A DNA stretch of 64,000 nucleotides from Nitrospira sp. (lineage in GTDB: Bacteria; Nitrospirota; Nitrospiria; Nitrospirales; Nitrospiraceae). Where the stretch lies: assembly GCA_024331095.1 (NCBI GenBank), contig JANDJE010000008.1:1-64000 (forward strand), in the 5' to 3' direction. The position numbers and the translations under genes are program-made. The notes under the pieces are model-generated. The model had not been told where the DNA came from. It made no database searches and saw only the letters and a list, made by a program, of their open reading frames with translations. Positions 1-64,000 of this stretch are shown here, one piece after another (the stretch's first letter is position 1; each line of letters starts with the position of its first letter).

Positions 1-1
1 T

Positions 2-1600
2 TTGATTGGCTTGGGCGGATTGGGAGGATATGAAATTTATCATGCCAGCGAAACGTTGTTGATTTCGATGTGGCGCGAAGAGCATCTCGCGGTCTTCGGC
101 GTCGTTTCGCTGATGTCTTCGGGGTTGGTGACGCTCGGCATCGCCAGGAGCCGGTTTAAAGAATTGCTTTTCAAGACGCAGGCGTCTCAGCAGGCTCTGG
201 TTGGGTCGGTGACCTTTATTGCCGTTGGTCTCTACCTGCTTCTCGTGGGAGCCGTCGGCGCCTGGCTTCGTCGCATAGACCGGCCCCTGGGGTATGAGCT
301 CAGCGTGGTGGTGGTGCTGGGGGCGCTGGCGGCTCTGGTCGCGCTGGCCACGTCCAAGACGACCAGGAGCGAAATCAAACGGTTCTTGGCCAGAAACTTT
401 TCTCGCTCAAAATATGACTATCGTGCCGAATGGCTTCGTGTCATACAGTCGTTTCAAGGAGCGACAACTCGTGAAGCGATTGTCGAGTGTCTTCATGATC
501 TCCTGGTCAAAACCTTCTCCACAACAACGATCGCGGTGTGGACCTTGAGAGAGGCGGATCAACGGTATCATCTGGCGAGGCCGGTCGATCCAACGATGCC
601 GACGATCGAATCGACCCATCCGGTCATTCAAAAATTGATGAGCCAGGATGATCCGACGATGTTTGAAGAACAGCCGGGCAATCGTCTTGAGGCAAGTGAT
701 CCGTTTATCAGATTGGAAGCCAAGCTGTGTTCGCCGATTTACGCCCAAGGCCGGCTGACTGCATTTGTGATGCTTGGAACACAGCCTCGCGGGGAGCGTT
801 ACGGGGTTGATGATTGCGATCTGCTAAGAGGAATTTGTCACCATGCCGGAGCGCTGTTTGCCCATGCCGACTTGGCGGAAGAGCGGCAGGCCATGGCGGA
901 GATGGAAGCGCTGCATCGATTTTCCGTCTTCTGTCTTCACGATATCAAAAATCTTGCGGCGCGGTTGTCCCTTATTGCTCAGAACGCCGAGCATCATGGG
1001 CAGAATCCGGCTTTTCAAGCCTCTGCGTTGAAAGCAGTGCAGGATACCGCTAGGAAGATGACTGATCTCATCAGCAAACTCTCCCGTCAGGCTGTGCCGC
1101 CTTCTGCCAAGGAGCAGGAAGAGCGGTTTTCCCTCTCTGCTCTCATTGATGAGGTTGTGGTGCCGTTGCGATCGGATCATCGGATCGTTGTGCACGTGAA
1201 AGACCATGGCGATGTCCTTCTCAGCGGAGTACGGCACCAGCTTCAGCAAGTGTTGACCAATGTGGTGTTAAATGCCAAGCAGGCGATCGATGGCCATGGC
1301 GAAATAGAGATTTCTCTCACTCAGACAGAGAACTCCGTGCTCATCGCTGTTCGCGACACGGGGAGAGGAATACCGGCGTCGATGTTGGATCATCTCTTCC
1401 GTCCTTCTCAGTCGAGCAGGCCAGGAGGCTTGGGGATCGGGCTCTATCAATGTAAGAAGATCGTCGAGGCTCATGGAGGGAGTATTCGATTAGAAAGTCA
1501 AGAAGGAGAAGGCACACGAGTCTGGATCGAACTGCCGATCGGAGAGGGGAAAAACTCCCAGCCATCAGAATTGCTGGACCAGCATTCAGGGTTAGGATGA
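2..1600 (+). CDS. prsK: PrsK, XrtA/PEP-CTERM system histidine kinase (5' partial)
   Basis: Membrane histidine kinase of the PEP-CTERM/exosortase regulatory pair. The reading frame is open at the left edge, so the true start and part of the N-terminal membrane domain lie outside the window; 532 residues are visible. Three hydrophobic segments (about residues 30-48, 66-86 and 96-113) precede a GAF-like sensor region (about 150-295). The H-box HDIKN places the phospho-accepting histidine at residue 313; asparagine, rather than the usual glutamate/arginine, follows the lysine, as is typical of PrsK. The ATPase domain shows an N-box (VVLNAKQA), DTGRGIP and GLGIGLY. The cognate regulator prsR lies 1.7 kb downstream on the same strand, beyond one divergent gene. 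The family assignment rests on the HDIKN-type kinase together with PrsR and a PEP-CTERM protein next door. Confidence 0.9.
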   Translation: MIGLGGLGGYEIYHASETLLISMWREEHLAVFGVVSLMSSGLVTLGIARSRFKELLFKTQASQQALVGSVTFIAVGLYLLLVGAVGAWLRRIDRPLGYELSVVVVLGALAALVALATSKTTRSEIKRFLARNFSRSKYDYRAEWLRVIQSFQGATTREAIVECLHDLLVKTFSTTTIAVWTLREADQRYHLARPVDPTMPTIESTHPVIQKLMSQDDPTMFEEQPGNRLEASDPFIRLEAKLCSPIYAQGRLTAFVMLGTQPRGERYGVDDCDLLRGICHHAGALFAHADLAEERQAMAEMEALHRFSVFCLHDIKNLAARLSLIAQNAEHHGQNPAFQASALKAVQDTARKMTDLISKLSRQAVPPSAKEQEERFSLSALIDEVVVPLRSDHRIVVHVKDHGDVLLSGVRHQLQQVLTNVVLNAKQAIDGHGEIEISLTQTENSVLIAVRDTGRGIPASMLDHLFRPSQSSRPGGLGIGLYQCKKIVEAHGGSIRLESQEGEGTRVWIELPIGEGKNSQPSELLDQHSGLG

Positions 1601-1648
1601 ACTGGCTGTGAGAAGCAAGCGGAGTGCTTACTGTGAGAAGCTAAAATC

Positions 1649-1679
1649 CCAGCCCATCTCTTGGGGAAAAATGGGCTGG
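1649..1679 (-). terminator. hairpin between convergent prsK and secreted-protein gene
   Basis: Perfect 9-bp arms CCAGCCCAT/ATGGGCTGG with a 13-nt loop. Read on the minus strand it is followed by GATTTTAG, a short U-rich tract, 24 bases past the stop of the minus-strand gene. It probably ends that gene and may also act for prsK. Confidence 0.5.
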
Positions 1680-1702
1680 ATTCACAGGAGGACAACCGGC
1701 CA

Positions 1703-2707
1703 TTACGGGGCGATGCGAGGGTTCTGAGGCGGGGCAGGTGGGGTTGTGTCACTGCTGCTGCCACTGGTGTAGCTTTCAAGGTCTTGCAATGACGTCGCCA
1801 TGATGAAATCGTCGAGATAGAAGGTCGAGTCCACGGCATTGACTGTGGTCAGCATGCGAAGGGCTCGATTTCCTTCACGTTGCCCCACAGGGAGCGTCCA
1901 ATTGAATTGGGGTGTCATGCCCCCAATCCATTCCGCATGCTTCGTCCAGGCTTGGATGCTATTCTGTCTCACCCATAATTCGTAGACGCCTTGGGGATTG
2001 GACACGTCGATGTGGATGCGGATTTGATACCACTGTCCACGGACAAAGGGGATACAGCCTTGGTTCTGGTATAGCTTATCTCGGTCCCATTCAGGAACTG
2101 CTGAATAGCTGGCGAGCGGAGCGCGTAGCAGGAAAAACCATTCCCCGACCCCTCCTTGCCGATAATGTCCTTCTGTCCCGCAGCCGGTTTGAAAAGTCAG
2201 GAGCCACGCAAAATTTTCGGTCGTGCAGGGATACGGGCCGCGACAGGGGTAAATAAATTTCCCTGAATGAAACTCGCTTGTTGGAGTCGCATATATCCAA
2301 AACTGAAACCAGACATTCGCGGGAATGGTCTCAAGCGGATGACTCTCTGAGCCATAACTAATCCAATAATCCGTTTGCCTGTAGGGAAATCCTGGAGGTG
2401 GTGGTGGCGACATGCTGGGCAAGGATTCGAGTACCAGCACGCGGGAGTTTCGTGTCCCATCGAAGCGGGTATGGATATAGCCCGATCCGCGCCCATAATG
2501 GGAATTATTTGCCTTCACCCCACTCCACCCATGAGCCTGGAGCGTCACCTCCACGTTGGTGGTATTTCGACTTGCTTCATACTCAAAGCTATCAGAAAGC
2601 ACGATCTCACCCTGTGCGGTTGGTGCCAGCCCACAGATGATCCAGATCGCGAGAGGGCCCATGATTGTGACGAGGGGCCCGGGCCCTGTCTTGGTATGTG
2701 ATAGCAT
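1703..2707 (-). CDS. secreted polysaccharide-lyase/concanavalin A-like protein
   Basis: Predicted exported protein of 334 residues. The start at 2707 is chosen because GGGAG lies 6-7 bases upstream and a clean signal peptide follows (hydrophobic stretch about residues 11-32, cleavage near TAQG-EI). An in-frame extension to 2869 lacks such a site. The mature protein is rich in Trp, Tyr and Gly and has alternating strands. Near the C-terminus it has the FYLDDFIMATS motif common in heparin-lyase-like and laminin-G-like jelly rolls. It ends abruptly after DTTPPAPPQNPRIAP, a sequence that normally links to a fibronectin-III domain. The gene is divergent from prsR and lies between prsK and prsR. 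A candidate sigma54 promoter sits about 110 bases upstream of the start. The substrate is unknown; a role in exopolysaccharide handling is inferred from context. Confidence 0.7.
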   Translation of the reverse strand: MLSHTKTGPGPLVTIMGPLAIWIICGLAPTAQGEIVLSDSFEYEASRNTTNVEVTLQAHGWSGVKANNSHYGRGSGYIHTRFDGTRNSRVLVLESLPSMSPPPPPGFPYRQTDYWISYGSESHPLETIPANVWFQFWIYATPTSEFHSGKFIYPCRGPYPCTTENFAWLLTFQTGCGTEGHYRQGGVGEWFFLLRAPLASYSAVPEWDRDKLYQNQGCIPFVRGQWYQIRIHIDVSNPQGVYELWVRQNSIQAWTKHAEWIGGMTPQFNWTLPVGQREGNRALRMLTTVNAVDSTFYLDDFIMATSLQDLESYTSGSSSDTTPPAPPQNPRIAP

Positions 2708-2817
2708 GGTTTTCTCCCGCGAATGAATTTTTAAAAAATACATTTTGGTCTGGTATCGGTGATGTCTGCTTGAAGCAGAAGAGGCTTCTTCCTTCAGATT
2801 TCTACAAAGAAAACTCC

Positions 2818-2833
2818 GGCAAGGAATGGACCA
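2818..2833 (-). promoter_or_regulatory. candidate sigma54 (-24/-12) promoter
   Basis: On the minus strand this reads TGGTCCATTCCTTGCC: TGG, exact GG-N10-GC spacing and TTGC at -12, close to the TGGCAC-N5-TTGCW consensus. It points at the secreted-protein gene starting at 2707. PrsR, an RpoN-dependent activator, is the adjacent gene. Motif recognition only; the start site is not mapped. Confidence 0.45.
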
Positions 2834-2970
2834 TGGCTTGTGTGTCGGAGTGTAAACAAATGACAGCATGAATCGGTGAGCAATTGGTCTGATCCTCGCG
2901 CAAACTGGCTATCAGTTGGCGGAAGCTCTTCCTGAGTGAGAGCAAGTCCGGACAGAAACCGTAGGTGTGT

Positions 2971-2986
2971 GTAGGCGTCTGCCTAC
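2971..2986. repeat. inverted repeat, possible activator site
   Basis: Perfect 6-bp arms GTAGGC/GCCTAC around GTCT. It lies about 140 bp upstream of the 2818-2833 element, a normal distance for a sigma54 enhancer site. No second copy of the same sequence was seen near the PEP-CTERM gene, so PrsR binding is speculative. Confidence 0.3.
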
Positions 2987-3284
2987 GCAAGACAAGGTTC
3001 ATTAAACAGGGTGACGTCAGTGTTGGGGATCAGGCCAGCAATCCGGCTGACAAGAGAGAACGTTGCCCTGATTGTGGTGACTGGACGTGTGTATGTTGTG
3101 GTGGGGATCTAAACGAGAATGGTCACGTCTTCGCCTTTTTAGGCGGTAGGATCGCAAAAGGCGATTTGGCAAGATTTGTTGATTCTTCGCTCACAATTGA
3201 AGAGATTGGTTATCATAGTTGGCGTGGAGGCCTGATACGCAGCGGAGTGCACGAGCGTGGCCGACAGAGTGAGGATAGGATCCC

Positions 3285-4661
3285 ATGTCGATAATCAATC
3301 AATCCGTTCTGCTGTTAGTCGATGATGATGAAACGATCCGCGACCAAATGAGGTGGGCCCTGGCGGTGGATTATGAGGTGCTGGAGGCTGCGGATCGACC
3401 GACGGCGCTGGCACATCTTCGACAGGCAAGACCGAAGCTGGTGCTGCTTGATCTGGGATTGCCTCCCGACGTGGACGGAGCCTCGGAGGGAATGGCGATT
3501 CTCCGCGCCGCCTTGCAAATGAATCCCGCCGTGAAGATCATCGTGATCACCGGAAACAGCGATCGGGCTCGGGCGATCGAAGCCGTTCAAAATGGTGCCT
3601 ACGATTTTATCGAAAAGCCGGTTCAGCTTGAGATCTTGAAGGTCATATTGCAGCGAGCCTCGTATCTTGCGGATCTGGAGCAAGAGAACCGCGCGTTGCA
3701 GGAAGCAGCGGGAGACGACGAGTTCGAAGGTTTAATCGGACGCAGCTCCTTCATGCAGGAGCTGATTCAAACCATCAAACGTGTCGCGCCGTCTGATGCC
3801 CCGGTTTTGATTACAGGGGAGAGCGGGACAGGAAAGGAATTGGTCGCCCGAGCGATCCATCGCCGGAGCGCCAGGTCCGAGAAACCGTTTGTCGCGATCA
3901 ATTGCGGGGCGATTCCGGACACACTACTGGAAAGCGAATTATTCGGTCATGAAAAAGGGGCCTTTACGGGGGCCGTTCAACAGCGAAAAGGACGGTTCGA
4001 GCATGCCCAAGGAGGAACACTCTTTCTCGATGAAATCGGAGACGTTCCTCTCCCACTTCAGGTCAAGCTGTTGCGCTTTCTTCAGGAGCGCCAGATTCAG
4101 CGATTGGGGGGGAAAGAGCTCATCCCAATCGATGCCAGGATCATCGCGGCCACTCATGTCGATCTACGTCAGGCGATCGAGGACGGGCGGTTTCGGGAAG
4201 ATCTGTATTATCGGCTTTGCGTGGTCACCATTTCCATACCGTCGCTCAGTGCCAGAGCCGGGGACATTCCACTGCTTGCTCAGGCGTTCTTACGACGTAT
4301 TGCTGTTGAACAGCGAAAACCGCTCGTTGGCTTCACGACCGAAGCGATAGAGGCTTTGCTCTCGCACCAGTGGCCCGGGAATGTGCGCGAGCTTGAGAAT
4401 CGAATCAAACGCGCAGTCATCATGGCGGAGGGACGATATATCACGCCGTCCCATCTTGATTTGGGGCAGGAAGACAAAACCAAAGAGAACACCTTGACTC
4501 TCAGGCGGCTCCGCGAAAGTCAAGAAAGGGACCTGGTCCGCCTTGCCATGGAAAAGGCCAATGGCAATGTCTCTCGCGCCGCGGCAGAACTTGGCATCAG
4601 TCGGCCGACGCTCTATCAATTATTAGACCGGTATGGATTACGAAAGCCCAAGCAGGGTTGA
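3285..4661 (+). CDS. prsR: PrsR, PEP-CTERM-box response regulator, sigma54 activator
   Basis: NtrC-type transcription factor of 458 residues, the usual length for PrsR. It has a receiver domain with phospho-acceptor Asp56 (VLLDLG), then a sigma54-interacting AAA+ domain with Walker A GESGTGKE at 178-185 and the GAFTGA loop at 225-230, and a C-terminal Fis-type helix-turn-helix (about 410-455). The ATG at 3285 follows GAGGATAGG. It should be phosphorylated by the PrsK encoded upstream and activate RpoN-dependent promoters of PEP-CTERM and exopolysaccharide genes. The next gene encodes a PEP-CTERM protein with a -24/-12-like element. Confidence 0.93.
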   Translation: MSIINQSVLLLVDDDETIRDQMRWALAVDYEVLEAADRPTALAHLRQARPKLVLLDLGLPPDVDGASEGMAILRAALQMNPAVKIIVITGNSDRARAIEAVQNGAYDFIEKPVQLEILKVILQRASYLADLEQENRALQEAAGDDEFEGLIGRSSFMQELIQTIKRVAPSDAPVLITGESGTGKELVARAIHRRSARSEKPFVAINCGAIPDTLLESELFGHEKGAFTGAVQQRKGRFEHAQGGTLFLDEIGDVPLPLQVKLLRFLQERQIQRLGGKELIPIDARIIAATHVDLRQAIEDGRFREDLYYRLCVVTISIPSLSARAGDIPLLAQAFLRRIAVEQRKPLVGFTTEAIEALLSHQWPGNVRELENRIKRAVIMAEGRYITPSHLDLGQEDKTKENTLTLRRLRESQERDLVRLAMEKANGNVSRAAAELGISRPTLYQLLDRYGLRKPKQG

Positions 4662-4719
4662 TAAGCAAGGAGACAGTGTTAAATCTGCTGACAAGCCAAA
4701 TGCAACGTCACATCTTGCT

Positions 4720-4740
4720 AAAAAATAAAATCTATTTTTT
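4720..4740. terminator. AT-only hairpin after prsR
   Basis: Perfect arms AAAAAATA/TATTTTTT with a 5-nt loop, 59 bases after the prsR stop. The stem has no GC pairs, so termination would be weak; it may only be an AT-rich spacer upstream of the PEP-CTERM promoter. Confidence 0.3.
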
Positions 4741-4746
4741 GTTATT

Positions 4747-4763
4747 GCTCAAAATGATTGAGC
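4747..4763. repeat. inverted repeat upstream of PEP-CTERM gene
   Basis: GCTCAA-aatga-TTGAGC, perfect 6-bp arms, about 100 bp upstream of the candidate sigma54 promoter at 4858. The position suits an enhancer site, but its sequence differs from the repeat at 2971. Confidence 0.3.
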
Positions 4764-4857
4764 GGGATGTAAAAAGTTTTAGCAGGGGAGATAAAGTGCC
4801 CAAGGATGATATTTAAATAACATAAGTAAAATCAAAGTCTTATGTTTCTATATTTAG

Positions 4858-4873
4858 CGGTATTCATTTTGCT
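4858..4873 (+). promoter_or_regulatory. candidate sigma54 (-24/-12) promoter for PEP-CTERM gene
   Basis: CGGTATTCATTTTGCT has exact GG-N10-GC spacing and a consensus TTTTGCT -12 half; the -24 half is weak beyond GG. It lies 75 bases before the ATG at 4948 and directly downstream of prsR. PEP-CTERM genes elsewhere are known to be controlled by PrsR and RpoN, which supports the reading. Confidence 0.45.
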
Positions 4874-4947
4874 TGACCATACAAAGAGGTGCCAATTCCC
4901 ATAAATTTCCTTCAGTGACCTTTTGATGAAAAAAGCAGAGTGCTCTC

Positions 4948-5538
4948 ATGAGGCCAAATCGAATACTTCCACTTCTCGTTGGTGCTGTAGCTCTGGGGAT
5001 TGGGCTGAGCGGTGCCCAGGTCTATGCGCTCGATTTGAGTCCCTCCACATCCGGGGTGGTGCTCGGGAGTTCGCTGACACCGCCGACCAATTCATCGAAC
5101 TGCGAGCCGGGCTGTGTGTATCGAGCCTTTGGGCTGCCCAATGATGGCTCGTTGTCCTTGTTGTATAAGGCGAATCAGGGTGCGACCGTAACAGAAGCTG
5201 GAACATTTGCAGCCAATTACAGCACGGTGTTTAATAGCGATGCCTCCGGCGGAACCATTCGTTTTACAGGAGGATCGTCAATTTCCTGTCCCTCCTGCTA
5301 TCTGGCTGTCAAAGATGGCAACCATAGTCCCACCTATTATTTCTTTAACCTGTCGAGCTGGAGTGGAACAGAAACAATCAATCTCAGTGGGTTCTGGCCT
5401 GGTCCTGGAGCGATTTCCCATGTTTCGATTTGGGGAGCGCCAAGCGCCGGTGTGCCAGAACCATCTTCCTTGCTTTTACTCGGTGCCGGATTAGCGGGAG
5501 CGGGGATCTGGAGACGGAAATTTGTGAGGGAACAATAA
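4948..5538 (+). CDS. PEP-CTERM sorting domain protein
   Basis: Exported 196-residue protein. It has a signal peptide at residues 1-27 (hydrophobic LLVGAVALGIGLSG, cleavage near VYA-LD) and a C-terminal sorting signal: VPEP at 169-172, a hydrophobic helix (SSLLLLGAGLAGAGI) and a basic tail RRKFVREQ. Known biology: exosortase XrtA recognises PEP and cuts off the helix, releasing the protein to the surface, usually with exopolysaccharide. The mature part is rich in Ser, Thr and Gly with three CxxC-like cysteines and no domain I can name. It is preceded by prsR and a candidate sigma54 promoter, and followed by a strong terminator, so it is a single-gene unit. Confidence 0.9.
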   Translation: MRPNRILPLLVGAVALGIGLSGAQVYALDLSPSTSGVVLGSSLTPPTNSSNCEPGCVYRAFGLPNDGSLSLLYKANQGATVTEAGTFAANYSTVFNSDASGGTIRFTGGSSISCPSCYLAVKDGNHSPTYYFFNLSSWSGTETINLSGFWPGPGAISHVSIWGAPSAGVPEPSSLLLLGAGLAGAGIWRRKFVREQ

Positions 5539-5584
5539 AGGCTTGGTTTTCTATAGAAAATATAGAAAATTTGACGCTTTTCAT

Positions 5585-5627
5585 AAAGGCCGGCCCTCTT
5601 GGAATAAGAGGACCGGCCTTTTGTTTG
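5585..5627 (+). terminator. strong rho-independent terminator
   Basis: 15-bp stem AAGGCCGGCCCTCTT / AAGAGGACCGGCCTT with one mismatch and a 5-nt loop, followed by TTTGTTTG. It lies 47 bases after the PEP-CTERM gene stop. Confidence 0.85.
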
Positions 5628-5760
5628 CTTAAGGTATCTTGAATGAAACGACGGACCTGCATGTATAAAACCCATCATGATGATGTCTATGCCAATTTAG
5701 ACGGAATCTAATCCAGTGGAAGATCTTCACCTGTAAAAACAGGAGAATCTCTATAAGACG

Positions 5761-6945
5761 ATGGGTCTTCTTTATGATGTTATCGTAGTCGGCGGCGGTC
5801 CGGCCGGTGCCTGCGCCGCCTGGAAGTTGGCTCAAGCGGGGATGACCGTCGCCGTTTTGGAAAAAGCCTCGCTGCCTCGATATAAGGTCTGCGGCGGCGG
5901 ACTGGTCGGTCGGACGATGCGATCGTTGCCGATCGATGTTCACCACGTCGTGGAGCAAGAGTGCTACCGAGCCAGGCTCGATTTCGTATCCTCCGGCCTG
6001 TCTTTTGTCACGCAACGAACCGTTCCCGTTGTTTCCATGGTCATGAGGTCGGAGTTTGACCGGGCCCTCCTCTCTGCCGCTCAAGCGGCAGGAGCGGCTC
6101 TCTACGAGTCGTGCGTCGTCGAGAGCCTGTCACCGCATGACGATTCCGTGACGGTCCTGACCGCAAAGGGCCCGATGCGAGCCGGGTTCGTCGTCGCCGC
6201 CGATGGAGCGCTGAGTCCGGTCGCGCGATTCATGGGATGGGAGGACGGCCGCGTTCTCATTCCGGCGCTGGAGTACGAAGTGACTGTACCGTTCGACCGG
6301 TTGCGCCGCTTTGAAGGCACGGCGCGGTTCGATTTCGACGTTATCTCACGAGGATATGGGTGGGTCTTTCCCAAACGGCGGCATCTGTCGATCGGAATCC
6401 TGTCGATGGACAGGCGGCGGCATGGGCTTCATTCTGCGATCACTCGCTATGTGGACCTGCTTGGCTGCACCTCTCCTTTGTCGGTTGAGCGGCACGGTTT
6501 TGTCATTCCCGTTCGTCCGCGAAAAGGGCCCTTCGCCAAAAATCGCGTCCTCCTGGTCGGGGATGCCGCGGGGTTCGCCGATCCCATCACGGGGGAAGGA
6601 ATCTCGTATGCCGTAAGGAGCGGTCTTCTGGCGGCCGAATCCCTGATCGGCGAACATTTGCAGGAGGAAACCGTCGAAGATGCCTACCGTCGCCTCGTTG
6701 CCCAAGCCATTCTCCCAGACCTCCGCGCAGGTCGCATTCTGGCCCGCTTTCTCTATGACTGTCCTCGTGTCAGGACATGGGTCTTCTCAAGACAGGGGCA
6801 GCGGCTCTGTGAAACGGTCACGGACGTGATGACGGGAACCAGGCAGTATCGTGATCTGGTGCGACCTGGATCGGTGTTTCGTTTTTTCACATCTCGTCGG
6901 CTGGGCCGATGGGTGGGCCGGTCTTCGCAGGCTCGACAAAATTGA
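5761..6945 (+). CDS. geranylgeranyl-reductase-family FAD oxidoreductase
   Basis: 394-residue flavoprotein of the geranylgeranyl reductase/digeranylglycerophospholipid reductase family. It has an N-terminal dinucleotide fold GGGPAG (11-16), the family CGGGLVG motif near residue 45, and the second FAD motif GDAAGFADPITGEGI near 280. Such enzymes reduce isoprenoid double bonds, for example in quinone or lipid side chains; the substrate cannot be read from sequence. AGGAG lies 15 bases upstream of the ATG, rather far, so the start is moderately certain. It is convergent with birA. Confidence 0.85.
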   Translation: MGLLYDVIVVGGGPAGACAAWKLAQAGMTVAVLEKASLPRYKVCGGGLVGRTMRSLPIDVHHVVEQECYRARLDFVSSGLSFVTQRTVPVVSMVMRSEFDRALLSAAQAAGAALYESCVVESLSPHDDSVTVLTAKGPMRAGFVVAADGALSPVARFMGWEDGRVLIPALEYEVTVPFDRLRRFEGTARFDFDVISRGYGWVFPKRRHLSIGILSMDRRRHGLHSAITRYVDLLGCTSPLSVERHGFVIPVRPRKGPFAKNRVLLVGDAAGFADPITGEGISYAVRSGLLAAESLIGEHLQEETVEDAYRRLVAQAILPDLRAGRILARFLYDCPRVRTWVFSRQGQRLCETVTDVMTGTRQYRDLVRPGSVFRFFTSRRLGRWVGRSSQARQN

Positions 6946-7035
6946 CGGATGAAGGCTCCGGCTTTTTCCGGCGACGTGCGGAAAAGCGGGGGGAAGGGGA
7001 GACATCGTCATTCCCCTGCAAGTCGATGCAAAGTT

Positions 7036-7875
7036 TTACTCCCGGAGGTGAACGACGTCCGCGGCGTGGATGTCGATCAATTCGGGTGGTGATGCCGTCG
7101 GCGCGGTGAAATGGGGACGGACTTGCAGCGCGCCGTCGGATGAAATGGACTCGGCCGTTCCGATGATTTCTTGCTCCCTCCCCAAAATCACGCGAACCTG
7201 TTTGCCGATCGTGCAACTGCGATTCAGGTAAGCCTGTCGCAGGCGACTCGGTCCATGCGTCGTCAATTCATGGATTCCATGCTCAAGCTCGTACAAAAGC
7301 CGAGCGAGGAGCCGGTTTCGATCGATGGTCCGGCGGGCGATTTCGAATAACGAAGTCGCCGTCTGTTGAAGGTCCTTGGGGAATGACTTCTGCGGCAAGT
7401 TGACATTGATGCCGATCCCAATGACGACGACGGAACCCTGAATCGGTGTGCGGAAACTTTCGCAAAGAATCCCGCCGACTTTCCGGTCTTGGCACAGAAG
7501 ATCATTCGGCCACTTTACAGACAAGGGAATTGAAGCGGTGACTTGCACGGCTTCCGCCGCCGCCAATGCGCTCACGAGCGGCATCCAAGACAGCCATTCC
7601 GCGTCCCCGACGGTTCGCCCCTCGTCTTTGACGATCACCGAGCAATAGAGATTTGCGCCGGGCGGGGAGTGCCATTGACGGCTCAGGCGGCCTCTGCCGG
7701 CCGATTGACTCTCCGCCACCACGACGGTGCCATGCTTCGCGCCGGCTTGGGCAAGGGCCATCGCTTCGGAGTTCGTCGACGACACTTCGTGATGCACGTA
7801 GAGCCGTTGCCCGAACTGAACGGTCGCCAAGGTGCTGCGAATGTCGTCGAGCGTCAGCGGCGCAGAGGACGTCAT
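7036..7875 (-). CDS. birA: biotin--[acetyl-CoA-carboxylase] ligase
   Basis: 279-residue biotin protein ligase. It makes biotinyl-AMP and transfers biotin to the carrier protein of acetyl-CoA carboxylase. Visible are STNSEAM, the biotin/ATP loop AGRGRLSRQW, KWPNDLL with the catalytic lysine region, and the C-terminal SH3-like cap. It lacks the N-terminal helix-turn-helix of E. coli BirA, so it should be a monofunctional ligase and not the biotin-operon repressor. It is the last gene of valS-nadC-birA; the gap to nadC is 3 bases. Confidence 0.93.
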   Translation of the reverse strand: MTSSAPLTLDDIRSTLATVQFGQRLYVHHEVSSTNSEAMALAQAGAKHGTVVVAESQSAGRGRLSRQWHSPPGANLYCSVIVKDEGRTVGDAEWLSWMPLVSALAAAEAVQVTASIPLSVKWPNDLLCQDRKVGGILCESFRTPIQGSVVVIGIGINVNLPQKSFPKDLQQTATSLFEIARRTIDRNRLLARLLYELEHGIHELTTHGPSRLRQAYLNRSCTIGKQVRVILGREQEIIGTAESISSDGALQVRPHFTAPTASPPELIDIHAADVVHLRE

Positions 7876-7878
7876 GGT

Positions 7879-8754
7879 TTACGAAGAACGACGATTCCGT
7901 AACGGCTTAAGGATCAGACTGAACGGCGCTGCCGGAGCGGAGTGGGTCAAGGCGCCGATGGAGATACGATCCGCTCCCGCTGCGGCCATGGCGCGGACGT
8001 TTTTGAGGGTGACGCCGCCCGACACTTCCACGATCGCCCGTCCATTGATGAGACGCACCGCTCGACGGACAAGGGAGGGCGACATATTGTCCAACAGGAT
8101 GATATCGGTCTTTCCGACAAGGGCCTGTCGGACCTGAGGAAGGGATTCCGCCTCGACGATGATCGGCTTTGCCGACGGTTCGGCGGCGGCAGCCAAGCGA
8201 CAGGCGGCTCGGACGGCCTGCCGGGCGGGATGCAGGAGGGCGAGATGATTGTCTTTGATCAAGATGCCGTCCTGAAGCGACATCCGGTGGTTGACGCCGC
8301 CTCCCAGTCGAACGGCCCATTTTTGCAGCGCCCGCCACCCCGGGAGCGTTTTCCTCGTGTCCATAATCCGCACCGGATAGCCTCGAACGGCCAGACAGAA
8401 TTTTCTCGTCAAGGTCGCGATCCCGGACAGGTGTTGGAGAAAATTCAAAGCCACCCGTTCAGCTTGGAGAATAGACCGTCCGTCACCGGTTACGCGCAGA
8501 ACGATTTCCCCCTTCTTGGCCGGTTCACCGTCCCGGCGTTCCACGGTTACCGCAAGCGAAGGATCGACGGCAAGGAAGGTTTGAACAGCGGCGGACAGCC
8601 CGGCCACAACGACCGGCTCTTGCGCAACAATGACGGCCCGAGCGGGAACCGCTTGGGGGAACAGGGCGCCTGTCGTCACGTCGCCCTGGCCGAGATCTTC
8701 TTCCAACCCGATCCGAACGGCGCGCCGAATTTCCACGGCAGGGAGTCTTGTCAT
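7879..8754 (-). CDS. nadC: nicotinate-nucleotide pyrophosphorylase (carboxylating)
   Basis: Quinolinate phosphoribosyltransferase of 291 residues. It forms nicotinate mononucleotide from quinolinate and PRPP in de novo NAD synthesis. Typical motifs are LEEDLGQGDVTT near the start, NFLQHLSGIAT, the PRPP loop MDTRKTLPGWR, IKDNHLA and IILLDNM, with a C-terminal ISIGALTHSA. It sits 3 bases after valS and 3 bases before birA, so the three genes are probably cotranscribed. Confidence 0.96.
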   Translation of the reverse strand: MTRLPAVEIRRAVRIGLEEDLGQGDVTTGALFPQAVPARAVIVAQEPVVVAGLSAAVQTFLAVDPSLAVTVERRDGEPAKKGEIVLRVTGDGRSILQAERVALNFLQHLSGIATLTRKFCLAVRGYPVRIMDTRKTLPGWRALQKWAVRLGGGVNHRMSLQDGILIKDNHLALLHPARQAVRAACRLAAAAEPSAKPIIVEAESLPQVRQALVGKTDIILLDNMSPSLVRRAVRLINGRAIVEVSGGVTLKNVRAMAAAGADRISIGALTHSAPAAPFSLILKPLRNRRSS

Positions 8755-8757
8755 CGA

Positions 8758-11499
8758 TCAGCTCCCCAACATGGCCTGCAACTGTTCGTGGCTGCTGACG
8801 AGGAGAGCACGGTCGCGCGTCAAGGTCCGAAGCCGCTCCCGATGTTCCGTAATGACTTCGGGAGGAGCCTTGCTTGAAAAATCCGGATTGGCCAGTTTGG
8901 CGTCAAGCCGCGAGACCTCCTTGTCCGCCTCGGCGATTTGGTCGGTCAAGCGATCCAGCGCTTTCCCGAGATCGACGTCGTTCGAGACCACGAGGCCCAC
9001 GGACAGACCTTCCGCCACCAGGCGCAACAGTTTTCCCGCCGGCCATTCGTTCGAAGGTATCACGGCGACCGACCCACGACTCATATGAGCCAAATGATGA
9101 TGCAGGCCGCGAAGTCGATGGTGCAGATCCTGATCGACGTGGGCGACGAAAAAGGAAACCGGTTGCCCCGGCGGGTGATTCAACAGGACGCGACCGGTAC
9201 GAACCAATCCGATCGTCTGTTCAAGAAGAGCGAACTCCTGTTCAACGCCCGGCGCGATTTTCGTGACATCCGCCGTCGGGTAGGATTGCACGGCGATACT
9301 GTCTCCTTCGTGGGGAATCGTTTGCCAAATTTCCTCCGTGATGAACGGCATGAAGGGATGCAGCAGCCGCATGGTGGTTTCAAGCGTGTCGGCGAGAGTT
9401 TGTCGCGTCGTCGGGCCGTTGGGATGGGAGGCATCTTGCAACGCAGGTTTGATGAGCTCCACGTACCAATCACAGTACTCGTGCCAGATGAATTGATACA
9501 GAACCGAGGCGGCGCGATCGAATCGATAGGCCTCCAATTCCGACGAGACGGTCTGAATCGTCCGATTAAGGCGGCTCACGATCCAGCGGTCCGGGAACGG
9601 GCGCTCGCTCAGAGGAGTGGCGGTCCGAGGTCCGTTGAGATACATCAACGCAAAACGGGCGGCGTTCCAGATTTTGTTGGCGAAGTTGCGATAGCCCTCG
9701 ATCCGCTCTTCGGCCAACTTGACGTCCCGGCCAGGGGAGGCCATCGAGGCCAGGGTAAAGCGGAGAGCGTCCGCTCCATATTTGTCCATGACGTGGAGCG
9801 GATCGATCACGTTGCCCTTGGACTTGCTCATCTTTTGGCCTTCCGCGTCGCGAACCAGGGCATGGATGTACACGTCGCGAAACGGCACGTCGCCCATGAA
9901 CTTGAGTCCCATCATGATCATGCGGGCGACCCAGAAAAACAGAATGTCAAGACCGGTCACCAAGGTTGAGGTGGGATAGTAGCGTTTCAGTTCCGGCGTC
10001 TGGTCCGGCCATCCCAGAGTCGAGAAGGGCCAGAGGGCGGAGGAAAACCAGGTGTCGAGCACGTCCGGGTCGCGCATGAACCGGGAGTCGCCGCATGTGG
10101 GGCATTGAGAAGGAGCCTGTTTGGCGACGATCGGTCTGGCGCCTTGCAGGATGGTGGTCGTCGCCTCCTGTGCGATAAGATAACGGTCATTGCACGAGCG
10201 ACAGTACCAGGCTGGAATCTGGTGGCCCCACCAAATCTGGCGGGAGATGCACCAATCCTTGATGTTCCTCATCCAGCCGAGATAGTTGTTGACCCATCCT
10301 TCCGGAATAATGCGGATACGACCCTCTTCAACAACCTTGATGGCGGGATCGGCAAGCGGTTGAATCTTGACGAACCATTGGGGAGACAGATAGGGCTCTA
10401 CGACGGTCTTGCAGCGATAACATTTGCCGACGGCCATCCGGTGGTCGTCTCGTTTCACTAAGAGACCATGATCGGTCAACAGTTGGACGATTGTGGTTCG
10501 CGCTTTCTGAACGGGCAGTGTCGCCAGGGCCGAGGCAACATCGGAATCAACGCCCGCTTTCATCATCAAAGCATGGTCCAGCAACGCCCGGTGGTCAAAA
10601 AGAGCAAGCCGCGGCAGCCCGTGCCGTTCGCCGGCCTCATAGTCATTGAAATCATGGGCCGGGGTGATCTTGACGGCGCCGGTTCCGAACTCAAGATCGA
10701 CCAAAATGGAGTCTCCGACAATGGGAATCTCCCGCTCGGTCAGCGGCAAGCGGATCTTCTTGCCAATGAGATGGCGATAACGAGGATCGTCGGGATGGAC
10801 GGCAACCGCCGTATCGCCAAGCATCGTTTCAGGCCTGGTGGTGGCCACGACCAGAGTGGTGGCAGGATCATCAGCCAGTGGATATTTGATGTGATAGAGG
10901 GTTCCCTTGACTTCTTCATGTTCAACTTCAATATCCGAGAGGGCGGTGAGACAACGTGGACACCAATTGATCAGTCGTTCGCCTCGGTAAATCAGCCCGT
11001 CCTCGTACAGCCGGACGAAAACCTCGATGACGGCTCTGGACAGTCCTTCGTCCATCGTAAATCGCAACCGGTCCCAGTCGCAGGATTCGCCGAGCTGCCG
11101 TTGTTGATTGATGATCGTGTTGCCCGACTCGGCTTTCCATTGCCAGACCCGTTCGATGAATCGATCTCGGCCGAGGGCTTCGCGCGAGAGTCCTTCCGCC
11201 AGCAGTCGTTTTTCCACGACGTTTTGCGTGGCAATGCCGGCGTGGTCGGTTCCCGGAAGCCAGAGGGTATTGCGCCCCTGCATCCGACGCCATCGGATCA
11301 GAATATCCTGGAGCGAATGGTTCAGCGCGTGGCCGACGTGGAGCGAACCGGTCACGTTCGGCGGCGGGATGACAATGCAGTAGGGCTCTCCGGGATGGTC
11401 GATCGACGGATGAAAGTATCGCTTCTCGATCCAAAACCGAGACCAGCGTGGTTCGACGGCCTTGGGATCGTATGTTTTACTTAATTGGGGCACGGTCAT
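8758..11499 (-). CDS. valS: valyl-tRNA synthetase
   Basis: Class I aminoacyl-tRNA synthetase of 913 residues. It has HVGH (the HIGH signature) at 54-57, a CP1 editing domain (about 180-390), KMSKS at 556-560, an anticodon-binding helical bundle and the C-terminal coiled coil typical of ValRS (about 845-913). AAGGA lies about 9 bases before the ATG. First gene of an operon with nadC and birA. Confidence 0.98.
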   Translation of the reverse strand: MTVPQLSKTYDPKAVEPRWSRFWIEKRYFHPSIDHPGEPYCIVIPPPNVTGSLHVGHALNHSLQDILIRWRRMQGRNTLWLPGTDHAGIATQNVVEKRLLAEGLSREALGRDRFIERVWQWKAESGNTIINQQRQLGESCDWDRLRFTMDEGLSRAVIEVFVRLYEDGLIYRGERLINWCPRCLTALSDIEVEHEEVKGTLYHIKYPLADDPATTLVVATTRPETMLGDTAVAVHPDDPRYRHLIGKKIRLPLTEREIPIVGDSILVDLEFGTGAVKITPAHDFNDYEAGERHGLPRLALFDHRALLDHALMMKAGVDSDVASALATLPVQKARTTIVQLLTDHGLLVKRDDHRMAVGKCYRCKTVVEPYLSPQWFVKIQPLADPAIKVVEEGRIRIIPEGWVNNYLGWMRNIKDWCISRQIWWGHQIPAWYCRSCNDRYLIAQEATTTILQGARPIVAKQAPSQCPTCGDSRFMRDPDVLDTWFSSALWPFSTLGWPDQTPELKRYYPTSTLVTGLDILFFWVARMIMMGLKFMGDVPFRDVYIHALVRDAEGQKMSKSKGNVIDPLHVMDKYGADALRFTLASMASPGRDVKLAEERIEGYRNFANKIWNAARFALMYLNGPRTATPLSERPFPDRWIVSRLNRTIQTVSSELEAYRFDRAASVLYQFIWHEYCDWYVELIKPALQDASHPNGPTTRQTLADTLETTMRLLHPFMPFITEEIWQTIPHEGDSIAVQSYPTADVTKIAPGVEQEFALLEQTIGLVRTGRVLLNHPPGQPVSFFVAHVDQDLHHRLRGLHHHLAHMSRGSVAVIPSNEWPAGKLLRLVAEGLSVGLVVSNDVDLGKALDRLTDQIAEADKEVSRLDAKLANPDFSSKAPPEVITEHRERLRTLTRDRALLVSSHEQLQAMLGS

Positions 11500-11580
11500 A
11501 GATTGGTATCCTTCCGACGGTTTTTGAAGCGGGGCGGCATCTTAGCATGGATCGATGCCGTCGGAAACGGAGCAGGCTGC

Positions 11581-11611
11581 TTGTGACCCTGTCCGGCCTA
11601 TGCTATACAAT
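11581..11611 (+). promoter_or_regulatory. sigma70-type promoter
   Basis: TTGTGA, 17-base spacer, then TATACAAT. It lies about 45 bases upstream of the small basic protein gene at 11655. Recognised by eye. Confidence 0.5.
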
Positions 11612-11654
11612 CGCCGTCACCGAGAGTTCAATTCTTTTATCGCAGGGAGAGGGC

Positions 11655-11774
11655 ATGGCACGAGGACGCGAGAAGGATCGAAAAACGAGAAAGAAACACC
11701 GAAAAAACGTGAAACGGCTGAAGGCGCTGGCCAAGACTCGCCGCGCGGCGGCAAAGCGAGGAAAGAAAGGATAG
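11655..11774 (+). CDS. very basic 39-residue protein
   Basis: Small protein beginning MARGREKDRK. About half its residues are Lys or Arg, without hydrophobic core or cysteines. GGGAGAGGG ends one base before the ATG and a good promoter is present upstream, so expression is likely. The composition resembles nucleic-acid-binding tails or small ribosome-associated peptides, but I recognise no family. It lies divergent from valS and convergent with the CheY-like gene. Confidence 0.6.
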   Translation: MARGREKDRKTRKKHRKNVKRLKALAKTRRAAAKRGKKG

Positions 11775-11789
11775 AAAAAGAGAGGCGTT

Positions 11790-12923
11790 TCAGTCGGGAT
11801 CGGTCAGCCGCTTGAGTTCGGCCTTGATGTGCCGTTCGGCGAGTTCAGGAACCACCTGTTGGACCGATCGGTCGATCGTTTCTTGAGCGATCGACCGGAC
11901 GATGGCATCGACCTGCGACATCACCCGCTGGGTTACCGTCGATTGCACTTCGTCTTTGATGGTCTGATCCATCGCCTCAATGCGCGCGCGAAGCAGTTCG
12001 GACGTCTGTTCGCGCAGAGCGATTTCGGCGCGGTCGGTGATCCATTGGTCGAGCTTCTCTTTGATCAAAAGACCGGCCGTGTCGGAAGCGGCTTGTCGGA
12101 TAAGCGGTTCGCTCTGCGCCAGTTCTTTTCCCACCAGAGAGGGGAGTCCTTGTGAAATTACCGGTTGGATGAGCGGAGCCATCCGATCGGCCGACAACAT
12201 CTCGCCAAGCCTTGTTCCCACTTCGCGTTCGATCATGGGCTGCATATGACGGGCGAGCGTTTCTTCGACCATGCGGGGCAGGATCTCGGCGAAACGACTC
12301 TCGATTTCTTTGACGGTGGATTGCAGAATTTGGTCGAAAAAGCCTTTTATCGCGTCTTGAGGACCGGCGGAAGACGACGCGATTGAAATGGAAGGCTGTG
12401 ACGGTTCATGCTGAGTCACGACTTGTTCTCCTTGCCGATCGGAAGAAACGTTCAAAACGGGCGTTACCACATCGTTTGCCCGATCGGAATCGGTCGAGGC
12501 GGCCGTCGGCGGCCATGTTCGCCGCTTGAGACTCGCACCGTTCCGCGCAAGATGATGCCGCTCGAGCGTTGTCCTGATGGCACCGAGGAGTTCATCGGCT
12601 TGAACCGGTTTGTTCAGGCAAGCGGTCACGCCCAAGGATCGAAGATGTTCTTCATCGGGATGGTCGGCCGAATTGATCAGCGAAATCAGTCTGGTCTCCG
12701 ACAAGTGTTCCAGCTTATGAATTTCTCGACAAAATCCCGAGAACGTCATGTGATCGAGATGATAGTCCGCGATGATGATCGCGGGATTGGTGCGTCTGGC
12801 GGCCTCCAACGCGGCCGGGCCGTCTTGAAATCCCAGGACTTCAAACCCCTCCGGCGCCGAAATCTGCTCGACCATCCGACGCACGGCGGGACTGCTGTCA
12901 ACGATGAAAATGGGAGCCGACAT
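11790..12923 (-). CDS. CheY-like response regulator with long helical C-terminal region
   Basis: 377 residues from the ATG at 12923; this start gives a normal receiver N-terminus (MSAPIFIVDSS), while an extension to 12974 adds an atypical tail. The receiver domain (1-120) has the phospho-acceptor in IIADYHLDH and the conserved lysine in LNKPVQ. A polar linker (about 125-190) leads to about 185 residues of near-continuous amphipathic helix with repeated hydrophobic heptads and short motifs such as VVPELAERHIKAELKRL at the end. No DNA-binding or enzymatic output domain is visible. Similar receiver-plus-helical-tail proteins act in motility or polarity in other bacteria; the function here is unknown. 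Confidence 0.75.
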   Translation of the reverse strand: MSAPIFIVDSSPAVRRMVEQISAPEGFEVLGFQDGPAALEAARRTNPAIIIADYHLDHMTFSGFCREIHKLEHLSETRLISLINSADHPDEEHLRSLGVTACLNKPVQADELLGAIRTTLERHHLARNGASLKRRTWPPTAASTDSDRANDVVTPVLNVSSDRQGEQVVTQHEPSQPSISIASSSAGPQDAIKGFFDQILQSTVKEIESRFAEILPRMVEETLARHMQPMIEREVGTRLGEMLSADRMAPLIQPVISQGLPSLVGKELAQSEPLIRQAASDTAGLLIKEKLDQWITDRAEIALREQTSELLRARIEAMDQTIKDEVQSTVTQRVMSQVDAIVRSIAQETIDRSVQQVVPELAERHIKAELKRLTDPD

Positions 12924-13056
12924 GGGTGTTCTCAGGTTGTGTTCGAAGCTAACAGTGAGGGTAGGCTTTGTCAAGAAAACCGCGGTTTGGCTCGTGCGCG
13001 GACGTCACGCGCCGCGTTGAAGCGGCGACGGATTTTACGCGCGGACGGATGACGGA

Positions 13057-13800
13057 ATGACACGAGACGATCTGTCCATACGAGTCGTCTTCTTCGACGC
13101 GGCCGGCACGCTGTTTCGCGTACGCGGGTCGGTCGCCGAGATTTATCTCCGATACGCCGTCCGGTTCGGTTTTCAGCAGAAAGCCGATTCTCTTATCTCG
13201 ATCAAGGAAGCGTTCGGCCGGGCTTTTCACGAGGCCCCGCCGCCGGTCTTTGCGACGACGGAACCGGCTCAACTCAAGCAAAGCGAGCGGTTGTGGTGGT
13301 TCGACATCGTCCACAACGTGTTCTACCGCGTCGGCATGTTCGAACGGTTCGACGATTTTTTCGACCGTGTCTTTGAGGTCTTTGAAGATCCCGCCTCGTG
13401 GGAGCTCTTTCCGGAGACGCTACCGACGCTGGCGCGATTGAAGGAGCGGGGGCTGGAATTGGGAATCATCTCGAATTTTGACTCGCGCCTGTTTTCGGTC
13501 ATGCGAGGACTGGGGATCGCCGATTTGTTCGATACGGTGACGATTTCCAGCCTGGCGCAGGCGGCGAAACCGGCCTCCAAGATTTTTCAACTGGCCCTGA
13601 ACAAACATGCCGTTGATCCGGAAGAGGCGTTGCACGTGGGCGACAGTGTGCGGGACGACTTGGAGGGAGCCCGTCGATCCGGTCTGCACGCCCTTTTGTT
13701 GGATCGAGAAGGCATGCACAGGGATCATAGGGACGATGCCGTGCGAACCTTGGACGAAGTGATGGAGCGGCTCGGCCGGGATTATAAGAATCGGAAGTGA
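13057..13800 (+). CDS. HAD-superfamily hydrolase (subfamily IA)
   Basis: 247-residue haloacid-dehalogenase-type phosphatase. Motif I is FFDAAGTLF, with the DxxGT pattern instead of DxDGT; motif II is IISNFD, motif III the KPASKIF lysine, and motif IV HVGDSVRDDLEGA. An alpha-helical cap follows motif I. DxxGT occurs in HDHD3-like and some dehalogenase-like members, so the substrate class is open. It faces the sirtuin gene convergently. Confidence 0.85.
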   Translation: MTRDDLSIRVVFFDAAGTLFRVRGSVAEIYLRYAVRFGFQQKADSLISIKEAFGRAFHEAPPPVFATTEPAQLKQSERLWWFDIVHNVFYRVGMFERFDDFFDRVFEVFEDPASWELFPETLPTLARLKERGLELGIISNFDSRLFSVMRGLGIADLFDTVTISSLAQAAKPASKIFQLALNKHAVDPEEALHVGDSVRDDLEGARRSGLHALLLDREGMHRDHRDDAVRTLDEVMERLGRDYKNRK

Positions 13801-13837
13801 GAGAAACGGTTCTCGTGCTCGATCGATCGGAACGTCT

Positions 13838-14578
13838 TCATCCGTCGCCAAGAAACCGCGGCACCACGTCTTTCGCCCGCCCGCGCAACGAGACATCGGC
13901 GAGATCGGTCTGCGGCGTCTCGTCGGGATTGATTTCCCCCACGAACGCTCCCGCTTGCTTGGCGATGGCGGCGAAACCGGCCGCCGGATAGACCACGCCG
14001 GACGTTCCGATGATCAACAACACGTCGCAGGAACGAAGCACGTCATGGCAACGGGCCATGTCCGTTGGATCGAGCGATTCTCCGAACCAGACGATGTGAG
14101 GTCTTAGAAGACCGGCGCATCCGGCGCAGGAGGGGAGAATCTTGATCGGCACTGATCGGTCCTCCTCGACGCGCCCGCATTGAGTACAATGGACCATCCA
14201 GATATTGCCGTGAATCTCGGAGAGCTTGCGGGAGCCGGCCTCCCGATGCAACCCGTCCACGTTTTGCGTAATCAACCAAAACCGCTCGTGTCGTTTTTCC
14301 AGCTCGACCAGGGCGTAGTGAGCGTCATTCGGACGGATGGCGGCGATGAGTCCTCTCCGCCAGTTGTACCATTCCCAGACCAGGCGCGGGTCTCGCTCAA
14401 ACGCTTCGGGTGTGGCCAGTTCCTCGGCGCGATAGGTTCGCCAGAGGCCGCCCGCTCCTCGAAAGGTGGGGACGCCGCTGTCGGCGGAAATGCCGGCTCC
14501 GGTCAAAACGACGATCGCTCGCGCCTCGATGAGCCGGCGCTTAAGGAGAGTGAGATCCGATGACGGTCTCCCGGTCAT
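13838..14578 (-). CDS. cobB: Sir2-family NAD-dependent protein deacylase
   Basis: Sirtuin of 246 residues that removes acyl groups from protein lysines using NAD. It has the NAD-binding GAGISADSGVPTFRG, ITQNVDGLHREAG with the catalytic His, and a four-cysteine zinc site CTQC...CAGC. Length and motif order match bacterial CobB. The RAEELATPEAF segment, where class III enzymes carry Tyr and Arg for succinyl binding, has Ala-Thr-Pro-Glu; deacylase preference is not assigned. Confidence 0.92.
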   Translation of the reverse strand: MTGRPSSDLTLLKRRLIEARAIVVLTGAGISADSGVPTFRGAGGLWRTYRAEELATPEAFERDPRLVWEWYNWRRGLIAAIRPNDAHYALVELEKRHERFWLITQNVDGLHREAGSRKLSEIHGNIWMVHCTQCGRVEEDRSVPIKILPSCAGCAGLLRPHIVWFGESLDPTDMARCHDVLRSCDVLLIIGTSGVVYPAAGFAAIAKQAGAFVGEINPDETPQTDLADVSLRGRAKDVVPRFLGDG

Positions 14579-14641
14579 GATGCAGGCTGTGATGCAAGCT
14601 TATGGTGCGCGGGCACGATGCTGCGTCCCGCCGCGCTCCAT

Positions 14642-14649
14642 GCTATAGT
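14642..14649 (+). promoter_or_regulatory. extended -10 promoter
   Basis: TGCTATAGT gives TGn plus a TATAGT -10, 36 bases before the ATG at 14685. No good -35 is seen. Confidence 0.4.
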
Positions 14650-14684
14650 ACCGTCACTTCCAGCGCAACAAACGGAGTCTCTTG

Positions 14685-16049
14685 ATGAAACAGATCCTCG
14701 TCGTCGGTGCGGGGTCCGTCGGTGGATACTTCGGTGCCCGTCTGGCCCAACAGCATCCCCATGTCTCTTTCTTGCTGCGGCCCAAGACGCTCGCGGCGGT
14801 TGTCCAACGGGGCCTGACCGTTCGGAGTGCGACCGGGTCCTTCACCGTGCGGCCTCAAGCCTCCTCGGATGCCAGGAACCTTCCCGTTCCGGACCTGATC
14901 ATCCTGGGAGTCAAGGCTTACGACCTTGACGAGGTGATGGATCAGATCGAGCCCGTCTTGACGGACAAGACGGTGATTCTGACTCTCCAGAACGGGATCG
15001 AAACGGAAAATCGCATACTGGATCGGTTTCAACGGGATTGCGTCGTCGGGGGAGTGGCCTATATCTATTCCAAAATCGCCGAACCGGGCGTGATTGAGCA
15101 TTATAAGCGAGGCGCCGTGGCGATCGGCGAATTGATGGGACACGAGAGTCCTCGCCTGCTGGCGATTCGCGACCTCTTTGCCGCCGCCGGCATTCCCTGC
15201 CATCTTGCAAAGGATATCCGGCGAACGAAGTGGGAAAAGATGTGCTGGAACTGTGTCTTCAATCCCATCACGGTCTTGATCAACGACCGCGTCGCCCTGG
15301 CGTTGGATCATCCGGAGATGATGGGGGTTATCCGGCAAGTGGTCGGAGAGGTGGCGGCGGTCTCGGCGGCGTTAAAAGTGCCCTTGCCCCCGGACATGCC
15401 GGAACGGGTCGTGAAGGCGACGCAGGAAATTCGCGATATCCACACGTCCATGTATGATGATTGGGCGGCGGGACGCCGGACCGAAATCGACGCCTTAAAC
15501 GGGTATATCGTCAAAAAGGGGCGCGAACTCGGCATTCCCACGCCGGTGAATGAAGCGCTCACGGCGATGATCAAGACTCTGACGGAGAAAGAACGGACCG
15601 GCCCAGGGCGAGTTCGCATCGAAGGCGCGGTCGTGCAACCGGTATCGTTCGATCACACGGCCATTGCGGCCCTGCCGGCCGAGCATCACGTGGATGTTTC
15701 GACCGCTATGCCCGGCGCAACGGGGCGAGGCGTTCGGCTGAGAGGCTTGCTCGACGTTCCGGCGCTGGCCGTTGACGCGGATCATGTCACCGTTCACTCG
15801 GCGGATGGAACCTATTCGGCCTGTCTGACGTTGCGGCAGGCTATAGACTACGGCATTCTCGTGTATGAACTGGAAGGAGCGCCGTTGCCCGCGTCGAAAG
15901 GCGGACCGTTTCGCCTGATCACTCCCGGCTTGGGCGATCTCTGCGCCAACGTGAAGGGGGTGGGGCGGATTGAAATCACCAAGGGGCCGGGCCGCGACAC
16001 GAGGCAAACGACTTGTCCCCCGGAGATTCAGACCGGAGACCGAACATGA
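14685..16049 (+). CDS. 2-dehydropantoate-2-reductase-like protein fused to a molybdopterin-fold domain
   Basis: 454 residues; the ATG at 14685 has GGAG 7 bases upstream. Residues 1-305 are a complete ketopantoate reductase: GAGSVGGYFGARL (NADP binding), ILGVKAYD, LQNGIE, the KWEKMCWNCVFNP helix with catalytic Lys and Asn, and the C-terminal AGRRTEIDALNG. Residues about 308-425 look like a short sulfite-oxidase-type molybdopterin domain (EGAVVQPVSF, RGVRLRGLLD, YELEGAPLPASKGGPFRLITPG). The molybdenum-ligand cysteine expected in the first strand block is replaced by Ser339/Thr340. The reductase half could serve coenzyme A synthesis or an unrelated hydroxyacid; the second half may have no cofactor. 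GTG/TTG starts just upstream are less likely. Confidence 0.8.
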   Translation: MKQILVVGAGSVGGYFGARLAQQHPHVSFLLRPKTLAAVVQRGLTVRSATGSFTVRPQASSDARNLPVPDLIILGVKAYDLDEVMDQIEPVLTDKTVILTLQNGIETENRILDRFQRDCVVGGVAYIYSKIAEPGVIEHYKRGAVAIGELMGHESPRLLAIRDLFAAAGIPCHLAKDIRRTKWEKMCWNCVFNPITVLINDRVALALDHPEMMGVIRQVVGEVAAVSAALKVPLPPDMPERVVKATQEIRDIHTSMYDDWAAGRRTEIDALNGYIVKKGRELGIPTPVNEALTAMIKTLTEKERTGPGRVRIEGAVVQPVSFDHTAIAALPAEHHVDVSTAMPGATGRGVRLRGLLDVPALAVDADHVTVHSADGTYSACLTLRQAIDYGILVYELEGAPLPASKGGPFRLITPGLGDLCANVKGVGRIEITKGPGRDTRQTTCPPEIQTGDRT

Positions 16050-16101
16050 CGGGGGCTCCCACCTACGCGACGTGTAAGCTCTGACTTTGTCAAGGTTGTC
16101 G

Positions 16102-16866
16102 ATGGCCGACCGGATAGAGCGGATCGTGGCCCTCGGCGCGAGCAATTTGACGAGGGGCTTCCACACGATCGTCGCCTCGGCTCGGTCGGTCTGGGGGCCG
16201 GAAGTCGAAGTCTTCGCGGCACTCGGTCACGGACGATCATACGGAGCCCCGAGCCGGTTTCTCATTCGCACCTTGCCCGGTATTCTCAAGTCCGGTCTGT
16301 GGCACGAATTGGAACGACAACCCAGGAAGATCACCAGAGGGCTGGTCACCGACGTCGGCAACGATATTCTGTACGGGTTTCCCGTCGAACGCATAGTGGG
16401 ATGGGTCGAAGAAGTCCTGGTTCGCCTCGGTCGCACCACACAGGATATCGTGCTGACCGGGCTCCCGCTCGCCTCAATCCGCCGCCTGACGACTCTCAAG
16501 TTTCTGGCCTTTCGCACGGTCTTGGTGCCGTCTTGTCGGCTCTCGCTGGCGCAAGTTCTCGATCGGGCGGAGCAAGTCAACGGAGGAATGGCCTTGTTGG
16601 CTGCGAAGTATGGCGTGGAGTTTTTCCCGTTGAACCCGGCCTGGTATGGATTCGACCCCATCCACATTCGACCATGGCTCTGGCGTTCGGCCTGGCGGCA
16701 AATTCTGGGGGTTACGCTGGACGCGCAAGGGGATCGAGGATCGATGCTCGAGGCCGCGAGGCTTTATTTCATGCGGCCTGAGCACCGCTGGTTATTCGGC
16801 AGAGAGCAGGTCACGCGGCAATCGGGCGTCGTGCTCCGCTCTGGGGGACGGGTATGGTTGTACTAG
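16102..16866 (+). CDS. SGNH/GDSL-hydrolase-like protein
   Basis: 254 residues from the ATG at 16102 (AAGG about 8 bases upstream). It shows the spaced blocks of SGNH hydrolases: a serine block ALGASNLTRG at the N-terminus, a GxND-like block TDVGNDILYG near 90, and the Asp-x-x-His block YGFDPIHIRP near 185. No signal peptide. Family membership is inferred from the three blocks; the substrate is unknown. It follows the fusion gene by about 50 bases on the same strand. Confidence 0.55.
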   Translation: MADRIERIVALGASNLTRGFHTIVASARSVWGPEVEVFAALGHGRSYGAPSRFLIRTLPGILKSGLWHELERQPRKITRGLVTDVGNDILYGFPVERIVGWVEEVLVRLGRTTQDIVLTGLPLASIRRLTTLKFLAFRTVLVPSCRLSLAQVLDRAEQVNGGMALLAAKYGVEFFPLNPAWYGFDPIHIRPWLWRSAWRQILGVTLDAQGDRGSMLEAARLYFMRPEHRWLFGREQVTRQSGVVLRSGGRVWLY

Positions 16867-17012
16867 GCGCTCAACTCAACAGACTAAAAAATCATCTCGT
16901 TCGGCAACAGTAGCGGCGATGAAGCCTGAAGAACGGTGCCGACCGGCCGTGGCGAACGGACAGCGCATGACCTGCTTGCTATTTGGAGAGGTAAAAGGGT
17001 AAGAATCCTCAC

Positions 17013-17378
17013 ATGAGCGGAGAGGAACAGACAGCGGAACCCCGTACCATCTCCATCCCGCTCCTTGCACGGGCGATTACCGGCTTCATCATCGGCGCGA
17101 TCGCCGGCGCCATCCAAGTGTGGTTCTTCGATTACAGCCTTGCTTATTTATGGGCCGCCATGGCCGCCGGTGTGATCTATATGGCCGCCCGTGTCTTGTT
17201 GACGGATTGGCTGAACCTGGCCGGTGGAAAGATTCTCTTGGGCACGGTGGCCGGGGTGCTCGCCGCAATGGTGTGGTGGGCCATTGCCGATCGGGCGGAT
17301 GATGTATTTATACGGGCCGTGGTGGCGGGAGCATGTTTCGGCGCGGCCTATGCCTGGTCCGATCATCGCAAGAGCTGA
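17013..17378 (+). CDS. small integral membrane protein
   Basis: 121 residues with four hydrophobic segments (about 18-38, 43-60, 72-91 and 98-113), short polar ends and no signal peptide. No family recognised. Its last 16 bases overlap the 3' end of the MATE transporter gene on the other strand. Confidence 0.65.
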   Translation: MSGEEQTAEPRTISIPLLARAITGFIIGAIAGAIQVWFFDYSLAYLWAAMAAGVIYMAARVLLTDWLNLAGGKILLGTVAGVLAAMVWWAIADRADDVFIRAVVAGACFGAAYAWSDHRKS

Positions 17379-18685
17379 ATGGCCCGCCACCGCTCCGATT
17401 GATAGCGCCACCACAACAACGCCATCCGGACCGACCAATCCGCAATCATCGCCATCCAGACGTAGACGACCCCGAGTTTCAGCCAGATTCCGAAAATAAA
17501 GGCCAGAGGGACCCGCACTCCCCACATGCCGACGGTCGTGGCCCACAGGATGAAACGGGTATCGCCGGCCCCGCGGAGAGAACCGGCCAAGACCATCGTC
17601 AGGGCCAGGGGAATCTGCAAAACAGCCACAATCCGCAGAAACTGCGTGCCCAACTCCACCACGGCTTCATCCTGTGTGAATGCCCGCATTAGCACGTAGG
17701 GAAACAAGAAAAACACGGCCCCCATCGCCGCCATCCCGGCGGCGGCCAGGCGATTGGCCTCCCAGTTTTCCAGCTTGGCGCGGACGTACTTGCCTGCTCC
17801 GATGCTGTGCCCCACCATGGTGGCGGCCGCGATGGCGAAGCCGTAGCCGGGCAGAAACGAGAACGACTCGATGGACAGTCCGACCTGATGAGCGGCGTAC
17901 GAGACTGTGCCGTATAGGATGACGATCTTCGTGTAAAACATCACCCCGGCTTGCTGCAAGACACGCTCGCCCGAGACGGGGGCGCCGATCCGCCAAGCGG
18001 ATTGGACTAGGTCGAGCCGGACGGCGTCGGATTGTTCGAACAACGTTCGGCAGCGCCAGAACAAATAAGCGACTCCGGTCGATTCCGCCAGGCCGACCGC
18101 CCAGGCCGCGCCTTCGAGACCCCAGGCCGGCGCGCCCCATTTGCCGTAAATCAAGGGATAGGCGAGGAGGATATGCAGCAGATTGACGCCGATGAGGGCG
18201 TACATCGGCGTTTTGGTGTCGCCCGTCCCTTGGAGGATGGATGAGAGGACCTGGAGCAGGATTGTGAAGGGGGCGACAAGAAAAATGATGGTCGAATAGG
18301 GGACGGCCTGAGCGATGACGTCGGGCTGCGCGCCCAAGGCGGCCATGGCCGACTGATTGACGCTCACTCCGATCAAGGCCAGTAAGACGGACGCGATGAT
18401 CGAGCAGCAGACGAGATGGACGGCCGCTTCACCGGCGTCTTTGAGACGCCTGGCCCCCCAAAGTTGCGCCACCAGCACGTTGGCGCCGACCGACAGGCCG
18501 GACAACAGGGTGGTGGCGATAAAAAGAAGGAGTTGCCCCAAGCCGACGGCGGCGATCGATTCCGCGCCGAGCCCTCCGACCAAGAAGACGGCGACGATTC
18601 CCTCCGCCCGTTGCAACAACGTGCTGACCGTCACGGGTAGCGCGAGAGAGAGTACGGATCGTCTGATACGTTGCCTGGCGGCCAT
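17363..18685 (-). CDS. MATE-family efflux transporter
   Basis: 440-residue transporter with about 12 membrane helices in two related halves. It has an N-terminal LALPVTVSTLLQ segment and repeated GxGDT motifs (LQGTGDTKTPMYA and LRGAGDTRFI), which are hallmarks of the DinF/NorM multidrug and toxin extrusion family. It would export cationic compounds using a proton or sodium gradient. The start at 18685 has a short basic leader (MAARQRIRR). Confidence 0.92.
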   Translation of the reverse strand: MAARQRIRRSVLSLALPVTVSTLLQRAEGIVAVFLVGGLGAESIAAVGLGQLLLFIATTLLSGLSVGANVLVAQLWGARRLKDAGEAAVHLVCCSIIASVLLALIGVSVNQSAMAALGAQPDVIAQAVPYSTIIFLVAPFTILLQVLSSILQGTGDTKTPMYALIGVNLLHILLAYPLIYGKWGAPAWGLEGAAWAVGLAESTGVAYLFWRCRTLFEQSDAVRLDLVQSAWRIGAPVSGERVLQQAGVMFYTKIVILYGTVSYAAHQVGLSIESFSFLPGYGFAIAAATMVGHSIGAGKYVRAKLENWEANRLAAAGMAAMGAVFFLFPYVLMRAFTQDEAVVELGTQFLRIVAVLQIPLALTMVLAGSLRGAGDTRFILWATTVGMWGVRVPLAFIFGIWLKLGVVYVWMAMIADWSVRMALLWWRYQSERWRAIQLLR

Positions 18686-18760
18686 GGGGATGTATCCTAA
18701 CAGAAGATCGGAAGGACGGAACTAGACAAATCCATTTCCGGTTCGCTAGGGTTACGCTCG

Positions 18761-20293
18761 ATGATGCATTCGGAAGACGGTTTCTCTTCGGCGATCCTTC
18801 CTCGACTGTCGAAATCAAAGTATTTGGCCGGACTTCAATGCCACAAACGGTTGTATCTGGAGGTGCATCATCCGGAGCGTGCCACTTCGCCCGATCCCGC
18901 GACACAAGCGGTCTTGGACATGGGAACCGAGATCGGGATTCACGCGCGGGGCCTTTTCCCCGGAGGAGTGTTGATCGACGAAAGCCATCGCCAACGAGAC
19001 GAAGCCTTGGCCCACACGGCGTCCGTGATGGCCGATCCGTCCGTCACCGCCGTTTTTGAAGGCGCGTTTCAGCATGACGGCGTGTTCGTGCGCGCGGACA
19101 TTCTGGAACGAGACGCGGGTCCTGACGGGACTCCCCCTTCATGGCGGTTGATCGAAGTCAAATCGTCCTCCCGCGTCAAAGACGTTCATCTCGACGACCT
19201 GGCGATCCAAAGCGCCGTGTTGGAAGGCGCCGGTCTGATCCTCTCGGCCGTCTGTCTTATGCACATCGATACCGACTATGTGTATGAAGGTGGCTCCGTC
19301 GATTGGCGGCGCTTGTTCATGATAGAAGACGTGACGACGGCCGTGGCGAATCGGCGGATCGAGGTGCCGGAGCGGATTGCCGCGATGAAAGCCCTGTTAC
19401 TCGCTCCCGTCCCCCCCGCGGTCGAGCCGGGCCGCCAGTGCCACAGCCCCTATGAATGTCCCTTTTGGAACCATTGCACCCAAAACAAGCCCGACCGCTG
19501 GATCTATTATTTACCGGGTTCCAAAGACGTCGCCGAACGTTTGGTCGGGCGGGGGATCTCGATCATCGACGACATTCCGGCGGACGTGCCTCTTTCGCCC
19601 TCTCAACGCCGAGTCAAGGAAAACGTCGAGTGGATTTCTCCCGGTCTGAGAGCCGCCTTGCGATCGATCCGCTATCCGGTTCATCACGTGGATTTCGAGA
19701 CGGTCATGTTGGCGGTGCCCCGGTTCCCCTCCACAAGACCCTATCAGTCGATTCCCGTGCAATGGTCGAACCATATTGAAGAAGAACCGGGCTGCCTGAT
19801 TCATCAGGAATTTCTTCACGTCGAGCCGACCGAGCCGCGCAAACGGTGGGCGGAGGCGTTGATCGAATCATTGGGCCGGGAAGGGAGCATCTGCGTGTAC
19901 TCTTCCTACGAAGAGGCCATGATGCGGCAACTGGTCGAGGCGTTTCCGGAGTTCCGTTCGGCGTTTCAGCCTATTTTGAAGCGCCTCTGGGACCTGCACG
20001 AGGTCATCAAGCAGCACTATTACCACCCTCGGTTCAATGGGTCCTACTCCATCAAATCGGTCTTGCCGGCGGTGGTGCCTTCTTTGGGATACGGTGATTT
20101 GGCCATTCAATCGGGGGGACAAGCCGCCGCCGAGTATTACCGCATGGTCTTCGTTGAGACCGATTGGATTGAACAGGCCGCCATCCGATCGGCATTGCTT
20201 GAATACTGTGCAAGAGACACGTTGGCATTAGTAGAGTTGCGGCGAACGCTTCAAAAAAAGATTGAAGAAGCGAACGGATCGTCACTTGGCTGA
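18761..20293 (+). CDS. DUF2779/TM0106-type RecB-like nuclease with exonuclease-like C-terminal half
   Basis: 510 residues. The N-terminal half is a Cas4/RecB-like PD-(D/E)XK domain: VRADILE, then IEVKSS, with one early cysteine (C27, LQCHKRL) and a later CHSPYECPFWNHC cluster, together fitting a 4Fe-4S site. The C-terminal half (about 300-505, DUF2779) has HVDFET and YCARDTLAL, the first and last acidic motifs of RNase-H-fold 3'-5' exonucleases. The protein thus appears to be a two-nuclease fusion. It has no CRISPR or cas neighbours; a housekeeping repair role is more likely than adaptation. Confidence 0.75.
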   Translation: MMHSEDGFSSAILPRLSKSKYLAGLQCHKRLYLEVHHPERATSPDPATQAVLDMGTEIGIHARGLFPGGVLIDESHRQRDEALAHTASVMADPSVTAVFEGAFQHDGVFVRADILERDAGPDGTPPSWRLIEVKSSSRVKDVHLDDLAIQSAVLEGAGLILSAVCLMHIDTDYVYEGGSVDWRRLFMIEDVTTAVANRRIEVPERIAAMKALLLAPVPPAVEPGRQCHSPYECPFWNHCTQNKPDRWIYYLPGSKDVAERLVGRGISIIDDIPADVPLSPSQRRVKENVEWISPGLRAALRSIRYPVHHVDFETVMLAVPRFPSTRPYQSIPVQWSNHIEEEPGCLIHQEFLHVEPTEPRKRWAEALIESLGREGSICVYSSYEEAMMRQLVEAFPEFRSAFQPILKRLWDLHEVIKQHYYHPRFNGSYSIKSVLPAVVPSLGYGDLAIQSGGQAAAEYYRMVFVETDWIEQAAIRSALLEYCARDTLALVELRRTLQKKIEEANGSSLG

Positions 20294-20385
20294 TCGGCGA
20301 GGGAAGTGGGATGAAGAAGGGACCTGCCGCCTAGCGAGTGTGTCTCGCCGTCATGAGGGGGACACGGCCGGTCAGTGAGGGGATG

Positions 20386-20475
<90 letters not shown>

Positions 20476-20552
20476 GAGGGAAGGGAACCGGCCCGCGTGT
20501 GACTTGTGAACCGGTGAGGCGGACGACTCGACGAATTCTGCAGGAGCTTACC

Positions 20553-21380
20553 GTGCCAGACGGCGTTTTGCAATGGGAAGGTCTTCCCGGCTTCGGCGAT
20601 CGCCCCCTTCGATTTCACCGCGTCAGGTTGGGTGGCGACGATGCCCCACGTTCTTTGGACGGAATCGCCCGCGCCGAAATCCACGTGTGGGGATTCGTTT
20701 TGGATCTCGGCGAGGAAGAGATCGCTCTCGCAAGATCCGCGTTATCGGACGAAGAACGGGCACGGGCCGATCGGTTCGTGTCGGATCTCCATCGCCGATG
20801 GTTTATCGCCGCCCATGCCGGTTTACGGAAACTCCTGAACCGGTATTGCCCTCGTCATGCCGATCTCAAGATCGAGAGGGCGGCCGCCGGCAAGCCGTAT
20901 TTGCGGGACATTCCCTCGCTCCGTTTCAGCTTGACCCATTCCTACGGAAGAGCTCTCGTCGCTATCGCCCGGGATCGCGACGTCGGGGTCGATCTCGAAA
21001 AGATTCGACCGGAGGTGGATGTGCTGAGCCTCGCTCGGCGGTTTTTATCAAAACACGATCAGGATTTTATCGAGGGGAGGGAACCGACCGGCATGCACGA
21101 GCGATTTCTGATGACGTGGGTAGCCCGGGAAGCCGTAGCAAAAGTGGACGGCACCGGCATGAGGTTCCCATTGTATCGTGACCATCTTGTCTTGATGGAG
21201 GATGGGACTGCGCAATGGATGATGCAAAACGATGGAACAGCACGAGAGCCGGAGACGGTCAGATCCGTTCGGTTCCTGAGTCTTGAACCCGGTTGGGTCG
21301 GGGCCGTATCGGCTGAAGGGACCGATTGGATCGTGATCTATTGTGACGATACCCACGACGGCGTCAGGCGGGGAACGTGA
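20553..21380 (+). CDS. 4'-phosphopantetheinyl transferase
   Basis: 275 residues from the GTG at 20553, which has AGGAG 6 bases upstream. It transfers phosphopantetheine from CoA to acyl or peptidyl carrier proteins. Sfp-type motifs are FSLTHSYG, the metal-binding VGVDLEK and WVAREAVAK (family W-x-x-K-E-A-x-x-K). The in-frame extension to 20385 reads through the antisense of the tRNA gene and is not part of the protein. Sfp/Gsp-type length suggests broad carrier-protein specificity; no carrier gene lies in the window. Confidence 0.88.
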   Translation: MPDGVLQWEGLPGFGDRPLRFHRVRLGGDDAPRSLDGIARAEIHVWGFVLDLGEEEIALARSALSDEERARADRFVSDLHRRWFIAAHAGLRKLLNRYCPRHADLKIERAAAGKPYLRDIPSLRFSLTHSYGRALVAIARDRDVGVDLEKIRPEVDVLSLARRFLSKHDQDFIEGREPTGMHERFLMTWVAREAVAKVDGTGMRFPLYRDHLVLMEDGTAQWMMQNDGTAREPETVRSVRFLSLEPGWVGAVSAEGTDWIVIYCDDTHDGVRRGT

Positions 21381-22542
21381 ATGCTTCCACTTCAGTCTTC
21401 TCGATCCCCAGCCGGATCAGATGGGGAATGTCCAATGTCTTTTCAACGTGCTGAAGCATGTCGCGTCGAGTCTTCAAACTCGGATGGGGCGGAGTGAACA
21501 ATTTGCAGCAGTCCTGGTCCGGCTCGATGGAAATCTCGTAGGTGCCTAACTTCCTTGCCTCATCGGTGATTTCGATTTTATCCATCCCGATCAACGGCCG
21601 AAGGATCGGCAACGTCGCGGCCTCTCCGATCACCGAGAGGTTTTCCGGCGTCTGCGACGCGACTTGGCCGAGGCTGTCGCCGGTCACCATTCCCCAGCAC
21701 CGTTCCCTCTCGGCGATGCGCTCGGCGATGCGCAGCATCATGCGGCGATAGAGCACGACACGGAACGGCGCCGGCGTATTCAGCACGATGTCTCTCTGGA
21801 TTTCTCCGAAGGGAACGACGTAAAGACGCGATGTGTATTGATACGAGGTCAGCAGTTTCACGAGATCGCGGGCCTTTTCCTCCGAAGCGCGGCTCACCAG
21901 CGGCCGGCCTGAAAAGTGAACGAAGACGGCGCGGCAGCCGCGTTTGATCATGCGGTAGGCGGCGACCGGCGAATCGATCCCTCCAGACAACAGACAGACC
22001 ACTTTGCCGCTGACTCCGACCGGCATGCCGCCCGGCCCGTCGATTTTCTCGGTCGAGATGTACGCTTCTTTGGAAAGCAGTTCAATATAGATCGTTTGAT
22101 CGGGATGTTTCAGGCTCACGGATTTGCCCAGCGCCCGACAGACTGCGGCGCCGACGGCCCGCTCCACGTCCATGGACGTGACGGACAATCGTTTGTCCGC
22201 CCGCTTGGCCGTCACGCGAAACGTGGAGAACGGCCGCGATCGGATCTCCTCGATGACGGCTTCGCTGAGTTTGTCGAGACGAGGCTCGGCCAGGTCGAGC
22301 GGGACCGCGCGAGCCATGAAAAAATTCGCCACTCCGCACACGCGCGCCAACCGATCCCGTATCGCGTCGACTTTTGCGCCGGGTTGAAACGACACGCGAA
22401 TACGACGATGGAGCTGCTCGACTCGTATCTCTCCAAGGTCTTTGAGGGCCAGATGAACGTTCCGGACCAGCCGCCGCTCGAAGAAGTCGCGATTGCGACC
22501 CTTGAGGGCCAACTCGTGGTAGTGGGCAATCGCGCAGTGCAT
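21364..22542 (-). CDS. thiI: tRNA 4-thiouridine synthase ThiI (without rhodanese domain)
   Basis: 392 residues when started at the ATG at 22542, where the family begins (MHCAIAHYHELALKG). A TTG start at 22602, overlapping the trxB stop, is also possible. The protein has an N-terminal ferredoxin-like/THUMP RNA-binding part and the PP-loop ATPase CLLSGGIDSPVA, followed by GDSLGQVASQTPENL. It makes s4U8 in tRNA. It lacks the C-terminal rhodanese domain of E. coli ThiI, so sulfur must come from a partner protein, as in Bacillus. Third gene of coaE-trxB-thiI. Confidence 0.9.
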   Translation of the reverse strand: MHCAIAHYHELALKGRNRDFFERRLVRNVHLALKDLGEIRVEQLHRRIRVSFQPGAKVDAIRDRLARVCGVANFFMARAVPLDLAEPRLDKLSEAVIEEIRSRPFSTFRVTAKRADKRLSVTSMDVERAVGAAVCRALGKSVSLKHPDQTIYIELLSKEAYISTEKIDGPGGMPVGVSGKVVCLLSGGIDSPVAAYRMIKRGCRAVFVHFSGRPLVSRASEEKARDLVKLLTSYQYTSRLYVVPFGEIQRDIVLNTPAPFRVVLYRRMMLRIAERIAERERCWGMVTGDSLGQVASQTPENLSVIGEAATLPILRPLIGMDKIEITDEARKLGTYEISIEPDQDCCKLFTPPHPSLKTRRDMLQHVEKTLDIPHLIRLGIEKTEVEAFTFPA

Positions 22543-22598
22543 GGTCAAACCGTGTTCAGATCCAGCGGGGGACGTTCGGTACAGGACCGTAGCGTGCC

Positions 22599-23522
22599 TC
22601 AACGATTTTCCGAGGCTTCTAAAAATCGTTCGGCGTCGATGGCGGCCATGCAGCCGGAACCGGCGGCCGTGACGGCTTGCCGATACTTGCTGTCTTGCAC
22701 GTCGCCGGCGGCGAAGACGCCCGGGACGCTGGTGGCCGTTCCATCGTGGGTCAGGATATAACCTTTTTCGTCCATCTCAAGTTGGCCGGCGAACAGAGCG
22801 GTGTTGGGCCGATGTCCGATGGCGACGAAGACTCCGGCGCAGGCGATTTCCGAGACGGAGCCGGTGACGACGTTTCTCAGCCGGACGCCCGCCACGGTTT
22901 CCTGACCCACAATGTCTTCGACCACTGAATTCCAGAGAAAGCGGATCTTTTCGTTCTTCATCGCCCGATCCTGCATGATCTTCGACGCGCGCAGCTTATC
23001 CCGGCGGTGGACGATGGAAACGGCGGTCGCGAACTTCGTCAGAAAGACCGCCTCTTCCATGGCGCTGTCTCCCCCTCCGACGACGATCAGGTCCTTGCCG
23101 CGGAAAAAGAATCCGTCGCAGGTCGCGCAAGTGGACACGCCTCGGCCGGTCAGGCGTTTCTCGTTCGGCAATCCAAGCTGGATCGGAGAGGCGCCGGTCG
23201 CGATGATCACGGTCGAGGCCCGCACCGTCCGTTCCCCGTCAACGGTGATCTCGAAAGGACGCCGGCGAAGGTTTACGGCGGACACATCGCCGGTCATGAA
23301 TTCCGTGCCGAACCGCTCGGCCTGTCGCCGCATGTCTTTCATGAGCTCCGGTCCCATGACGCCTTGGGCGAAACCCGGGTAGTTCTCCACTTCGGTGGTG
23401 GTCGTCAGTTGACCGCCCGATTGCCAGCCTTCGATCACCAATGGAGAAAGGTCGGCGCGGGCCGTATAGATGGCGGCCGTGAGCCCGGCCGGTCCGGAAC
23501 CGATGATGACGACGTGACGCAT
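22599..23522 (-). CDS. trxB: thioredoxin-disulfide reductase
   Basis: 307-residue flavoprotein that reduces thioredoxin with NADPH. FAD-binding [10 protein letters not shown] is at 8-17, the redox-active CATC sits in [16 protein letters not shown]-binding [10 protein letters not shown] follows, and a C-terminal [10 protein letters not shown] closes the FAD site. Length and order match bacterial low-molecular-weight TrxR. It lies between coaE and thiI with short gaps. Confidence 0.96.
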
Positions 23523-23550
23523 GGCGGCACTCTACCATAAGAGGGATCGA

Positions 23551-24153
23551 TTACGCAGCCGTCCGAAAACGTTGGAAGAGCGTCTTCACCCGGCGAAACA
23601 GAGCGTGTTTGCTCATCGTTCCATCAAGCACGAAATCGGCCAGGCGACGTTTTTTCGCGAGGGGCATTTGGCTCTTGATGCGTCGAATGGCGTCGGCCCG
23701 CGAGAGGCCGTCCCTGTTCTGAAGGCGGGCGATTTGGATGTCGCGATCGGCGCTGACGACGATGATATGATCGACCGTTCTCTCAATCCCCGCTTCGAAC
23801 AGAAGCGGAACGTCGTACACCACCACGGCGCGAGGGTCCCGCGCAAAGGCCGACCGAACCAGTCGTCGCTGTGCGCGGGAAACGCGCGGATGAACGATTC
23901 GTTCAAGCCGTCTGAGTTGTTCGGGATCGCGAAACACGATGCCGCCCAGCACGCGGCGATTGATGGTGCGATCGGGATTCAGCACGGTTTTCCCGAAGGA
24001 TTTGACGATCTCGCGCCAGGCCGGTTTGCCGGGTTCGACGACCGAGCGGGCCAGCGCATCGGCGTCGATAACGACCGCCCCACATCGTTTGAACATCGAC
24101 GCCACCGTGCTCTTACCGGTCGCGACGCCTCCGGTCAATCCGACAAGCACCAT
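23551..24153 (-). CDS. coaE: dephospho-CoA kinase
   Basis: 200 residues from the ATG at 24153; starts at 24171 or 24165 add only a few residues. It phosphorylates dephospho-CoA in the last step of coenzyme A synthesis. P-loop GLTGGVATGKST opens the protein, then DADALAR, HPRV and the lid segment with YDVPLLFE. It leads the coaE-trxB-thiI cluster; the start of the divergent beta-helix gene is 144 bases away. Confidence 0.94.
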   Translation of the reverse strand: MVLVGLTGGVATGKSTVASMFKRCGAVVIDADALARSVVEPGKPAWREIVKSFGKTVLNPDRTINRRVLGGIVFRDPEQLRRLERIVHPRVSRAQRRLVRSAFARDPRAVVVYDVPLLFEAGIERTVDHIIVVSADRDIQIARLQNRDGLSRADAIRRIKSQMPLAKKRRLADFVLDGTMSKHALFRRVKTLFQRFRTAA

Positions 24154-24297
24154 GTCCGTGAGCATACACAAAGTTTCGTTTCACGGTCGAGATCGCCCGC
24201 TCAAACGTTGGCGGACCGTCGAACCATGGACGATGAACGTTCCACCGGAGCCCAACGCAGTTGACTTGCCGGCGTCCCGGTCGATAAAAGGTGGCGT

Positions 24298-25329
24298 ATG
24301 GCACACGTTGTCTTGGTCGCGGTACTGGGGGTGGCCGTCGTTGTCGGCGCCCTTGCACGAGCCGATGCCTCCGACGGCTCTTTGCCGAAAACGATCGTAG
24401 TCGCCTTGGACGGCACCGGCGACTTCGCCTCCCTTCAAGAAGCAGTCGATCAAGCCAAGAAGGGAGACACCGTCTTCGTAAAGCCCGGCGTGTATGCTCA
24501 AGACGTCACGATTCACAGCAAGGAAGGCATCAGGGTGGTCGGTGCCGGGGCCGATCAAGTGACGTTGCTCGGACACGGCGAGCACGTCGGAGTTTTGCAC
24601 GTCGGGAAGTGGCCCTACGGCGCCAGCGACATTGAAATTACCGGTCTGACCATTCACGATCACGGGGGTCACGCGGTCGGGATTTTTAACGCCAGAGGCG
24701 TTACTCTCCGCGCTCTTCACGTCAAAGGATTGTTGTTCAGTCAGCAGGTGAAGGGGATGCGCATCGAAAACTGCGTGATCGGAGAAAGTGAAACCACCGG
24801 CGTGCAATTGGCCGATTCTCAAGCGGTGCTCGTCGGAAACGTGATCCATGACAACGATCACGGCGTGAACGTGGTCGGCAAATCCACGGTCAGAATCGAG
24901 CGGAACGTCATCTTGCGCAACCTGTTCGAGGCGATCGTGGTGGATGACGGCGCGACGGCGACTCTTGTCGGAAATACGTTGGTGAAGAACGGGGGCGGCG
25001 CGGCGTTTTGGGGTTCTTCTCAAAACGACGTGTCCGGCAACATCGTCGCCTTCAATAAAACAGGCTTTCTCGTCCATCCGGCCAGTCGAACGACGATGTC
25101 GTTCAACGCGCTGTTTAATCGGGAAAAAAATTATATGAAAGCCGGCTCTCCCAGCGAGCCCGCTCCGGACTTGCAACCCGAATCCGACATCATCGCCGAT
25201 CCGAGGTTCGCGGACGCCGACCACGACGACTATCGACTGCTTCCCGATACGACTCTTCTCGACCAGGGAGGCTTTTCCTATCTTGGAGCTTTGCCTCCCG
25301 TCTCATCCTCGGTCTCGCAGCGGCAATAA
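24298..25329 (+). CDS. exported right-handed parallel beta-helix protein
   Basis: 343 residues with a signal peptide (hydrophobic 3-20, cleavage near ARADA-SD). A pectin-lyase-like entry motif follows (DGTGDFASLQEAVDQAKKGD), then repeated short strands with IxNN/VxGNxI patterns typical of NosD or Pel-type beta-helices (for example LVGNVIHDNDHGVNVVGKS). No catalytic Asp cluster can be assigned. It is probably a periplasmic carbohydrate-binding or modifying protein. AAGGTGG lies next to the ATG. Confidence 0.75.
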   Translation: MAHVVLVAVLGVAVVVGALARADASDGSLPKTIVVALDGTGDFASLQEAVDQAKKGDTVFVKPGVYAQDVTIHSKEGIRVVGAGADQVTLLGHGEHVGVLHVGKWPYGASDIEITGLTIHDHGGHAVGIFNARGVTLRALHVKGLLFSQQVKGMRIENCVIGESETTGVQLADSQAVLVGNVIHDNDHGVNVVGKSTVRIERNVILRNLFEAIVVDDGATATLVGNTLVKNGGGAAFWGSSQNDVSGNIVAFNKTGFLVHPASRTTMSFNALFNREKNYMKAGSPSEPAPDLQPESDIIADPRFADADHDDYRLLPDTTLLDQGGFSYLGALPPVSSSVSQRQ

Positions 25330-25377
25330 TCGACCGACGCAACGCAATGGATTTTGCTCCCCCCGTCGATGGTCATG

Positions 25378-25386
25378 TGCTATGTT
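25378..25386 (+). promoter_or_regulatory. possible extended -10 promoter
   Basis: TGC-TATGTT, 88 bases upstream of the 61-residue protein gene. No clear -35 is seen. Confidence 0.25.
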
Positions 25387-25473
25387 TTTCACGGGTGCGC
25401 TCGGTTCCGCGCCGAATGGGAGGCTTAAGTATCCGTTCGGCAAGCCGATAAGGAATCAACCAGGAGGTTTCCC

Positions 25474-25659
25474 TTGGCAAGTTTTCGCAGCGATCTCGAA
25501 AAGTGCCCCGGCGCGGATCTGCCTCCCTTGAATGAAATTGAATCCGGCAAGTTGGTGGGAGCCGTCATCCCCATGTCCAAACAGGCTCAAATTCAGATGC
25601 GCGACAGCATCGAAGTCATCGACTACTTGCTGAATCGAGAACGGGTCATCTGGAGTTAG
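25474..25659 (+). CDS. conserved-looking 61-residue protein
   Basis: Starts with TTG, preceded at 6 bases by a perfect AGGAGG, so the start is convincing in spite of the rare codon. The product is soluble with a single Cys and helical ends (SFRSDLEK... IEVIDYLLNRERVIW). No domain recognised. It stands alone, 144 bases after the beta-helix gene and about 300 bases before the glycoside hydrolase gene. Confidence 0.6.
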   Translation: MASFRSDLEKCPGADLPPLNEIESGKLVGAVIPMSKQAQIQMRDSIEVIDYLLNRERVIWS

Positions 25660-25962
25660 CCGGCCACGGTACAGAGTCCTTCATCCTCTTGAGGCCGTCT
25701 CCTCACGTTCGACGCATTCTAATGAGTGAGCGACGCCGTTCTTTCAGGACATTCCTCTTGACTGCCGTCAAAAATTGCCGACAATGACGCTCGATCGGAG
25801 AGTGATGCGTCGCGCCCTCTCTCCGCACGTCATCGAGGCGGTTTCATGTCGAAAGTCGGCCGATGGTTCATAAGCCGACCGTAGACCAGGGCGACCGGAC
25901 GCCGAACGAAGGCAGCCTTGTCATGAAACAGCCGTGCGGTCTCTCGTTGAGAAGAGTTTCTT
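25660..25962. other. 303-bp intergenic region before the glycoside hydrolases
   Basis: No gene seen. It contains a possible promoter at 25760-25787 and no clear terminator for the 61-residue protein gene. Confidence 0.4.
25760..25787 (+). promoter_or_regulatory. possible sigma70 promoter
   Basis: TTGACT, 16-base spacer, GACAAT. It would leave a leader of about 170 bases before the hydrolase ATG at 25963. Confidence 0.35.
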
Positions 25963-28644
25963 ATGGCCGGAGCCTCTGAACGTCCTCGATCTTCCGCCCT
26001 CCCGCAACCGATCGAATGCCTGCGCCTGGAAGAAGACGCCCGCCGCAAGGTCCATTGGAAACGTTGGGGGCCTTACCTGAGCGAGCGGGCCTGGGGAACC
26101 GTGCGGGAGGACTACAGTCCGGACGGCACCGCCTGGGAATCGTTTCCGCATGACCAAGCCCGATCCAGAGCCTATCGCTGGAATGAAGACGGGCTGGCGG
26201 GGATTTCGGACCGCCATCAATATATTTGCTTGGCCATAGCTTTGTGGAACGGACGCGATCCCATTCTCAAAGAGCGATTGTTCGGCTTGACCGGCAACGA
26301 AGGCAATCACGGCGAGGACGTCAAAGAATATTATTTCTACTTGGATTCCACGCCGACTCACTCGTACATGAAATATCTGTATCGATACCCGCAGGCGGAG
26401 TTTCCATACCGGCAATTGGTCGAAGAAAACAGACGGAGAACCAAGCACGATCCGGAATATGAACTGATCGATACCGGGATTTTCGATGAGAGTCGATATT
26501 TCGACGTCTCCGTCGAGTATGCCAAGGCCTCGCCGGAGGACTTGCTCGTTCGTATCCGAGTGACGAATCAAGGGCCTGAAGCGGCCACGCTCACGGTTTT
26601 GCCGACCCTGTGGTTTCGAAATACCTGGTCTTGGGGATTGGATCTGCGCAGGCCGAGAATGCGCGAGGGCAAAGGGATTCAGAATGCTCGTCTGATTACG
26701 TTGGACCATGATTACTACGGCCGGAGGCTGCTCTATTGCGAAGAAGCGCCGCTTCTGCTGTTCACGGAGAACGAGACGAATACTCGCCGATTGTACGGCG
26801 ATCCGGATGGAGCTCGTTACGTCAAAGACAGTTTTCACGATTACGTCATTCACGGCGACAAGGAGGCGGTGAACCCGGCCAAAGTAGGATCGAAGGCCGC
26901 CGCTCACTATGAATGCTCGCTCGATTCCGGTTCCTCGAAGACGATTCATCTCCGTTTTACCAACGAAGAAAATCCGGAAGCGCTGGCGCGGGAAGTCGTC
27001 GATGACCTGTTTTCACAACGGATCAAAGAGGCGGACGAGTTCTATCGCGAACTGGCGCCGGCCCATCTGTCCGAGGACGCCAAGCTGGTGCAGAGACAGG
27101 CTTTCGCCGGCCTCTTATGGACCAAACAGTTTTATCACTACGACCTTACCCGCTGGCTCAAAGGCGATCCCGGCATGCCGGAGCCGCCGCGCGAGCGGTC
27201 GAAAGGGCGCAACGCCGATTGGACCCACCTCTACAACGCCGACGTGATTTCCATGCCGGACAAGTGGGAGTATCCCTGGTACGCGGCCTGGGACCTCGCC
27301 TTTCACTGCATTCCATTTGCGCTGATCGATTCGACCTTCGCCAAGGAACAGCTCATCCTGATGCTTCGTGAATGGTACATGCATCCGAACGGGCAAATTC
27401 CCGCCTATGAGTGGGCGTTGGGCGACGTCAACCCGCCGGTCCATGCGTGGGCGGCCTGGCGCGTGTACAAGATCGAAAAAAAGCGAAAAGGGGTCGGCGA
27501 TCGGCTTTTTCTTGAACGCGTGTTTCACAAACTCCTGCTGAATTTCACGTGGTGGGTGAATCGGAAGGACGCGGACGGCAAGAACATTTTCCAAGGCGGA
27601 TTTTTGGGACTCGACAATATCGGGGTGTTTGACCGCAGCAAGCCATTGCCGACCGGCGGGCGGCTCGAACAGGCCGACGCGACAAGCTGGATGGCCATGT
27701 ATTGTCTCAACATGCTCTCCATTGCGCTGGAGCTGGCCCGCGAGAATCGGGCCTATGAAGATGTTGCGAGCAAGTTTTTCGAACACTTCGTCTACATTTG
27801 CCGGGCGATGAACAACATCGGCGGCGAGAAGATCGAACTCTGGGACAAGGAAGATGGGTTTTTCTACGATGTCTTGCACCTGCCCGATGGACGGACCCTG
27901 CCGTTGAAGATCCGGTCGCTGGTGGGACTCATCCCGCTCTGCGCCGTTGAGACCTTGGACTCCGAATTGATCGATCGTCTGCCTCGATTCAAGCACCGCA
28001 TGCAATGGTTCATCGAGAATCGACCGGATTTCAGCTCCCACGTGGAAACCCAGTCGCAGAATGGAGAAGTCCGGCGGTTCTTGTCGCTGGTCAACCGCAC
28101 CAGACTCAAATCCGTATTGCGCTACATGCTTGATGAGCGGGAATTCCTCTCGCCATATGGCATCCGTGCGCTTTCCCGTTACCATCTCGACCATCCCTAC
28201 ACGTTCTCGGCGATGGGAACGGAGTATCGGGTCGCCTATGAGCCGGCCGAATCGACCACGGGGCTCTTCGGAGGCAACTCCAATTGGCGCGGTCCCATCT
28301 GGTTTCCGGTCAATTTTCTCCTGATCGAATCGTTGCAGAAGTTTCATTATTTTCTGGGCGACGAGTACAAGGTCGAATATCCGACCGGTTCCGGTCGCAT
28401 GACGACGTTGAATCAGGTGGCGGCGGAACTGTCCCGCCGATTGGTTCATATTTTTCTGCGGGGGCCGGACGGTCGGCGGCCCGTCTTCGGCGGTGCCAAA
28501 AAATTTCAAGAAGACCCGCTGTGGCGTGATACGATCCTGTTTTATGAATACTTTCACGGAGAAAATGGAGCCGGGATCGGCGCCAGTCACCAAACCGGCT
28601 GGACATCGTTGGTCGCCAAACTGATTCAGCAGAGCGGGGAGTGA
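25963..28644 (+). CDS. GH63-like glucosidase (MGH1-type glycoside hydrolase)
   Basis: 893-residue cytoplasmic protein, no signal peptide. The N-terminal beta-sandwich (about 1-330) begins [18 protein letters not shown], typical of this family, and is followed by an (alpha/alpha)6 toroid. [14 protein letters not shown] carries the likely acid residue, and [18 protein letters not shown] lies in the second active-site wall. Family members hydrolyse alpha-glucosides or glucosylglycerate/mannosylglycerate-type compounds. It ends 3 bases before a debranching-enzyme gene, so the two likely act on one alpha-glucan or compatible-solute pathway. Confidence 0.85.
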
Positions 28645-28647
28645 GGG

Positions 28648-30639
28648 GTGAACACAAACCGGAAACAGCGGGGTGTGATGATCGATGCCGCCGCGTGCCA
28701 AGATCTTGATCGCGCCCTTCGCCTCGAATGGCTTGAGACCAACGGCCGTGGCGGGTTCGCCTCCGGTACGGTGGCCGGTGCCAACACTAGGCGATACCAT
28801 GCCCTGCTGTTGATCGCCCGCCGACCTCCTCTAGAGCGATTTGTCCTGGTCAATCACCTCGAAGAATGGATCGATCTCGACGGCCATCAGGTACCCCTGT
28901 CGACCAATCTCTACCCGGGAGCCGTTCATCCGACCGGCTATGCTTCCTGTACAGGGTTCTCTTCCGATCCCTGGCCGACCTGGACCTATCAGTGTGGCTC
29001 GATCTCCATTCAACGGGAGATTCTGTGTGTTCACGAGCGCGATCTGGCGGTCGTGAGATGGTCCTTGCTTGCCGGAGCACAACAGTCCGCCGTGCTTCGC
29101 ATTAGACCGATGGTGAGCGGCCGAGACTATCATCACACCCATCACGAGAATCCCGTGTTGTTCACTACCGTCTCTGAGGGAAACGGGTGGGTCTCGTGGC
29201 AGCCGTATCTCAGTGTTCCGGCTGTTCGAGTCTTTTATGAAGGGACGTATCGGCACAATCCCGACTGGTTCCGGCGCGTTCAATTTCCGGTTGAGCGTGA
29301 ACGGGGACTCGACTGCGAAGAAGACTGGTGGTCTCCTGGAGAATTTGAGTTCACTATCACGCCGGAACGGCCCCGGACTTTGATCCTGACCACCGAACAG
29401 ACCGATTCGCTTGATCCCACGTCGCTGCTCCAACAGGAACGGGAGAGACGTGCCGCTCTCATGAACCGAGCTTCCCGATTCGCTCCATTGGCGTCCCAAT
29501 TATGGCGTGCTTCGGACAGCTTTATTGTAAAGAGAGCAGCAGGCCACACAGTGCTCGCGGGCTATCCTTGGTTTACCGATTGGGGGCGCGACACCTTCAT
29601 CTCGCTGGCCGGACTCTGTCTCGTTACCGGCCGCCACGATCAGGCCCGGCAGATTATCGAATCCTATGCAACCCATGTGTCGGAAGGACTGATTCCCAAT
29701 CGATTTCCCGACTCCGGTGAAACGCCGGAATACAACAGCATCGACGCGTCGCTCTGGTTCATCCACGCCGTGGATCGGTACTTGGCTTATACGGGGGATG
29801 AGAGCCATGTTCGAACCGTCGCCTGGCCGGCCATCAAACAGATTTTGGACGGCTACCGGCGCGGCACTCGCTACCAAATCCGGATGGATCGCGACGGATT
29901 AATTGCAGGTGGAATACCCGGAGCCCAACTGACGTGGATGGACGCCAAGGTTGGAGACTGGGTCATCACCCCTCGTCATGGGAAGCCGGTCGAGATCCAG
30001 GCTCTGTGGATGCGCGCATTGGATGTCGGCAAACGGCTGGCGGAACGGTTCGGCGAGCCGGCTTATGCGGCTCGCTGTCGGCGAGAGCGGGATCTCGCCG
30101 TCAATTCCTTTCGACAAAAGTTTTGGTATGAAACAGGCGGCTATCTCTACGACGTGGTCGACGGGCCGGAGGGTCCTGACGCATCGATCCGCCCCAACCA
30201 ACTGTATGTCTTGGCCCTCTGTCCAGATGTCATACCCGACGAGCAGGCCAGGCGAATCCTCAACGTGGTCACGGACCATCTTCTCACGCCGGTCGGTCTT
30301 CGGACCCTCTCGCCGGCAGACTCCCGGTACCATCCCCGTTACGAAGGAGGGATCGTCGAGCGAGACGGCGCCTACCACCAAGGAACGGTCTGGCCGTTTC
30401 TGCTGGGACCCTTCGTGACGGCTTGGCTCAACGTGCATGGCAGAAGTGCAAAAAGAAAAGCTGAAGCTCGATCATTTTTGAAAGGTTTGGAGGCTCATCT
30501 TTATGCAGCCTGTATCGGGCAGGTATCGGAAATTTTCGACGGCGATCCTCCCCATGAACCTCGCGGCTGTCCTTCCCAAGCCTGGTCGGTGGCCGAACCG
30601 TTGCGGCTATTGATTGAAGAACTCGGCCGGCGCCGTTGA
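28648..30639 (+). CDS. amylo-alpha-1,6-glucosidase / glycogen debranching enzyme
   Basis: 663 residues from a GTG (GGAG upstream); an internal ATG at residue 11 is an alternative. The N-terminal GDE_N domain starts LEWLETNGRGGFASGTVAGANTRRYH in outline, with family motifs NGRGG and TRRYH. The C-terminal catalytic toroid has PWFTDWGRDTFISL with the acid Asp, and SEIFDGDPPHEPRGCPSQAWSVAE with the base Glu region. It would remove alpha-1,6 branches from glycogen-like polymers. Downstream partner of the GH63-like gene. Confidence 0.92.
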   Translation: MNTNRKQRGVMIDAAACQDLDRALRLEWLETNGRGGFASGTVAGANTRRYHALLLIARRPPLERFVLVNHLEEWIDLDGHQVPLSTNLYPGAVHPTGYASCTGFSSDPWPTWTYQCGSISIQREILCVHERDLAVVRWSLLAGAQQSAVLRIRPMVSGRDYHHTHHENPVLFTTVSEGNGWVSWQPYLSVPAVRVFYEGTYRHNPDWFRRVQFPVERERGLDCEEDWWSPGEFEFTITPERPRTLILTTEQTDSLDPTSLLQQERERRAALMNRASRFAPLASQLWRASDSFIVKRAAGHTVLAGYPWFTDWGRDTFISLAGLCLVTGRHDQARQIIESYATHVSEGLIPNRFPDSGETPEYNSIDASLWFIHAVDRYLAYTGDESHVRTVAWPAIKQILDGYRRGTRYQIRMDRDGLIAGGIPGAQLTWMDAKVGDWVITPRHGKPVEIQALWMRALDVGKRLAERFGEPAYAARCRRERDLAVNSFRQKFWYETGGYLYDVVDGPEGPDASIRPNQLYVLALCPDVIPDEQARRILNVVTDHLLTPVGLRTLSPADSRYHPRYEGGIVERDGAYHQGTVWPFLLGPFVTAWLNVHGRSAKRKAEARSFLKGLEAHLYAACIGQVSEIFDGDPPHEPRGCPSQAWSVAEPLRLLIEELGRRR

Positions 30640-30643
30640 TCCC

Positions 30644-30672
30644 TTGACAGTTGCCAGGCACATTCGTAGGCT
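30644..30672 (+). promoter_or_regulatory. possible sigma70 promoter
   Basis: Consensus TTGACA, 17-base spacer, weak -10 TAGGCT; 53 bases before the GlcG-like gene start. Confidence 0.35.
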
Positions 30673-30724
30673 CGACCAAGCGTGACTATTCCACCGAAGG
30701 CTTTCGAGGACGAGGAGGGGAACG

Positions 30725-31297
30725 ATGAAAACGGCTCAACACCGGTTCGGACGCGGAGAACAGCATGGTAAGGGCCTTACCCTTGGCATCGGCGTTGGGA
30801 CAATGGTTTGCCTGCTGTTCAGTCTAAGTGCCGTCCACTCTGCAAAGGCTCAGGAGGTGTGGAAAGAATCGGTGCTGCCCTTGAGCCTTGCCAACAAGGC
30901 CATTGCCGCGGCCATCGAATCCTGCAAAAAAGACGGCTATCGAGTGAGCGTATCGATCGTCGATCGTTCCGGTGTTCTACGCGCCATGGGACGGGCCGAC
31001 GGAGCGGGACCCCACACGGTGGACAGTAGCCGGAAGAAGGCCTACACCGCGGCCAGTATCCGCCGACCCACGACGGAGCTGGCGGATCTGATCGGTAAAA
31101 ATCCGGCGCTACAGGGGCTGCGTGACATGAACAATGAGATTCTGATCCTGGGCGGAGGGTTGCCGATCGAGATCGGCGGCGAGCTCGTGGGTGGAATCGG
31201 CGTCGGCGGAGCCCCGGGCGCCCATCTGGACGATGCCTGTGCCCAGAGCGGGCTTGACGCCATCGGCGCGGCGCCCAAGGTCACCGTGCCCAAGTGA
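30725..31297 (+). CDS. exported GlcG/HbpS-family protein
   Basis: 190 residues. Signal peptide (hydrophobic about 20-38, cleavage near AKA-QE), then the GlcG/HbpS fold: LANKAIAAAIESCKKDGYRVSVSIVDRSG, here seen as its short motifs AIAAAI, VSIVD and LGGGLPI, ending GIGVGGAPGAHLDDACAQ. Family members bind heme or small ligands, or sit with glycolate-oxidation genes. The periplasmic location suggests a HbpS-like role. GAGGAGGGGAACG precedes the ATG. Its TGA overlaps the GTG of the next gene. Confidence 0.85.
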   Translation: MKTAQHRFGRGEQHGKGLTLGIGVGTMVCLLFSLSAVHSAKAQEVWKESVLPLSLANKAIAAAIESCKKDGYRVSVSIVDRSGVLRAMGRADGAGPHTVDSSRKKAYTAASIRRPTTELADLIGKNPALQGLRDMNNEILILGGGLPIEIGGELVGGIGVGGAPGAHLDDACAQSGLDAIGAAPKVTVPK

Positions 31298-31749
31298 GTC
31301 GCGGACTCTGGCTCATGGTTCTGACCGGAGCGGGATTGTTCTGGAGCGCCTGCAACAGCAGCGCGCCGGAGCCCGCATCAGCCGACATTCCCATCACCGG
31401 TCTGCGGCTGACGATCGTGCGGACCGCCACCGATCTGTTTTTGCAGCGATTCAATCTCACGATGAAGGTGACGGGACCGGGCGGGTGTTCGACCACCACG
31501 GAGCTGTTTCCCGACACGGGCTATGCCGGACGGCGCAATGTCTATTTAGCCCCCAAAGGCATGGTCTATGTCGTGGGGCAATATGACGCCCGCGTCATCG
31601 ATTCGCGAGACTGTCGCACGACGCTCTCGGAGTTTCGTCATTTGGATCGCAACGTGGTGTTTGTGGGCAGTTTCGATCAAAACGAGGAGCGCCGCTGGGT
31701 CTATCTCTCTGCCGCGCAACGGCCGGAATTGCCGTTCGAGAAACGATAG
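31294..31749 (+). CDS. small exported protein, possible lipoprotein
   Basis: 151 residues from a GTG that overlaps the previous stop by 4 bases, implying translational coupling. The N-terminal hydrophobic segment ends in WSAC, an imperfect lipobox, so lipid attachment is possible. The mature part is a predicted beta-rich domain with three further cysteines. No family recognised. Confidence 0.6.
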   Translation: MSRGLWLMVLTGAGLFWSACNSSAPEPASADIPITGLRLTIVRTATDLFLQRFNLTMKVTGPGGCSTTTELFPDTGYAGRRNVYLAPKGMVYVVGQYDARVIDSRDCRTTLSEFRHLDRNVVFVGSFDQNEERRWVYLSAAQRPELPFEKR

Positions 31750-31798
31750 CCCGCCGGCTCTCGTCGAATATGCGAGCGGAACAGCAGCACGCAACAAC

Positions 31799-32008
31799 AT
31801 GAACCAGCCCATCGTCGGCTATCACCAGGATGAAGAGGGTCATTGGGTCGCCGATTTGGCCTGCGGCCACGGGCAACATGTGCGGCACCATCCGCCTTTT
31901 TTCAGCCGCCCCTGGGTGACGACCAAGGAGGGGCGCGCGCGACATCTCGGCATGGTCTTGAACTGCAAAAAATGTGACGAGCCGCCGGAGGCGGTTGCCT
32001 CGTCATAG
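31799..32008 (+). CDS. DUF3565-family protein
   Basis: 69 residues starting MNQPIVGYHQDEEGHW. The family signature is CGHGQHVRHHPPF, with WV and CKKC near the end: two Cys and several His in a likely zinc-binding arrangement. Function unknown. It lies 49 bases after the exported-protein gene and 32 bases before the SNF2 gene. Confidence 0.75.
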   Translation: MNQPIVGYHQDEEGHWVADLACGHGQHVRHHPPFFSRPWVTTKEGRARHLGMVLNCKKCDEPPEAVASS

Positions 32009-32040
32009 AATCCTGTCTCGGCGGTGTGACGACGGCGCGC

Positions 32041-34890
32041 ATGCTCACCGACTATCACGCCAAGTACTTCGCCCATGAACTGACCAAGCGTTGTCCGTCG
32101 GACAGTATCGAAAAGCTGGCCGGCGCGTTGGTGGATGCCCAGGTTGATCTGAATCCTCATCAGATCGAGGCCGCGCTGTTCGCATTTCGGTCACCCCTCT
32201 CGAAGGGGGCGCTTCTCGCGGATGAAGTCGGACTCGGCAAAACCATCGAAGCCGGATTGGTGTTGTCGCAGAAATGGGCGGAGCGGAAGCGTCGCGTGCT
32301 CGTCATCACGCCGTCCAATCTTCGTAAACAGTGGCATCAGGAACTCCAAGAGAAGTTCTTCCTGCCGTGCCGCATTCTGGAAACAAAGTCCTACAACGCT
32401 GCGGTGCGTCAAGGGAACGTCCGTCCCTTTGAATGTGATGACATCGTCATCTGCTCCTACCAATTCGCACGTAGCAAGGCGGCGGAGATCAGCTTCATTC
32501 ATTGGGACCTTGTCGTGATCGATGAAGCCCACCGACTACGGAATGTTTACAAACCGACCAACGTGATAGCCAATACTCTGAAGCAGGCGCTTAAAGATGC
32601 CCCCAAACTCTTGCTCACTGCGACGCCGCTACAGAATTCGCTGCTCGAACTGTACGGGCTGGTCAGCGTCGTGGACGACCGCATCTTCGGCGACCTCAAA
32701 AGTTTCAAGGATCAGTTCGCCAATCTCCACAACCAGGCGACCTTCGACAGACTGAAAGCCCGCCTTCGCCCGCTCTGTCAGCGCACGCTACGCCGCCAGG
32801 TGCTGCCGTATGTGCGCTACACAAAGCGGCTGCCTATCGTGCAGCCGTTTACCCCGGCGGAAAGCGAAGACCGGCTGTACCATCTGGTCTCGGAGTATCT
32901 TCGACGAGACAATCTGCGGGCGTTGCCGGCCAGTCAACGGTCGCTCATGATCCTGGTGCTGCGGAAACTCCTGGCCTCGTCCTCGTTTGCCATCGCCGGA
33001 GCCTTGGAATCGATGAGCCGGCGTCTCCGAGACCGCCTCCGACAGGCCGAAGGGCCGAGGCCGATCGAAGAAACGCTCGGAGAAGACTTCGAGGCGCTGG
33101 ACGAAATCGCGGAAGAGTGGGAAGAAGAGGCAACTCCGCCCGAAGCGCTTTCAGAAGCCGACCGTCAAGCCATTCAGCAGGAGATCGAGGACCTCGAAGA
33201 GTTTCGGAAACTGGCTGTCTCCATCACCCACAATGCGAAGGGGCAAGCCCTGCTGACCGCCTTACGGACGGCGTTTGGCAAGGCCGAAGAACTCGGCGCC
33301 GCGCAGAAAGCCATCATCTTCACCGAATCACGTCGCACGCAGGAATATCTGCTTCGTGTCTTGGCCGACAGCCCATGGAAGGACCACATCGTCCTCTTCA
33401 ACGGCTCCAACAACGACGAGAAATCGAAGCGGATCTATCAGGACTGGCTCCGGCGCCATCAGGGAACCGACCGTGTCACAGGGGCTCGGTCCGCCGACAT
33501 GCGCTCGGCGATCGTGGACTACTTCAAGGACCAGGGCCGGATCATGATCGCGACGGAGGCTGGAGCCGAGGGCATCAATCTGCAATTCTGTTCCCTGGTC
33601 GTGAACTACGATCTTCCCTGGAATCCGCAGCGGATCGAGCAACGGATCGGCCGGTGCCATCGCTACGGGCAAAAACATGACGTGGTGGTGGTCAATTTCC
33701 TCAATCGGCATAACGAAGCCGACCAACATGTCTTCCGCCTGCTCTCCGAAAAGTTTCAACTCTTCGAAGGCGTCTTTGGAGCCAGTGACGAGGTGCTGGG
33801 AGCCATCGAGTCCGGGGTGGACTTTGAAAAACGGATTGCCGACATTTATCAGCGCTGCCGGACTCCGGAGGAAATCAAGGCGTCCTTTGATCAACTCCAG
33901 AGCGAACTGGGCGAGCAAATTGACGAGGCCATGACCCGCGCCCGTCAACTGCTGTTCGAACACTTCGACGACGAAGTGCGGGAAAAGCTGCGTGTGAGCG
34001 ATGAACGATCACGGCTTTACCTCAATCGCTACGAGCGCATCCTGATGCAACTGACGCGGTATGAATTGGCAGACCATGCCGACTTTCTCACGGATTCCTC
34101 GTTCCGGCTCACATCCTGCCCATTCCCGGGAGACATTCCCCTGGGCCTCTATGAATTGCCACGCCGGTCCGGAGAGGCGCATCTGTATCGGCCGGCCCAT
34201 CCCTTGGCGGAACAGGTCCTCGCCCAGGCCAAGAGCCGCATGCTGGAGCCGGCGGAACTGACGTTCGAATACGGCAAACATGACGGTAAAGTGACGGTCC
34301 TGGAGCCCCTCATCGGCAAGTCCGGTGTCCTGACTATCTCGGTCTTCACCGTCGAAGCGCTGGACCAGGCCGAAGACTACCTCATCTGTGCAGGCGTAAC
34401 AGACCAGGGTGATGCCTTGGAGGAAGAAGTCGTCCATCGCTTATTTACCCTGCCTGCCGGCGTCACCCGGCCTGTGCACGCGCCTCTTGAGCACCCGATG
34501 CTGACCAAGCAAGCCGAAGAGCGCCAGGAGGCCATTCGCCGCCGGATCTCCAAGCGCAACGCGGACTTCTTTGAGGCCGAGGCCGACAAGCTGGACGCCT
34601 GGGCCGATGACTTAAAGGTAGGGCTAGAGCGAGAGATCAAGGAGTTCGATCGGCGGATCAAAGAAGTCCGAAAGACGGTGGTTGCAGCCATGACGTTAGA
34701 GGAGAAACTGGCCGGGCACAAGCAGCTTAAAGCCCTCGAAGCCGAGCGAAACAAGCGCCGCCGCGCCCTCTTCGACGCCCAGGACGAGATCGACCGCCGG
34801 CGCGAACAACTGATCGCCGAGATTGAGAGAAAGCTGCAACAACAGGTAAGCTTCCAGCAGCTTTTTGCTGTCCGCTGGCATGTACGGTAA
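32041..34890 (+). CDS. SNF2-family helicase/translocase of a defence island
   Basis: 949 residues from the ATG at 32041 (a GTG at 32026 would add five). Swi2/Snf2 ATPase related to RapA/HepA: Walker A DEVGLGKT at 61-68, DEAH at 161-164, LTATPLQN, then helicase C with EAGAEGINLQF and QRIGRCHRYGQ from 534. The final 150 residues are charged coiled coil (IKEFDRRIKEVRK...). Such enzymes track along double-stranded DNA; no nuclease motif is visible. It is the first gene of a same-strand set with DUF2130, Mod and Res, so it probably serves as the DNA-translocating or regulatory part of that system. Stand-alone RapA-like transcription recycling is less likely in this setting. Confidence 0.88.
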   Translation: MLTDYHAKYFAHELTKRCPSDSIEKLAGALVDAQVDLNPHQIEAALFAFRSPLSKGALLADEVGLGKTIEAGLVLSQKWAERKRRVLVITPSNLRKQWHQELQEKFFLPCRILETKSYNAAVRQGNVRPFECDDIVICSYQFARSKAAEISFIHWDLVVIDEAHRLRNVYKPTNVIANTLKQALKDAPKLLLTATPLQNSLLELYGLVSVVDDRIFGDLKSFKDQFANLHNQATFDRLKARLRPLCQRTLRRQVLPYVRYTKRLPIVQPFTPAESEDRLYHLVSEYLRRDNLRALPASQRSLMILVLRKLLASSSFAIAGALESMSRRLRDRLRQAEGPRPIEETLGEDFEALDEIAEEWEEEATPPEALSEADRQAIQQEIEDLEEFRKLAVSITHNAKGQALLTALRTAFGKAEELGAAQKAIIFTESRRTQEYLLRVLADSPWKDHIVLFNGSNNDEKSKRIYQDWLRRHQGTDRVTGARSADMRSAIVDYFKDQGRIMIATEAGAEGINLQFCSLVVNYDLPWNPQRIEQRIGRCHRYGQKHDVVVVNFLNRHNEADQHVFRLLSEKFQLFEGVFGASDEVLGAIESGVDFEKRIADIYQRCRTPEEIKASFDQLQSELGEQIDEAMTRARQLLFEHFDDEVREKLRVSDERSRLYLNRYERILMQLTRYELADHADFLTDSSFRLTSCPFPGDIPLGLYELPRRSGEAHLYRPAHPLAEQVLAQAKSRMLEPAELTFEYGKHDGKVTVLEPLIGKSGVLTISVFTVEALDQAEDYLICAGVTDQGDALEEEVVHRLFTLPAGVTRPVHAPLEHPMLTKQAEERQEAIRRRISKRNADFFEAEADKLDAWADDLKVGLEREIKEFDRRIKEVRKTVVAAMTLEEKLAGHKQLKALEAERNKRRRALFDAQDEIDRRREQLIAEIERKLQQQVSFQQLFAVRWHVR

Positions 34891-34936
34891 GAGCCAGCAT
34901 ACAACATGACTTCGGACCACCCCAAAGAGAAACTCC

Positions 34937-36226
34937 ATGAGTGAGCCGACCATCATTTGTCCGAACTGCAAAACCGAGATCAAGCTTACCGAGTCCCTCG
35001 CGGCGCCGCTGATCGAATCCACGCGACGGAGCTACGAGCAGCGTCTGGCTCAGAAAGATGCGGACGTGGCCAAGCGAGAGGCGTCGTTGCGCGAGCGGGA
35101 AGAAGCCGTCGCCAAGGCGCGGCAGTCGATCGACGACCAAGTCGCCGAGAAGCTTCGGCAGGAGCGAGGCAGGATCGCCGCCGAGGAAGCGAAGAAGGCC
35201 AAGCTCGCGTTGCAGACCGAGCTGGACCAAAAGACCAGAGAACTCGCCGATCTTCAAGACGTCATCAAGCAGCGCGATGCCAAGCTCGCCGAGGCGCAGA
35301 AGGCTCAGGCGGATCTCCTTCGCAAACAACGAGAACTGGATGATGCCAAGCGCGAGTTTGATCTCACGGTCGAGAAGCGTGTACAGGAGAGTCTGGCCGC
35401 CACGCGCGAGCAGGCGAAGAAAGAGGCGGAGGAAACCCTCAGACTCAAGGTGCTGGAGAAAGAACAGACCATCGCCTCCATGCAGAAGCAGATCGAAGAA
35501 CTGAAGCGCAAGGCCGAGCAGGGCTCGCAGCAACTCCAAGGGGAAGTGCAGGAGCTGGAACTCGAGGCGCTGTTACGCATGAAGTTCCCGCGAGACACCG
35601 TTCAACCGGTCCCGAAAGGCGAGCACGGCGGCGATGTGATCGAGACCGTCATCGGTCCGCTGGGGCAGCCCTGCGGGAAGATCTTGTGGGAATCCAAGCG
35701 AACCAAGAACTGGAGCGACGGGTGGCTGGCCAAGCTCCGCGATGATCAGCGCACCGCCAAGGCAGAGGTGGCGGTGATCGTGAGCCAGGCTTTACCCAAG
35801 GAGGTGGAGACCTTCGATCAGGTTGAAGGGGTGTGGGTCGTCCATCCCAAAGCGGTTCTTCCCGTGGCTACGGCGCTTCGCCAGATGCTCATGGAGGTGG
35901 CCACCGCTCGCCAGGCTTCCGAGGGCCGGCAAACCAAGATGGAGATGGTCTATCAGTACCTGACCGGCCCGCGCTTTCGCCAACGGGTGCAGGCCATCGT
36001 CGAAGCCTTCTCATCGATGCAGGAGGACCTGGACAAAGAGAAAAAAGCGATTGTCAAACAGTGGGCCAAGCGGGAGGAGCAAATCGAGCGGGTCATGCAG
36101 GCCACCGTCGGCATGTACGGGGATTTGCAAGGTATCGCGGGGAAATCGCTCAAGGAGATCGAGGGGCTGGAGATGCAGGCCTTGGAGGGACCGGAACTCG
36201 ATGGAGAAGATTCCATCGAGCAGTAG
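34937..36226 (+). CDS. DUF2130 protein: zinc ribbon, coiled coil, nuclease-like C-terminal domain
   Basis: 429 residues. The N-terminal half zinc ribbon CPNCKTE is followed by about 170 residues of highly charged coiled coil (about 30-205). The DUF2130 domain (about 205-385) contains D233, then GKILWESK with E252-x-K254, a D-x(18)-ExK spacing that fits the PD-(D/E)XK nuclease core, with WSDGWLAKLRDDQ after it. The reading as a nuclease is inference from the motif. It lies 46 bases after the SNF2 gene, starts after an AAAGAGAAA stretch, and is probably cotranscribed with it. Confidence 0.8.
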   Translation: MSEPTIICPNCKTEIKLTESLAAPLIESTRRSYEQRLAQKDADVAKREASLREREEAVAKARQSIDDQVAEKLRQERGRIAAEEAKKAKLALQTELDQKTRELADLQDVIKQRDAKLAEAQKAQADLLRKQRELDDAKREFDLTVEKRVQESLAATREQAKKEAEETLRLKVLEKEQTIASMQKQIEELKRKAEQGSQQLQGEVQELELEALLRMKFPRDTVQPVPKGEHGGDVIETVIGPLGQPCGKILWESKRTKNWSDGWLAKLRDDQRTAKAEVAVIVSQALPKEVETFDQVEGVWVVHPKAVLPVATALRQMLMEVATARQASEGRQTKMEMVYQYLTGPRFRQRVQAIVEAFSSMQEDLDKEKKAIVKQWAKREEQIERVMQATVGMYGDLQGIAGKSLKEIEGLEMQALEGPELDGEDSIEQ

Positions 36227-36250
36227 CGATGGGGGCCACTACAGAAGTCT

Positions 36251-36291
36251 GAGCCGCGGATTCTGCTGGAGGAGTCGGGAAAGTCGCACCA
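36251..36291 (+). pseudogene. decayed fragment of the mod 5' end
   Basis: This stretch matches 36617-36657 inside mod at 36 of 41 bases, including 23 identical in a row. In frame it reads EPRILLEESGKSH against EPRILLEDPAKSY in the intact Mod. It is cut off on both sides. The fragment and the intact gene flank the orphan antitoxin gene, which points to insertion or recombination at this junction. Confidence 0.7.
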
Positions 36292-36364
36292 GGCAGCGTT
36301 GTGGGGTCAATCGCGACGTGCATGACAGCGTGGCGGAGTGAGCTGAGAACCGAAGGGAGGGAAT

Positions 36365-36550
36365 ATGAGTAAAGCATTGCTGAAAATCGAACGTGAAGCG
36401 GCTCGCTTGTCGGTAAAAGATCGGGAAGTTCTGGCCGAACGTTTGATGCGGAGTGTGACACGCGAGCCATTGACCCAGGTAGAGGAGGTTTGGGTCGAGG
36501 AGGCTGCCCGAACTGGGGTGCAGGTGGATGTTCGTCAGTATGCAGCATAG
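36365..36550 (+). CDS. addiction-module antitoxin-like protein, orphan
   Basis: 61 residues with the core of the TIGR02574/Unstab_antitox family: LSVKDREVLAERLMRS, then EEVWVEEAARTG. GGGAGGG is close to the ATG. Family members normally sit directly upstream of a RelE/ParE toxin; here the next gene, 3 bases on, is the methyltransferase mod, and no toxin is present. The C-terminus (GVQVDVRQYAA) is short. It is bracketed by the mod fragment and mod. Confidence 0.65.
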   Translation: MSKALLKIEREAARLSVKDREVLAERLMRSVTREPLTQVEEVWVEEAARTGVQVDVRQYAA

Positions 36551-36553
36551 AGA

Positions 36554-38203
36554 ATGATGATCAAGAAACCCAAGCTCGAACTCACCTGGATCGGCAAGGA
36601 GAACCGGCCCAAGCTGGAGCCGCGGATTCTGCTGGAGGACCCGGCGAAGTCGTACCATGCTCCGCACCGCGTCACCGACCATGATCTCTTCGACAACCGC
36701 CTGATCTTCGGCGACAACCTGCTGGCCCTCAAAGCGCTGGAGCAGGAATTCACCGGCAAGATCAAGTGCATCTACATCGATCCGCCGTACAACACGGGCT
36801 CAGCCTTTAGTCATTACGACGACGGGCTTGAGCATTCTCTGTGGTTGTCTCTGATTCGTGACCGAATTGAACTTCTGCGGCACCTACTCGCAGGGGATGG
36901 CTCGATTTGGATCACACTGGACGATAACGAAGCGCACTACATGAAGGTTCTTTGCGACGAGATCTTTGGCCGGCAGAACTTCGTTGCTAATGTGGTATGG
37001 CAGAAAAAGTTTTCCCCTCAAGCAAACGCAATCTGGCTTTCTGATAGCCACGACCATGTACTCGTATACGCCAAGGATAAGAGCACATGGCGCCCTAACT
37101 TGCTGAAGAGAACAGCAGAGTCGGATGCCCGTTATTCGAACCCCGATAATGATCCTAGAGGCCCTTGGACATCTGGTGATTTCACTATCAGTCTCACCGG
37201 CGGACAACGAGGGGCTCAGTTTGCAAGAACCGGGGTTAGCTCTAACATATATGAGATAACGACGCCTTCCGGTCGTAAGCTTATGCCTCCAAGAGGGCGC
37301 TGTTGGGGAGGATCGCCCGAACGCTTCAGGGAATTGGTTGCAGACAACCGAATCTGGTTCGGTGCAACTGGAAACAACGTGCCGCGCATCAAGAGATTTC
37401 TTTCCGAGGTGCAAGAGGGAATAGTTTGCACGACGATCTGGTTGCGTTCGGAGGTAGGAGATAATCAAGATGCCAAGCGAGAGGTTGCCGCATTCAATTC
37501 CGAGGATATCTTTGCGACACCCAAGCCAGAAAAGCTCCTCCAGCGCATTCTCGAATTAGCCACCAACCCCGGCGACTGGGTTCTCGACTCCTTCGCCGGT
37601 TCCGGCACCACGGGGGCTGTCGCTCATAAAATGGGCCGGCGATGGATCATGGTGGAGCTGGGCGAGCATTGCCACACGCACATCATCCCGCGACTCAAGA
37701 AAGTCATCGACGGCGAGGACAAAGGCGGGATCACGGAAGCGGTCGGTTGGAAAGGCGGGGGCGGCTTCCGCTACTACCGGTTGGCCCCGTCGCTCTTGGA
37801 GAAGGACAAGTGGGGGAACTGGGTCATCAACAAGGCTTACAACCCCGCGATGCTGGCCGAGGCGGTCTGCAAGCTCGAAGGCTTTACCTACGCGCCGAGC
37901 GATACGGTCTATTGGCAGCACGGGTACTCCACCGAACGGGACTTCATCTACGTCACCACCCAGAACCTAAGCCACGAGCAGTTACAGGTCTTGAGCGATG
38001 AGGTCGGCGAAGGGCGGACGCTCTTGGTGATGTGCTCCGCCTTTCGCGGCAAGCCGGATCGCTACCCCAATCTGACGATCAAGAAGATTCCCAAGGCCGT
38101 CATGGCTCGCTGCGAATGGGGGAAGGATGACTACAGCCTGCGTGTGGAGAATTTGCCGAAAGCGCCGGCTCCACCGGGCCAGCAGGGATTGGAATTCTCC
38201 TGA
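36554..38203 (+). CDS. mod: Type III-like site-specific DNA methyltransferase (Mod)
   Basis: 549 residues. Beta-class order of motifs: catalytic motif IV DPPYNTG at 76-82, then a central variable region, then AdoMet motif I DSFAGSGTTG from 345. DPPY indicates N6-adenine (or N4-cytosine) methylation. The central part (about 36780-37560) includes the target-recognition region and is visibly AT-richer than the flanks, suggesting it was exchanged. After motif I lies an extra domain of about 170 residues (KWGNWVINKAYNP...). It partners with the Res-like gene downstream; two small toxin-antitoxin-like genes lie between. ATG ATG doublet at the start. The stop overlaps the next start by 1 base (TGATG). 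Confidence 0.92.
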   Translation: MMIKKPKLELTWIGKENRPKLEPRILLEDPAKSYHAPHRVTDHDLFDNRLIFGDNLLALKALEQEFTGKIKCIYIDPPYNTGSAFSHYDDGLEHSLWLSLIRDRIELLRHLLAGDGSIWITLDDNEAHYMKVLCDEIFGRQNFVANVVWQKKFSPQANAIWLSDSHDHVLVYAKDKSTWRPNLLKRTAESDARYSNPDNDPRGPWTSGDFTISLTGGQRGAQFARTGVSSNIYEITTPSGRKLMPPRGRCWGGSPERFRELVADNRIWFGATGNNVPRIKRFLSEVQEGIVCTTIWLRSEVGDNQDAKREVAAFNSEDIFATPKPEKLLQRILELATNPGDWVLDSFAGSGTTGAVAHKMGRRWIMVELGEHCHTHIIPRLKKVIDGEDKGGITEAVGWKGGGGFRYYRLAPSLLEKDKWGNWVINKAYNPAMLAEAVCKLEGFTYAPSDTVYWQHGYSTERDFIYVTTQNLSHEQLQVLSDEVGEGRTLLVMCSAFRGKPDRYPNLTIKKIPKAVMARCEWGKDDYSLRVENLPKAPAPPGQQGLEFS

Positions 38204-38469
38204 TGGCAGAAGAAAAGCTCTATGAGTTGTCGGAGCACGCCAGAGAGAGTTGGCGCAAGCGTCCGGTTATTCGCATGGAGTGGATCGAAGAAGTACTGAG
38301 GCAGCCTCAACTGGTGGAGAAGGATTCGGTAGATGCAGAATTGGAGCATCGGTTGGGACGTATCCAGGAGTATGATGGGCGGGTCTTGCGCGTGATCGTG
38401 AAGAAAAACACGACTCCACTACGGATCATCACGTTTTATTTCGATCGAAAGATGAGGAGGCAGTTATGA
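38203..38469 (+). CDS. DUF4258 protein, toxin-like
   Basis: 88 residues of the DUF4258 type: ELSEHARESWRKRP at the start (family H-A-x-x-R/S-W pattern), WIEEVLRQPQ, a YDGRVLRVIV strand, and C-terminal ITFYFDRKMRR. DUF4258 proteins resemble RelE/BrnT-type RNases and are often paired with a DUF2283 protein, as here. ATG overlaps the mod stop and its own stop overlaps the next ATG, so translation is coupled on both sides. Confidence 0.75.
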   Translation: MAEEKLYELSEHARESWRKRPVIRMEWIEEVLRQPQLVEKDSVDAELEHRLGRIQEYDGRVLRVIVKKNTTPLRIITFYFDRKMRRQL

Positions 38470-38690
38470 GACTTCGAGTTGACGAAGAAGCCGATGCGCT
38501 GCATTTGCAGTTGGTGGATGTTCCGGTGGAAGAGTCGGAAGAGGTTGCGCCTGGTGTGATTGTGGACTATGACAAGTCCAATCAAGTGGTCGGCATTGAG
38601 GTGCTCTATCTCTCGAAGAGACCACACCCGGTCAATTTAATGGATTTTCAGTTTGAGACTCGTCCCAAGAAGCTCGCTTCGGCCGGTTAG
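38466..38690 (+). CDS. DUF2283 protein, antitoxin-like
   Basis: 74 residues. The signature is DEEADALHLQL then VIVDYDKSNQVVGIEVL, the standard DUF2283 pattern (often written D-x-x-A-D-x-x-Y/H-I). It overlaps the DUF4258 gene by 4 bases (ATGA), a usual arrangement for a toxin-antitoxin pair. 16 bases separate it from res. The role as antitoxin is from association only. Confidence 0.75.
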   Translation: MRLRVDEEADALHLQLVDVPVEESEEVAPGVIVDYDKSNQVVGIEVLYLSKRPHPVNLMDFQFETRPKKLASAG

Positions 38691-38706
38691 ATAAGGTGGA
38701 GTTTCG

Positions 38707-41352
38707 ATGAACCGTCACGTCAACGCTATCGCCGGCCGGCTGAGCCTCCGGCCCCCGCAGCGCCAGTCGCTGGAGATTCTCGACCGCGTGACGGAGATCG
38801 TGCCGCCCAAGAAAGGCATCGACCTGGCCTCGGCGTTGGAGGCGATCCGCCGGGAGTTCCAGACGGTGACGGATTTCGAGCGCGATTTTCCTTCGCTCTG
38901 CTTCGCGCTGGCCACCGGCGTCGGCAAGACCCGCCTGATGGGCGCCTTCATCAGCTATTTGCATCTCGCTCACGGGATCAAGCACTTCTTCGTCCTGGCG
39001 CCGAATCTGACCATCTACAACAAGCTGATCACCGACTTCACGCCGAACACGCCGAAGTACGTCTTCACGGGCATCGCCGAATTCGCAACCGAGCCGCCGA
39101 CGATCATCACCGGAGACAACTACGAATCCGGTGTGGCCGCTCGTCTCACATCTCTGCCCGGCTTCGGACAGGAGGTCCACATCAACATTTTCAATATCTC
39201 GAAGATCAACTCGGAAGTGCGCGGCGGGAGAGCGCCACGGATCAAACGGCTGTCCGAGTATATCGGCCAGAGCTATTTTGAGTACCTGGCCGGCCTGGAC
39301 GATCTCGTCCTGCTGATGGATGAGTCCCACCGCTATCGGGCATCGGCCGGTGTTCGGGCCATCAATGAGCTGAAGCCGGTTCTGGGACTCGAACTGACCG
39401 CCACGCCGTTTGTGGAATCAAGCAGAGGGCCGGTGCCGTTCAAGAACGTGATCTACGACTATCCGCTGGCCAAAGCCATGGCGGATGGGTTCGTCAAGGA
39501 ACCGGCCGTCGTTACCCAAAAGAACTTTGACCCCGGTCAGTTTAATGCCGCGCAGCTCGAACGGATCAAGCTGGAAGATGGCATTCGTTTGCACGAGAAC
39601 ACCAAGGTCGAACTGGAAACCTATGCTCGGCGGACCGGGCAGCGAGTGGTGAAGCCGTTCATGCTGATCATCGCCCGCGATACGACCCATGCCGGCCACC
39701 TGATGCAACTGATCCGGTCGCCCCAGTTCTTCGAAGGCCGGTACGCAAACAAGGTCATCCAGGTGGACTCCAGCAAGACCGGCGCGGAAGAAGACGAAAT
39801 GGTTCAGCGCCTGTTGGCCGTGGAAAACCCGGATGAGCTGACCGAGATCGTGATTCACGTGAACATGCTCAAGGAAGGCTGGGATGTGAGGAACCTTTTT
39901 ACGATCGTCCCGCTGCGGCCGGCCAATGCTCGCACCTTGATTGAACAGTCTATTGGTCGCGGATTGCGACTGCCCTACGGCCGGCGTACCGGGGTCAGCA
40001 CCGTCGATCGGCTGAACATCGTGGCGCACGACCGGTTCCAGGAGATTGTGGATGAGGCCAATCGGCCGGACTCAGTGGTCCGGCTGACCCAGGTGATTCT
40101 CGATCCGGCCACGGATCTTCAGAAAACCAAGACCGTCGTAGCTCAACCAAAGATTGAGGAACAGCTTGCCGCCCTGGATTCTGCCGTCTTCACCGGCGAG
40201 GTGGAGCGAAAGATTGCCGAGGCGACGTATCAGGTCATCAACAAATACGAGAACCTGCCGACCTCCAGTTATCTTCTGAAGCCGGACGTCCAAGCTCGAA
40301 TTGCCGAAGAGGTGAAAGAATATGTGACGCCGTCCCAGCAGGTACTTCCGGGAATGGCCGCGACGCCGAGCATCGCCGATGTCGTGGCCAAGACGGCTGA
40401 GCTGATCGTGCAGCAGACGATCGATATTCCACGAATCCTGGTCGTGCCCAAGGGTGAGGTCACGACCGGCTTCCATGCGTTCACGTTGGATTGTTCGGGC
40501 ATCCACTACCAGCCCGTTGCGCGAGACCTCCTCATCCAGCATCTTCGAACCAATCAACAGGAGACATTGACCGGTGGCGGATCATTACAGGCCGAGCAAC
40601 GGTTGGAGGATTACATCGTTCGGGGCCTCATGGATTTCGACGACATCTCTTACGATGACCATGCGGACCTGCTCTACGACCTGGCTGGGCAACTCGTCCG
40701 ACATCTCCGCTCTTATCTTTCCGAAGAGGATGCGCACAATGTCCTGATCTACTATCAGCAGCCGCTTGCCGCGTTTGTCCATGCCCAGATGCAGGCCCAT
40801 CAATGGGAAAAGGCTACGGGCTATGATGTTGTGGTGAGCAAGGGATTCACTGCGTTGAAGCCTTGTGCCTATACGGCGAGGGATGGCGAGCCGGTCCATG
40901 ACTTCCGTCAGACCGTCGAGGATCGAACGCGAATCCCGCAGATGCTTTTCGGAGGATTCCAGCGAAGCCTCTATTCGGTCCAAAAGTTTGATTCCGACAC
41001 CGAACGGCGGCTCGCAATTGTCCTCGACCGTGACGCGCAGAAGTGGTTCAAGCCGGCTCAGGGCCAGTTTCAGATTTCGTACAAGATCGGTACGGATCAC
41101 CGTGAATACGTACCTGATTTTGTGGCCGAGACCATGGACTATATCTACATGTTAGAGCCCAAAGCGCGAAACGAAATGACCAGCCCTGAGGTCCTCGCCA
41201 AGAAAGAAGCAGCCGTCACCTGGTGCGCCCGCGCCACCGACCACGCCCTCGGCAACGGCGGCAAGCCGTGGAAGTATGTGCTGATCCCGCACGACGTAAT
41301 CGCGGAGAATATGACATTGGCCGGACTGGTCAGTAAGTTTTCCTTTGCCTAA
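38707..41352 (+). CDS. res: Type III-like restriction subunit (Res), SF2 helicase-nuclease
   Basis: 881 residues. Superfamily 2 motor: Walker A GVGKT at 71-75, DESH box at 205-208, LTATP near 225, and motif VI with IGRGLRLPYGRR near 415. A C-terminal nuclease motif PD (803-804) followed by E817-P-K819 matches the PD-(D/E)XK pattern of Res proteins. It should cleave DNA after translocation when the Mod sites are unmethylated. The gene closes the island; AAGGTGGAG lies just upstream of the ATG. Confidence 0.9.
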   Translation: MNRHVNAIAGRLSLRPPQRQSLEILDRVTEIVPPKKGIDLASALEAIRREFQTVTDFERDFPSLCFALATGVGKTRLMGAFISYLHLAHGIKHFFVLAPNLTIYNKLITDFTPNTPKYVFTGIAEFATEPPTIITGDNYESGVAARLTSLPGFGQEVHINIFNISKINSEVRGGRAPRIKRLSEYIGQSYFEYLAGLDDLVLLMDESHRYRASAGVRAINELKPVLGLELTATPFVESSRGPVPFKNVIYDYPLAKAMADGFVKEPAVVTQKNFDPGQFNAAQLERIKLEDGIRLHENTKVELETYARRTGQRVVKPFMLIIARDTTHAGHLMQLIRSPQFFEGRYANKVIQVDSSKTGAEEDEMVQRLLAVENPDELTEIVIHVNMLKEGWDVRNLFTIVPLRPANARTLIEQSIGRGLRLPYGRRTGVSTVDRLNIVAHDRFQEIVDEANRPDSVVRLTQVILDPATDLQKTKTVVAQPKIEEQLAALDSAVFTGEVERKIAEATYQVINKYENLPTSSYLLKPDVQARIAEEVKEYVTPSQQVLPGMAATPSIADVVAKTAELIVQQTIDIPRILVVPKGEVTTGFHAFTLDCSGIHYQPVARDLLIQHLRTNQQETLTGGGSLQAEQRLEDYIVRGLMDFDDISYDDHADLLYDLAGQLVRHLRSYLSEEDAHNVLIYYQQPLAAFVHAQMQAHQWEKATGYDVVVSKGFTALKPCAYTARDGEPVHDFRQTVEDRTRIPQMLFGGFQRSLYSVQKFDSDTERRLAIVLDRDAQKWFKPAQGQFQISYKIGTDHREYVPDFVAETMDYIYMLEPKARNEMTSPEVLAKKEAAVTWCARATDHALGNGGKPWKYVLIPHDVIAENMTLAGLVSKFSFA

Positions 41353-41413
41353 CCGGAACATTGCTCCTGCAACGGTGACAGGGCTCAAAGCGAGAAAGAC
41401 GAATAGCGTCCGG

Positions 41414-42355
41414 TCACCGGTAACAGTCTCTCGTCGGATCATGATCAGGGGATGTGCGGGCGCAGTTCGGGCCCATGGGGCGGGGAATCCTGACGTAGCC
41501 TTCGACCGTGTATCCCTTCTTCAATATCTCATCATGTAGTTCATGGCAGGCGCCGGAGCACCCTTGACCGGTCGGCACGGGATTGCTCAAGGTAACGGCT
41601 GTTCCTCCAAGGGGAGTAAAGCGGGGGCGGGGTGTGATGGTTGCGCCGGCAGTTGAGGATTCCGAGGTCGGCGGCCGATCCACCAACGTTGTGAAGGTGG
41701 GGCGGGGAGTGGGCGGCCTCAATACTGTTGCCCAGGTGGGGTCATCGGGTGCCACCAGAAAGGCGTTCGTCCCACGATGACATTCGGTGCAGTCCACAGT
41801 GCCGGGAGCAAATCCCTGTTCAGGATCGCGCAGAGATGAGAGGGGCACGCCGGATGTGTCGCGAGTCCATCGGCTGCCCGGCAAAAACGGATCGTTTCGC
41901 CAGAAACAAGCGTAGCCCGTCTCGGCGCTTTGGCAGATCACTTCAAACGTGCCGCTGCTTCTGCCCAACGCGACACAGGCGCCTCGAACGGTCGGGTGAG
42001 CATAGGACCAGACGCCGGCAAAAGTCGTGTCATCGGGTTGAACCGCTTCGAGGTGATTGGGAGTCAGCAAAATGGTTTTCAGGTTGCCGTGAGCGACCCA
42101 CTCCGATGACGAGACGTGCCAATCCGGGGGAATCGGGACCCCTTTCATGCGGCAGGCGTTCATGTAGGTCGTCTCTCCTTCATTTTTTTCCGAGAGAAGA
42201 GACACAGGTGTCTGGTCCGAGGAAGCCGGCGGCTTGGTCGGCTCCATGGATTGAAGGGGAGCGCCACCCATCGCGCAGGCGCAGACGACCGCCGTGAAAG
42301 CCACCGACGCCCCCCGCGCGTATCGCGCCCATCTGACAAAAAGATTGTTTTTCAT
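41414..42355 (-). CDS. exported protein with two heme c-type motifs
   Basis: 313 residues from the ATG at 42355 (GCAGGG upstream). Signal peptide with hydrophobic segment about 12-30. A central domain (Trp-rich, FWRNDPFLPGSRW) is followed by CTECH and, near the end, CSGACH, that is CxxCH and CxxxCH, both heme c binding patterns; further Cys and His are present. It may be a diheme or metal-binding periplasmic protein. It lies just past the res gene, convergent with it. Confidence 0.6.
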   Translation of the reverse strand: MKNNLFVRWARYARGASVAFTAVVCACAMGGAPLQSMEPTKPPASSDQTPVSLLSEKNEGETTYMNACRMKGVPIPPDWHVSSSEWVAHGNLKTILLTPNHLEAVQPDDTTFAGVWSYAHPTVRGACVALGRSSGTFEVICQSAETGYACFWRNDPFLPGSRWTRDTSGVPLSSLRDPEQGFAPGTVDCTECHRGTNAFLVAPDDPTWATVLRPPTPRPTFTTLVDRPPTSESSTAGATITPRPRFTPLGGTAVTLSNPVPTGQGCSGACHELHDEILKKGYTVEGYVRIPRPMGPNCARTSPDHDPTRDCYR

Positions 42356-42569
42356 CCCTGCACCTGGTTCTCTTCGATAGAGCGGGCTCCGCCGAATGTC
42401 AAGAGCGTCCGGCTTCATTGAAACGATTCAGGGTCATCATCGGCCAAGTCTCTTGACCTTCAGCGGTATTCGGCCTCAGAATTCGGCGTTGACGAGTCGG
42501 CCGGAAATCGGTAGTTTCCGCTTTCTCGTTCAATGTGAAGACACGCACGTTGTTCAACTGAGGAAACAC

Positions 42570-42854
42570 ATGGAAGAGTACAATCTGTACTACAGCGTCG
42601 CTTGTATCATCGTGGCGGTCTATGTGATGGTGAAAGGAGTGATCGCCGCTCTTGCGCAACGGAACGATCCGGAGGCCGCATCCCTGTTTCCGCCGCCTGC
42701 CTATGGAGTCGTTGCGTCGATTTTGCTTACATTCGGATTGGGATTTTTGAAACTCAAACTTCCGTGGTGGGGCTATCGATTGATCTTTCCCGGCACGACC
42801 ATGCTGTTTCCCGCCATCATTTATCTGATCGGGCGCCGACCGTCACCGAAATGA
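42570..42854 (+). CDS. small membrane protein
   Basis: 94 residues from the ATG at 42570, which has GAGG 7 bases upstream. Three hydrophobic helices (about 5-27, 43-62 and 67-86) and a basic C-terminus (GRRPSPK). No family recognised. Its stop abuts the stop of the PilZ gene on the other strand. Confidence 0.6.
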   Translation: MEEYNLYYSVACIIVAVYVMVKGVIAALAQRNDPEAASLFPPPAYGVVASILLTFGLGFLKLKLPWWGYRLIFPGTTMLFPAIIYLIGRRPSPK

Positions 42855-43214
42855 TCATGTGCAGGCGACGAGCGGTTTTTTTTGTGATACGACCTGCTCG
42901 GTGTTTGATTCAAGCCGTCGGATAATTCCTTCGAGTTGTTGTTCATACGGGAAAGGGAGGGGAGGAAACTCGATCCCGATTCCCTGCGAACCGGCCCACC
43001 GGACGATGGCGCCTCGAATGTGCAGCGGCGCGGGAAGATCGGGAAGATTCAGTTGAAGATCCACCTTCATGCCGGCAAACGCGGGAAAGGCGCTTTGCAC
43101 TCGGCAACCTTTTCGTGAGAGATCGAGCGATTTACTGATGGTGTGACTTTGCCTCCGATGAATGACCATCCCGGAAAACGACGCGGGAAATCGAGGGTGT
43201 TTTCGTACGACCAT
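42855..43214 (-). CDS. PilZ-domain protein
   Basis: 119 residues, a single PilZ domain. The RKHPRF stretch supplies the RxxxR element and DLSRKGC the (D/N)xSxxG element of cyclic-di-GMP binding; the serine is kept and the following G is in SRKGC. Ends in IGIEFPPL. Probably a diguanylate-signal receptor acting on an unknown partner; no other signalling gene is adjacent. Confidence 0.8.
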   Translation of the reverse strand: MVVRKHPRFPASFSGMVIHRRQSHTISKSLDLSRKGCRVQSAFPAFAGMKVDLQLNLPDLPAPLHIRGAIVRWAGSQGIGIEFPPLPFPYEQQLEGIIRRLESNTEQVVSQKKPLVACT

Positions 43215-43460
43215 GGTCGGCTCCTTTTTGAAAAATGACGGTACACGCCGTTGGAATCTTATGCAGACTCCGTACCGCTTCGACAGGTTCGGTTATATTG
43301 TGTTTGTGACGGTTTTTGCCGTCGACGCGCGTCATTGCGCGGGTCCGCGTTCATTTGCGCTCGCCCATGAAGGGATTTGACCACGAGCGACGAACTCTTC
43401 GGCGGATGAAAGCCGTTTCCGGTCCGCCCGCTATTACCAGAGGATGAGGTACATGACGCA

Positions 43461-45065
43461 ATGAAGACGGATGCTTCTCTCTTGACGGAACTCTCCGCGG
43501 CGGCGGCCAGGCGGCGGACCTTTGCCATTATCAGTCACCCGGACGCGGGCAAAACCACATTGACCGAGAAGCTCTTGCTCTATTCCGGCTTGATTCGAAC
43601 CGCCGGCATGGTGCGCGGTCGTAAAGGGATGAAGGCAACGGCCTCGGATTGGATGGGTATGGAGCAGGAGCGGGGCATCTCGATCACGGCCTCGGCCATG
43701 CAGTTTCCCTACAAACATGCCGTCATCAATCTGCTGGATACGCCGGGGCACCAGGACTTTTCGGAAGACACGTACCGCACGCTCACCGCGGCCGACAGCG
43801 CCATTATGGTGCTCGACGCGGCCAAAGGCGTCGAGGCGCAGACGCGCAAGTTGTTTGCCGTCTGCCGCATGCGCCGAATCCCGGTTCTGACATTGATCAA
43901 CAAGATGGACCTGCCCGGCCGCCCTCCGCTCGATCTAATGACCGAAGTGGAACAAGCCTTGGGTATCCAAGCCAGCGCGATCAACTGGCCGATCGGGTCG
44001 GGAAGCGACTTCGTGGGAATCGTCAATCGAAGCGATGGCCGCGTGGAACTCTTTGAAAAGACAGCTCATGGAGGAGCCTCCAAGGTGAACGTCGAAGTAT
44101 TGACGTGGGACGAACTTGATCGAAGCGGGCGACTCTCCGAGGACGTGGCGGCACAGGTTCGGCATGATTTGGAGCTGCTTGAAATCGCCGGAAACCCTTT
44201 CGGCAAAGAACGATTTCTTCACGGCGAGATCACGCCGGTCTTCTTCGCCTCCGCGTTGACGAATTTCGGCATCGAGAGTTTTCTGGATGCGTTCGTGGAT
44301 CTGGCTCCCTCTCCGGGAAGCAGACCGGCCGACGGCGACGACGGCACCGAACTCTTTATCGATCCGATCGAGCAGCCCTTCAGCGCCTATGTCTTCAAGC
44401 TTCAGGCTAATATGAATCCCAAACATCGCGACAGCACGGCGTTTTTGCGAGTGTGCTCCGGACGGTTCCAACGGGACATGCTCGTCAAGCACCATCGTCT
44501 CGGGCGTGAGGTTCGTCTGTCCAGGCCGCACAGTCTGGTGGCGCAAGAGCGGAGCACGGTCGAAGAAGCGTTCCCAGGCGACATTATCGGCGTCATCAAT
44601 CCCGGCATCTTCGCCATCGGTGACACCATCTCGGTGACGGGCGGGTTCAATTTCAAGCCGCTGCCGCAGTTTCAACCGGAGATCTTCGCGCGCATCAGAC
44701 CGACCGACGTCGGCAAGCGAAAGACGTTCGACAAGGGCATGCGGCAGATGGCTCAGGAAGGGACGGTTCAAATTATGCGAACCGTCGCCGGACAAGAACC
44801 TCTGGTCGCGGCGGTCGGGCGACTGCAATTCGACGTCCTTCAATACCGCCTGCGGCACGAATACCAGGTTGAAACGATTCTGGACCCCTTGCCGTTTACC
44901 TGCAGCGCCTGGCTGGAGGGAGACCTCGACACGTTCAAGCCGCCCTCGGCTTCGATGATCGTCAAGGATCAACGAGATCGATTGGTCGTCCTGTTCGGCG
45001 ACCACCTGATGAAAACGATCGCCAGGGACCGCAATCCCAACCATACGCTGAGGGATATGGGATAA
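43461..45065 (+). CDS. prfC: peptide chain release factor 3
   Basis: 534-residue translational GTPase that removes RF1/RF2 from the ribosome. GTPase motifs are SHPDAGKTTL, DTPGHQDF and NKMD; RF3-specific stretches are RGRKGMKATASDWM and ERGISITASAMQF. Length equals E. coli RF3. A short gap separates it from the convergent VOC gene. Confidence 0.96.
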   Translation: MKTDASLLTELSAAAARRRTFAIISHPDAGKTTLTEKLLLYSGLIRTAGMVRGRKGMKATASDWMGMEQERGISITASAMQFPYKHAVINLLDTPGHQDFSEDTYRTLTAADSAIMVLDAAKGVEAQTRKLFAVCRMRRIPVLTLINKMDLPGRPPLDLMTEVEQALGIQASAINWPIGSGSDFVGIVNRSDGRVELFEKTAHGGASKVNVEVLTWDELDRSGRLSEDVAAQVRHDLELLEIAGNPFGKERFLHGEITPVFFASALTNFGIESFLDAFVDLAPSPGSRPADGDDGTELFIDPIEQPFSAYVFKLQANMNPKHRDSTAFLRVCSGRFQRDMLVKHHRLGREVRLSRPHSLVAQERSTVEEAFPGDIIGVINPGIFAIGDTISVTGGFNFKPLPQFQPEIFARIRPTDVGKRKTFDKGMRQMAQEGTVQIMRTVAGQEPLVAAVGRLQFDVLQYRLRHEYQVETILDPLPFTCSAWLEGDLDTFKPPSASMIVKDQRDRLVVLFGDHLMKTIARDRNPNHTLRDMG

Positions 45066-45139
45066 GAGGAGTGAACCTTCATACGAACAATGAACCTGTT
45101 CGGGTGAGACGCGGAGTCCTTGGCGGTCGAACGCCCGGA

Positions 45140-45736
45140 TCAGCGCGGGGCGGTGGACTTCATCAGACTGTCGGCTTGCGGCGGGAGAAATCCGAGGTAT
45201 CCGCGATGCCGCTCCGCCAGTTCCAAGACGGTGAACGGCTGGCCGTCGACCGTCTCCGGAGCCGAGAATACCTGCCGGAGACGATCGCCTCGATTGCCGA
45301 CGATCGTGCCGGCGAACACCACGCCTTTTAACTTGAGGCGATCCACCGCCGACTCGATATCCTCGACGCGCACCGCCACATGGTGAAACACCTTGTCGCC
45401 GAATTTCCGAACCCAAGCCGGGATGATGCTGGTTTTTCCTCGATCATCGACATAGGCCTGGTCGACAAAAAGAGCAGGATAGCCGGCCTTGCGATAAACC
45501 TTGGCGTACCAATCGTCGTAGGAAATGGTTTCGTCATAGACGTAGCCCAGTTCGACGAACGGCTTCGCCCCTTGATCGATATCGAGCGTCCGGATCGTTA
45601 CGTGATCGATGACGGGAGTCAGCCCGACACCCGCGTCGTCAAGCATGTGTTTGAGAAGAGACGCGGCTCGATTGTGGGAAACATAGTCCGCTACCATCCG
45701 TTGCAAGAGCTCATCCAGTGCCTTGGCTTGGTCCAT
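45140..45736 (-). CDS. VOC-superfamily metalloenzyme (HPPD-like)
   Basis: 198 residues from the ATG at 45736 (AGGAG 9 bases upstream). Two beta-alpha-beta modules with ligands in the usual places: His in IDHVTIRT, His in FHHVAVRVED and Glu in FTVLELAE, the two-His-one-Glu Fe(II) site of 4-hydroxyphenylpyruvate dioxygenase-type enzymes. It is shorter than HPPD and than the DUF1338 oxoadipate dioxygenase. Position after the aldehyde dehydrogenase and saccharopine-type dehydrogenase suggests a role in lysine/aminoadipate breakdown; the substrate is inference. Confidence 0.7.
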   Translation of the reverse strand: MDQAKALDELLQRMVADYVSHNRAASLLKHMLDDAGVGLTPVIDHVTIRTLDIDQGAKPFVELGYVYDETISYDDWYAKVYRKAGYPALFVDQAYVDDRGKTSIIPAWVRKFGDKVFHHVAVRVEDIESAVDRLKLKGVVFAGTIVGNRGDRLRQVFSAPETVDGQPFTVLELAERHRGYLGFLPPQADSLMKSTAPR

Positions 45737-45834
45737 AAAAAGGGCTCCTGTGGTCCGCTCATCGGCCGGCATGCGTTCCGCGCCGGTCTCTTCCAAGACG
45801 TCGCCGCTCCACAGCACGGGGACTTTTCGAGAAC

Positions 45835-47364
45835 TTATTCGCCGAACTTAATGCCTTGCGCCAGCGGGAGATCGGCGCTCCAATTGATGGTCGTCGTTTG
45901 GCGTCGCATATAGGCTTTCCATGCGTCCGATCCCGCTTCTCGGCCGCCGCCCGTTTCTTTTTCTCCTCCGAAAGCGCCGCCGATTTCAGCCCCCGATGTC
46001 CCGATGTTGATATTGGCGATGCCGCAGTCGCTGCCGGCGGCCGAGAGAAACTGCTCGGTATGCCGAATGTGATTGGAGAACATGGCGGATGAAAGTCCCT
46101 GCGGCGCGTCGTTTTGCATGGCGATCGCTTCGTCGAGAGTCGAAAACGTCATGACATACAGAATCGGGGCGAAGGTTTCCCGTTGGACGACGGGCCAGTG
46201 GTTTTTGGCTCGGACGATCGTCGGTTCCACGAAGTGGCCGGTCCGATTCAAGACGTGACCGCCATAGAGGATCTCGCCTCCCTCTTTTTTGATTTCTTCC
46301 AATGCAAAGGCATAAGCCTGAACGGCGGCTTGATCGATGAGGGGGCCCATCAGGACGTTGGAGTCAAGCGGGTTGCCGATGCGTACTTGGCCGTACGCTT
46401 TGATCAGCCTGCTCGTCAGTTCTTCGTAACGCGATTCATGGACGAACAGTCGTCTGGTCGTCGTGCATCGTTGGCCGGCGGTCCCCACGGCGCCGAAGAC
46501 GACGGCTCGCACCGCCAGGTCCAGATCGGCGGTCTCATCGACAATCACCGCGTTGTTCCCGCTCAGTTCCAACAAGGTCCGACCCAGTCGTTGCGCGACG
46601 ACGGAAGCGACATGGCGGCCGACGGCGACGGAGCCGGTAAACGAGATCAGCGGCAGTCGTCGATCCTGAACCATTTGCTCGGCAAGGTCGACGTGATCCG
46701 TGATGAACAACGAAAAAATGCCGGTATAGCCCTGTTGCTGCATGACCTGATTGCAGATCTTCTGAACGGCGATGGCGCACAGGGGAGCTTTCGGTGAAGG
46801 TTTCCACACGACCGTGTCTCCGGCTACCGCGGCCAGAAAAGCGTTCCAGGCCCAGACGGCCACGGGAAAGTTGAAGGCCGTGATGACGCCGATCGGCCCC
46901 AACGGATGCCACTGTTCAAACATGCGATGGGCCGGCCGTTCGGATTGCATGGTCAGGCCGTACAACATCCTTGATTGGCCGACGGCAAAGTCGGCCATGT
47001 CGATCATTTCCTGCACCTCGCCGTCGCCTTCGGCTTTGATCTTTCCCACCTCCAAGGAAACCAAGGTGCCCAATTGATCTTTCTTTTCCCGAAGGGCTTG
47101 ACCGATCAATCGCACCACTTCGCCTCGTTTAGGAGCCGGCACCATGCGCCAGGTTCGAAATGCTTCGACCGAATCTTTCAGGATTCGTTCGTAATCCTCT
47201 TGAGAACAAGGCGAGACGCCGGCCAGCGTCTCACCGGTGGCAGGGTTGATCGATTGCAAAATGGGTCGATCGCCTTGGCCGGACCACCATCCGGCTCCGG
47301 TGCTGCCGCCGGAATTGACGGCTTGAATACCAAGATCTTTAAGGGCGCTTTGAAACGTCGTCAT
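45835..47364 (-). CDS. ALDH7-type (aminoadipate-semialdehyde) dehydrogenase
   Basis: 509 residues from the ATG at 47364, overlapping the upstream stop by 4 bases (ATGA). NAD-dependent aldehyde dehydrogenase: catalytic Glu in LLELSGNN and nucleophile Cys in GTAGQRCTTTRR, which is the ALDH7 (antiquitin/AmaB) form of the motif, with the NIGTSGAEIGGAFGGEKETGGGREAGSD C-terminus in outline. Antiquitin oxidises 2-aminoadipate-6-semialdehyde to 2-aminoadipate. The upstream gene is a plausible source of that semialdehyde. Confidence 0.88.
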   Translation of the reverse strand: MTTFQSALKDLGIQAVNSGGSTGAGWWSGQGDRPILQSINPATGETLAGVSPCSQEDYERILKDSVEAFRTWRMVPAPKRGEVVRLIGQALREKKDQLGTLVSLEVGKIKAEGDGEVQEMIDMADFAVGQSRMLYGLTMQSERPAHRMFEQWHPLGPIGVITAFNFPVAVWAWNAFLAAVAGDTVVWKPSPKAPLCAIAVQKICNQVMQQQGYTGIFSLFITDHVDLAEQMVQDRRLPLISFTGSVAVGRHVASVVAQRLGRTLLELSGNNAVIVDETADLDLAVRAVVFGAVGTAGQRCTTTRRLFVHESRYEELTSRLIKAYGQVRIGNPLDSNVLMGPLIDQAAVQAYAFALEEIKKEGGEILYGGHVLNRTGHFVEPTIVRAKNHWPVVQRETFAPILYVMTFSTLDEAIAMQNDAPQGLSSAMFSNHIRHTEQFLSAAGSDCGIANINIGTSGAEIGGAFGGEKETGGGREAGSDAWKAYMRRQTTTINWSADLPLAQGIKFGE

Positions 47365-48449
47365 CGAAAACAGACTCCAAATTCGTTGTCGAGAAAATCC
47401 TTCAAGGGAATCGATTCCTGCGTCACGAATCCATGGTACTGCGACGGCCGACTCAACACAAGATCCATGACGCAGCACGCACTCGATGCCGTGGTGACCT
47501 GAATGGCAGACCACAGTTTCCCCTTGATACATTGAGGATAGATCTTTTTGACGTAATTTTCCTCGAACAGTCCCCCTCCTTGGGTTCCCGTCACGGAGGC
47601 ATAAATCAGAACGACGTCCTGGAGCGTTTGTGGAATGGCCCGTTCGAGGATACGCTTGAGCGTCTCACGGTCTTCGTTGAGTTTGAGATCTTTCATGAGC
47701 AATTGAATTTTCTCGCAGTGCCCCGGATACCGGAGCGTTTTATAATTCATAGTCTTCACTTTTCCGGCATAACTGTCCGCCAATGTTCCGAGACCTCCCG
47801 ACGTGTTAAAGGCTTCGTACAACAGGCCGTCCACCTCGATCGTCTCATGGCCTTCCAGCGGTTGAAGGGGAACCTTCTCACCTGCCTCGATGCCGTAGCA
47901 AAGATTGCCGTATTCGTTGATCAGCCCGTCGGTCGACCAAGTAAGCGAGTATTTGAGCGCATTGCTGGGGTGCACCGGCAAGGCCCCGACTCGCATTTTC
48001 ACCGTATCCAATTCCTCAAAATGCGTCATCAAATCATGCGTCACGATGCTGATGAAGCCGGGGGCAAGACCGCATTGCGGCATAAAGGCGCGGGCGGCGC
48101 CGGCGCTCAACACCTTGATCCGGTTCGTGACTTCGACGTCTTCCGTCAGATCGAAGTAGTGCAGGCCATGGGTCAACGCCAAACCCGCCACCGTCGGATT
48201 GCAAAAATAGGGAAGACACGACAGGACGGCCTCAAACGAATGAGCAGCAAGATAGGCGCTGACGGCGTCCGGATGGCGGACATCAAGCAGGCACGGCGTG
48301 ACCCGCTCCAATCCAAGATTCTTCACGAGACGTTCCGCCGACTCGATCGTGACATCGCCCAGATGCACGTCATAATCTCCCCGCTGAGAAAGCAGGCAGG
48401 CGATCAACGACCCGATCTTTCCCGCTCCAAGCACCAGCACGTGTTTCAT
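47361..48449 (-). CDS. saccharopine-dehydrogenase-family oxidoreductase (saccharopine or lysine 6-dehydrogenase)
   Basis: 362 residues: Rossmann entry VLGAGKIGSLIACLL, then the family motifs LSCLPYFCNP, MPQCGLAPGF and a C-terminal catalytic domain. Size fits L-lysine 6-dehydrogenase as well as the short saccharopine dehydrogenases; both give aminoadipate semialdehyde, the substrate of the ALDH7 enzyme encoded next with a 4-base overlap. The sequence cannot decide between the two. A TATAAT box ends 8 bases before the ATG, with no ribosome binding site. Confidence 0.85.
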   Translation of the reverse strand: MKHVLVLGAGKIGSLIACLLSQRGDYDVHLGDVTIESAERLVKNLGLERVTPCLLDVRHPDAVSAYLAAHSFEAVLSCLPYFCNPTVAGLALTHGLHYFDLTEDVEVTNRIKVLSAGAARAFMPQCGLAPGFISIVTHDLMTHFEELDTVKMRVGALPVHPSNALKYSLTWSTDGLINEYGNLCYGIEAGEKVPLQPLEGHETIEVDGLLYEAFNTSGGLGTLADSYAGKVKTMNYKTLRYPGHCEKIQLLMKDLKLNEDRETLKRILERAIPQTLQDVVLIYASVTGTQGGGLFEENYVKKIYPQCIKGKLWSAIQVTTASSACCVMDLVLSRPSQYHGFVTQESIPLKDFLDNEFGVCFR

Positions 48450-48457
48450 GATGGAGG

Positions 48458-48463
48458 ATTATA
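48458..48463 (-). promoter_or_regulatory. -10 element, possibly for a leaderless mRNA
   Basis: Perfect TATAAT on the minus strand, 8 bases before the ATG at 48449. Transcription would begin at or within a few bases of the start codon. No good -35 is seen. Confidence 0.4.
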
Positions 48464-48521
48464 CTCGATCATTGAAAGGCGAGCATCTGCTTCAAGATGA
48501 AGCGAGCGAAGAGTCGAGGCA

Positions 48522-48845
48522 TTACTCACCGTCTGACACGTCAATGACATACGATGGCGGAGGGGGTGTCGTCTCGGCTTCGGTCCGGCTGAATCGAAAC
48601 GGCGGAAGGTCGGCTTGCAGCCTTCGCAGCAGAGTCGTCATTTTCATCGTGGACGGCACCTCGCACAGCCACACGTGCATGCCGGATTCCAGCTCATCAA
48701 AATGGCGTTGCACCCGAAAACCCGGCTGCTCCATGAAATAGGCCGAGAGAAACCCGTTCACGGCCGTCACGACCCAGGGATGCTCCTGACGGTAACGATA
48801 ACTGATCCGAATCTCGGCGAGCGCGATGTCGTCTCCCGGCTGCAT
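48522..48845 (-). CDS. hypothetical protein
   Basis: 107 residues, soluble, with a ferredoxin-like strand-helix pattern (IRISYRYRQEHPW, FDELESGMHVWLCEV, TTLLRRLQADLPPF) and a Pro-rich tail. No family recognised. Tentatively the first gene before the lysine-type cluster on the same strand; 72 bases separate it from the next gene. Confidence 0.5.
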   Translation of the reverse strand: MQPGDDIALAEIRISYRYRQEHPWVVTAVNGFLSAYFMEQPGFRVQRHFDELESGMHVWLCEVPSTMKMTTLLRRLQADLPPFRFSRTEAETTPPPPSYVIDVSDGE

Positions 48846-48925
48846 GGTCGTACTCTAGCAATTCTCCGATTGTGTCCGCCACCCGGAACTGTGTAAGGTA
48901 CGGCCTTCGCGAAGGAGAGACTCCG

Positions 48926-49768
48926 ATGCCATTGACCGCTTACAATCATATCTCGATTCCTTCTTTCATGTACGGAACGGCTTGGAAGAAAGAAGCCACG
49001 ACCTCATTGGTGCTCAAGGCCGTCGAAGCCGGCTTCACGGCGATTGATACGGCCAATCAGCTCGTCCATTACGACGAGGCCAAGGTCGGGGACGCGCTGG
49101 AACAGCTCGCGCAACAAGGAATCGCGCGCAGCCAGTTGTTTCTTCAGACCAAATTTACTCCCCTTCACGGCCACGACCATCGTCTGCCCTATGACCCTCG
49201 CGCGAGCCTCACTGAGCAGGTCCGTCAATCATTCGCCGGCTCGCTTGACCATCTCCGCACGGATTATCTCGATTCCTATGTGCTCCACGGTCCGTACTCC
49301 CGTCGGGGACTGGGCAGGGAAGACTGGGAAGTCTGGGCCGCCATCGAATCGTTGTATGATGCGGGAAAGACCAAGATGATCGGCGTGAGCAATGTCTCGG
49401 CCGAGCAACTGACTCTCTTCTGCGAGCGAGCCAAACACAAGCCGATGGTTGTGCAGAACCGATGTTACGCCGCGTTGGGATGGGACAAGAACGTTCGGGA
49501 GATTTGTCGGAGATACGGCATCATTTACCAGGGGTTTTCGTTGTTGACCGCGAATCGGGCGGTGTTGATCGACCACCGCATTCGAGCCATGACGGCCAGA
49601 TACCAGGCCACTCCGGCTCAACTTGTTTTCCGATTCGCAATGCAGGTAGGGATGTTGCCCCTCACCGGCACGACGAATCCCGAGCATATGAAAGAAGACT
49701 TGCTCTCAGATCGATTCACCTTATCGGCGGAAGACGTGAGACACATTGAATCAATCGGCGATTTATGA
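48926..49768 (+). CDS. aldo/keto reductase
   Basis: 280 residues from the ATG at 48926 (AAGGAG 8 bases upstream). NADPH-dependent AKR barrel: catalytic tetrad Asp in AIDTANQ, Tyr in VHYDEAKVGD, Lys in LQTKFTP and His in YVLHGPYS, with GVSNVSAEQL and a C-terminal GTTNPEHMKED coenzyme loop. The last 4 bases overlap the DUF488 gene. Confidence 0.92.
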   Translation: MPLTAYNHISIPSFMYGTAWKKEATTSLVLKAVEAGFTAIDTANQLVHYDEAKVGDALEQLAQQGIARSQLFLQTKFTPLHGHDHRLPYDPRASLTEQVRQSFAGSLDHLRTDYLDSYVLHGPYSRRGLGREDWEVWAAIESLYDAGKTKMIGVSNVSAEQLTLFCERAKHKPMVVQNRCYAALGWDKNVREICRRYGIIYQGFSLLTANRAVLIDHRIRAMTARYQATPAQLVFRFAMQVGMLPLTGTTNPEHMKEDLLSDRFTLSAEDVRHIESIGDL

Positions 49769-50235
49769 AAGTTTTGATTAAACGGATCTACGAACCGGCG
49801 GCCAAGTCCGATGGTTTCCGTGTGCTGGTTGATCGCCTGTGGCCGAGGGGGGTATCGAAGGAGACTGCGCATATCCACCTTTGGCTCCGTGAGATCGGTC
49901 CATCAACCGCCTTGCGCAAATGGTTCAGCCACGATCCAGCCCGGTGGGCTGAGTTTTGCCGACGTTATCAAGCCGAACTTACGGAGAAAATGAATCTGTT
50001 GTCAGCTCTCATCGAGGAGGCTCAAACCAAACCGATCACGTTGCTCTATTCGGCCAAGGACGAACGGCATAATCAAGCCGTTGTCCTCCGGAGCGTTCTC
50101 CTCAAACACCTCCGTTTTTCTCAACCCCGCGTCCCCCAGAAAACGGCGGCGGGAATCGCGTCTGACAAGAAACGACGGAAACCGAGGTCTCCATCAAGAA
50201 CCCCTCCGGGCCCAATCGGAACGGATCGATCGTGA
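49765..50235 (+). CDS. DUF488-family protein
   Basis: 156 residues. DUF488 signature: KRIYEP, RVLVDRLWPRGVSKE, FSHDPARWAEF and LLYSAKDERHNQAVVL. Function of the family is unknown. A basic tail of about 35 residues after the domain is unusual. Start overlaps the reductase stop (ATGA), implying coupling. Confidence 0.85.
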   Translation: MKVLIKRIYEPAAKSDGFRVLVDRLWPRGVSKETAHIHLWLREIGPSTALRKWFSHDPARWAEFCRRYQAELTEKMNLLSALIEEAQTKPITLLYSAKDERHNQAVVLRSVLLKHLRFSQPRVPQKTAAGIASDKKRRKPRSPSRTPPGPIGTDRS

Positions 50236-50389
50236 TATCACCGACATGACAGTCGCGGAGAAGCGTTCTCCCGTCAACCTACCGGACAGCAACTCTTTTG
50301 CTCTCTCCGCTCTTGCATCCTTTTTCCTGATGCTCCGTCTTTAAGGATGAACGACGGAATGACCCGTCGCACAATCGTAAGGAGGTCCC

Positions 50390-50833
50390 ATGCGTCCCCA
50401 TATTTCACTCGATGTGCGCGATGTCGCCAAATCGGCGGCGTTTTATGAAGCGGTGTTCGGCGTGAAGCCGCAAAAACAGGCGGCCGATTACGCCAAGTTC
50501 GATTTGCGGGTGCCCCCGCTCAATTTTTCGCTGATCTCTTCGACCGGAGAGGTGAGTTCCGTGGATCACTTGGGGATCGAGGTCGAAACAGTCGATGAGA
50601 TCGCCGCGTGGAAAACCCGCCTGCAGGAGCGGGGCATTCTCCAAAAGGTCGAAGAGAATATCGCCTGTTGCTTCGCCCGACAGGACAAACTCTGGTTCAG
50701 CGACCCGGACGGGAATGCGTGGGAGATCTTTACCGTTCATGAGCAACTGGAGGTCACAGGCGCTCTCAGTCACACCGGTTGTTGCGCCCCCAAGAAGGGG
50801 AGCGCGTCAGAGCCCGCTGCTTGCGGAGGCTGA
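50390..50833 (+). CDS. ArsI/CadI-family VOC protein
   Basis: 147 residues, VOC fold of the ArsI/CadI group. HISLDVRDVAKSAAFY gives the first His, DHLGIEVE the second and WEIFTVHE the Glu. The vicinal cysteines ACCFARQDKLWF match the As(III)-binding pair of ArsI C-As lyase. A CCAPKKG tail adds two more cysteines. Known role: breaks the C-As bond of methylarsenite; CadI relatives respond to metals. AAGGAGG precedes the ATG. A sigma factor gene follows by 43 bases. Confidence 0.85.
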   Translation: MRPHISLDVRDVAKSAAFYEAVFGVKPQKQAADYAKFDLRVPPLNFSLISSTGEVSSVDHLGIEVETVDEIAAWKTRLQERGILQKVEENIACCFARQDKLWFSDPDGNAWEIFTVHEQLEVTGALSHTGCCAPKKGSASEPAACGG

Positions 50834-50876
50834 GCCTGAACGGTACTGTAAGATAGCATGGAAGAAAGGGGCCGTC

Positions 50877-51506
50877 ATGATTACCAAAACTGAAGAACTC
50901 TGGCAACTCGTTCATGACGGCCTCCGGGCCTTCATTGCCAAGCGGGTGAGCGATCATGGCCATATCGATGACATTCTGCAAGACGTGTTCGAGCGCGTCC
51001 ATCGGCAGATGGACAGTGTGAAGGATTCCAGTCGGATTGTTGCTTGGGTATATCAAGTCACGCGGAACACGATCATTGATTATTACCGAAAACCAGGAAA
51101 ACAGCGTGAAACTCCCATTGGATTAAACGCAGAAATTGAAGCATTGGTCGAGGTATTTTCAGGTTCCGATCTCATGGGCCAAGATGAGCCGGGCGGAGTG
51201 CGTGCGGAACTCGCCGACTGCCTACGCCCCATGATTGGACGGCTGTCCAAAGATTATCGGGAAGCCATCGTCCTGGTAGAACTCGATGGGCTGACGCAGC
51301 AGGCCGCCGCCAGGCGCTTGGGAATTTCTTTGCCCGGCATGAAATCCCGCGTACAACGGGGGCGCAAACAGCTCAGGCAAATGCTGAATGACTGTTGCCT
51401 GATCGAGCTGGATCGTCGAGGGGGAGTGATCGAGTTTCGCTCACGTCCGGGTGTCTGTGATCCCTGTCTGAATCGTCAGAGAACAGGTCACAGGAGAGAA
51501 CTCTGA
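50877..51506 (+). CDS. SigZ-like ECF sigma factor
   Basis: 209 residues from the ATG at 50877 (AAGGGG upstream). Region 2 (ILQDVFERVHRQ, WVYQVTRNTIIDYYRK) and region 4 (LSKDYREAIVLVELDGLTQQAAARRLGIS) are clear. It has a C-terminal extension with FRSRPGVCDPCL, a CxxC that could sense metal or thiol state. SigZ-type sigma factors typically lack a linked anti-sigma factor; none is seen here. Downstream of the ArsI-like gene, possibly in one unit. Confidence 0.88.
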   Translation: MITKTEELWQLVHDGLRAFIAKRVSDHGHIDDILQDVFERVHRQMDSVKDSSRIVAWVYQVTRNTIIDYYRKPGKQRETPIGLNAEIEALVEVFSGSDLMGQDEPGGVRAELADCLRPMIGRLSKDYREAIVLVELDGLTQQAAARRLGISLPGMKSRVQRGRKQLRQMLNDCCLIELDRRGGVIEFRSRPGVCDPCLNRQRTGHRREL

Positions 51507-51621
51507 AGACATCATCGGACATGCGTTGGACGCGCTCAAACATGAGACGACCCGGCGAGCGCCGCGCTGATTGCCGCAGGAATACTTTCATACGATTCCG
51601 ACCGCGGGATCAAGGGTTGCA

Positions 51622-52860
51622 ATGATGCAAGTTGCCGTCGTCGGCGGAGGACCGGCCGGCCTCATGGCGGCCGAAACGGCCGTCGCAGGGGGCGCGCAAG
51701 TCGATCTCTATGATGCCATGCCGTCGGTCGGTCGAAAATTTCTCCTGGCCGGCAAGGGCGGGTTGAACCTCACCCATGCGGAACCGTTGGAAACTTTTCT
51801 TTCGCGCTACGGCTCACGACAGGCGCAGCTCGCTCCGATCGTTCGCTCATTCGGGCCTGACGCGATCCGCGAGTGGGCGTCGGGACTCGGTATACGAACC
51901 TTCATAGGAACGTCACGCCGAATCTTCCCCGCCGATATGAAAGCCGCTCCGCTCTTGCGAGTCTGGTTGCGCCGATTGCGGCAGTCCGGCGTTCGGTTTC
52001 ATGTGCGACATCGATGGTCAGGTTGGGACGAAGGGGGAGCGCTGTTGTTTCTGACGCCGACCGGGAAGCAATCGGCCCACGCCGACGCGGTGATTCTTGC
52101 GACGGGCGGAGCCAGTTGGCCCAAGTTGGGGTCCGACGCATCCTGGGTGCCGCTCCTGCGCGGTCGCGGCGTCGAGGTCGCTCCATTGCGGCCGGCCAAC
52201 TGCGGATTCGACGTTGAGTGGAGCACGTATTTTAAGACCCGCTTTGCCGGCCAACCGGTGAAATCTGCGGCGCTGATCGTGACAACGCCGGACGGCGCGG
52301 TCCAACGCCGGCAAGGCGAATTCGTCATTACTGAAACCGGTGTGGAAGGAGGGGTGATTTATGCCGTGTCTTCGGTACTCCGTGACCGGATCGAGCGAGA
52401 AGGGCGGGCGGTGCTGACCGTTGATTTGACCCCGGATCGCGACCGAGTCCGTTTGGAGCAGGATCTGTCGCGTCCTCGGGGTAAGCGGACGATGGCGACT
52501 CATCTGCGGCGGTACGCCGGAATCAGCGGAGTGAAATCCGCCCTGTTGCGGGAGGTGCTTCCCCGCGAAACGTTTGCCGATCCGGCAGCCCTTGCCGCGT
52601 CCATCAAGTCCTTGCCGCTCGTATTGCGTGCGACTCGTCCCCTCGCGGAAGCGATCAGTACCGCGGGAGGGGTGTGCTTTGAGGACTTGGATGAGCGATT
52701 GATGTTACGGAAAATGCCCGGTCTATTTTGCGCGGGGGAGATGTTGGACTGGGAGGCCCCGACCGGGGGGTATCTGCTGACGGCCTGTTTGGCCACCGGC
52801 CGATGGGCCGGAGCGGGAGCTCTTAAATGGGCGGAGTCCCGCACAAGGCCGTGTACCTAA
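51622..52860 (+). CDS. BaiN/TIGR03862-type flavoprotein
   Basis: 412 residues; the ATG at 51622 follows AAGGG (6 bases). HI0933/BaiN-like FAD protein: VVGGGPAGLMAAE at the N-terminus, the family-defining GKGGLNLTHAEP, ATGGASWPKLG, and a terminal LFCAGEMLDWEAPTGGYLLTACLATG. Enzymatic role of the subgroup is not established. Convergent with the coiled-coil gene, overlapping by 4 bases. Confidence 0.88.
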   Translation: MMQVAVVGGGPAGLMAAETAVAGGAQVDLYDAMPSVGRKFLLAGKGGLNLTHAEPLETFLSRYGSRQAQLAPIVRSFGPDAIREWASGLGIRTFIGTSRRIFPADMKAAPLLRVWLRRLRQSGVRFHVRHRWSGWDEGGALLFLTPTGKQSAHADAVILATGGASWPKLGSDASWVPLLRGRGVEVAPLRPANCGFDVEWSTYFKTRFAGQPVKSAALIVTTPDGAVQRRQGEFVITETGVEGGVIYAVSSVLRDRIEREGRAVLTVDLTPDRDRVRLEQDLSRPRGKRTMATHLRRYAGISGVKSALLREVLPRETFADPAALAASIKSLPLVLRATRPLAEAISTAGGVCFEDLDERLMLRKMPGLFCAGEMLDWEAPTGGYLLTACLATGRWAGAGALKWAESRTRPCT

Positions 52861-53597
52861 CCGAACAGTGCAAGTATCCAGTTCCAAACGCTGGAGAACC
52901 AATTCATTATCACGTCGATCCACGACTCAGCGCCCGTTTGTGCCGGTGTCTGAGGAGGAGCGGGAGGAGAAGTCTGTTTTACCGGCGTGATTGGAGCGGT
53001 TTGAGCCACTTGCTGCGGTATCGTGACGGGAGGGGGAACAGACTCCATGGAAGACGATGCGTCGTCCGTGGACGCAATCACTGGGGGCGCCTCAGACGTT
53101 CCTGAAGAAAGCGGCGTTTCCGGTTGCGCGCGGGCCTCTTCCATTTCCCGTTTATACTGAGCGACGAGAACTTTGAGAGAGTTGCTCTCTCGTCTGGCGA
53201 CGGCGACCTGTTTCGCCAACATTCGGCTTTGGCCGGCCAACGTCGCGATCTGCATCTGTAGCAATGCCATTCGTTCATGAGCCTGCTGTCTCAAGACCGG
53301 CAGCAGTTCGACCTCCCGTTGGACGGCCGCCCGCAATTCCTCCGCCGCGTGTTCTTCCTCCCTGTTGGCCGTTTCCAATGACGAGATGGACTGATGCAAC
53401 AGCGCGACTTCCTCCCGAGCCGTGATCAAGGATCGGGACATTTCGTCGGTCTCGGCCTTCACCCGTTCGTAGGCACGCTGACTGACGCACCCCGTTTCGG
53501 TCAGAACGGCAAGGGCCAGAACGCAGAAACCGAGCAGATGAAGCGCGCGATTCCAATAAGAACCGGACTCCGTGTCGCATAGCCGTAAGTGATTCAT
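52857..53597 (-). CDS. exported coiled-coil protein
   Basis: 246 residues from the ATG at 53597 (AAGGATGG upstream). N-terminal hydrophobic segment (about 20-34) ends near TGC, a possible but imperfect lipobox. A long coiled coil (about 38-135) is followed by a Pro/Ser/Thr-rich linker and a C-terminal hydrophobic Trp-rich helix (WFSSVWNWILALFG). The layout suggests an envelope-spanning structural protein. No family recognised. Confidence 0.6.
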   Translation of the reverse strand: MNHLRLCDTESGSYWNRALHLLGFCVLALAVLTETGCVSQRAYERVKAETDEMSRSLITAREEVALLHQSISSLETANREEEHAAEELRAAVQREVELLPVLRQQAHERMALLQMQIATLAGQSRMLAKQVAVARRESNSLKVLVAQYKREMEEARAQPETPLSSGTSEAPPVIASTDDASSSMESVPPPVTIPQQVAQTAPITPVKQTSPPAPPQTPAQTGAESWIDVIMNWFSSVWNWILALFG

Positions 53598-53779
53598 CGT
53601 GGGCCATCCTTGGTGAAGGACCACCGTCCACGCAAGCGGCGAAGCCGATCGCGGTCCGAGACTTCGTCTGCGTAGTCTCTCAAAAGTCGACGGCTCTGGC
53701 AATAGCATCAAGAGCAAAGGGGGGCCGACATCGTGGAATCGTGGGCGAACGGGGATGCGGACAGGAAAACGGCCTGGAA

Positions 53780-54433
53780 ATGCGACCGGAATTCCCGTAC
53801 CATAAATCGCCTCTCATCATGCAGCCTGACTCTTCAACGGAACCGTTTCGATTGCCTCGAATCTGCGAGCAGGCCTTGTTGGAACGGTTTCTTAAAGCCG
53901 AAGCCATGGCGCTCTGGGCCGTCCGGTCGGCGCAATGGCAAGACCTGCCGGTGAACGTCAGAGGGTTTCTTCAACGGCACGAAGCGGACGAACGAGACCA
54001 CCTCGCGCAGTTTGAGTCGCTGCTTGGACGGCGGTCGCATGAGCGGGATCGTCTTCCCTCCATGCCTCGGCAGTGGGAGACATTGGCCGTCCATCTCTAT
54101 GGATACGAGACGCTCGGTCTCGAGTTTGCAAAACTCCTTGCCGATATTCGACCGGATCTCTCCTCGATTCTCGACGACGAACACAGACACGTCGGTTTCT
54201 TCGAGCAGGAGATCGGACAGATCCTTTCCGGAGATTCCGATGCGGCGGAGCAAGCGCGACGATCCGCCCGTGCGTGGCGAAGAAAATTACCGAGGACGCT
54301 CGATCGCTACCTGGAACATGAGACTCTTGGGCCGTTTCGCCGGGAACTGACCCGTCGAATCACATCTGCCATTGAAGGCCGATTCATTCGTGTCGGGTTG
54401 ATGGAAGAACCAACGTCCGATTGCTTGCCGTGA
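53780..54433 (+). CDS. ferritin-like (diiron-type) protein
   Basis: 217 residues from the ATG at 53780; a shorter start at 53819 is possible and neither has a good ribosome binding site. A four-helix pattern shows two ExxH motifs (DERDH and DDEHRH) each preceded one helix earlier by a Glu (KAEAMALWAV and GYETLGLEF), which fits a ferritin-like carboxylate-bridged diiron site. Oxidase, hydroxylase and iron-storage roles are all possible; I cannot choose. Confidence 0.6.
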   Translation: MRPEFPYHKSPLIMQPDSSTEPFRLPRICEQALLERFLKAEAMALWAVRSAQWQDLPVNVRGFLQRHEADERDHLAQFESLLGRRSHERDRLPSMPRQWETLAVHLYGYETLGLEFAKLLADIRPDLSSILDDEHRHVGFFEQEIGQILSGDSDAAEQARRSARAWRRKLPRTLDRYLEHETLGPFRRELTRRITSAIEGRFIRVGLMEEPTSDCLP

Positions 54434-54440
54434 AACGGCG

Positions 54441-55406
54441 CTAGGCCGGCAAAGCTCCGCACACCGCGCCGATTCGTCGATATTTTTCTTCTCGGCGGGC
54501 CAGAAGGTCTTCCACGGGAAGATCAGTCAGATCAAAGAGTTGATTGGTGATGGCTTTGCCGACCAATGTACAGGTGGTTTTGGGGTCACGATGCGCGCCG
54601 CCAACGGGTTCGGAAACGATATCATCGATAACGCCCAGGCTGAGAAGATCTTGAGCGGTCATTTTCAAAGCGGAGGCGGCATCCTGAACTTTGGCGGGAT
54701 TGTCCCAAAGAATGGCCGCGCAGCCTTCCGGTGAAATGACGGAATAGACGGCGTGTTCCAACATCAAAATACGATCCGAAACCCCCAATGCCAGGGCTCC
54801 GCCGCTCCCCCCCTCGCCGATGACGATCGACACGATAGGAACCTGAAGCCTGGACATCACCAGCAAATTCCGCGCGATGGCTTCTGCCTGTCCTCGCTCT
54901 TCGGCTCCGATGCCGGGGTAGGCGCCGGGTGTGTCGATAAAAGAAATGATGGGACGGTTGAACTTCTCCGCCAGACGCATCAACCGAAGGGCCTTGCGAT
55001 AGCCCTCCGGATTGGGCATGCCGAAGTTGCGCTGCATCCGCTCTTTCAGGGTTTTGCCTTTCTGATGTCCGATTACCATCACAGTTCGGTCGTTGAATCG
55101 CGCGAATCCCCCGACGATGGCCTGATCATCTCCGAACGCACGGTCTCCGTGAAGCTCCAGAAAATCACGGGTCAATTCGTTGATGTAATCGAGGGTGCTG
55201 GGTCTCTGAGGATGACGGGCCAACTGAGTGCGCTGCCACGGAGTCAGGTTCCGGTAGAGTTCGTGTTCGATCTGGGCCAGCTTGGCGCGGAGCTTGCGGA
55301 TTTCCCCTTGAGCCGCCGTCTTGCCGCTTGCCGCCGCAGCCGACAGTTTCTCGATTTTTTCTTCGATCTCACGAACAGGCTGTTCAAAATCCAGATAATC
55401 GCGCAT
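54441..55406 (-). CDS. accA: acetyl-CoA carboxylase carboxyltransferase subunit alpha
   Basis: 321 residues from the ATG at 55406. N-terminal helix REIEEKIEKL, then the crotonase-like carboxyltransferase domain: GDRAFGDDQAIVGG, IGHQKG, GYRKALRLM, FIDTPGAYPG and GEGGSGGALALGVSDR. It joins AccD to transfer carboxybiotin to acetyl-CoA, the first step of fatty-acid synthesis. It follows dnaE on the same strand by 86 bases, an arrangement also seen in enteric bacteria. Confidence 0.96.
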   Translation of the reverse strand: MRDYLDFEQPVREIEEKIEKLSAAAASGKTAAQGEIRKLRAKLAQIEHELYRNLTPWQRTQLARHPQRPSTLDYINELTRDFLELHGDRAFGDDQAIVGGFARFNDRTVMVIGHQKGKTLKERMQRNFGMPNPEGYRKALRLMRLAEKFNRPIISFIDTPGAYPGIGAEERGQAEAIARNLLVMSRLQVPIVSIVIGEGGSGGALALGVSDRILMLEHAVYSVISPEGCAAILWDNPAKVQDAASALKMTAQDLLSLGVIDDIVSEPVGGAHRDPKTTCTLVGKAITNQLFDLTDLPVEDLLARREEKYRRIGAVCGALPA

Positions 55407-55492
55407 GGGCTCTGCCTTTTCCGAGTGAAATACGCTCCTCAATGAGAGGCGAGGAGAACGATCATCCCGCGATGGGATGTGTTACAAGCGCA

Positions 55493-58400
55493 TCAAGATA
55501 GCAAAGAAAGAACCCCTTTGCCTAGCACTTCTTCGATGTCGGACACAAAATGCTCGCTGGGAGACACGGTCAGGTTGGGCAACGGCGCCGTTTCGGCCTC
55601 CAACGCCGTGTCCATTTGCAACGACAACGAGACCGAGGCTTCGCCGGGATGCCGTTGAAGGATCTCGCGAAGGCGAAGCAGTTGATCCAACGCATCGGGT
55701 CGGTCGGAGAGACGGATACGAACCTGTTTGACCGCCCGCTTTTGGACTTCAGCCAACGGTTCGATTTTGCTGGCGCGAAGCTTCGTGCCCTTATCCCCAC
55801 GATCAATGGTGCCGGTAATCCGAATCAGACTTTCGGGAGCGATCCACTCTTGAACGGTTTTGTACACATCCGGAAACACGATAGCTTCGACCGTGCCGTG
55901 AAGATCCTCCACGGCCAAATACGCCATCCTATCGCCCCTTTTGGTGAGCATGGGCTTCATTGTGACGATAATGCCGCATAGTTTGACCTCTTTCCCGTCC
56001 GAGACGTCGGCGAGGCCGCCCGTCGTCGCCGTCGCCAAGGCGCCGATGATCGTTTCATATCGGCTCAAGGGATGGGCGGAAATGTAAAACCCCGTCAATT
56101 CTCGCTCGTACTTCAGTCGTTGCGCGTGGTCCCATTCCGGCACCGACGGCAATGGCGGTGTGTTCGGATGGCCCGACGCAAGATAGCCGGATGGCTCCTC
56201 GCCAAAGATGTTGATTTGGCCAAGATCCCGCTCTCGTTGAGCGGCGGCGCCGCACTCAACAGCCTGATCGAGCACGGCCATCAGTTGAGCCCGTTTCGCA
56301 CCGGTCGAATCAAAGGCCCCGGCTTTAATCAATCCTTCCAACATCCGTTTGTTGACTTTCCGGAGATCGACTCGCCGACAAAAATCGAAGAGTGATGAAA
56401 AGGGGCCGGTCCGGTTGCGGATGTCCACGATCGATTCGACCGCACCTTCCCCCACGTTCTTGATCGCCGCCAATCCGAAGCGAATCGCCCCGTCCACGAC
56501 GGTGAAATTCTTTCCGCTGACATTGATGTCCGGCCCAAGGACTTTGATGCCGAGATCGCGGCATTCGGTAAAATACCCCATGATTTTGTCCGTGTTGCCC
56601 ATATCGGTCGTCATCAGGGCCGCCATGAATTCGGTGGGGTAGTGGGCTTTCAAGTACGCGGTCTGATAGCACAGGACCGCGTATGCGGCGGCGTGGGACT
56701 TATTGAAGCCGTATCCGGCGAACTTTTGAATCAACTCATAGAGCCGCTCGGCTTTCTTGTCCGGGATCTTGTTTTTCATCGCGCCTTCAAGGAACTTGGC
56801 GCGGAGTTTTTCCATTTCCTCCGGTTTCTTTTTTCCCATGGCGCGCCGGAGGATGTCCGCTTGCCCCAGCGAAAACCCCGCCACCTTGTTGGCGATCGCC
56901 ATGACTTGTTCCTGATAGACGATGACGCCGTAGGTCTCCTTGAGGATCGGTTCCAATTCCGGCGTTTCGTACGTGATGGGAACTTTGCCTTGCTTACGCT
57001 TGATGAAGTCCGGAATAAGATCCATCGGACCCGGACGATACAATGCAATGATCGCGATGATGTCTTCGAACCGGTCCGGCCGAAACCCCATCAGCAAGTC
57101 CCGCATTCCGGAACTTTCAAGCTGGAACACGCCGGTCGTCTTGCCGGAGGAAAGCAGGGCAAAGGTCTTCTCGTCGTCGAACGGAATCCGATCGATCCGC
57201 AAGGGGGCGGCATCCGGCCGTTTCTCATTGATCAAGGTCTCCGCCAGCCGGATCATCGTCAACGTTTTCAAACCGAGGAAATCGAACTTCACCAATCCGA
57301 TCTTTTCGATGTCGCCCATCGAATATTGGGTGACGATTTCGTCGTTGGCCCCTTTGTAGAGGGGAACGTAGTCCGTGAGCGGGCCCTCGGAGATCACCAC
57401 GCCGGCCGCATGGGTGGAAGCGTGCCGCGCGAGACCTTCCAGCGACCGGGCGATGTTCATCAGCTCCGAGACTTTCGCGTCGGTCTGGACCAACTCACGC
57501 AACCGCGGTTCAAGATCCAACGCTTCTTGCAAGGTGATATTGATCTGGTTGGGCACTAATTTCGCGACTTTGTCCGCTTCGGCGTAGGGCATTTCCAGCA
57601 CGCGGCCGACGTCGCGAATCGCGGCTTTCGCGCCGAGCGTTCCGAACGTGATGATTTGCGCGACATGGTCGGAGCCGTATTTTTCAACGACATAGTTGAT
57701 GACTTCTCCGCGGCGTTCCATGCAAAAATCCATGTCGATGTCGGGCAGAGATATCCGTTCGGGGTTGAGAAACCGCTCAAACAGGAGGGCGTACTCCAGG
57801 GGATCGAGATCGGTAATGCGCAGGGCGTACGCGACAAGGCTGCCGGCTGCCGACCCGCGGCCCGGTCCCACGGGAATCTGTCGCGAGCGCGCGAACCGAA
57901 TGATGTCCCATACGATTAAAAAATATCCGGCAAATCCCATCGAACAGATGACCATCAACTCTTCGCGAAGCCGCAGCTCATAGGCTGCGGCAGGTCTGGT
58001 CCTCGGTCGCTCCTGAAGACGTTCCCTCAATCCGGCCAGCGCAAGATGTTCCAGATACGCTTCACGATCTTTGAACCCTTCCGGCACCGTGTACTGGGGC
58101 AGGTACGTCCTGTTGAGAGCCAATTCCAACTCGCAGGCATCGGCGATGCGACAGGTGTTGCTCACCGCTCCCGGAAATTCCGCGAAAGCCGGGGCGATTT
58201 CTTCCGTCGACTTGACGTACAGTTGATCCGTATCGAACTTCATCCTGGACGGATCGCTGAGCGTTTTTCCGGTCTGGAGACACAGCATCAACTCGTGAGG
58301 CCTGGCGTCTTCCTTCCTCAAATAGTGGCAATCGTTGGTTCCGGCCAGAGGAATCCCCAATTTTTTGTGGATTTCGATCAGGCCGGCGTTGGCGACACGT

Positions 58401-58957
58401 TGGTGATCAAGGCCGTTGGCCTGAACCTCGAGATAAAACTGGTCTTTCCCAAAAATTTCTTGAAATTCAGCCGCCGCCGCCATGGCGCCGGCCATATCGT
58501 TTCGGCCGATCAAATAGGGAATTTCTCCACTTAAACAACCGGAGAGGGCGATGATTCCATCATGGTGAGCTCCGAGAAGATCTTTATCTATTCGAGGTTT
58601 ATAGTAGAAACCTTCAAGATATCCTTTACTGACAAGCTTGATTAAATTCTGATAGCCGGTCACGTTCCTGGCCAAGAGAATCAGATGGTAATAATCGTTA
58701 TGGGCCAGGCCGCTGTCTTTTTTGGCGTGACGGCTTCCCATGGCCATGTAAGCCTCGCACCCGATAATGGGTTTGACGCCGGCGTCTTTGGCTTTTCGGT
58801 AAAATTCTACGGCGCCGAACATATTGCCATGATCGGTGATCGCGATGGCCGGCTGGCCGAACGCCCGAACTTGCTGTACCAGGGGATCGATCTGGTTGGC
58901 GCCGTCAAGGAGACTGAATTGAGTGTGCACGTGAAGATGAACGAACGACGAAGCCAT
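55493..58957 (-). CDS. dnaE: DNA polymerase III subunit alpha
   Basis: 1154 residues from the ATG at 58957. PHP domain opens with HLHVHTQFSLLDGA. The C-family polymerase core contains PGRGSAAGSLVAYAL, with the catalytic aspartates in LPDIDMDF; the helix-hairpin-helix, OB-fold and C-terminal tau-binding regions follow (ITGTIDRGDKGTKL). This is the chromosomal replicase. Overall length is typical. Confidence 0.97.
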   Translation of the reverse strand: MASSFVHLHVHTQFSLLDGANQIDPLVQQVRAFGQPAIAITDHGNMFGAVEFYRKAKDAGVKPIIGCEAYMAMGSRHAKKDSGLAHNDYYHLILLARNVTGYQNLIKLVSKGYLEGFYYKPRIDKDLLGAHHDGIIALSGCLSGEIPYLIGRNDMAGAMAAAAEFQEIFGKDQFYLEVQANGLDHQRVANAGLIEIHKKLGIPLAGTNDCHYLRKEDARPHELMLCLQTGKTLSDPSRMKFDTDQLYVKSTEEIAPAFAEFPGAVSNTCRIADACELELALNRTYLPQYTVPEGFKDREAYLEHLALAGLRERLQERPRTRPAAAYELRLREELMVICSMGFAGYFLIVWDIIRFARSRQIPVGPGRGSAAGSLVAYALRITDLDPLEYALLFERFLNPERISLPDIDMDFCMERRGEVINYVVEKYGSDHVAQIITFGTLGAKAAIRDVGRVLEMPYAEADKVAKLVPNQINITLQEALDLEPRLRELVQTDAKVSELMNIARSLEGLARHASTHAAGVVISEGPLTDYVPLYKGANDEIVTQYSMGDIEKIGLVKFDFLGLKTLTMIRLAETLINEKRPDAAPLRIDRIPFDDEKTFALLSSGKTTGVFQLESSGMRDLLMGFRPDRFEDIIAIIALYRPGPMDLIPDFIKRKQGKVPITYETPELEPILKETYGVIVYQEQVMAIANKVAGFSLGQADILRRAMGKKKPEEMEKLRAKFLEGAMKNKIPDKKAERLYELIQKFAGYGFNKSHAAAYAVLCYQTAYLKAHYPTEFMAALMTTDMGNTDKIMGYFTECRDLGIKVLGPDINVSGKNFTVVDGAIRFGLAAIKNVGEGAVESIVDIRNRTGPFSSLFDFCRRVDLRKVNKRMLEGLIKAGAFDSTGAKRAQLMAVLDQAVECGAAAQRERDLGQINIFGEEPSGYLASGHPNTPPLPSVPEWDHAQRLKYERELTGFYISAHPLSRYETIIGALATATTGGLADVSDGKEVKLCGIIVTMKPMLTKRGDRMAYLAVEDLHGTVEAIVFPDVYKTVQEWIAPESLIRITGTIDRGDKGTKLRASKIEPLAEVQKRAVKQVRIRLSDRPDALDQLLRLREILQRHPGEASVSLSLQMDTALEAETAPLPNLTVSPSEHFVSDIEEVLGKGVLSLLS

Positions 58958-59013
58958 GTTCCGGATTCTATGAAGGTGGCGAGGGGAAGTCAATGAAGCC
59001 GTCCGGCGGACGG

Positions 59014-59739
59014 TCAGCGCCGTCCGTCGTACCAGACGGACAGAAGCCGTTTATCCCGCAACGTTCGACCTCGGCGAAAGAAAATGCGCAAGATCTGCCT
59101 CGCGATTTCGGCTTTTGAATACAACGTCACTTTCCGAGACGACGTTTCAAGCGGATGCGCCGTTAAAATCACAAACTGAAGATTGCGCCGACGCCCCCAT
59201 TGCTTCAGTCGCCTGCTGAGTTCGATTTCCTCGAGCGCATAGACGTCCTCGGGAAATCCACCGACGTCGAAAAAGGCATCCCGACGGCACACGAAGAGAG
59301 CGCCGGCGGCCCATCGACATACAATGGACATGCTTCGCCAGAAATGGAAGATGCCCTTCGCCCACCAGGGCAGACCGTTCATCAAGAGCGTGCTGCCCAA
59401 ACCGACGCAGGTGTTTCGTTCAATCGTCATCATGATATCGGCTAATAACTCAGGGCTCATCAGACTGTCGGCATCCAGAAAAAGCAGCCAGTCGCCGGTC
59501 GCCACGGTAGCGCCGGCGTTGCGCGCTCGGCCGATTTGATTGATCGGCTCAAAGACGACGCGAGCTCCGGCCTTTCTTGCCAACTGAGCCGTCCTGTCGG
59601 TGGAATTATTGTCGACGACCACCACCTCCGACATCAGGTCCGGTTTGCCGCAACGGGCCAACGAGGCAAAGATCGACGCCAGACACCGCTCAATGAGGCG
59701 TTCTTCGTTATACGCCGGAATGATGATGGAGAGATCCAT
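59014..59739 (-). CDS. family 2 glycosyltransferase
   Basis: 241 residues. GT2/GT-A fold: IIIPAYNEERLIERCL at the N-terminus, VDNNSTDRT and the metal-binding LFLDADS. The C-terminal region carries EEIELSRRLKQWGRR, typical of the catalytic base loop. Transfers a sugar from a nucleotide donor to an unknown acceptor. Same strand as dnaE, 56 bases upstream of it. Confidence 0.88.
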   Translation of the reverse strand: MDLSIIIPAYNEERLIERCLASIFASLARCGKPDLMSEVVVVDNNSTDRTAQLARKAGARVVFEPINQIGRARNAGATVATGDWLLFLDADSLMSPELLADIMMTIERNTCVGLGSTLLMNGLPWWAKGIFHFWRSMSIVCRWAAGALFVCRRDAFFDVGGFPEDVYALEEIELSRRLKQWGRRRNLQFVILTAHPLETSSRKVTLYSKAEIARQILRIFFRRGRTLRDKRLLSVWYDGRR

Positions 59740-60070
59740 GATCCATGCTCAACCCACCCGTGCTCGCATGCGTTTGTCGGCTACATAGGAAGCAATCGTG
59801 TGTCTTTATACCGGACGATGGAGCGGGTCTTTATGAATCAATTCCTCAAGAAGAAATTGACATCATTCATTGAAAAGGAGAAACAAATTGAGGAAGTCGG
59901 GAATCAAGAAATCCGCAGGACATGTGCCGAAAGGGCTCTTCGTGTATTCCAGTCGTCTTATGGATAATCAGCTTACTTGGGGCAAGCGGTGCGGTACCGA
60001 TGGTTCCAAATCGGCTGTGAGAAACAAGCGCGCGGGCTCTCCCGCGTGCTTGTTTCTGGGAGCGACAAGG
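59740..60070. other. 331-bp region without a firm gene
   Basis: A short frame (59833-59967, 44 residues, MNQFLKKKLTSF...) is present on the + strand with a weak GGAG upstream, but its coding status is doubtful. The strong hairpin at 60020-60057 occupies the right end. Confidence 0.4.
60020..60057 (-). terminator. strong terminator-like hairpin
   Basis: 17-bp arms (AGAAACAAGC-G-CGCGGG and its complement) with one G-T pair and a CTCT loop. It starts 14 bases after the stop of the minus-strand gene at 60071; on that strand the stem ends GCTTGTTTCT. Confidence 0.75.
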
Positions 60071-60556
60071 CTACAAGTAGACTTTCTGAACGTCGTCTCT
60101 CCGTCGTCTGAGATTGGTTCCAATCCGAGTGCGTTCGCGCTCGTAGCCGACGGAGGCATAATATAAGGCTCTGTCGAAAAATTTGTTCACGAGATAGATC
60201 AGCTCCAGTTCTCCATGTAGCTCCACCGCGCTCTCGGATAAGCCCTCTCGCTGAATAAACGCGCACATATGAGCTTTTGTCTCGATGATGGCCCAAAGAA
60301 AGTGGCTAAAGGCAACCCCTTGTCCAGCTCGGCGCGCTCCCAGTTCTGTATATCGCTGTTCGACCTCGGCTTCCGGCTTTTCCATTAACCAATCACTGAG
60401 GTTCTTATAGATTTCAGTGGCACGGGCCCGTAATTCGTCCGGCGGGACTTTATGGAGGTCGCTGCAACGGGGGGAGTTCCAAACCTTCTCATTGAGTTCA
60501 CGGGACAGTTGTTCCGAATGTTGCTCGATGAGCCGGACTAATCGGCTGGCCAACAT
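60071..60556 (-). CDS. RsbR N-terminal-like (RsbRD) protein
   Basis: 161 residues from the ATG at 60556, with AGGAGG 6 bases upstream. All-alpha protein: LASRLVRLIEQHSEQLSREL, WLMEKPEAEVEQRY and FSHFLWAIIETK resemble the non-heme globin-like RsbR/histidine-kinase N-terminal sensor domain (RsbRD_N). It has no STAS or kinase domain, so it is a stand-alone sensor domain. Divergent from the hydrolase gene. Confidence 0.65.
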   Translation of the reverse strand: MLASRLVRLIEQHSEQLSRELNEKVWNSPRCSDLHKVPPDELRARATEIYKNLSDWLMEKPEAEVEQRYTELGARRAGQGVAFSHFLWAIIETKAHMCAFIQREGLSESAVELHGELELIYLVNKFFDRALYYASVGYERERTRIGTNLRRRRDDVQKVYL

Positions 60557-60624
60557 AGGGTCCCTCCTTATGTTAAAAAGGTAAGAAGGTATCGCTTCAG
60601 TACACCCAGTCACCTCCCCAAAAC

Positions 60625-60630
60625 ATTATA
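60625..60630 (-). promoter_or_regulatory. -10 element for RsbRD-like gene
   Basis: TATAAT on the minus strand, about 70 bases before the ATG at 60556; no clear -35. Confidence 0.35.
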
Positions 60631-60718
60631 TGCTCAGGCGCGACATTACCCGATCGCGATCAGCGCCGTCAATCGCTTGTTTGACCGAGAGCGATGAAAC
60701 AGATTCGGCCGATTGCCC

Positions 60719-60747
60719 TTGACGGATCTTTCCAATCGGCAGAGAAT
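60719..60747 (+). promoter_or_regulatory. possible sigma70 promoter
   Basis: TTGACG, 17-base spacer, GAGAAT. It lies upstream of the hydrolase gene at 60803. Start of transcription would fall just before the tandem repeat at 60761. Confidence 0.4.
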
Positions 60748-60760
60748 CCGCCGCAAATTC

Positions 60761-60788
60761 CATAAATTCCGAAACATAAATTCCGAAA
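60761..60788 (+). repeat. tandem 14-bp repeat in hydrolase leader
   Basis: Two perfect copies of CATAAATTCCGAAA, back to back, ending a few bases before the AAGGAG of the next gene. May be an operator or an mRNA control site. Confidence 0.7.
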
Positions 60789-60802
60789 AAGGAGAGACCA
60801 TT

Positions 60803-62392
60803 ATGTCTTCCGATACGAACGGCCCATGGCATCCGATCATTTATGTGCGGGGCTACGCAATGACGCAGGGAGAGATCGACCAGACTACGGCAGACCCGTT
60901 TTGCGGATTTAACCTTGGCTCCACGGTCTATCGGGCGACCCCTGATAAAGACAAGCCGGCCAAGAAATTTGTCTTTGAGTCGCCGGTTGTGCGTCTGGGC
61001 TCCGATTTCGACTACTCCGACGTGTTTGATAACGGACTTGACATCATGGATCCGGATTGGGCCGGAAATCCGGCATGGAACGGAGGCATTCCTCGCCGAT
61101 CGATCATCGTTTACCGATACTATGAACAGGCCTCCCGGCTTTTGGGTTCTGGAGAAACGCCGGATATCGAAGAATTTGCCAAGGGTTTAAGCCAATTGGT
61201 CATCCGCGTCCGCGATCTTGTCTGTCGAAATCACGCAAACGAGGTGACGCCCAAAACCTTTCGGTGCTATCTCGTGGCTCACTCCATGGGAGGGCTCGTC
61301 TGCCGGGCCTTTTTGCAAAACCCGGCCTTGGGGAAGCCCGAAGCCCGCGCGTGCGTTGAGAAGGTCTTCACCTATGCAACTCCGCATAACGGCATCGACA
61401 TTGTCGGGATCAATGTTCCCTCATGGCTGAGCGCCAATGACATCAACAACTTCAATAGAAAGAGAATGGCCGGCTATCTGAAGCTTGAGAAACTCTATCA
61501 AGAGACCGAACGAGTCGATTGGCTGCCGGAAGAAGCGTTCCCCTCCGAAAAGTTTTTCTGCATGATCGGAACCAATCGAGGAGACTACGAAGCGGCCCTG
61601 GGTCTATCCAGAGCTTTCGCGGGCCATGGAAGCGACGGGCTCGTTCGCATCGAAAACGCATCCGTATGGGGAGTGAGCAAGTCGGGGAAGATTTCGGCGC
61701 CTTGCGCAACCGCCTACGCGTATCGGTCGCACTCGGGTTATTTTGGAATCGTCAATAGCGAAGAGGCTTACCAAAGTCTTATCCGTTTTCTTTTCGGTGA
61801 CGTGCGGGTGGACATGTGGGTGGAAGTCACCGGCGTTCGTTTGCCGGCCGATCTGGAAGGAAAGACCGTCAATGCGTTGTATCAATTTGAAGTGCTGGCG
61901 GCGCCTCGAGGAAAGCGATGGTACTTGACGCGCCGGACCGCGGAAGAAGATTCGGCGGCCTGTCGAACCTATCGCGAACTGACGGACCCCAAAAGCAAGG
62001 GCCGTCGAAGCCTCTACCTCTCGACGATTTTTCTGTCCAAACGAGCCCGCGTGAGGCAAGACCGTCCGTCGCTGGCTTACGGCGTGACGTTGGGCGTTCG
62101 GGTGCCGGATTATGAAATCGAACGGAAGTTCTGGCCGGATGGGCATTATGAAGGCGGGTACCTGTTTCACGATACTGTCATCGTTGAGTTGATTCCGCCG
62201 GCGAACGAAGAAGCGGATTGGGCCGTCCGATTCGATTGGCAAAGCGACAATCGTGGCCCGGTCAGCCACTCGTTGGATCCTAAGAAACTCAAGGGCGGCA
62301 AGGTCGAACTTGACGTTCCGTTCGACAGTGAAACCACTCCGGGCGTCACGGGCCTGCTCCGATTCATTGTTTCAGAGTGGAACATCCAGTGA
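60803..62392 (+). CDS. alpha/beta hydrolase (esterase/lipase-like) with large C-terminal region
   Basis: 529 residues from the ATG at 60803 (AAGGAG 9 bases upstream). N-terminal lipase-like half: HPIIYVRGYA (oxyanion strand), the nucleophile elbow AHSMGG near 170, and a later FAGHGSDGLVRIENA segment that may carry the acid/His. The C-terminal half (about 340-529) has repeated beta strands and resembles no domain I know. No signal peptide. Preceded by a tandem 14-bp repeat. Substrate unknown. Confidence 0.75.
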   Translation: MSSDTNGPWHPIIYVRGYAMTQGEIDQTTADPFCGFNLGSTVYRATPDKDKPAKKFVFESPVVRLGSDFDYSDVFDNGLDIMDPDWAGNPAWNGGIPRRSIIVYRYYEQASRLLGSGETPDIEEFAKGLSQLVIRVRDLVCRNHANEVTPKTFRCYLVAHSMGGLVCRAFLQNPALGKPEARACVEKVFTYATPHNGIDIVGINVPSWLSANDINNFNRKRMAGYLKLEKLYQETERVDWLPEEAFPSEKFFCMIGTNRGDYEAALGLSRAFAGHGSDGLVRIENASVWGVSKSGKISAPCATAYAYRSHSGYFGIVNSEEAYQSLIRFLFGDVRVDMWVEVTGVRLPADLEGKTVNALYQFEVLAAPRGKRWYLTRRTAEEDSAACRTYRELTDPKSKGRRSLYLSTIFLSKRARVRQDRPSLAYGVTLGVRVPDYEIERKFWPDGHYEGGYLFHDTVIVELIPPANEEADWAVRFDWQSDNRGPVSHSLDPKKLKGGKVELDVPFDSETTPGVTGLLRFIVSEWNIQ

Positions 62393-62542
62393 GCAGCCTT
62401 TGAGCAGCCTTGTCAAAAACGGACGGACTTCCGGTTCTTGCACTCACTTGCGTTCATCTGTTATCCTGCGCCCGCCTTTCGGAAGCGATCATTTACCCTT
62501 CAACCAACAAGTTACAAATCAGCATTGCCAAGGAGCGCGCAC

Positions 62543-64000
62543 ATGGCTGGCATCAAGCGGGCGCTGATCAGTGTGTCGGACAAGACGGGCGTGGTCGAGA
62601 TGGCCAAGGGGCTTGAGGCCCTCGGCGCGGAGATTTTATCGACTGGAGGAACGGCCAAAGCCTTGCGCGACGCGGGTGTGACGGTTACGGACGTAGCCTC
62701 CTACACGGGGGCTCCGGAAATTCTCGACGGTCGGGTCAAAACCCTCCATCCCAAAATTCACGGCGGGTTGCTCGCTCGGCGGTCGGTGTCCGCGCATGTG
62801 GAACAGATGAGACAGCACCATATCAATCCGATCGACGTCGTGGTGGTGAATCTCTATCCTTTCGAGGCCACGATCGCCAATCCCCATTGCCGGTTTGAAG
62901 ACGCCGTCGAGAACATCGACATCGGCGGACCGTCGATGTTGCGGTCCGCGGCGAAAAATCATGAAGACGTGCTGGTCGTCGTCGATCCCGCCGATTACAT
63001 GCGCGTGTTGGATGCCGTAAAAGCCGACGCCGTCACGGGCGAGTTGCGCCGCGAGTTGGCGATGAAGGTATTTCAGCATACCGCACGATACGACAGCTTG
63101 ATCGCCGGCTATCTGGAAAAACAGGTGCGGGGTGGGGAGGTCAAGTTTCCCAAACTGCTCTCTCTCCAGTTTGAGCTGGGCGAGATTCTTCGGTATGGTG
63201 AAAACCCGCATCAGCAGGGGGCGTTCTATCGCGAGGCCGGATCGCAGGAACCGTCGGTTTCACGCGGCAAGATTCTTCACGGCAAGGCGATGTCGTACAA
63301 CAATTTTCTCGACGCCAATTCCGCTCTCGAGCTTGCCAAGGAATACGACGAATGTGCCGTCGCCATCATCAAACACAACAACCCGTGCGGCGTCGCTTTG
63401 GGTGCGACTCCGGTGGAAGCCTACGTGAAAGCCCGCGAGACCGATCCCGTTTCGGCCTTCGGCGGAGTCATCGCCTTCAATCGACCGGTTGACGTGGCGG
63501 CGGCCAAGGAAATCACCTCCACGTTCGTCGAGGTCGTCGTCGCCCCCGGCTTTACCGAGGACGCGCTCACGGAACTAAAGCGCAAGAAGGACCTTCGGTT
63601 GCTTGATGTGGGGCCGCTGACGAAGGTGAAACAAGACGGCTATGATCTGAAAAAGCTGGTCGGTGGATTGATCGTTCAGGATCGTGATCTGGGCATACTG
63701 CCGGACCTGCGGACGTTGCAGGTGCCGACGGCGCGCAAACCGACGGATGATGAATATGCCGCCTGCGCCTTCGCCTGGAAAGTCTGCAAACATGTCAAAT
63801 CGAATGCGATCGTTTATGCCAGACCCGGTCAGACGGTCGGTATCGGCGCCGGCCAGATGAGCCGAGTCGATTCGGTCAAGCTGGCGGCGATGAAGGCGCA
63901 GCTCCCGGTCAAAGGCTGCGTCATGGCGTCGGATGCCTTTTTCCCCTTCCGCGACGGCCTTGATGCCGCGGCGCAGGCGGGGATCACCGCCGTCATTCAA
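62543..64000 (+). CDS. purH: PurH: IMP cyclohydrolase / AICAR formyltransferase (3' partial)
   Basis: Starts at ATG 62543 with AGGAG 8 bases upstream; runs off the right edge after 486 residues of about 515-530. The N-terminal MGS-like cyclohydrolase domain (VSDKTG, STGGTAKAL, GRVKTLHPKIHGG) is complete, and the formyltransferase part has HGKAMSYNNFLDA, IKHNNPCG and FGGVIAFN. These are the last two steps of IMP synthesis. Confidence 0.97.
   Translation, partial: MAGIKRALISVSDKTGVVEMAKGLEALGAEILSTGGTAKALRDAGVTVTDVASYTGAPEILDGRVKTLHPKIHGGLLARRSVSAHVEQMRQHHINPIDVVVVNLYPFEATIANPHCRFEDAVENIDIGGPSMLRSAAKNHEDVLVVVDPADYMRVLDAVKADAVTGELRRELAMKVFQHTARYDSLIAGYLEKQVRGGEVKFPKLLSLQFELGEILRYGENPHQQGAFYREAGSQEPSVSRGKILHGKAMSYNNFLDANSALELAKEYDECAVAIIKHNNPCGVALGATPVEAYVKARETDPVSAFGGVIAFNRPVDVAAAKEITSTFVEVVVAPGFTEDALTELKRKKDLRLLDVGPLTKVKQDGYDLKKLVGGLIVQDRDLGILPDLRTLQVPTARKPTDDEYAACAFAWKVCKHVKSNAIVYARPGQTVGIGAGQMSRVDSVKLAAMKAQLPVKGCVMASDAFFPFRDGLDAAAQAGITAVIQ

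Follow-up and report, generated by a model that had tools for sequence, protein, structure and literature searches.

The window, that is, the whole 64,000-nucleotide stretch of Nitrospira DNA analysed, carries on its plus strand a gene that joins a ketopantoate reductase (PanE) to a short domain of the sulfite oxidase (SUOX) type. The ORF extends from 14682 to 16049 and opens with TTG; GGAG precedes the ATG at 14685, which is the likelier start, and the 454 aa of the product are counted from this ATG. The features are as follows:

14685-16049, plus strand: PanE-SUOX fusion gene, 454 aa (ORF and domain matches; AF2 model with mean pLDDT 91.3)
14685-15584, plus strand: ketopantoate reductase part, residues 1-300, PF02558 and PF08546 (TIGR00745 at 266 bits; superposition on ketopantoate reductase structures, Z 38-39)
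15585-15608, plus strand: short linker, residues 301-308 (model mean pLDDT down to 74 in block 301-310)
15609-15998, plus strand: Cys-less SUOX-fold domain, residues 309-438 (PF00174 and fold comparison)
15699-15704, plus strand: codons 339-340 (Ser-Thr), Thr340 standing in the column of the canonical Mo-ligand Cys (alignment with canonical SUOX sequences and PruR)
15912-15914, plus strand: invariant Arg410, retained from canonical SUOX enzymes (123/123 family members, 11/11 canonical sequences)
15942-15956, plus strand: motif Cys420-Ala-Asn-Val-Lys424, with an invariant Cys absent from the aligned canonical SUOX sequences (Cys420 and Lys424 each in 123/123)

HAD hydrolase and Sir2 deacylase genes lie near the fusion (13057-14578). 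Downstream is a 254-aa ORF (16102-16866) for which Pfam gave no match with E of 0.001 or lower.

The ketopantoate reductase half

The original prediction described a complete PanE-like enzyme, and the domain and fold searches bear this out. Pfam families ApbA (residues 4-150, E 4e-37) and ApbA_C (residues 177-298, E 3e-35) span the full length of this half, and the ketopantoate reductase subfamily model TIGR00745 scores 266 bits over residues 4-301 against a cut-off of 141. In the AlphaFold2 model of the whole protein, built from 50 aligned sequences, the segment 2-304 fits solved structures of ketopantoate reductase with Z 38-39, including that of the archaeal enzyme with CoA (5ayv). Asn103, Lys182, Lys185, Asn189, Ser255 and Glu267 are each present in 62 of 62 relatives; we take the catalytic-type residues of PanE to be the Asn in QNG, the Lys in KWxK, and the Ser and Glu in S...TEI. 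Thus the complete fold and the catalytic-type residues are common to PanE/ApbA and the fusion, which differs by an extra C-terminal domain ∼150 aa long. NADPH-dependent reduction of ketopantoate is established for the PanE family and would be the activity of this half, judging from its sequence; the presence of panB and panC agrees with such a role.

An ApbA_C protein was found in 18 of 24 chosen genomes, once in 17 of them and twice in genome G021. Among the 13 of these genomes that carry the fusion, it is the sole ApbA_C protein in 12, the exception being G021. Gene panB was found in 23 and panC in all 24 of the chosen genomes (12/13 and 13/13, respectively, of those with the fusion); panB was not found in the window's own genome, which is 80% complete. 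Since the fusion is the sole ApbA_C protein in 12 of 13 genomes, it very probably serves the pantothenate/CoA pathway of the Nitrospira lineage as housekeeping ketopantoate reductase.

A SUOX fold lacking the molybdenum ligand

The C-terminal part matches Pfam family Oxidored_molyb (PF00174) at residues 342-434 with 54.7 bits (cut-off 24, E 1e-14). For the Mo-co dimerisation domain of the sulfite oxidase branch, there was no Pfam match in the 454 aa at E up to 1. When the whole model was the query, the fold search listed no chains besides those of PanE-like proteins and further dehydrogenases; the domain was therefore predicted alone (pLDDT 82.9). In this form, its model was matched to SoxC (2xts) with Z 18.0 and rmsd 4.2 over 139 residues, to SorA (2blf) with Z 16.4, to chicken sulfite oxidase with Z 15.1 and its C185S mutant (3hbg) with Z 14.9, and to PruR (7kos) with Z 14.4 and rmsd 2.2 over 118 residues. 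Among the matches listed (the best 50 at most), entries outside the SUOX fold had Z of 6.2 or less. All 42 Foldseek matches at E up to 0.001 were sulfite oxidases, related Mo enzymes, PruR and the YlaL model. The predicted model thus confirms the SUOX fold of the domain, as originally proposed, and the margin of the PF00174 score over its cut-off together with the predicted fold rules out a chance match. The interval originally given for the domain, 15600-15980, covers nearly all of it, the start being near residue 309.

For residue-level comparison, the domain was aligned with 11 canonical SUOX-type sequences taken from Nitrospirota genomes and with three plasmid-borne homologues of PruR. A second alignment comprised 124 unique domain sequences; one of them (L065_666_1322) was dropped as a canonical enzyme, which left 123 members. 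The missing metal Cys, with Ser339/Thr340 in its place, was part of the original prediction and is upheld: in the first alignment, Thr340, adjoined by Ser339, occupies the column of the Mo-ligand Cys, where PruR has Trp. The dropped canonical sequence serves as an internal control of the column mapping, since its Cys falls exactly at 340; it has a gap in column 420, and its Trp is in column 425. Residue 340 is T in 71 members, A in 15, Q in 9, V in 8, E in 6, K in 6, R in 5, P in 2, S in 1 and Cys in none of the 123; residue 339 is S in 90, G in 15, A in 11 and another residue in 7. A replacement Mo ligand at Ser339 or Thr340 is disfavoured, as neither residue is conserved (Ser in 90/123, Thr in 71/123).

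Other positions of the presumed pocket are kept. Asp374 is present in 122 of 123 members; residue 377 is aromatic in all (86 Tyr, 37 Phe); Arg410 and Lys424 are invariant. Equivalents of Asp374, Arg410 and Lys424 occur in all 11 canonical sequences. In canonical enzymes, the Arg and Lys contact the phosphate of molybdopterin. Asp374 aligns with the canonical Asp and with an Asn of PruR, and Tyr377 with a PruR Tyr. His371 and Asp418 are found in 116 and 118 of the 123 members, respectively. Cys420 is invariant (123/123) and lies in a one-residue insertion before Lys424, at which all 11 canonical sequences have a gap; the canonical V-K-W motif has lost its Trp, the residue after Lys, in all 123 members.

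Every pair for which dN/dS of the domain could be computed indicates purifying selection. Three pairs involving the window protein gave 0.06-0.11, and two pairs of stand-alone copies gave 0.045 and 0.061; two distant pairs, which include stand-alone copies of the order, gave 0.27 and 0.38. Of the 12 domain pairs tried, five were saturated and gave no value.

Three known groups are close enough for comparison. With the sulfite oxidase/dehydrogenase family (SoxC, SorA, SorT, MsrP; PF00174) the domain shares the fold core and the Asp, Arg, Pro and Lys positions (11/11 canonical); unlike that family, it lacks the ligand Cys and the Trp after Lys, was found with no dimerisation domain, and has an inserted Cys. 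YlaL (PDB 9a64, an integrative YlaL-SdhA model and not a crystal structure) is a short SUOX-like fold with Z 14.4 over 117 residues; unlike the fusion domain, it is not known joined to PanE. PruR, the periplasmic pterin-binding protein of Agrobacterium and Vibrio (7KOS, 7KOM, 7KP2; Z 12.9-14.4), is likewise a small SUOX fold without the Mo-ligand Cys, and the aromatic and Asp/Asn positions of its pterin site align with those of the domain. The differences are several. The domain is fused to PanE and has no signal peptide; none of its 123 members has the Trp found at position 340 in the three PruR homologues; it keeps Arg410, absent from these homologues, and has the invariant Cys420; and no DcpA/DTB gene lies beside the fusion, whose neighbours are the Sir2 gene and the 254-aa ORF. 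In this comparison, the Lys424 stretch and the C-terminal segment with Trp160, which is associated with pterin binding, were poorly aligned by MAFFT. We rejected membership of the PruR group as a classification and retained PruR as an analogy.

Fusions, stand-alone copies and probable losses

In the window's genus, the fusion is nearly full-length in 31 of 35 genomes and in pieces in two; it was not found in the remaining two, which are 54% and 80% complete. Of 198 genomes of the phylum, 54 have the domain with E of 1e-9 or lower (in 46 the frame is at least 449 aa long, in seven it is short, and one, G076, has a partial match). Two motifs of the Cys420-bearing domain family were also used to scan 84,980 species, each represented by one genome; of 167 stretches found, 151 were confirmed and the best 80 were kept. 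A survey of the fusion across genomes had been proposed with the original prediction; among these best 80 of 151 relatives, 72 loci carry fusions (N. defluvii and N. moscoviensis included) and 8 carry stand-alone copies. Going by their record titles, 79 of the same 80 are Nitrospirota-type and one (L087) is labelled Nitrospinota. In the tree, L087 falls among Nitrospirota fusions, and its label may stem from a mistake in naming or binning.

Of the 123 unique sequences, 108 have a PanE-length part upstream (short in L092), three are fusions truncated at contig ends and 12 are stand-alone copies; 111 distinct domain sequences are thus joined to PanE. An assembly artefact or frame error is ruled out by fusions in complete or one-contig genomes (L108, L111, G021, G023, G194). 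The fusion, originally singled out as unusual, is therefore real, but it is usual in the Nitrospira lineage and not peculiar to the window's genome. Neither the fusion nor the Cys420-bearing family was described in the titles and abstract openings among the literature matches listed. Its component parts are of known kinds; the Cys-less, Cys420-bearing domain fused to PanE is a variant that is new among those matches.

At 14 loci in three families of the class (f7, f8 and f10), the domain is encoded by a separate gene. At three of these loci (L063, L205, L209), it lies within ∼5 kb of panE; some loci end at contig ends. HAD genes are also found near the separate panE genes of these three loci, and in L063 panE overlaps the HAD hydrolase gene. 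His-rich tails with 11-29 His end 10 of the 12 distinct stand-alone copies, L061 and L062 having no tail; the 108 fusions have none or one His after the domain. Such tails, His/Asp-rich at the C terminus, are seen in L063:230-811, L064:1750-2292, L065:9114-9701, L066:6219-6788 and L067:9094-9612, with Manganitrophaceae-like genomes among the hosts; they presumably resemble the tails of metallochaperones. In genome G205 (L067:9094-11002), a histidine-phosphatase gene and a fused ThiS-MoaE gene precede the stand-alone gene on one strand, with gaps of 60 and 16 bases; this arrangement was seen in one genome, and L067 has a long branch in the tree.

That the domain always goes together with PanE is ruled out: besides genomes that have both, PanE was found by itself in G040, the domain by itself in G042, G048 and G205, and neither of the two in G036, G039 and G052. 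G042 and G048 are relatives from the order in which no ApbA_C protein was found in the genome. The stand-alone copy of G048 is sister to the fusion of G058 (support 99/97), and the two sites are syntenic on both sides (identity of 89% for NDK, 67% for the cyclase, and 82% and 89% for the next two genes), the G058 locus having one extra 725-aa ORF. Because of this sister grouping and syntenic site, loss of PanE with retention of the domain is most likely, at least in G048. The copy of G042 and the fusion of G055 share their neighbours, NDK and glycosidase-like genes. In both genomes (L062:9408-9854 in G048, L061:8888-9331 in G042), panB and panC are present without ApbA_C, and another enzyme may reduce ketopantoate there; G048 has two panB matches. 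The reverse state, PanE without the domain, is found in G040 (88% complete).

The stand-alone gene, the invariant Cys420 and the lack of conservation at Ser339/Thr340 are points that the original prediction did not contain.

Possible roles of the domain

Pterin-binding SUOX domains without the Cys exist, PruR being an example, and a review of PruR names Asn102 and Tyr104 as residues of its pterin site (PMC13259868). The original suggestion that the domain binds another small ligand thus has a precedent, and by this analogy it may apply here. We tentatively favour, at somewhat less than even confidence, a housekeeping PanE that carries a non-molybdenum ligand-binding module, the ligand most likely being a phosphorylated pterin-like molecule. 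The PanE part would reduce ketopantoate with NADPH; the C-terminal domain would be a cytosolic module, sensor or carrier, whose canonical Mo site is gone; a small anionic ligand would sit in the old cofactor pocket; and its binding could tune or localise ketopantoate reduction. A phosphorylated pterin, or something similar, is the likeliest candidate because several pocket positions match those of pterin-binding relatives. The enzyme activity, the ligand class, the pocket geometry and any effect on PanE are all deductions. Retention of Asp374, the aromatic residue 377, Arg410 and Lys424, with invariant Cys420 close by in sequence, speaks for the ligand-binding module, as do the survival of the domain where PanE is missing (G048, G042) and the ThiS-MoaE gene that precedes the stand-alone copy in G205. 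PanB makes ketopantoate, the substrate of PanE, using methylene-tetrahydrofolate, and folate is a pterin; a pterin or folate signal acting on PanE would therefore make metabolic sense.

Several observations count against a pterin-binding module. The domain does not have the Trp that PruR carries in place of the Cys, there is neither a signal peptide nor a DcpA-like gene next door, and the canonical Trp after Lys is lost in 123/123. The domain is dispensable for PanE in G040, most stand-alone copies do not lie close to panE (some loci being cut short by contig ends), and G021 has its second ApbA_C protein. The higher dN/dS of the two distant pairs and the five saturated pairs belong here too. 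Furthermore, the invariant Cys and the His-rich tails suit metal binding equally well.

This last point leads to a doubtful alternative: a module for Zn, Ni, Co or Cu in which Cys420 together with nearby His/Asp forms the metal site, fed in the stand-alone copies by the His tail. The invariance of Cys420, the near-invariance of His371 (116/123) and Asp418 (118/123), and the tails on 10/12 distinct stand-alone copies would all be accounted for. Yet the 108 fusions with at most one His after the domain, and L061 and L062 with none, all keep Cys420; a lone Cys is a weak metal motif; and invariant Arg410 and Lys424 indicate an anionic ligand.

We likewise think it unlikely that the domain is purely structural, aiding the folding or oligomerisation of PanE and binding nothing. 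Its nearly full-length union with a complete PanE in 31/35 genomes of the genus would suit such a role, as would the fact that the G040 PanE manages without it. A mere spacer, however, would not need invariant Arg410, Cys420 and Lys424, and the domain stands alone at 14 loci in other families of the class and also in G042 and G048, for which no ApbA_C protein was found.

That the protein is still a Mo (or metal-free molybdopterin) protein with Cys420 or Ser/Thr as ligand, or a cofactor carrier, is improbable: Arg410 and Lys424 are indeed retained from canonical enzymes, the top fold matches are Mo enzymes and a ThiS-MoaE gene lies near the stand-alone gene in G205, but residues 339 and 340 vary freely, Cys420 sits in an insertion before Lys424 outside the canonical ligand segment, the Mo-co dimerisation domain was not found in the Pfam search of the 454 aa, and G205 is a single genome.

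For annotation, the label ‘molybdopterin-dependent oxidoreductase’, when taken from the domain match alone, is misleading for the Cys420-bearing family. The family is an apparent second case, besides PruR, of a molybdopterin fold without the metal ligand; here it would be intracellular, and it has a displaced invariant Cys and is carried on a core vitamin-pathway enzyme of widespread nitrite oxidisers. The fullest version is speculative, and we would give it a low chance: a Mo-less cytosolic SUOX family, only Nitrospirota-type in the two-motif survey, would bind a phosphorylated pterin (folate- or molybdopterin-type) via its invariant Arg/Lys/Cys pocket and, fused to what is usually the sole PanE, would tie coenzyme A synthesis to the pterin/Moco state of nitrite-oxidising bacteria. 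If the domain does sense a pterin, folate or Moco status would be linked to the synthesis of coenzyme A.
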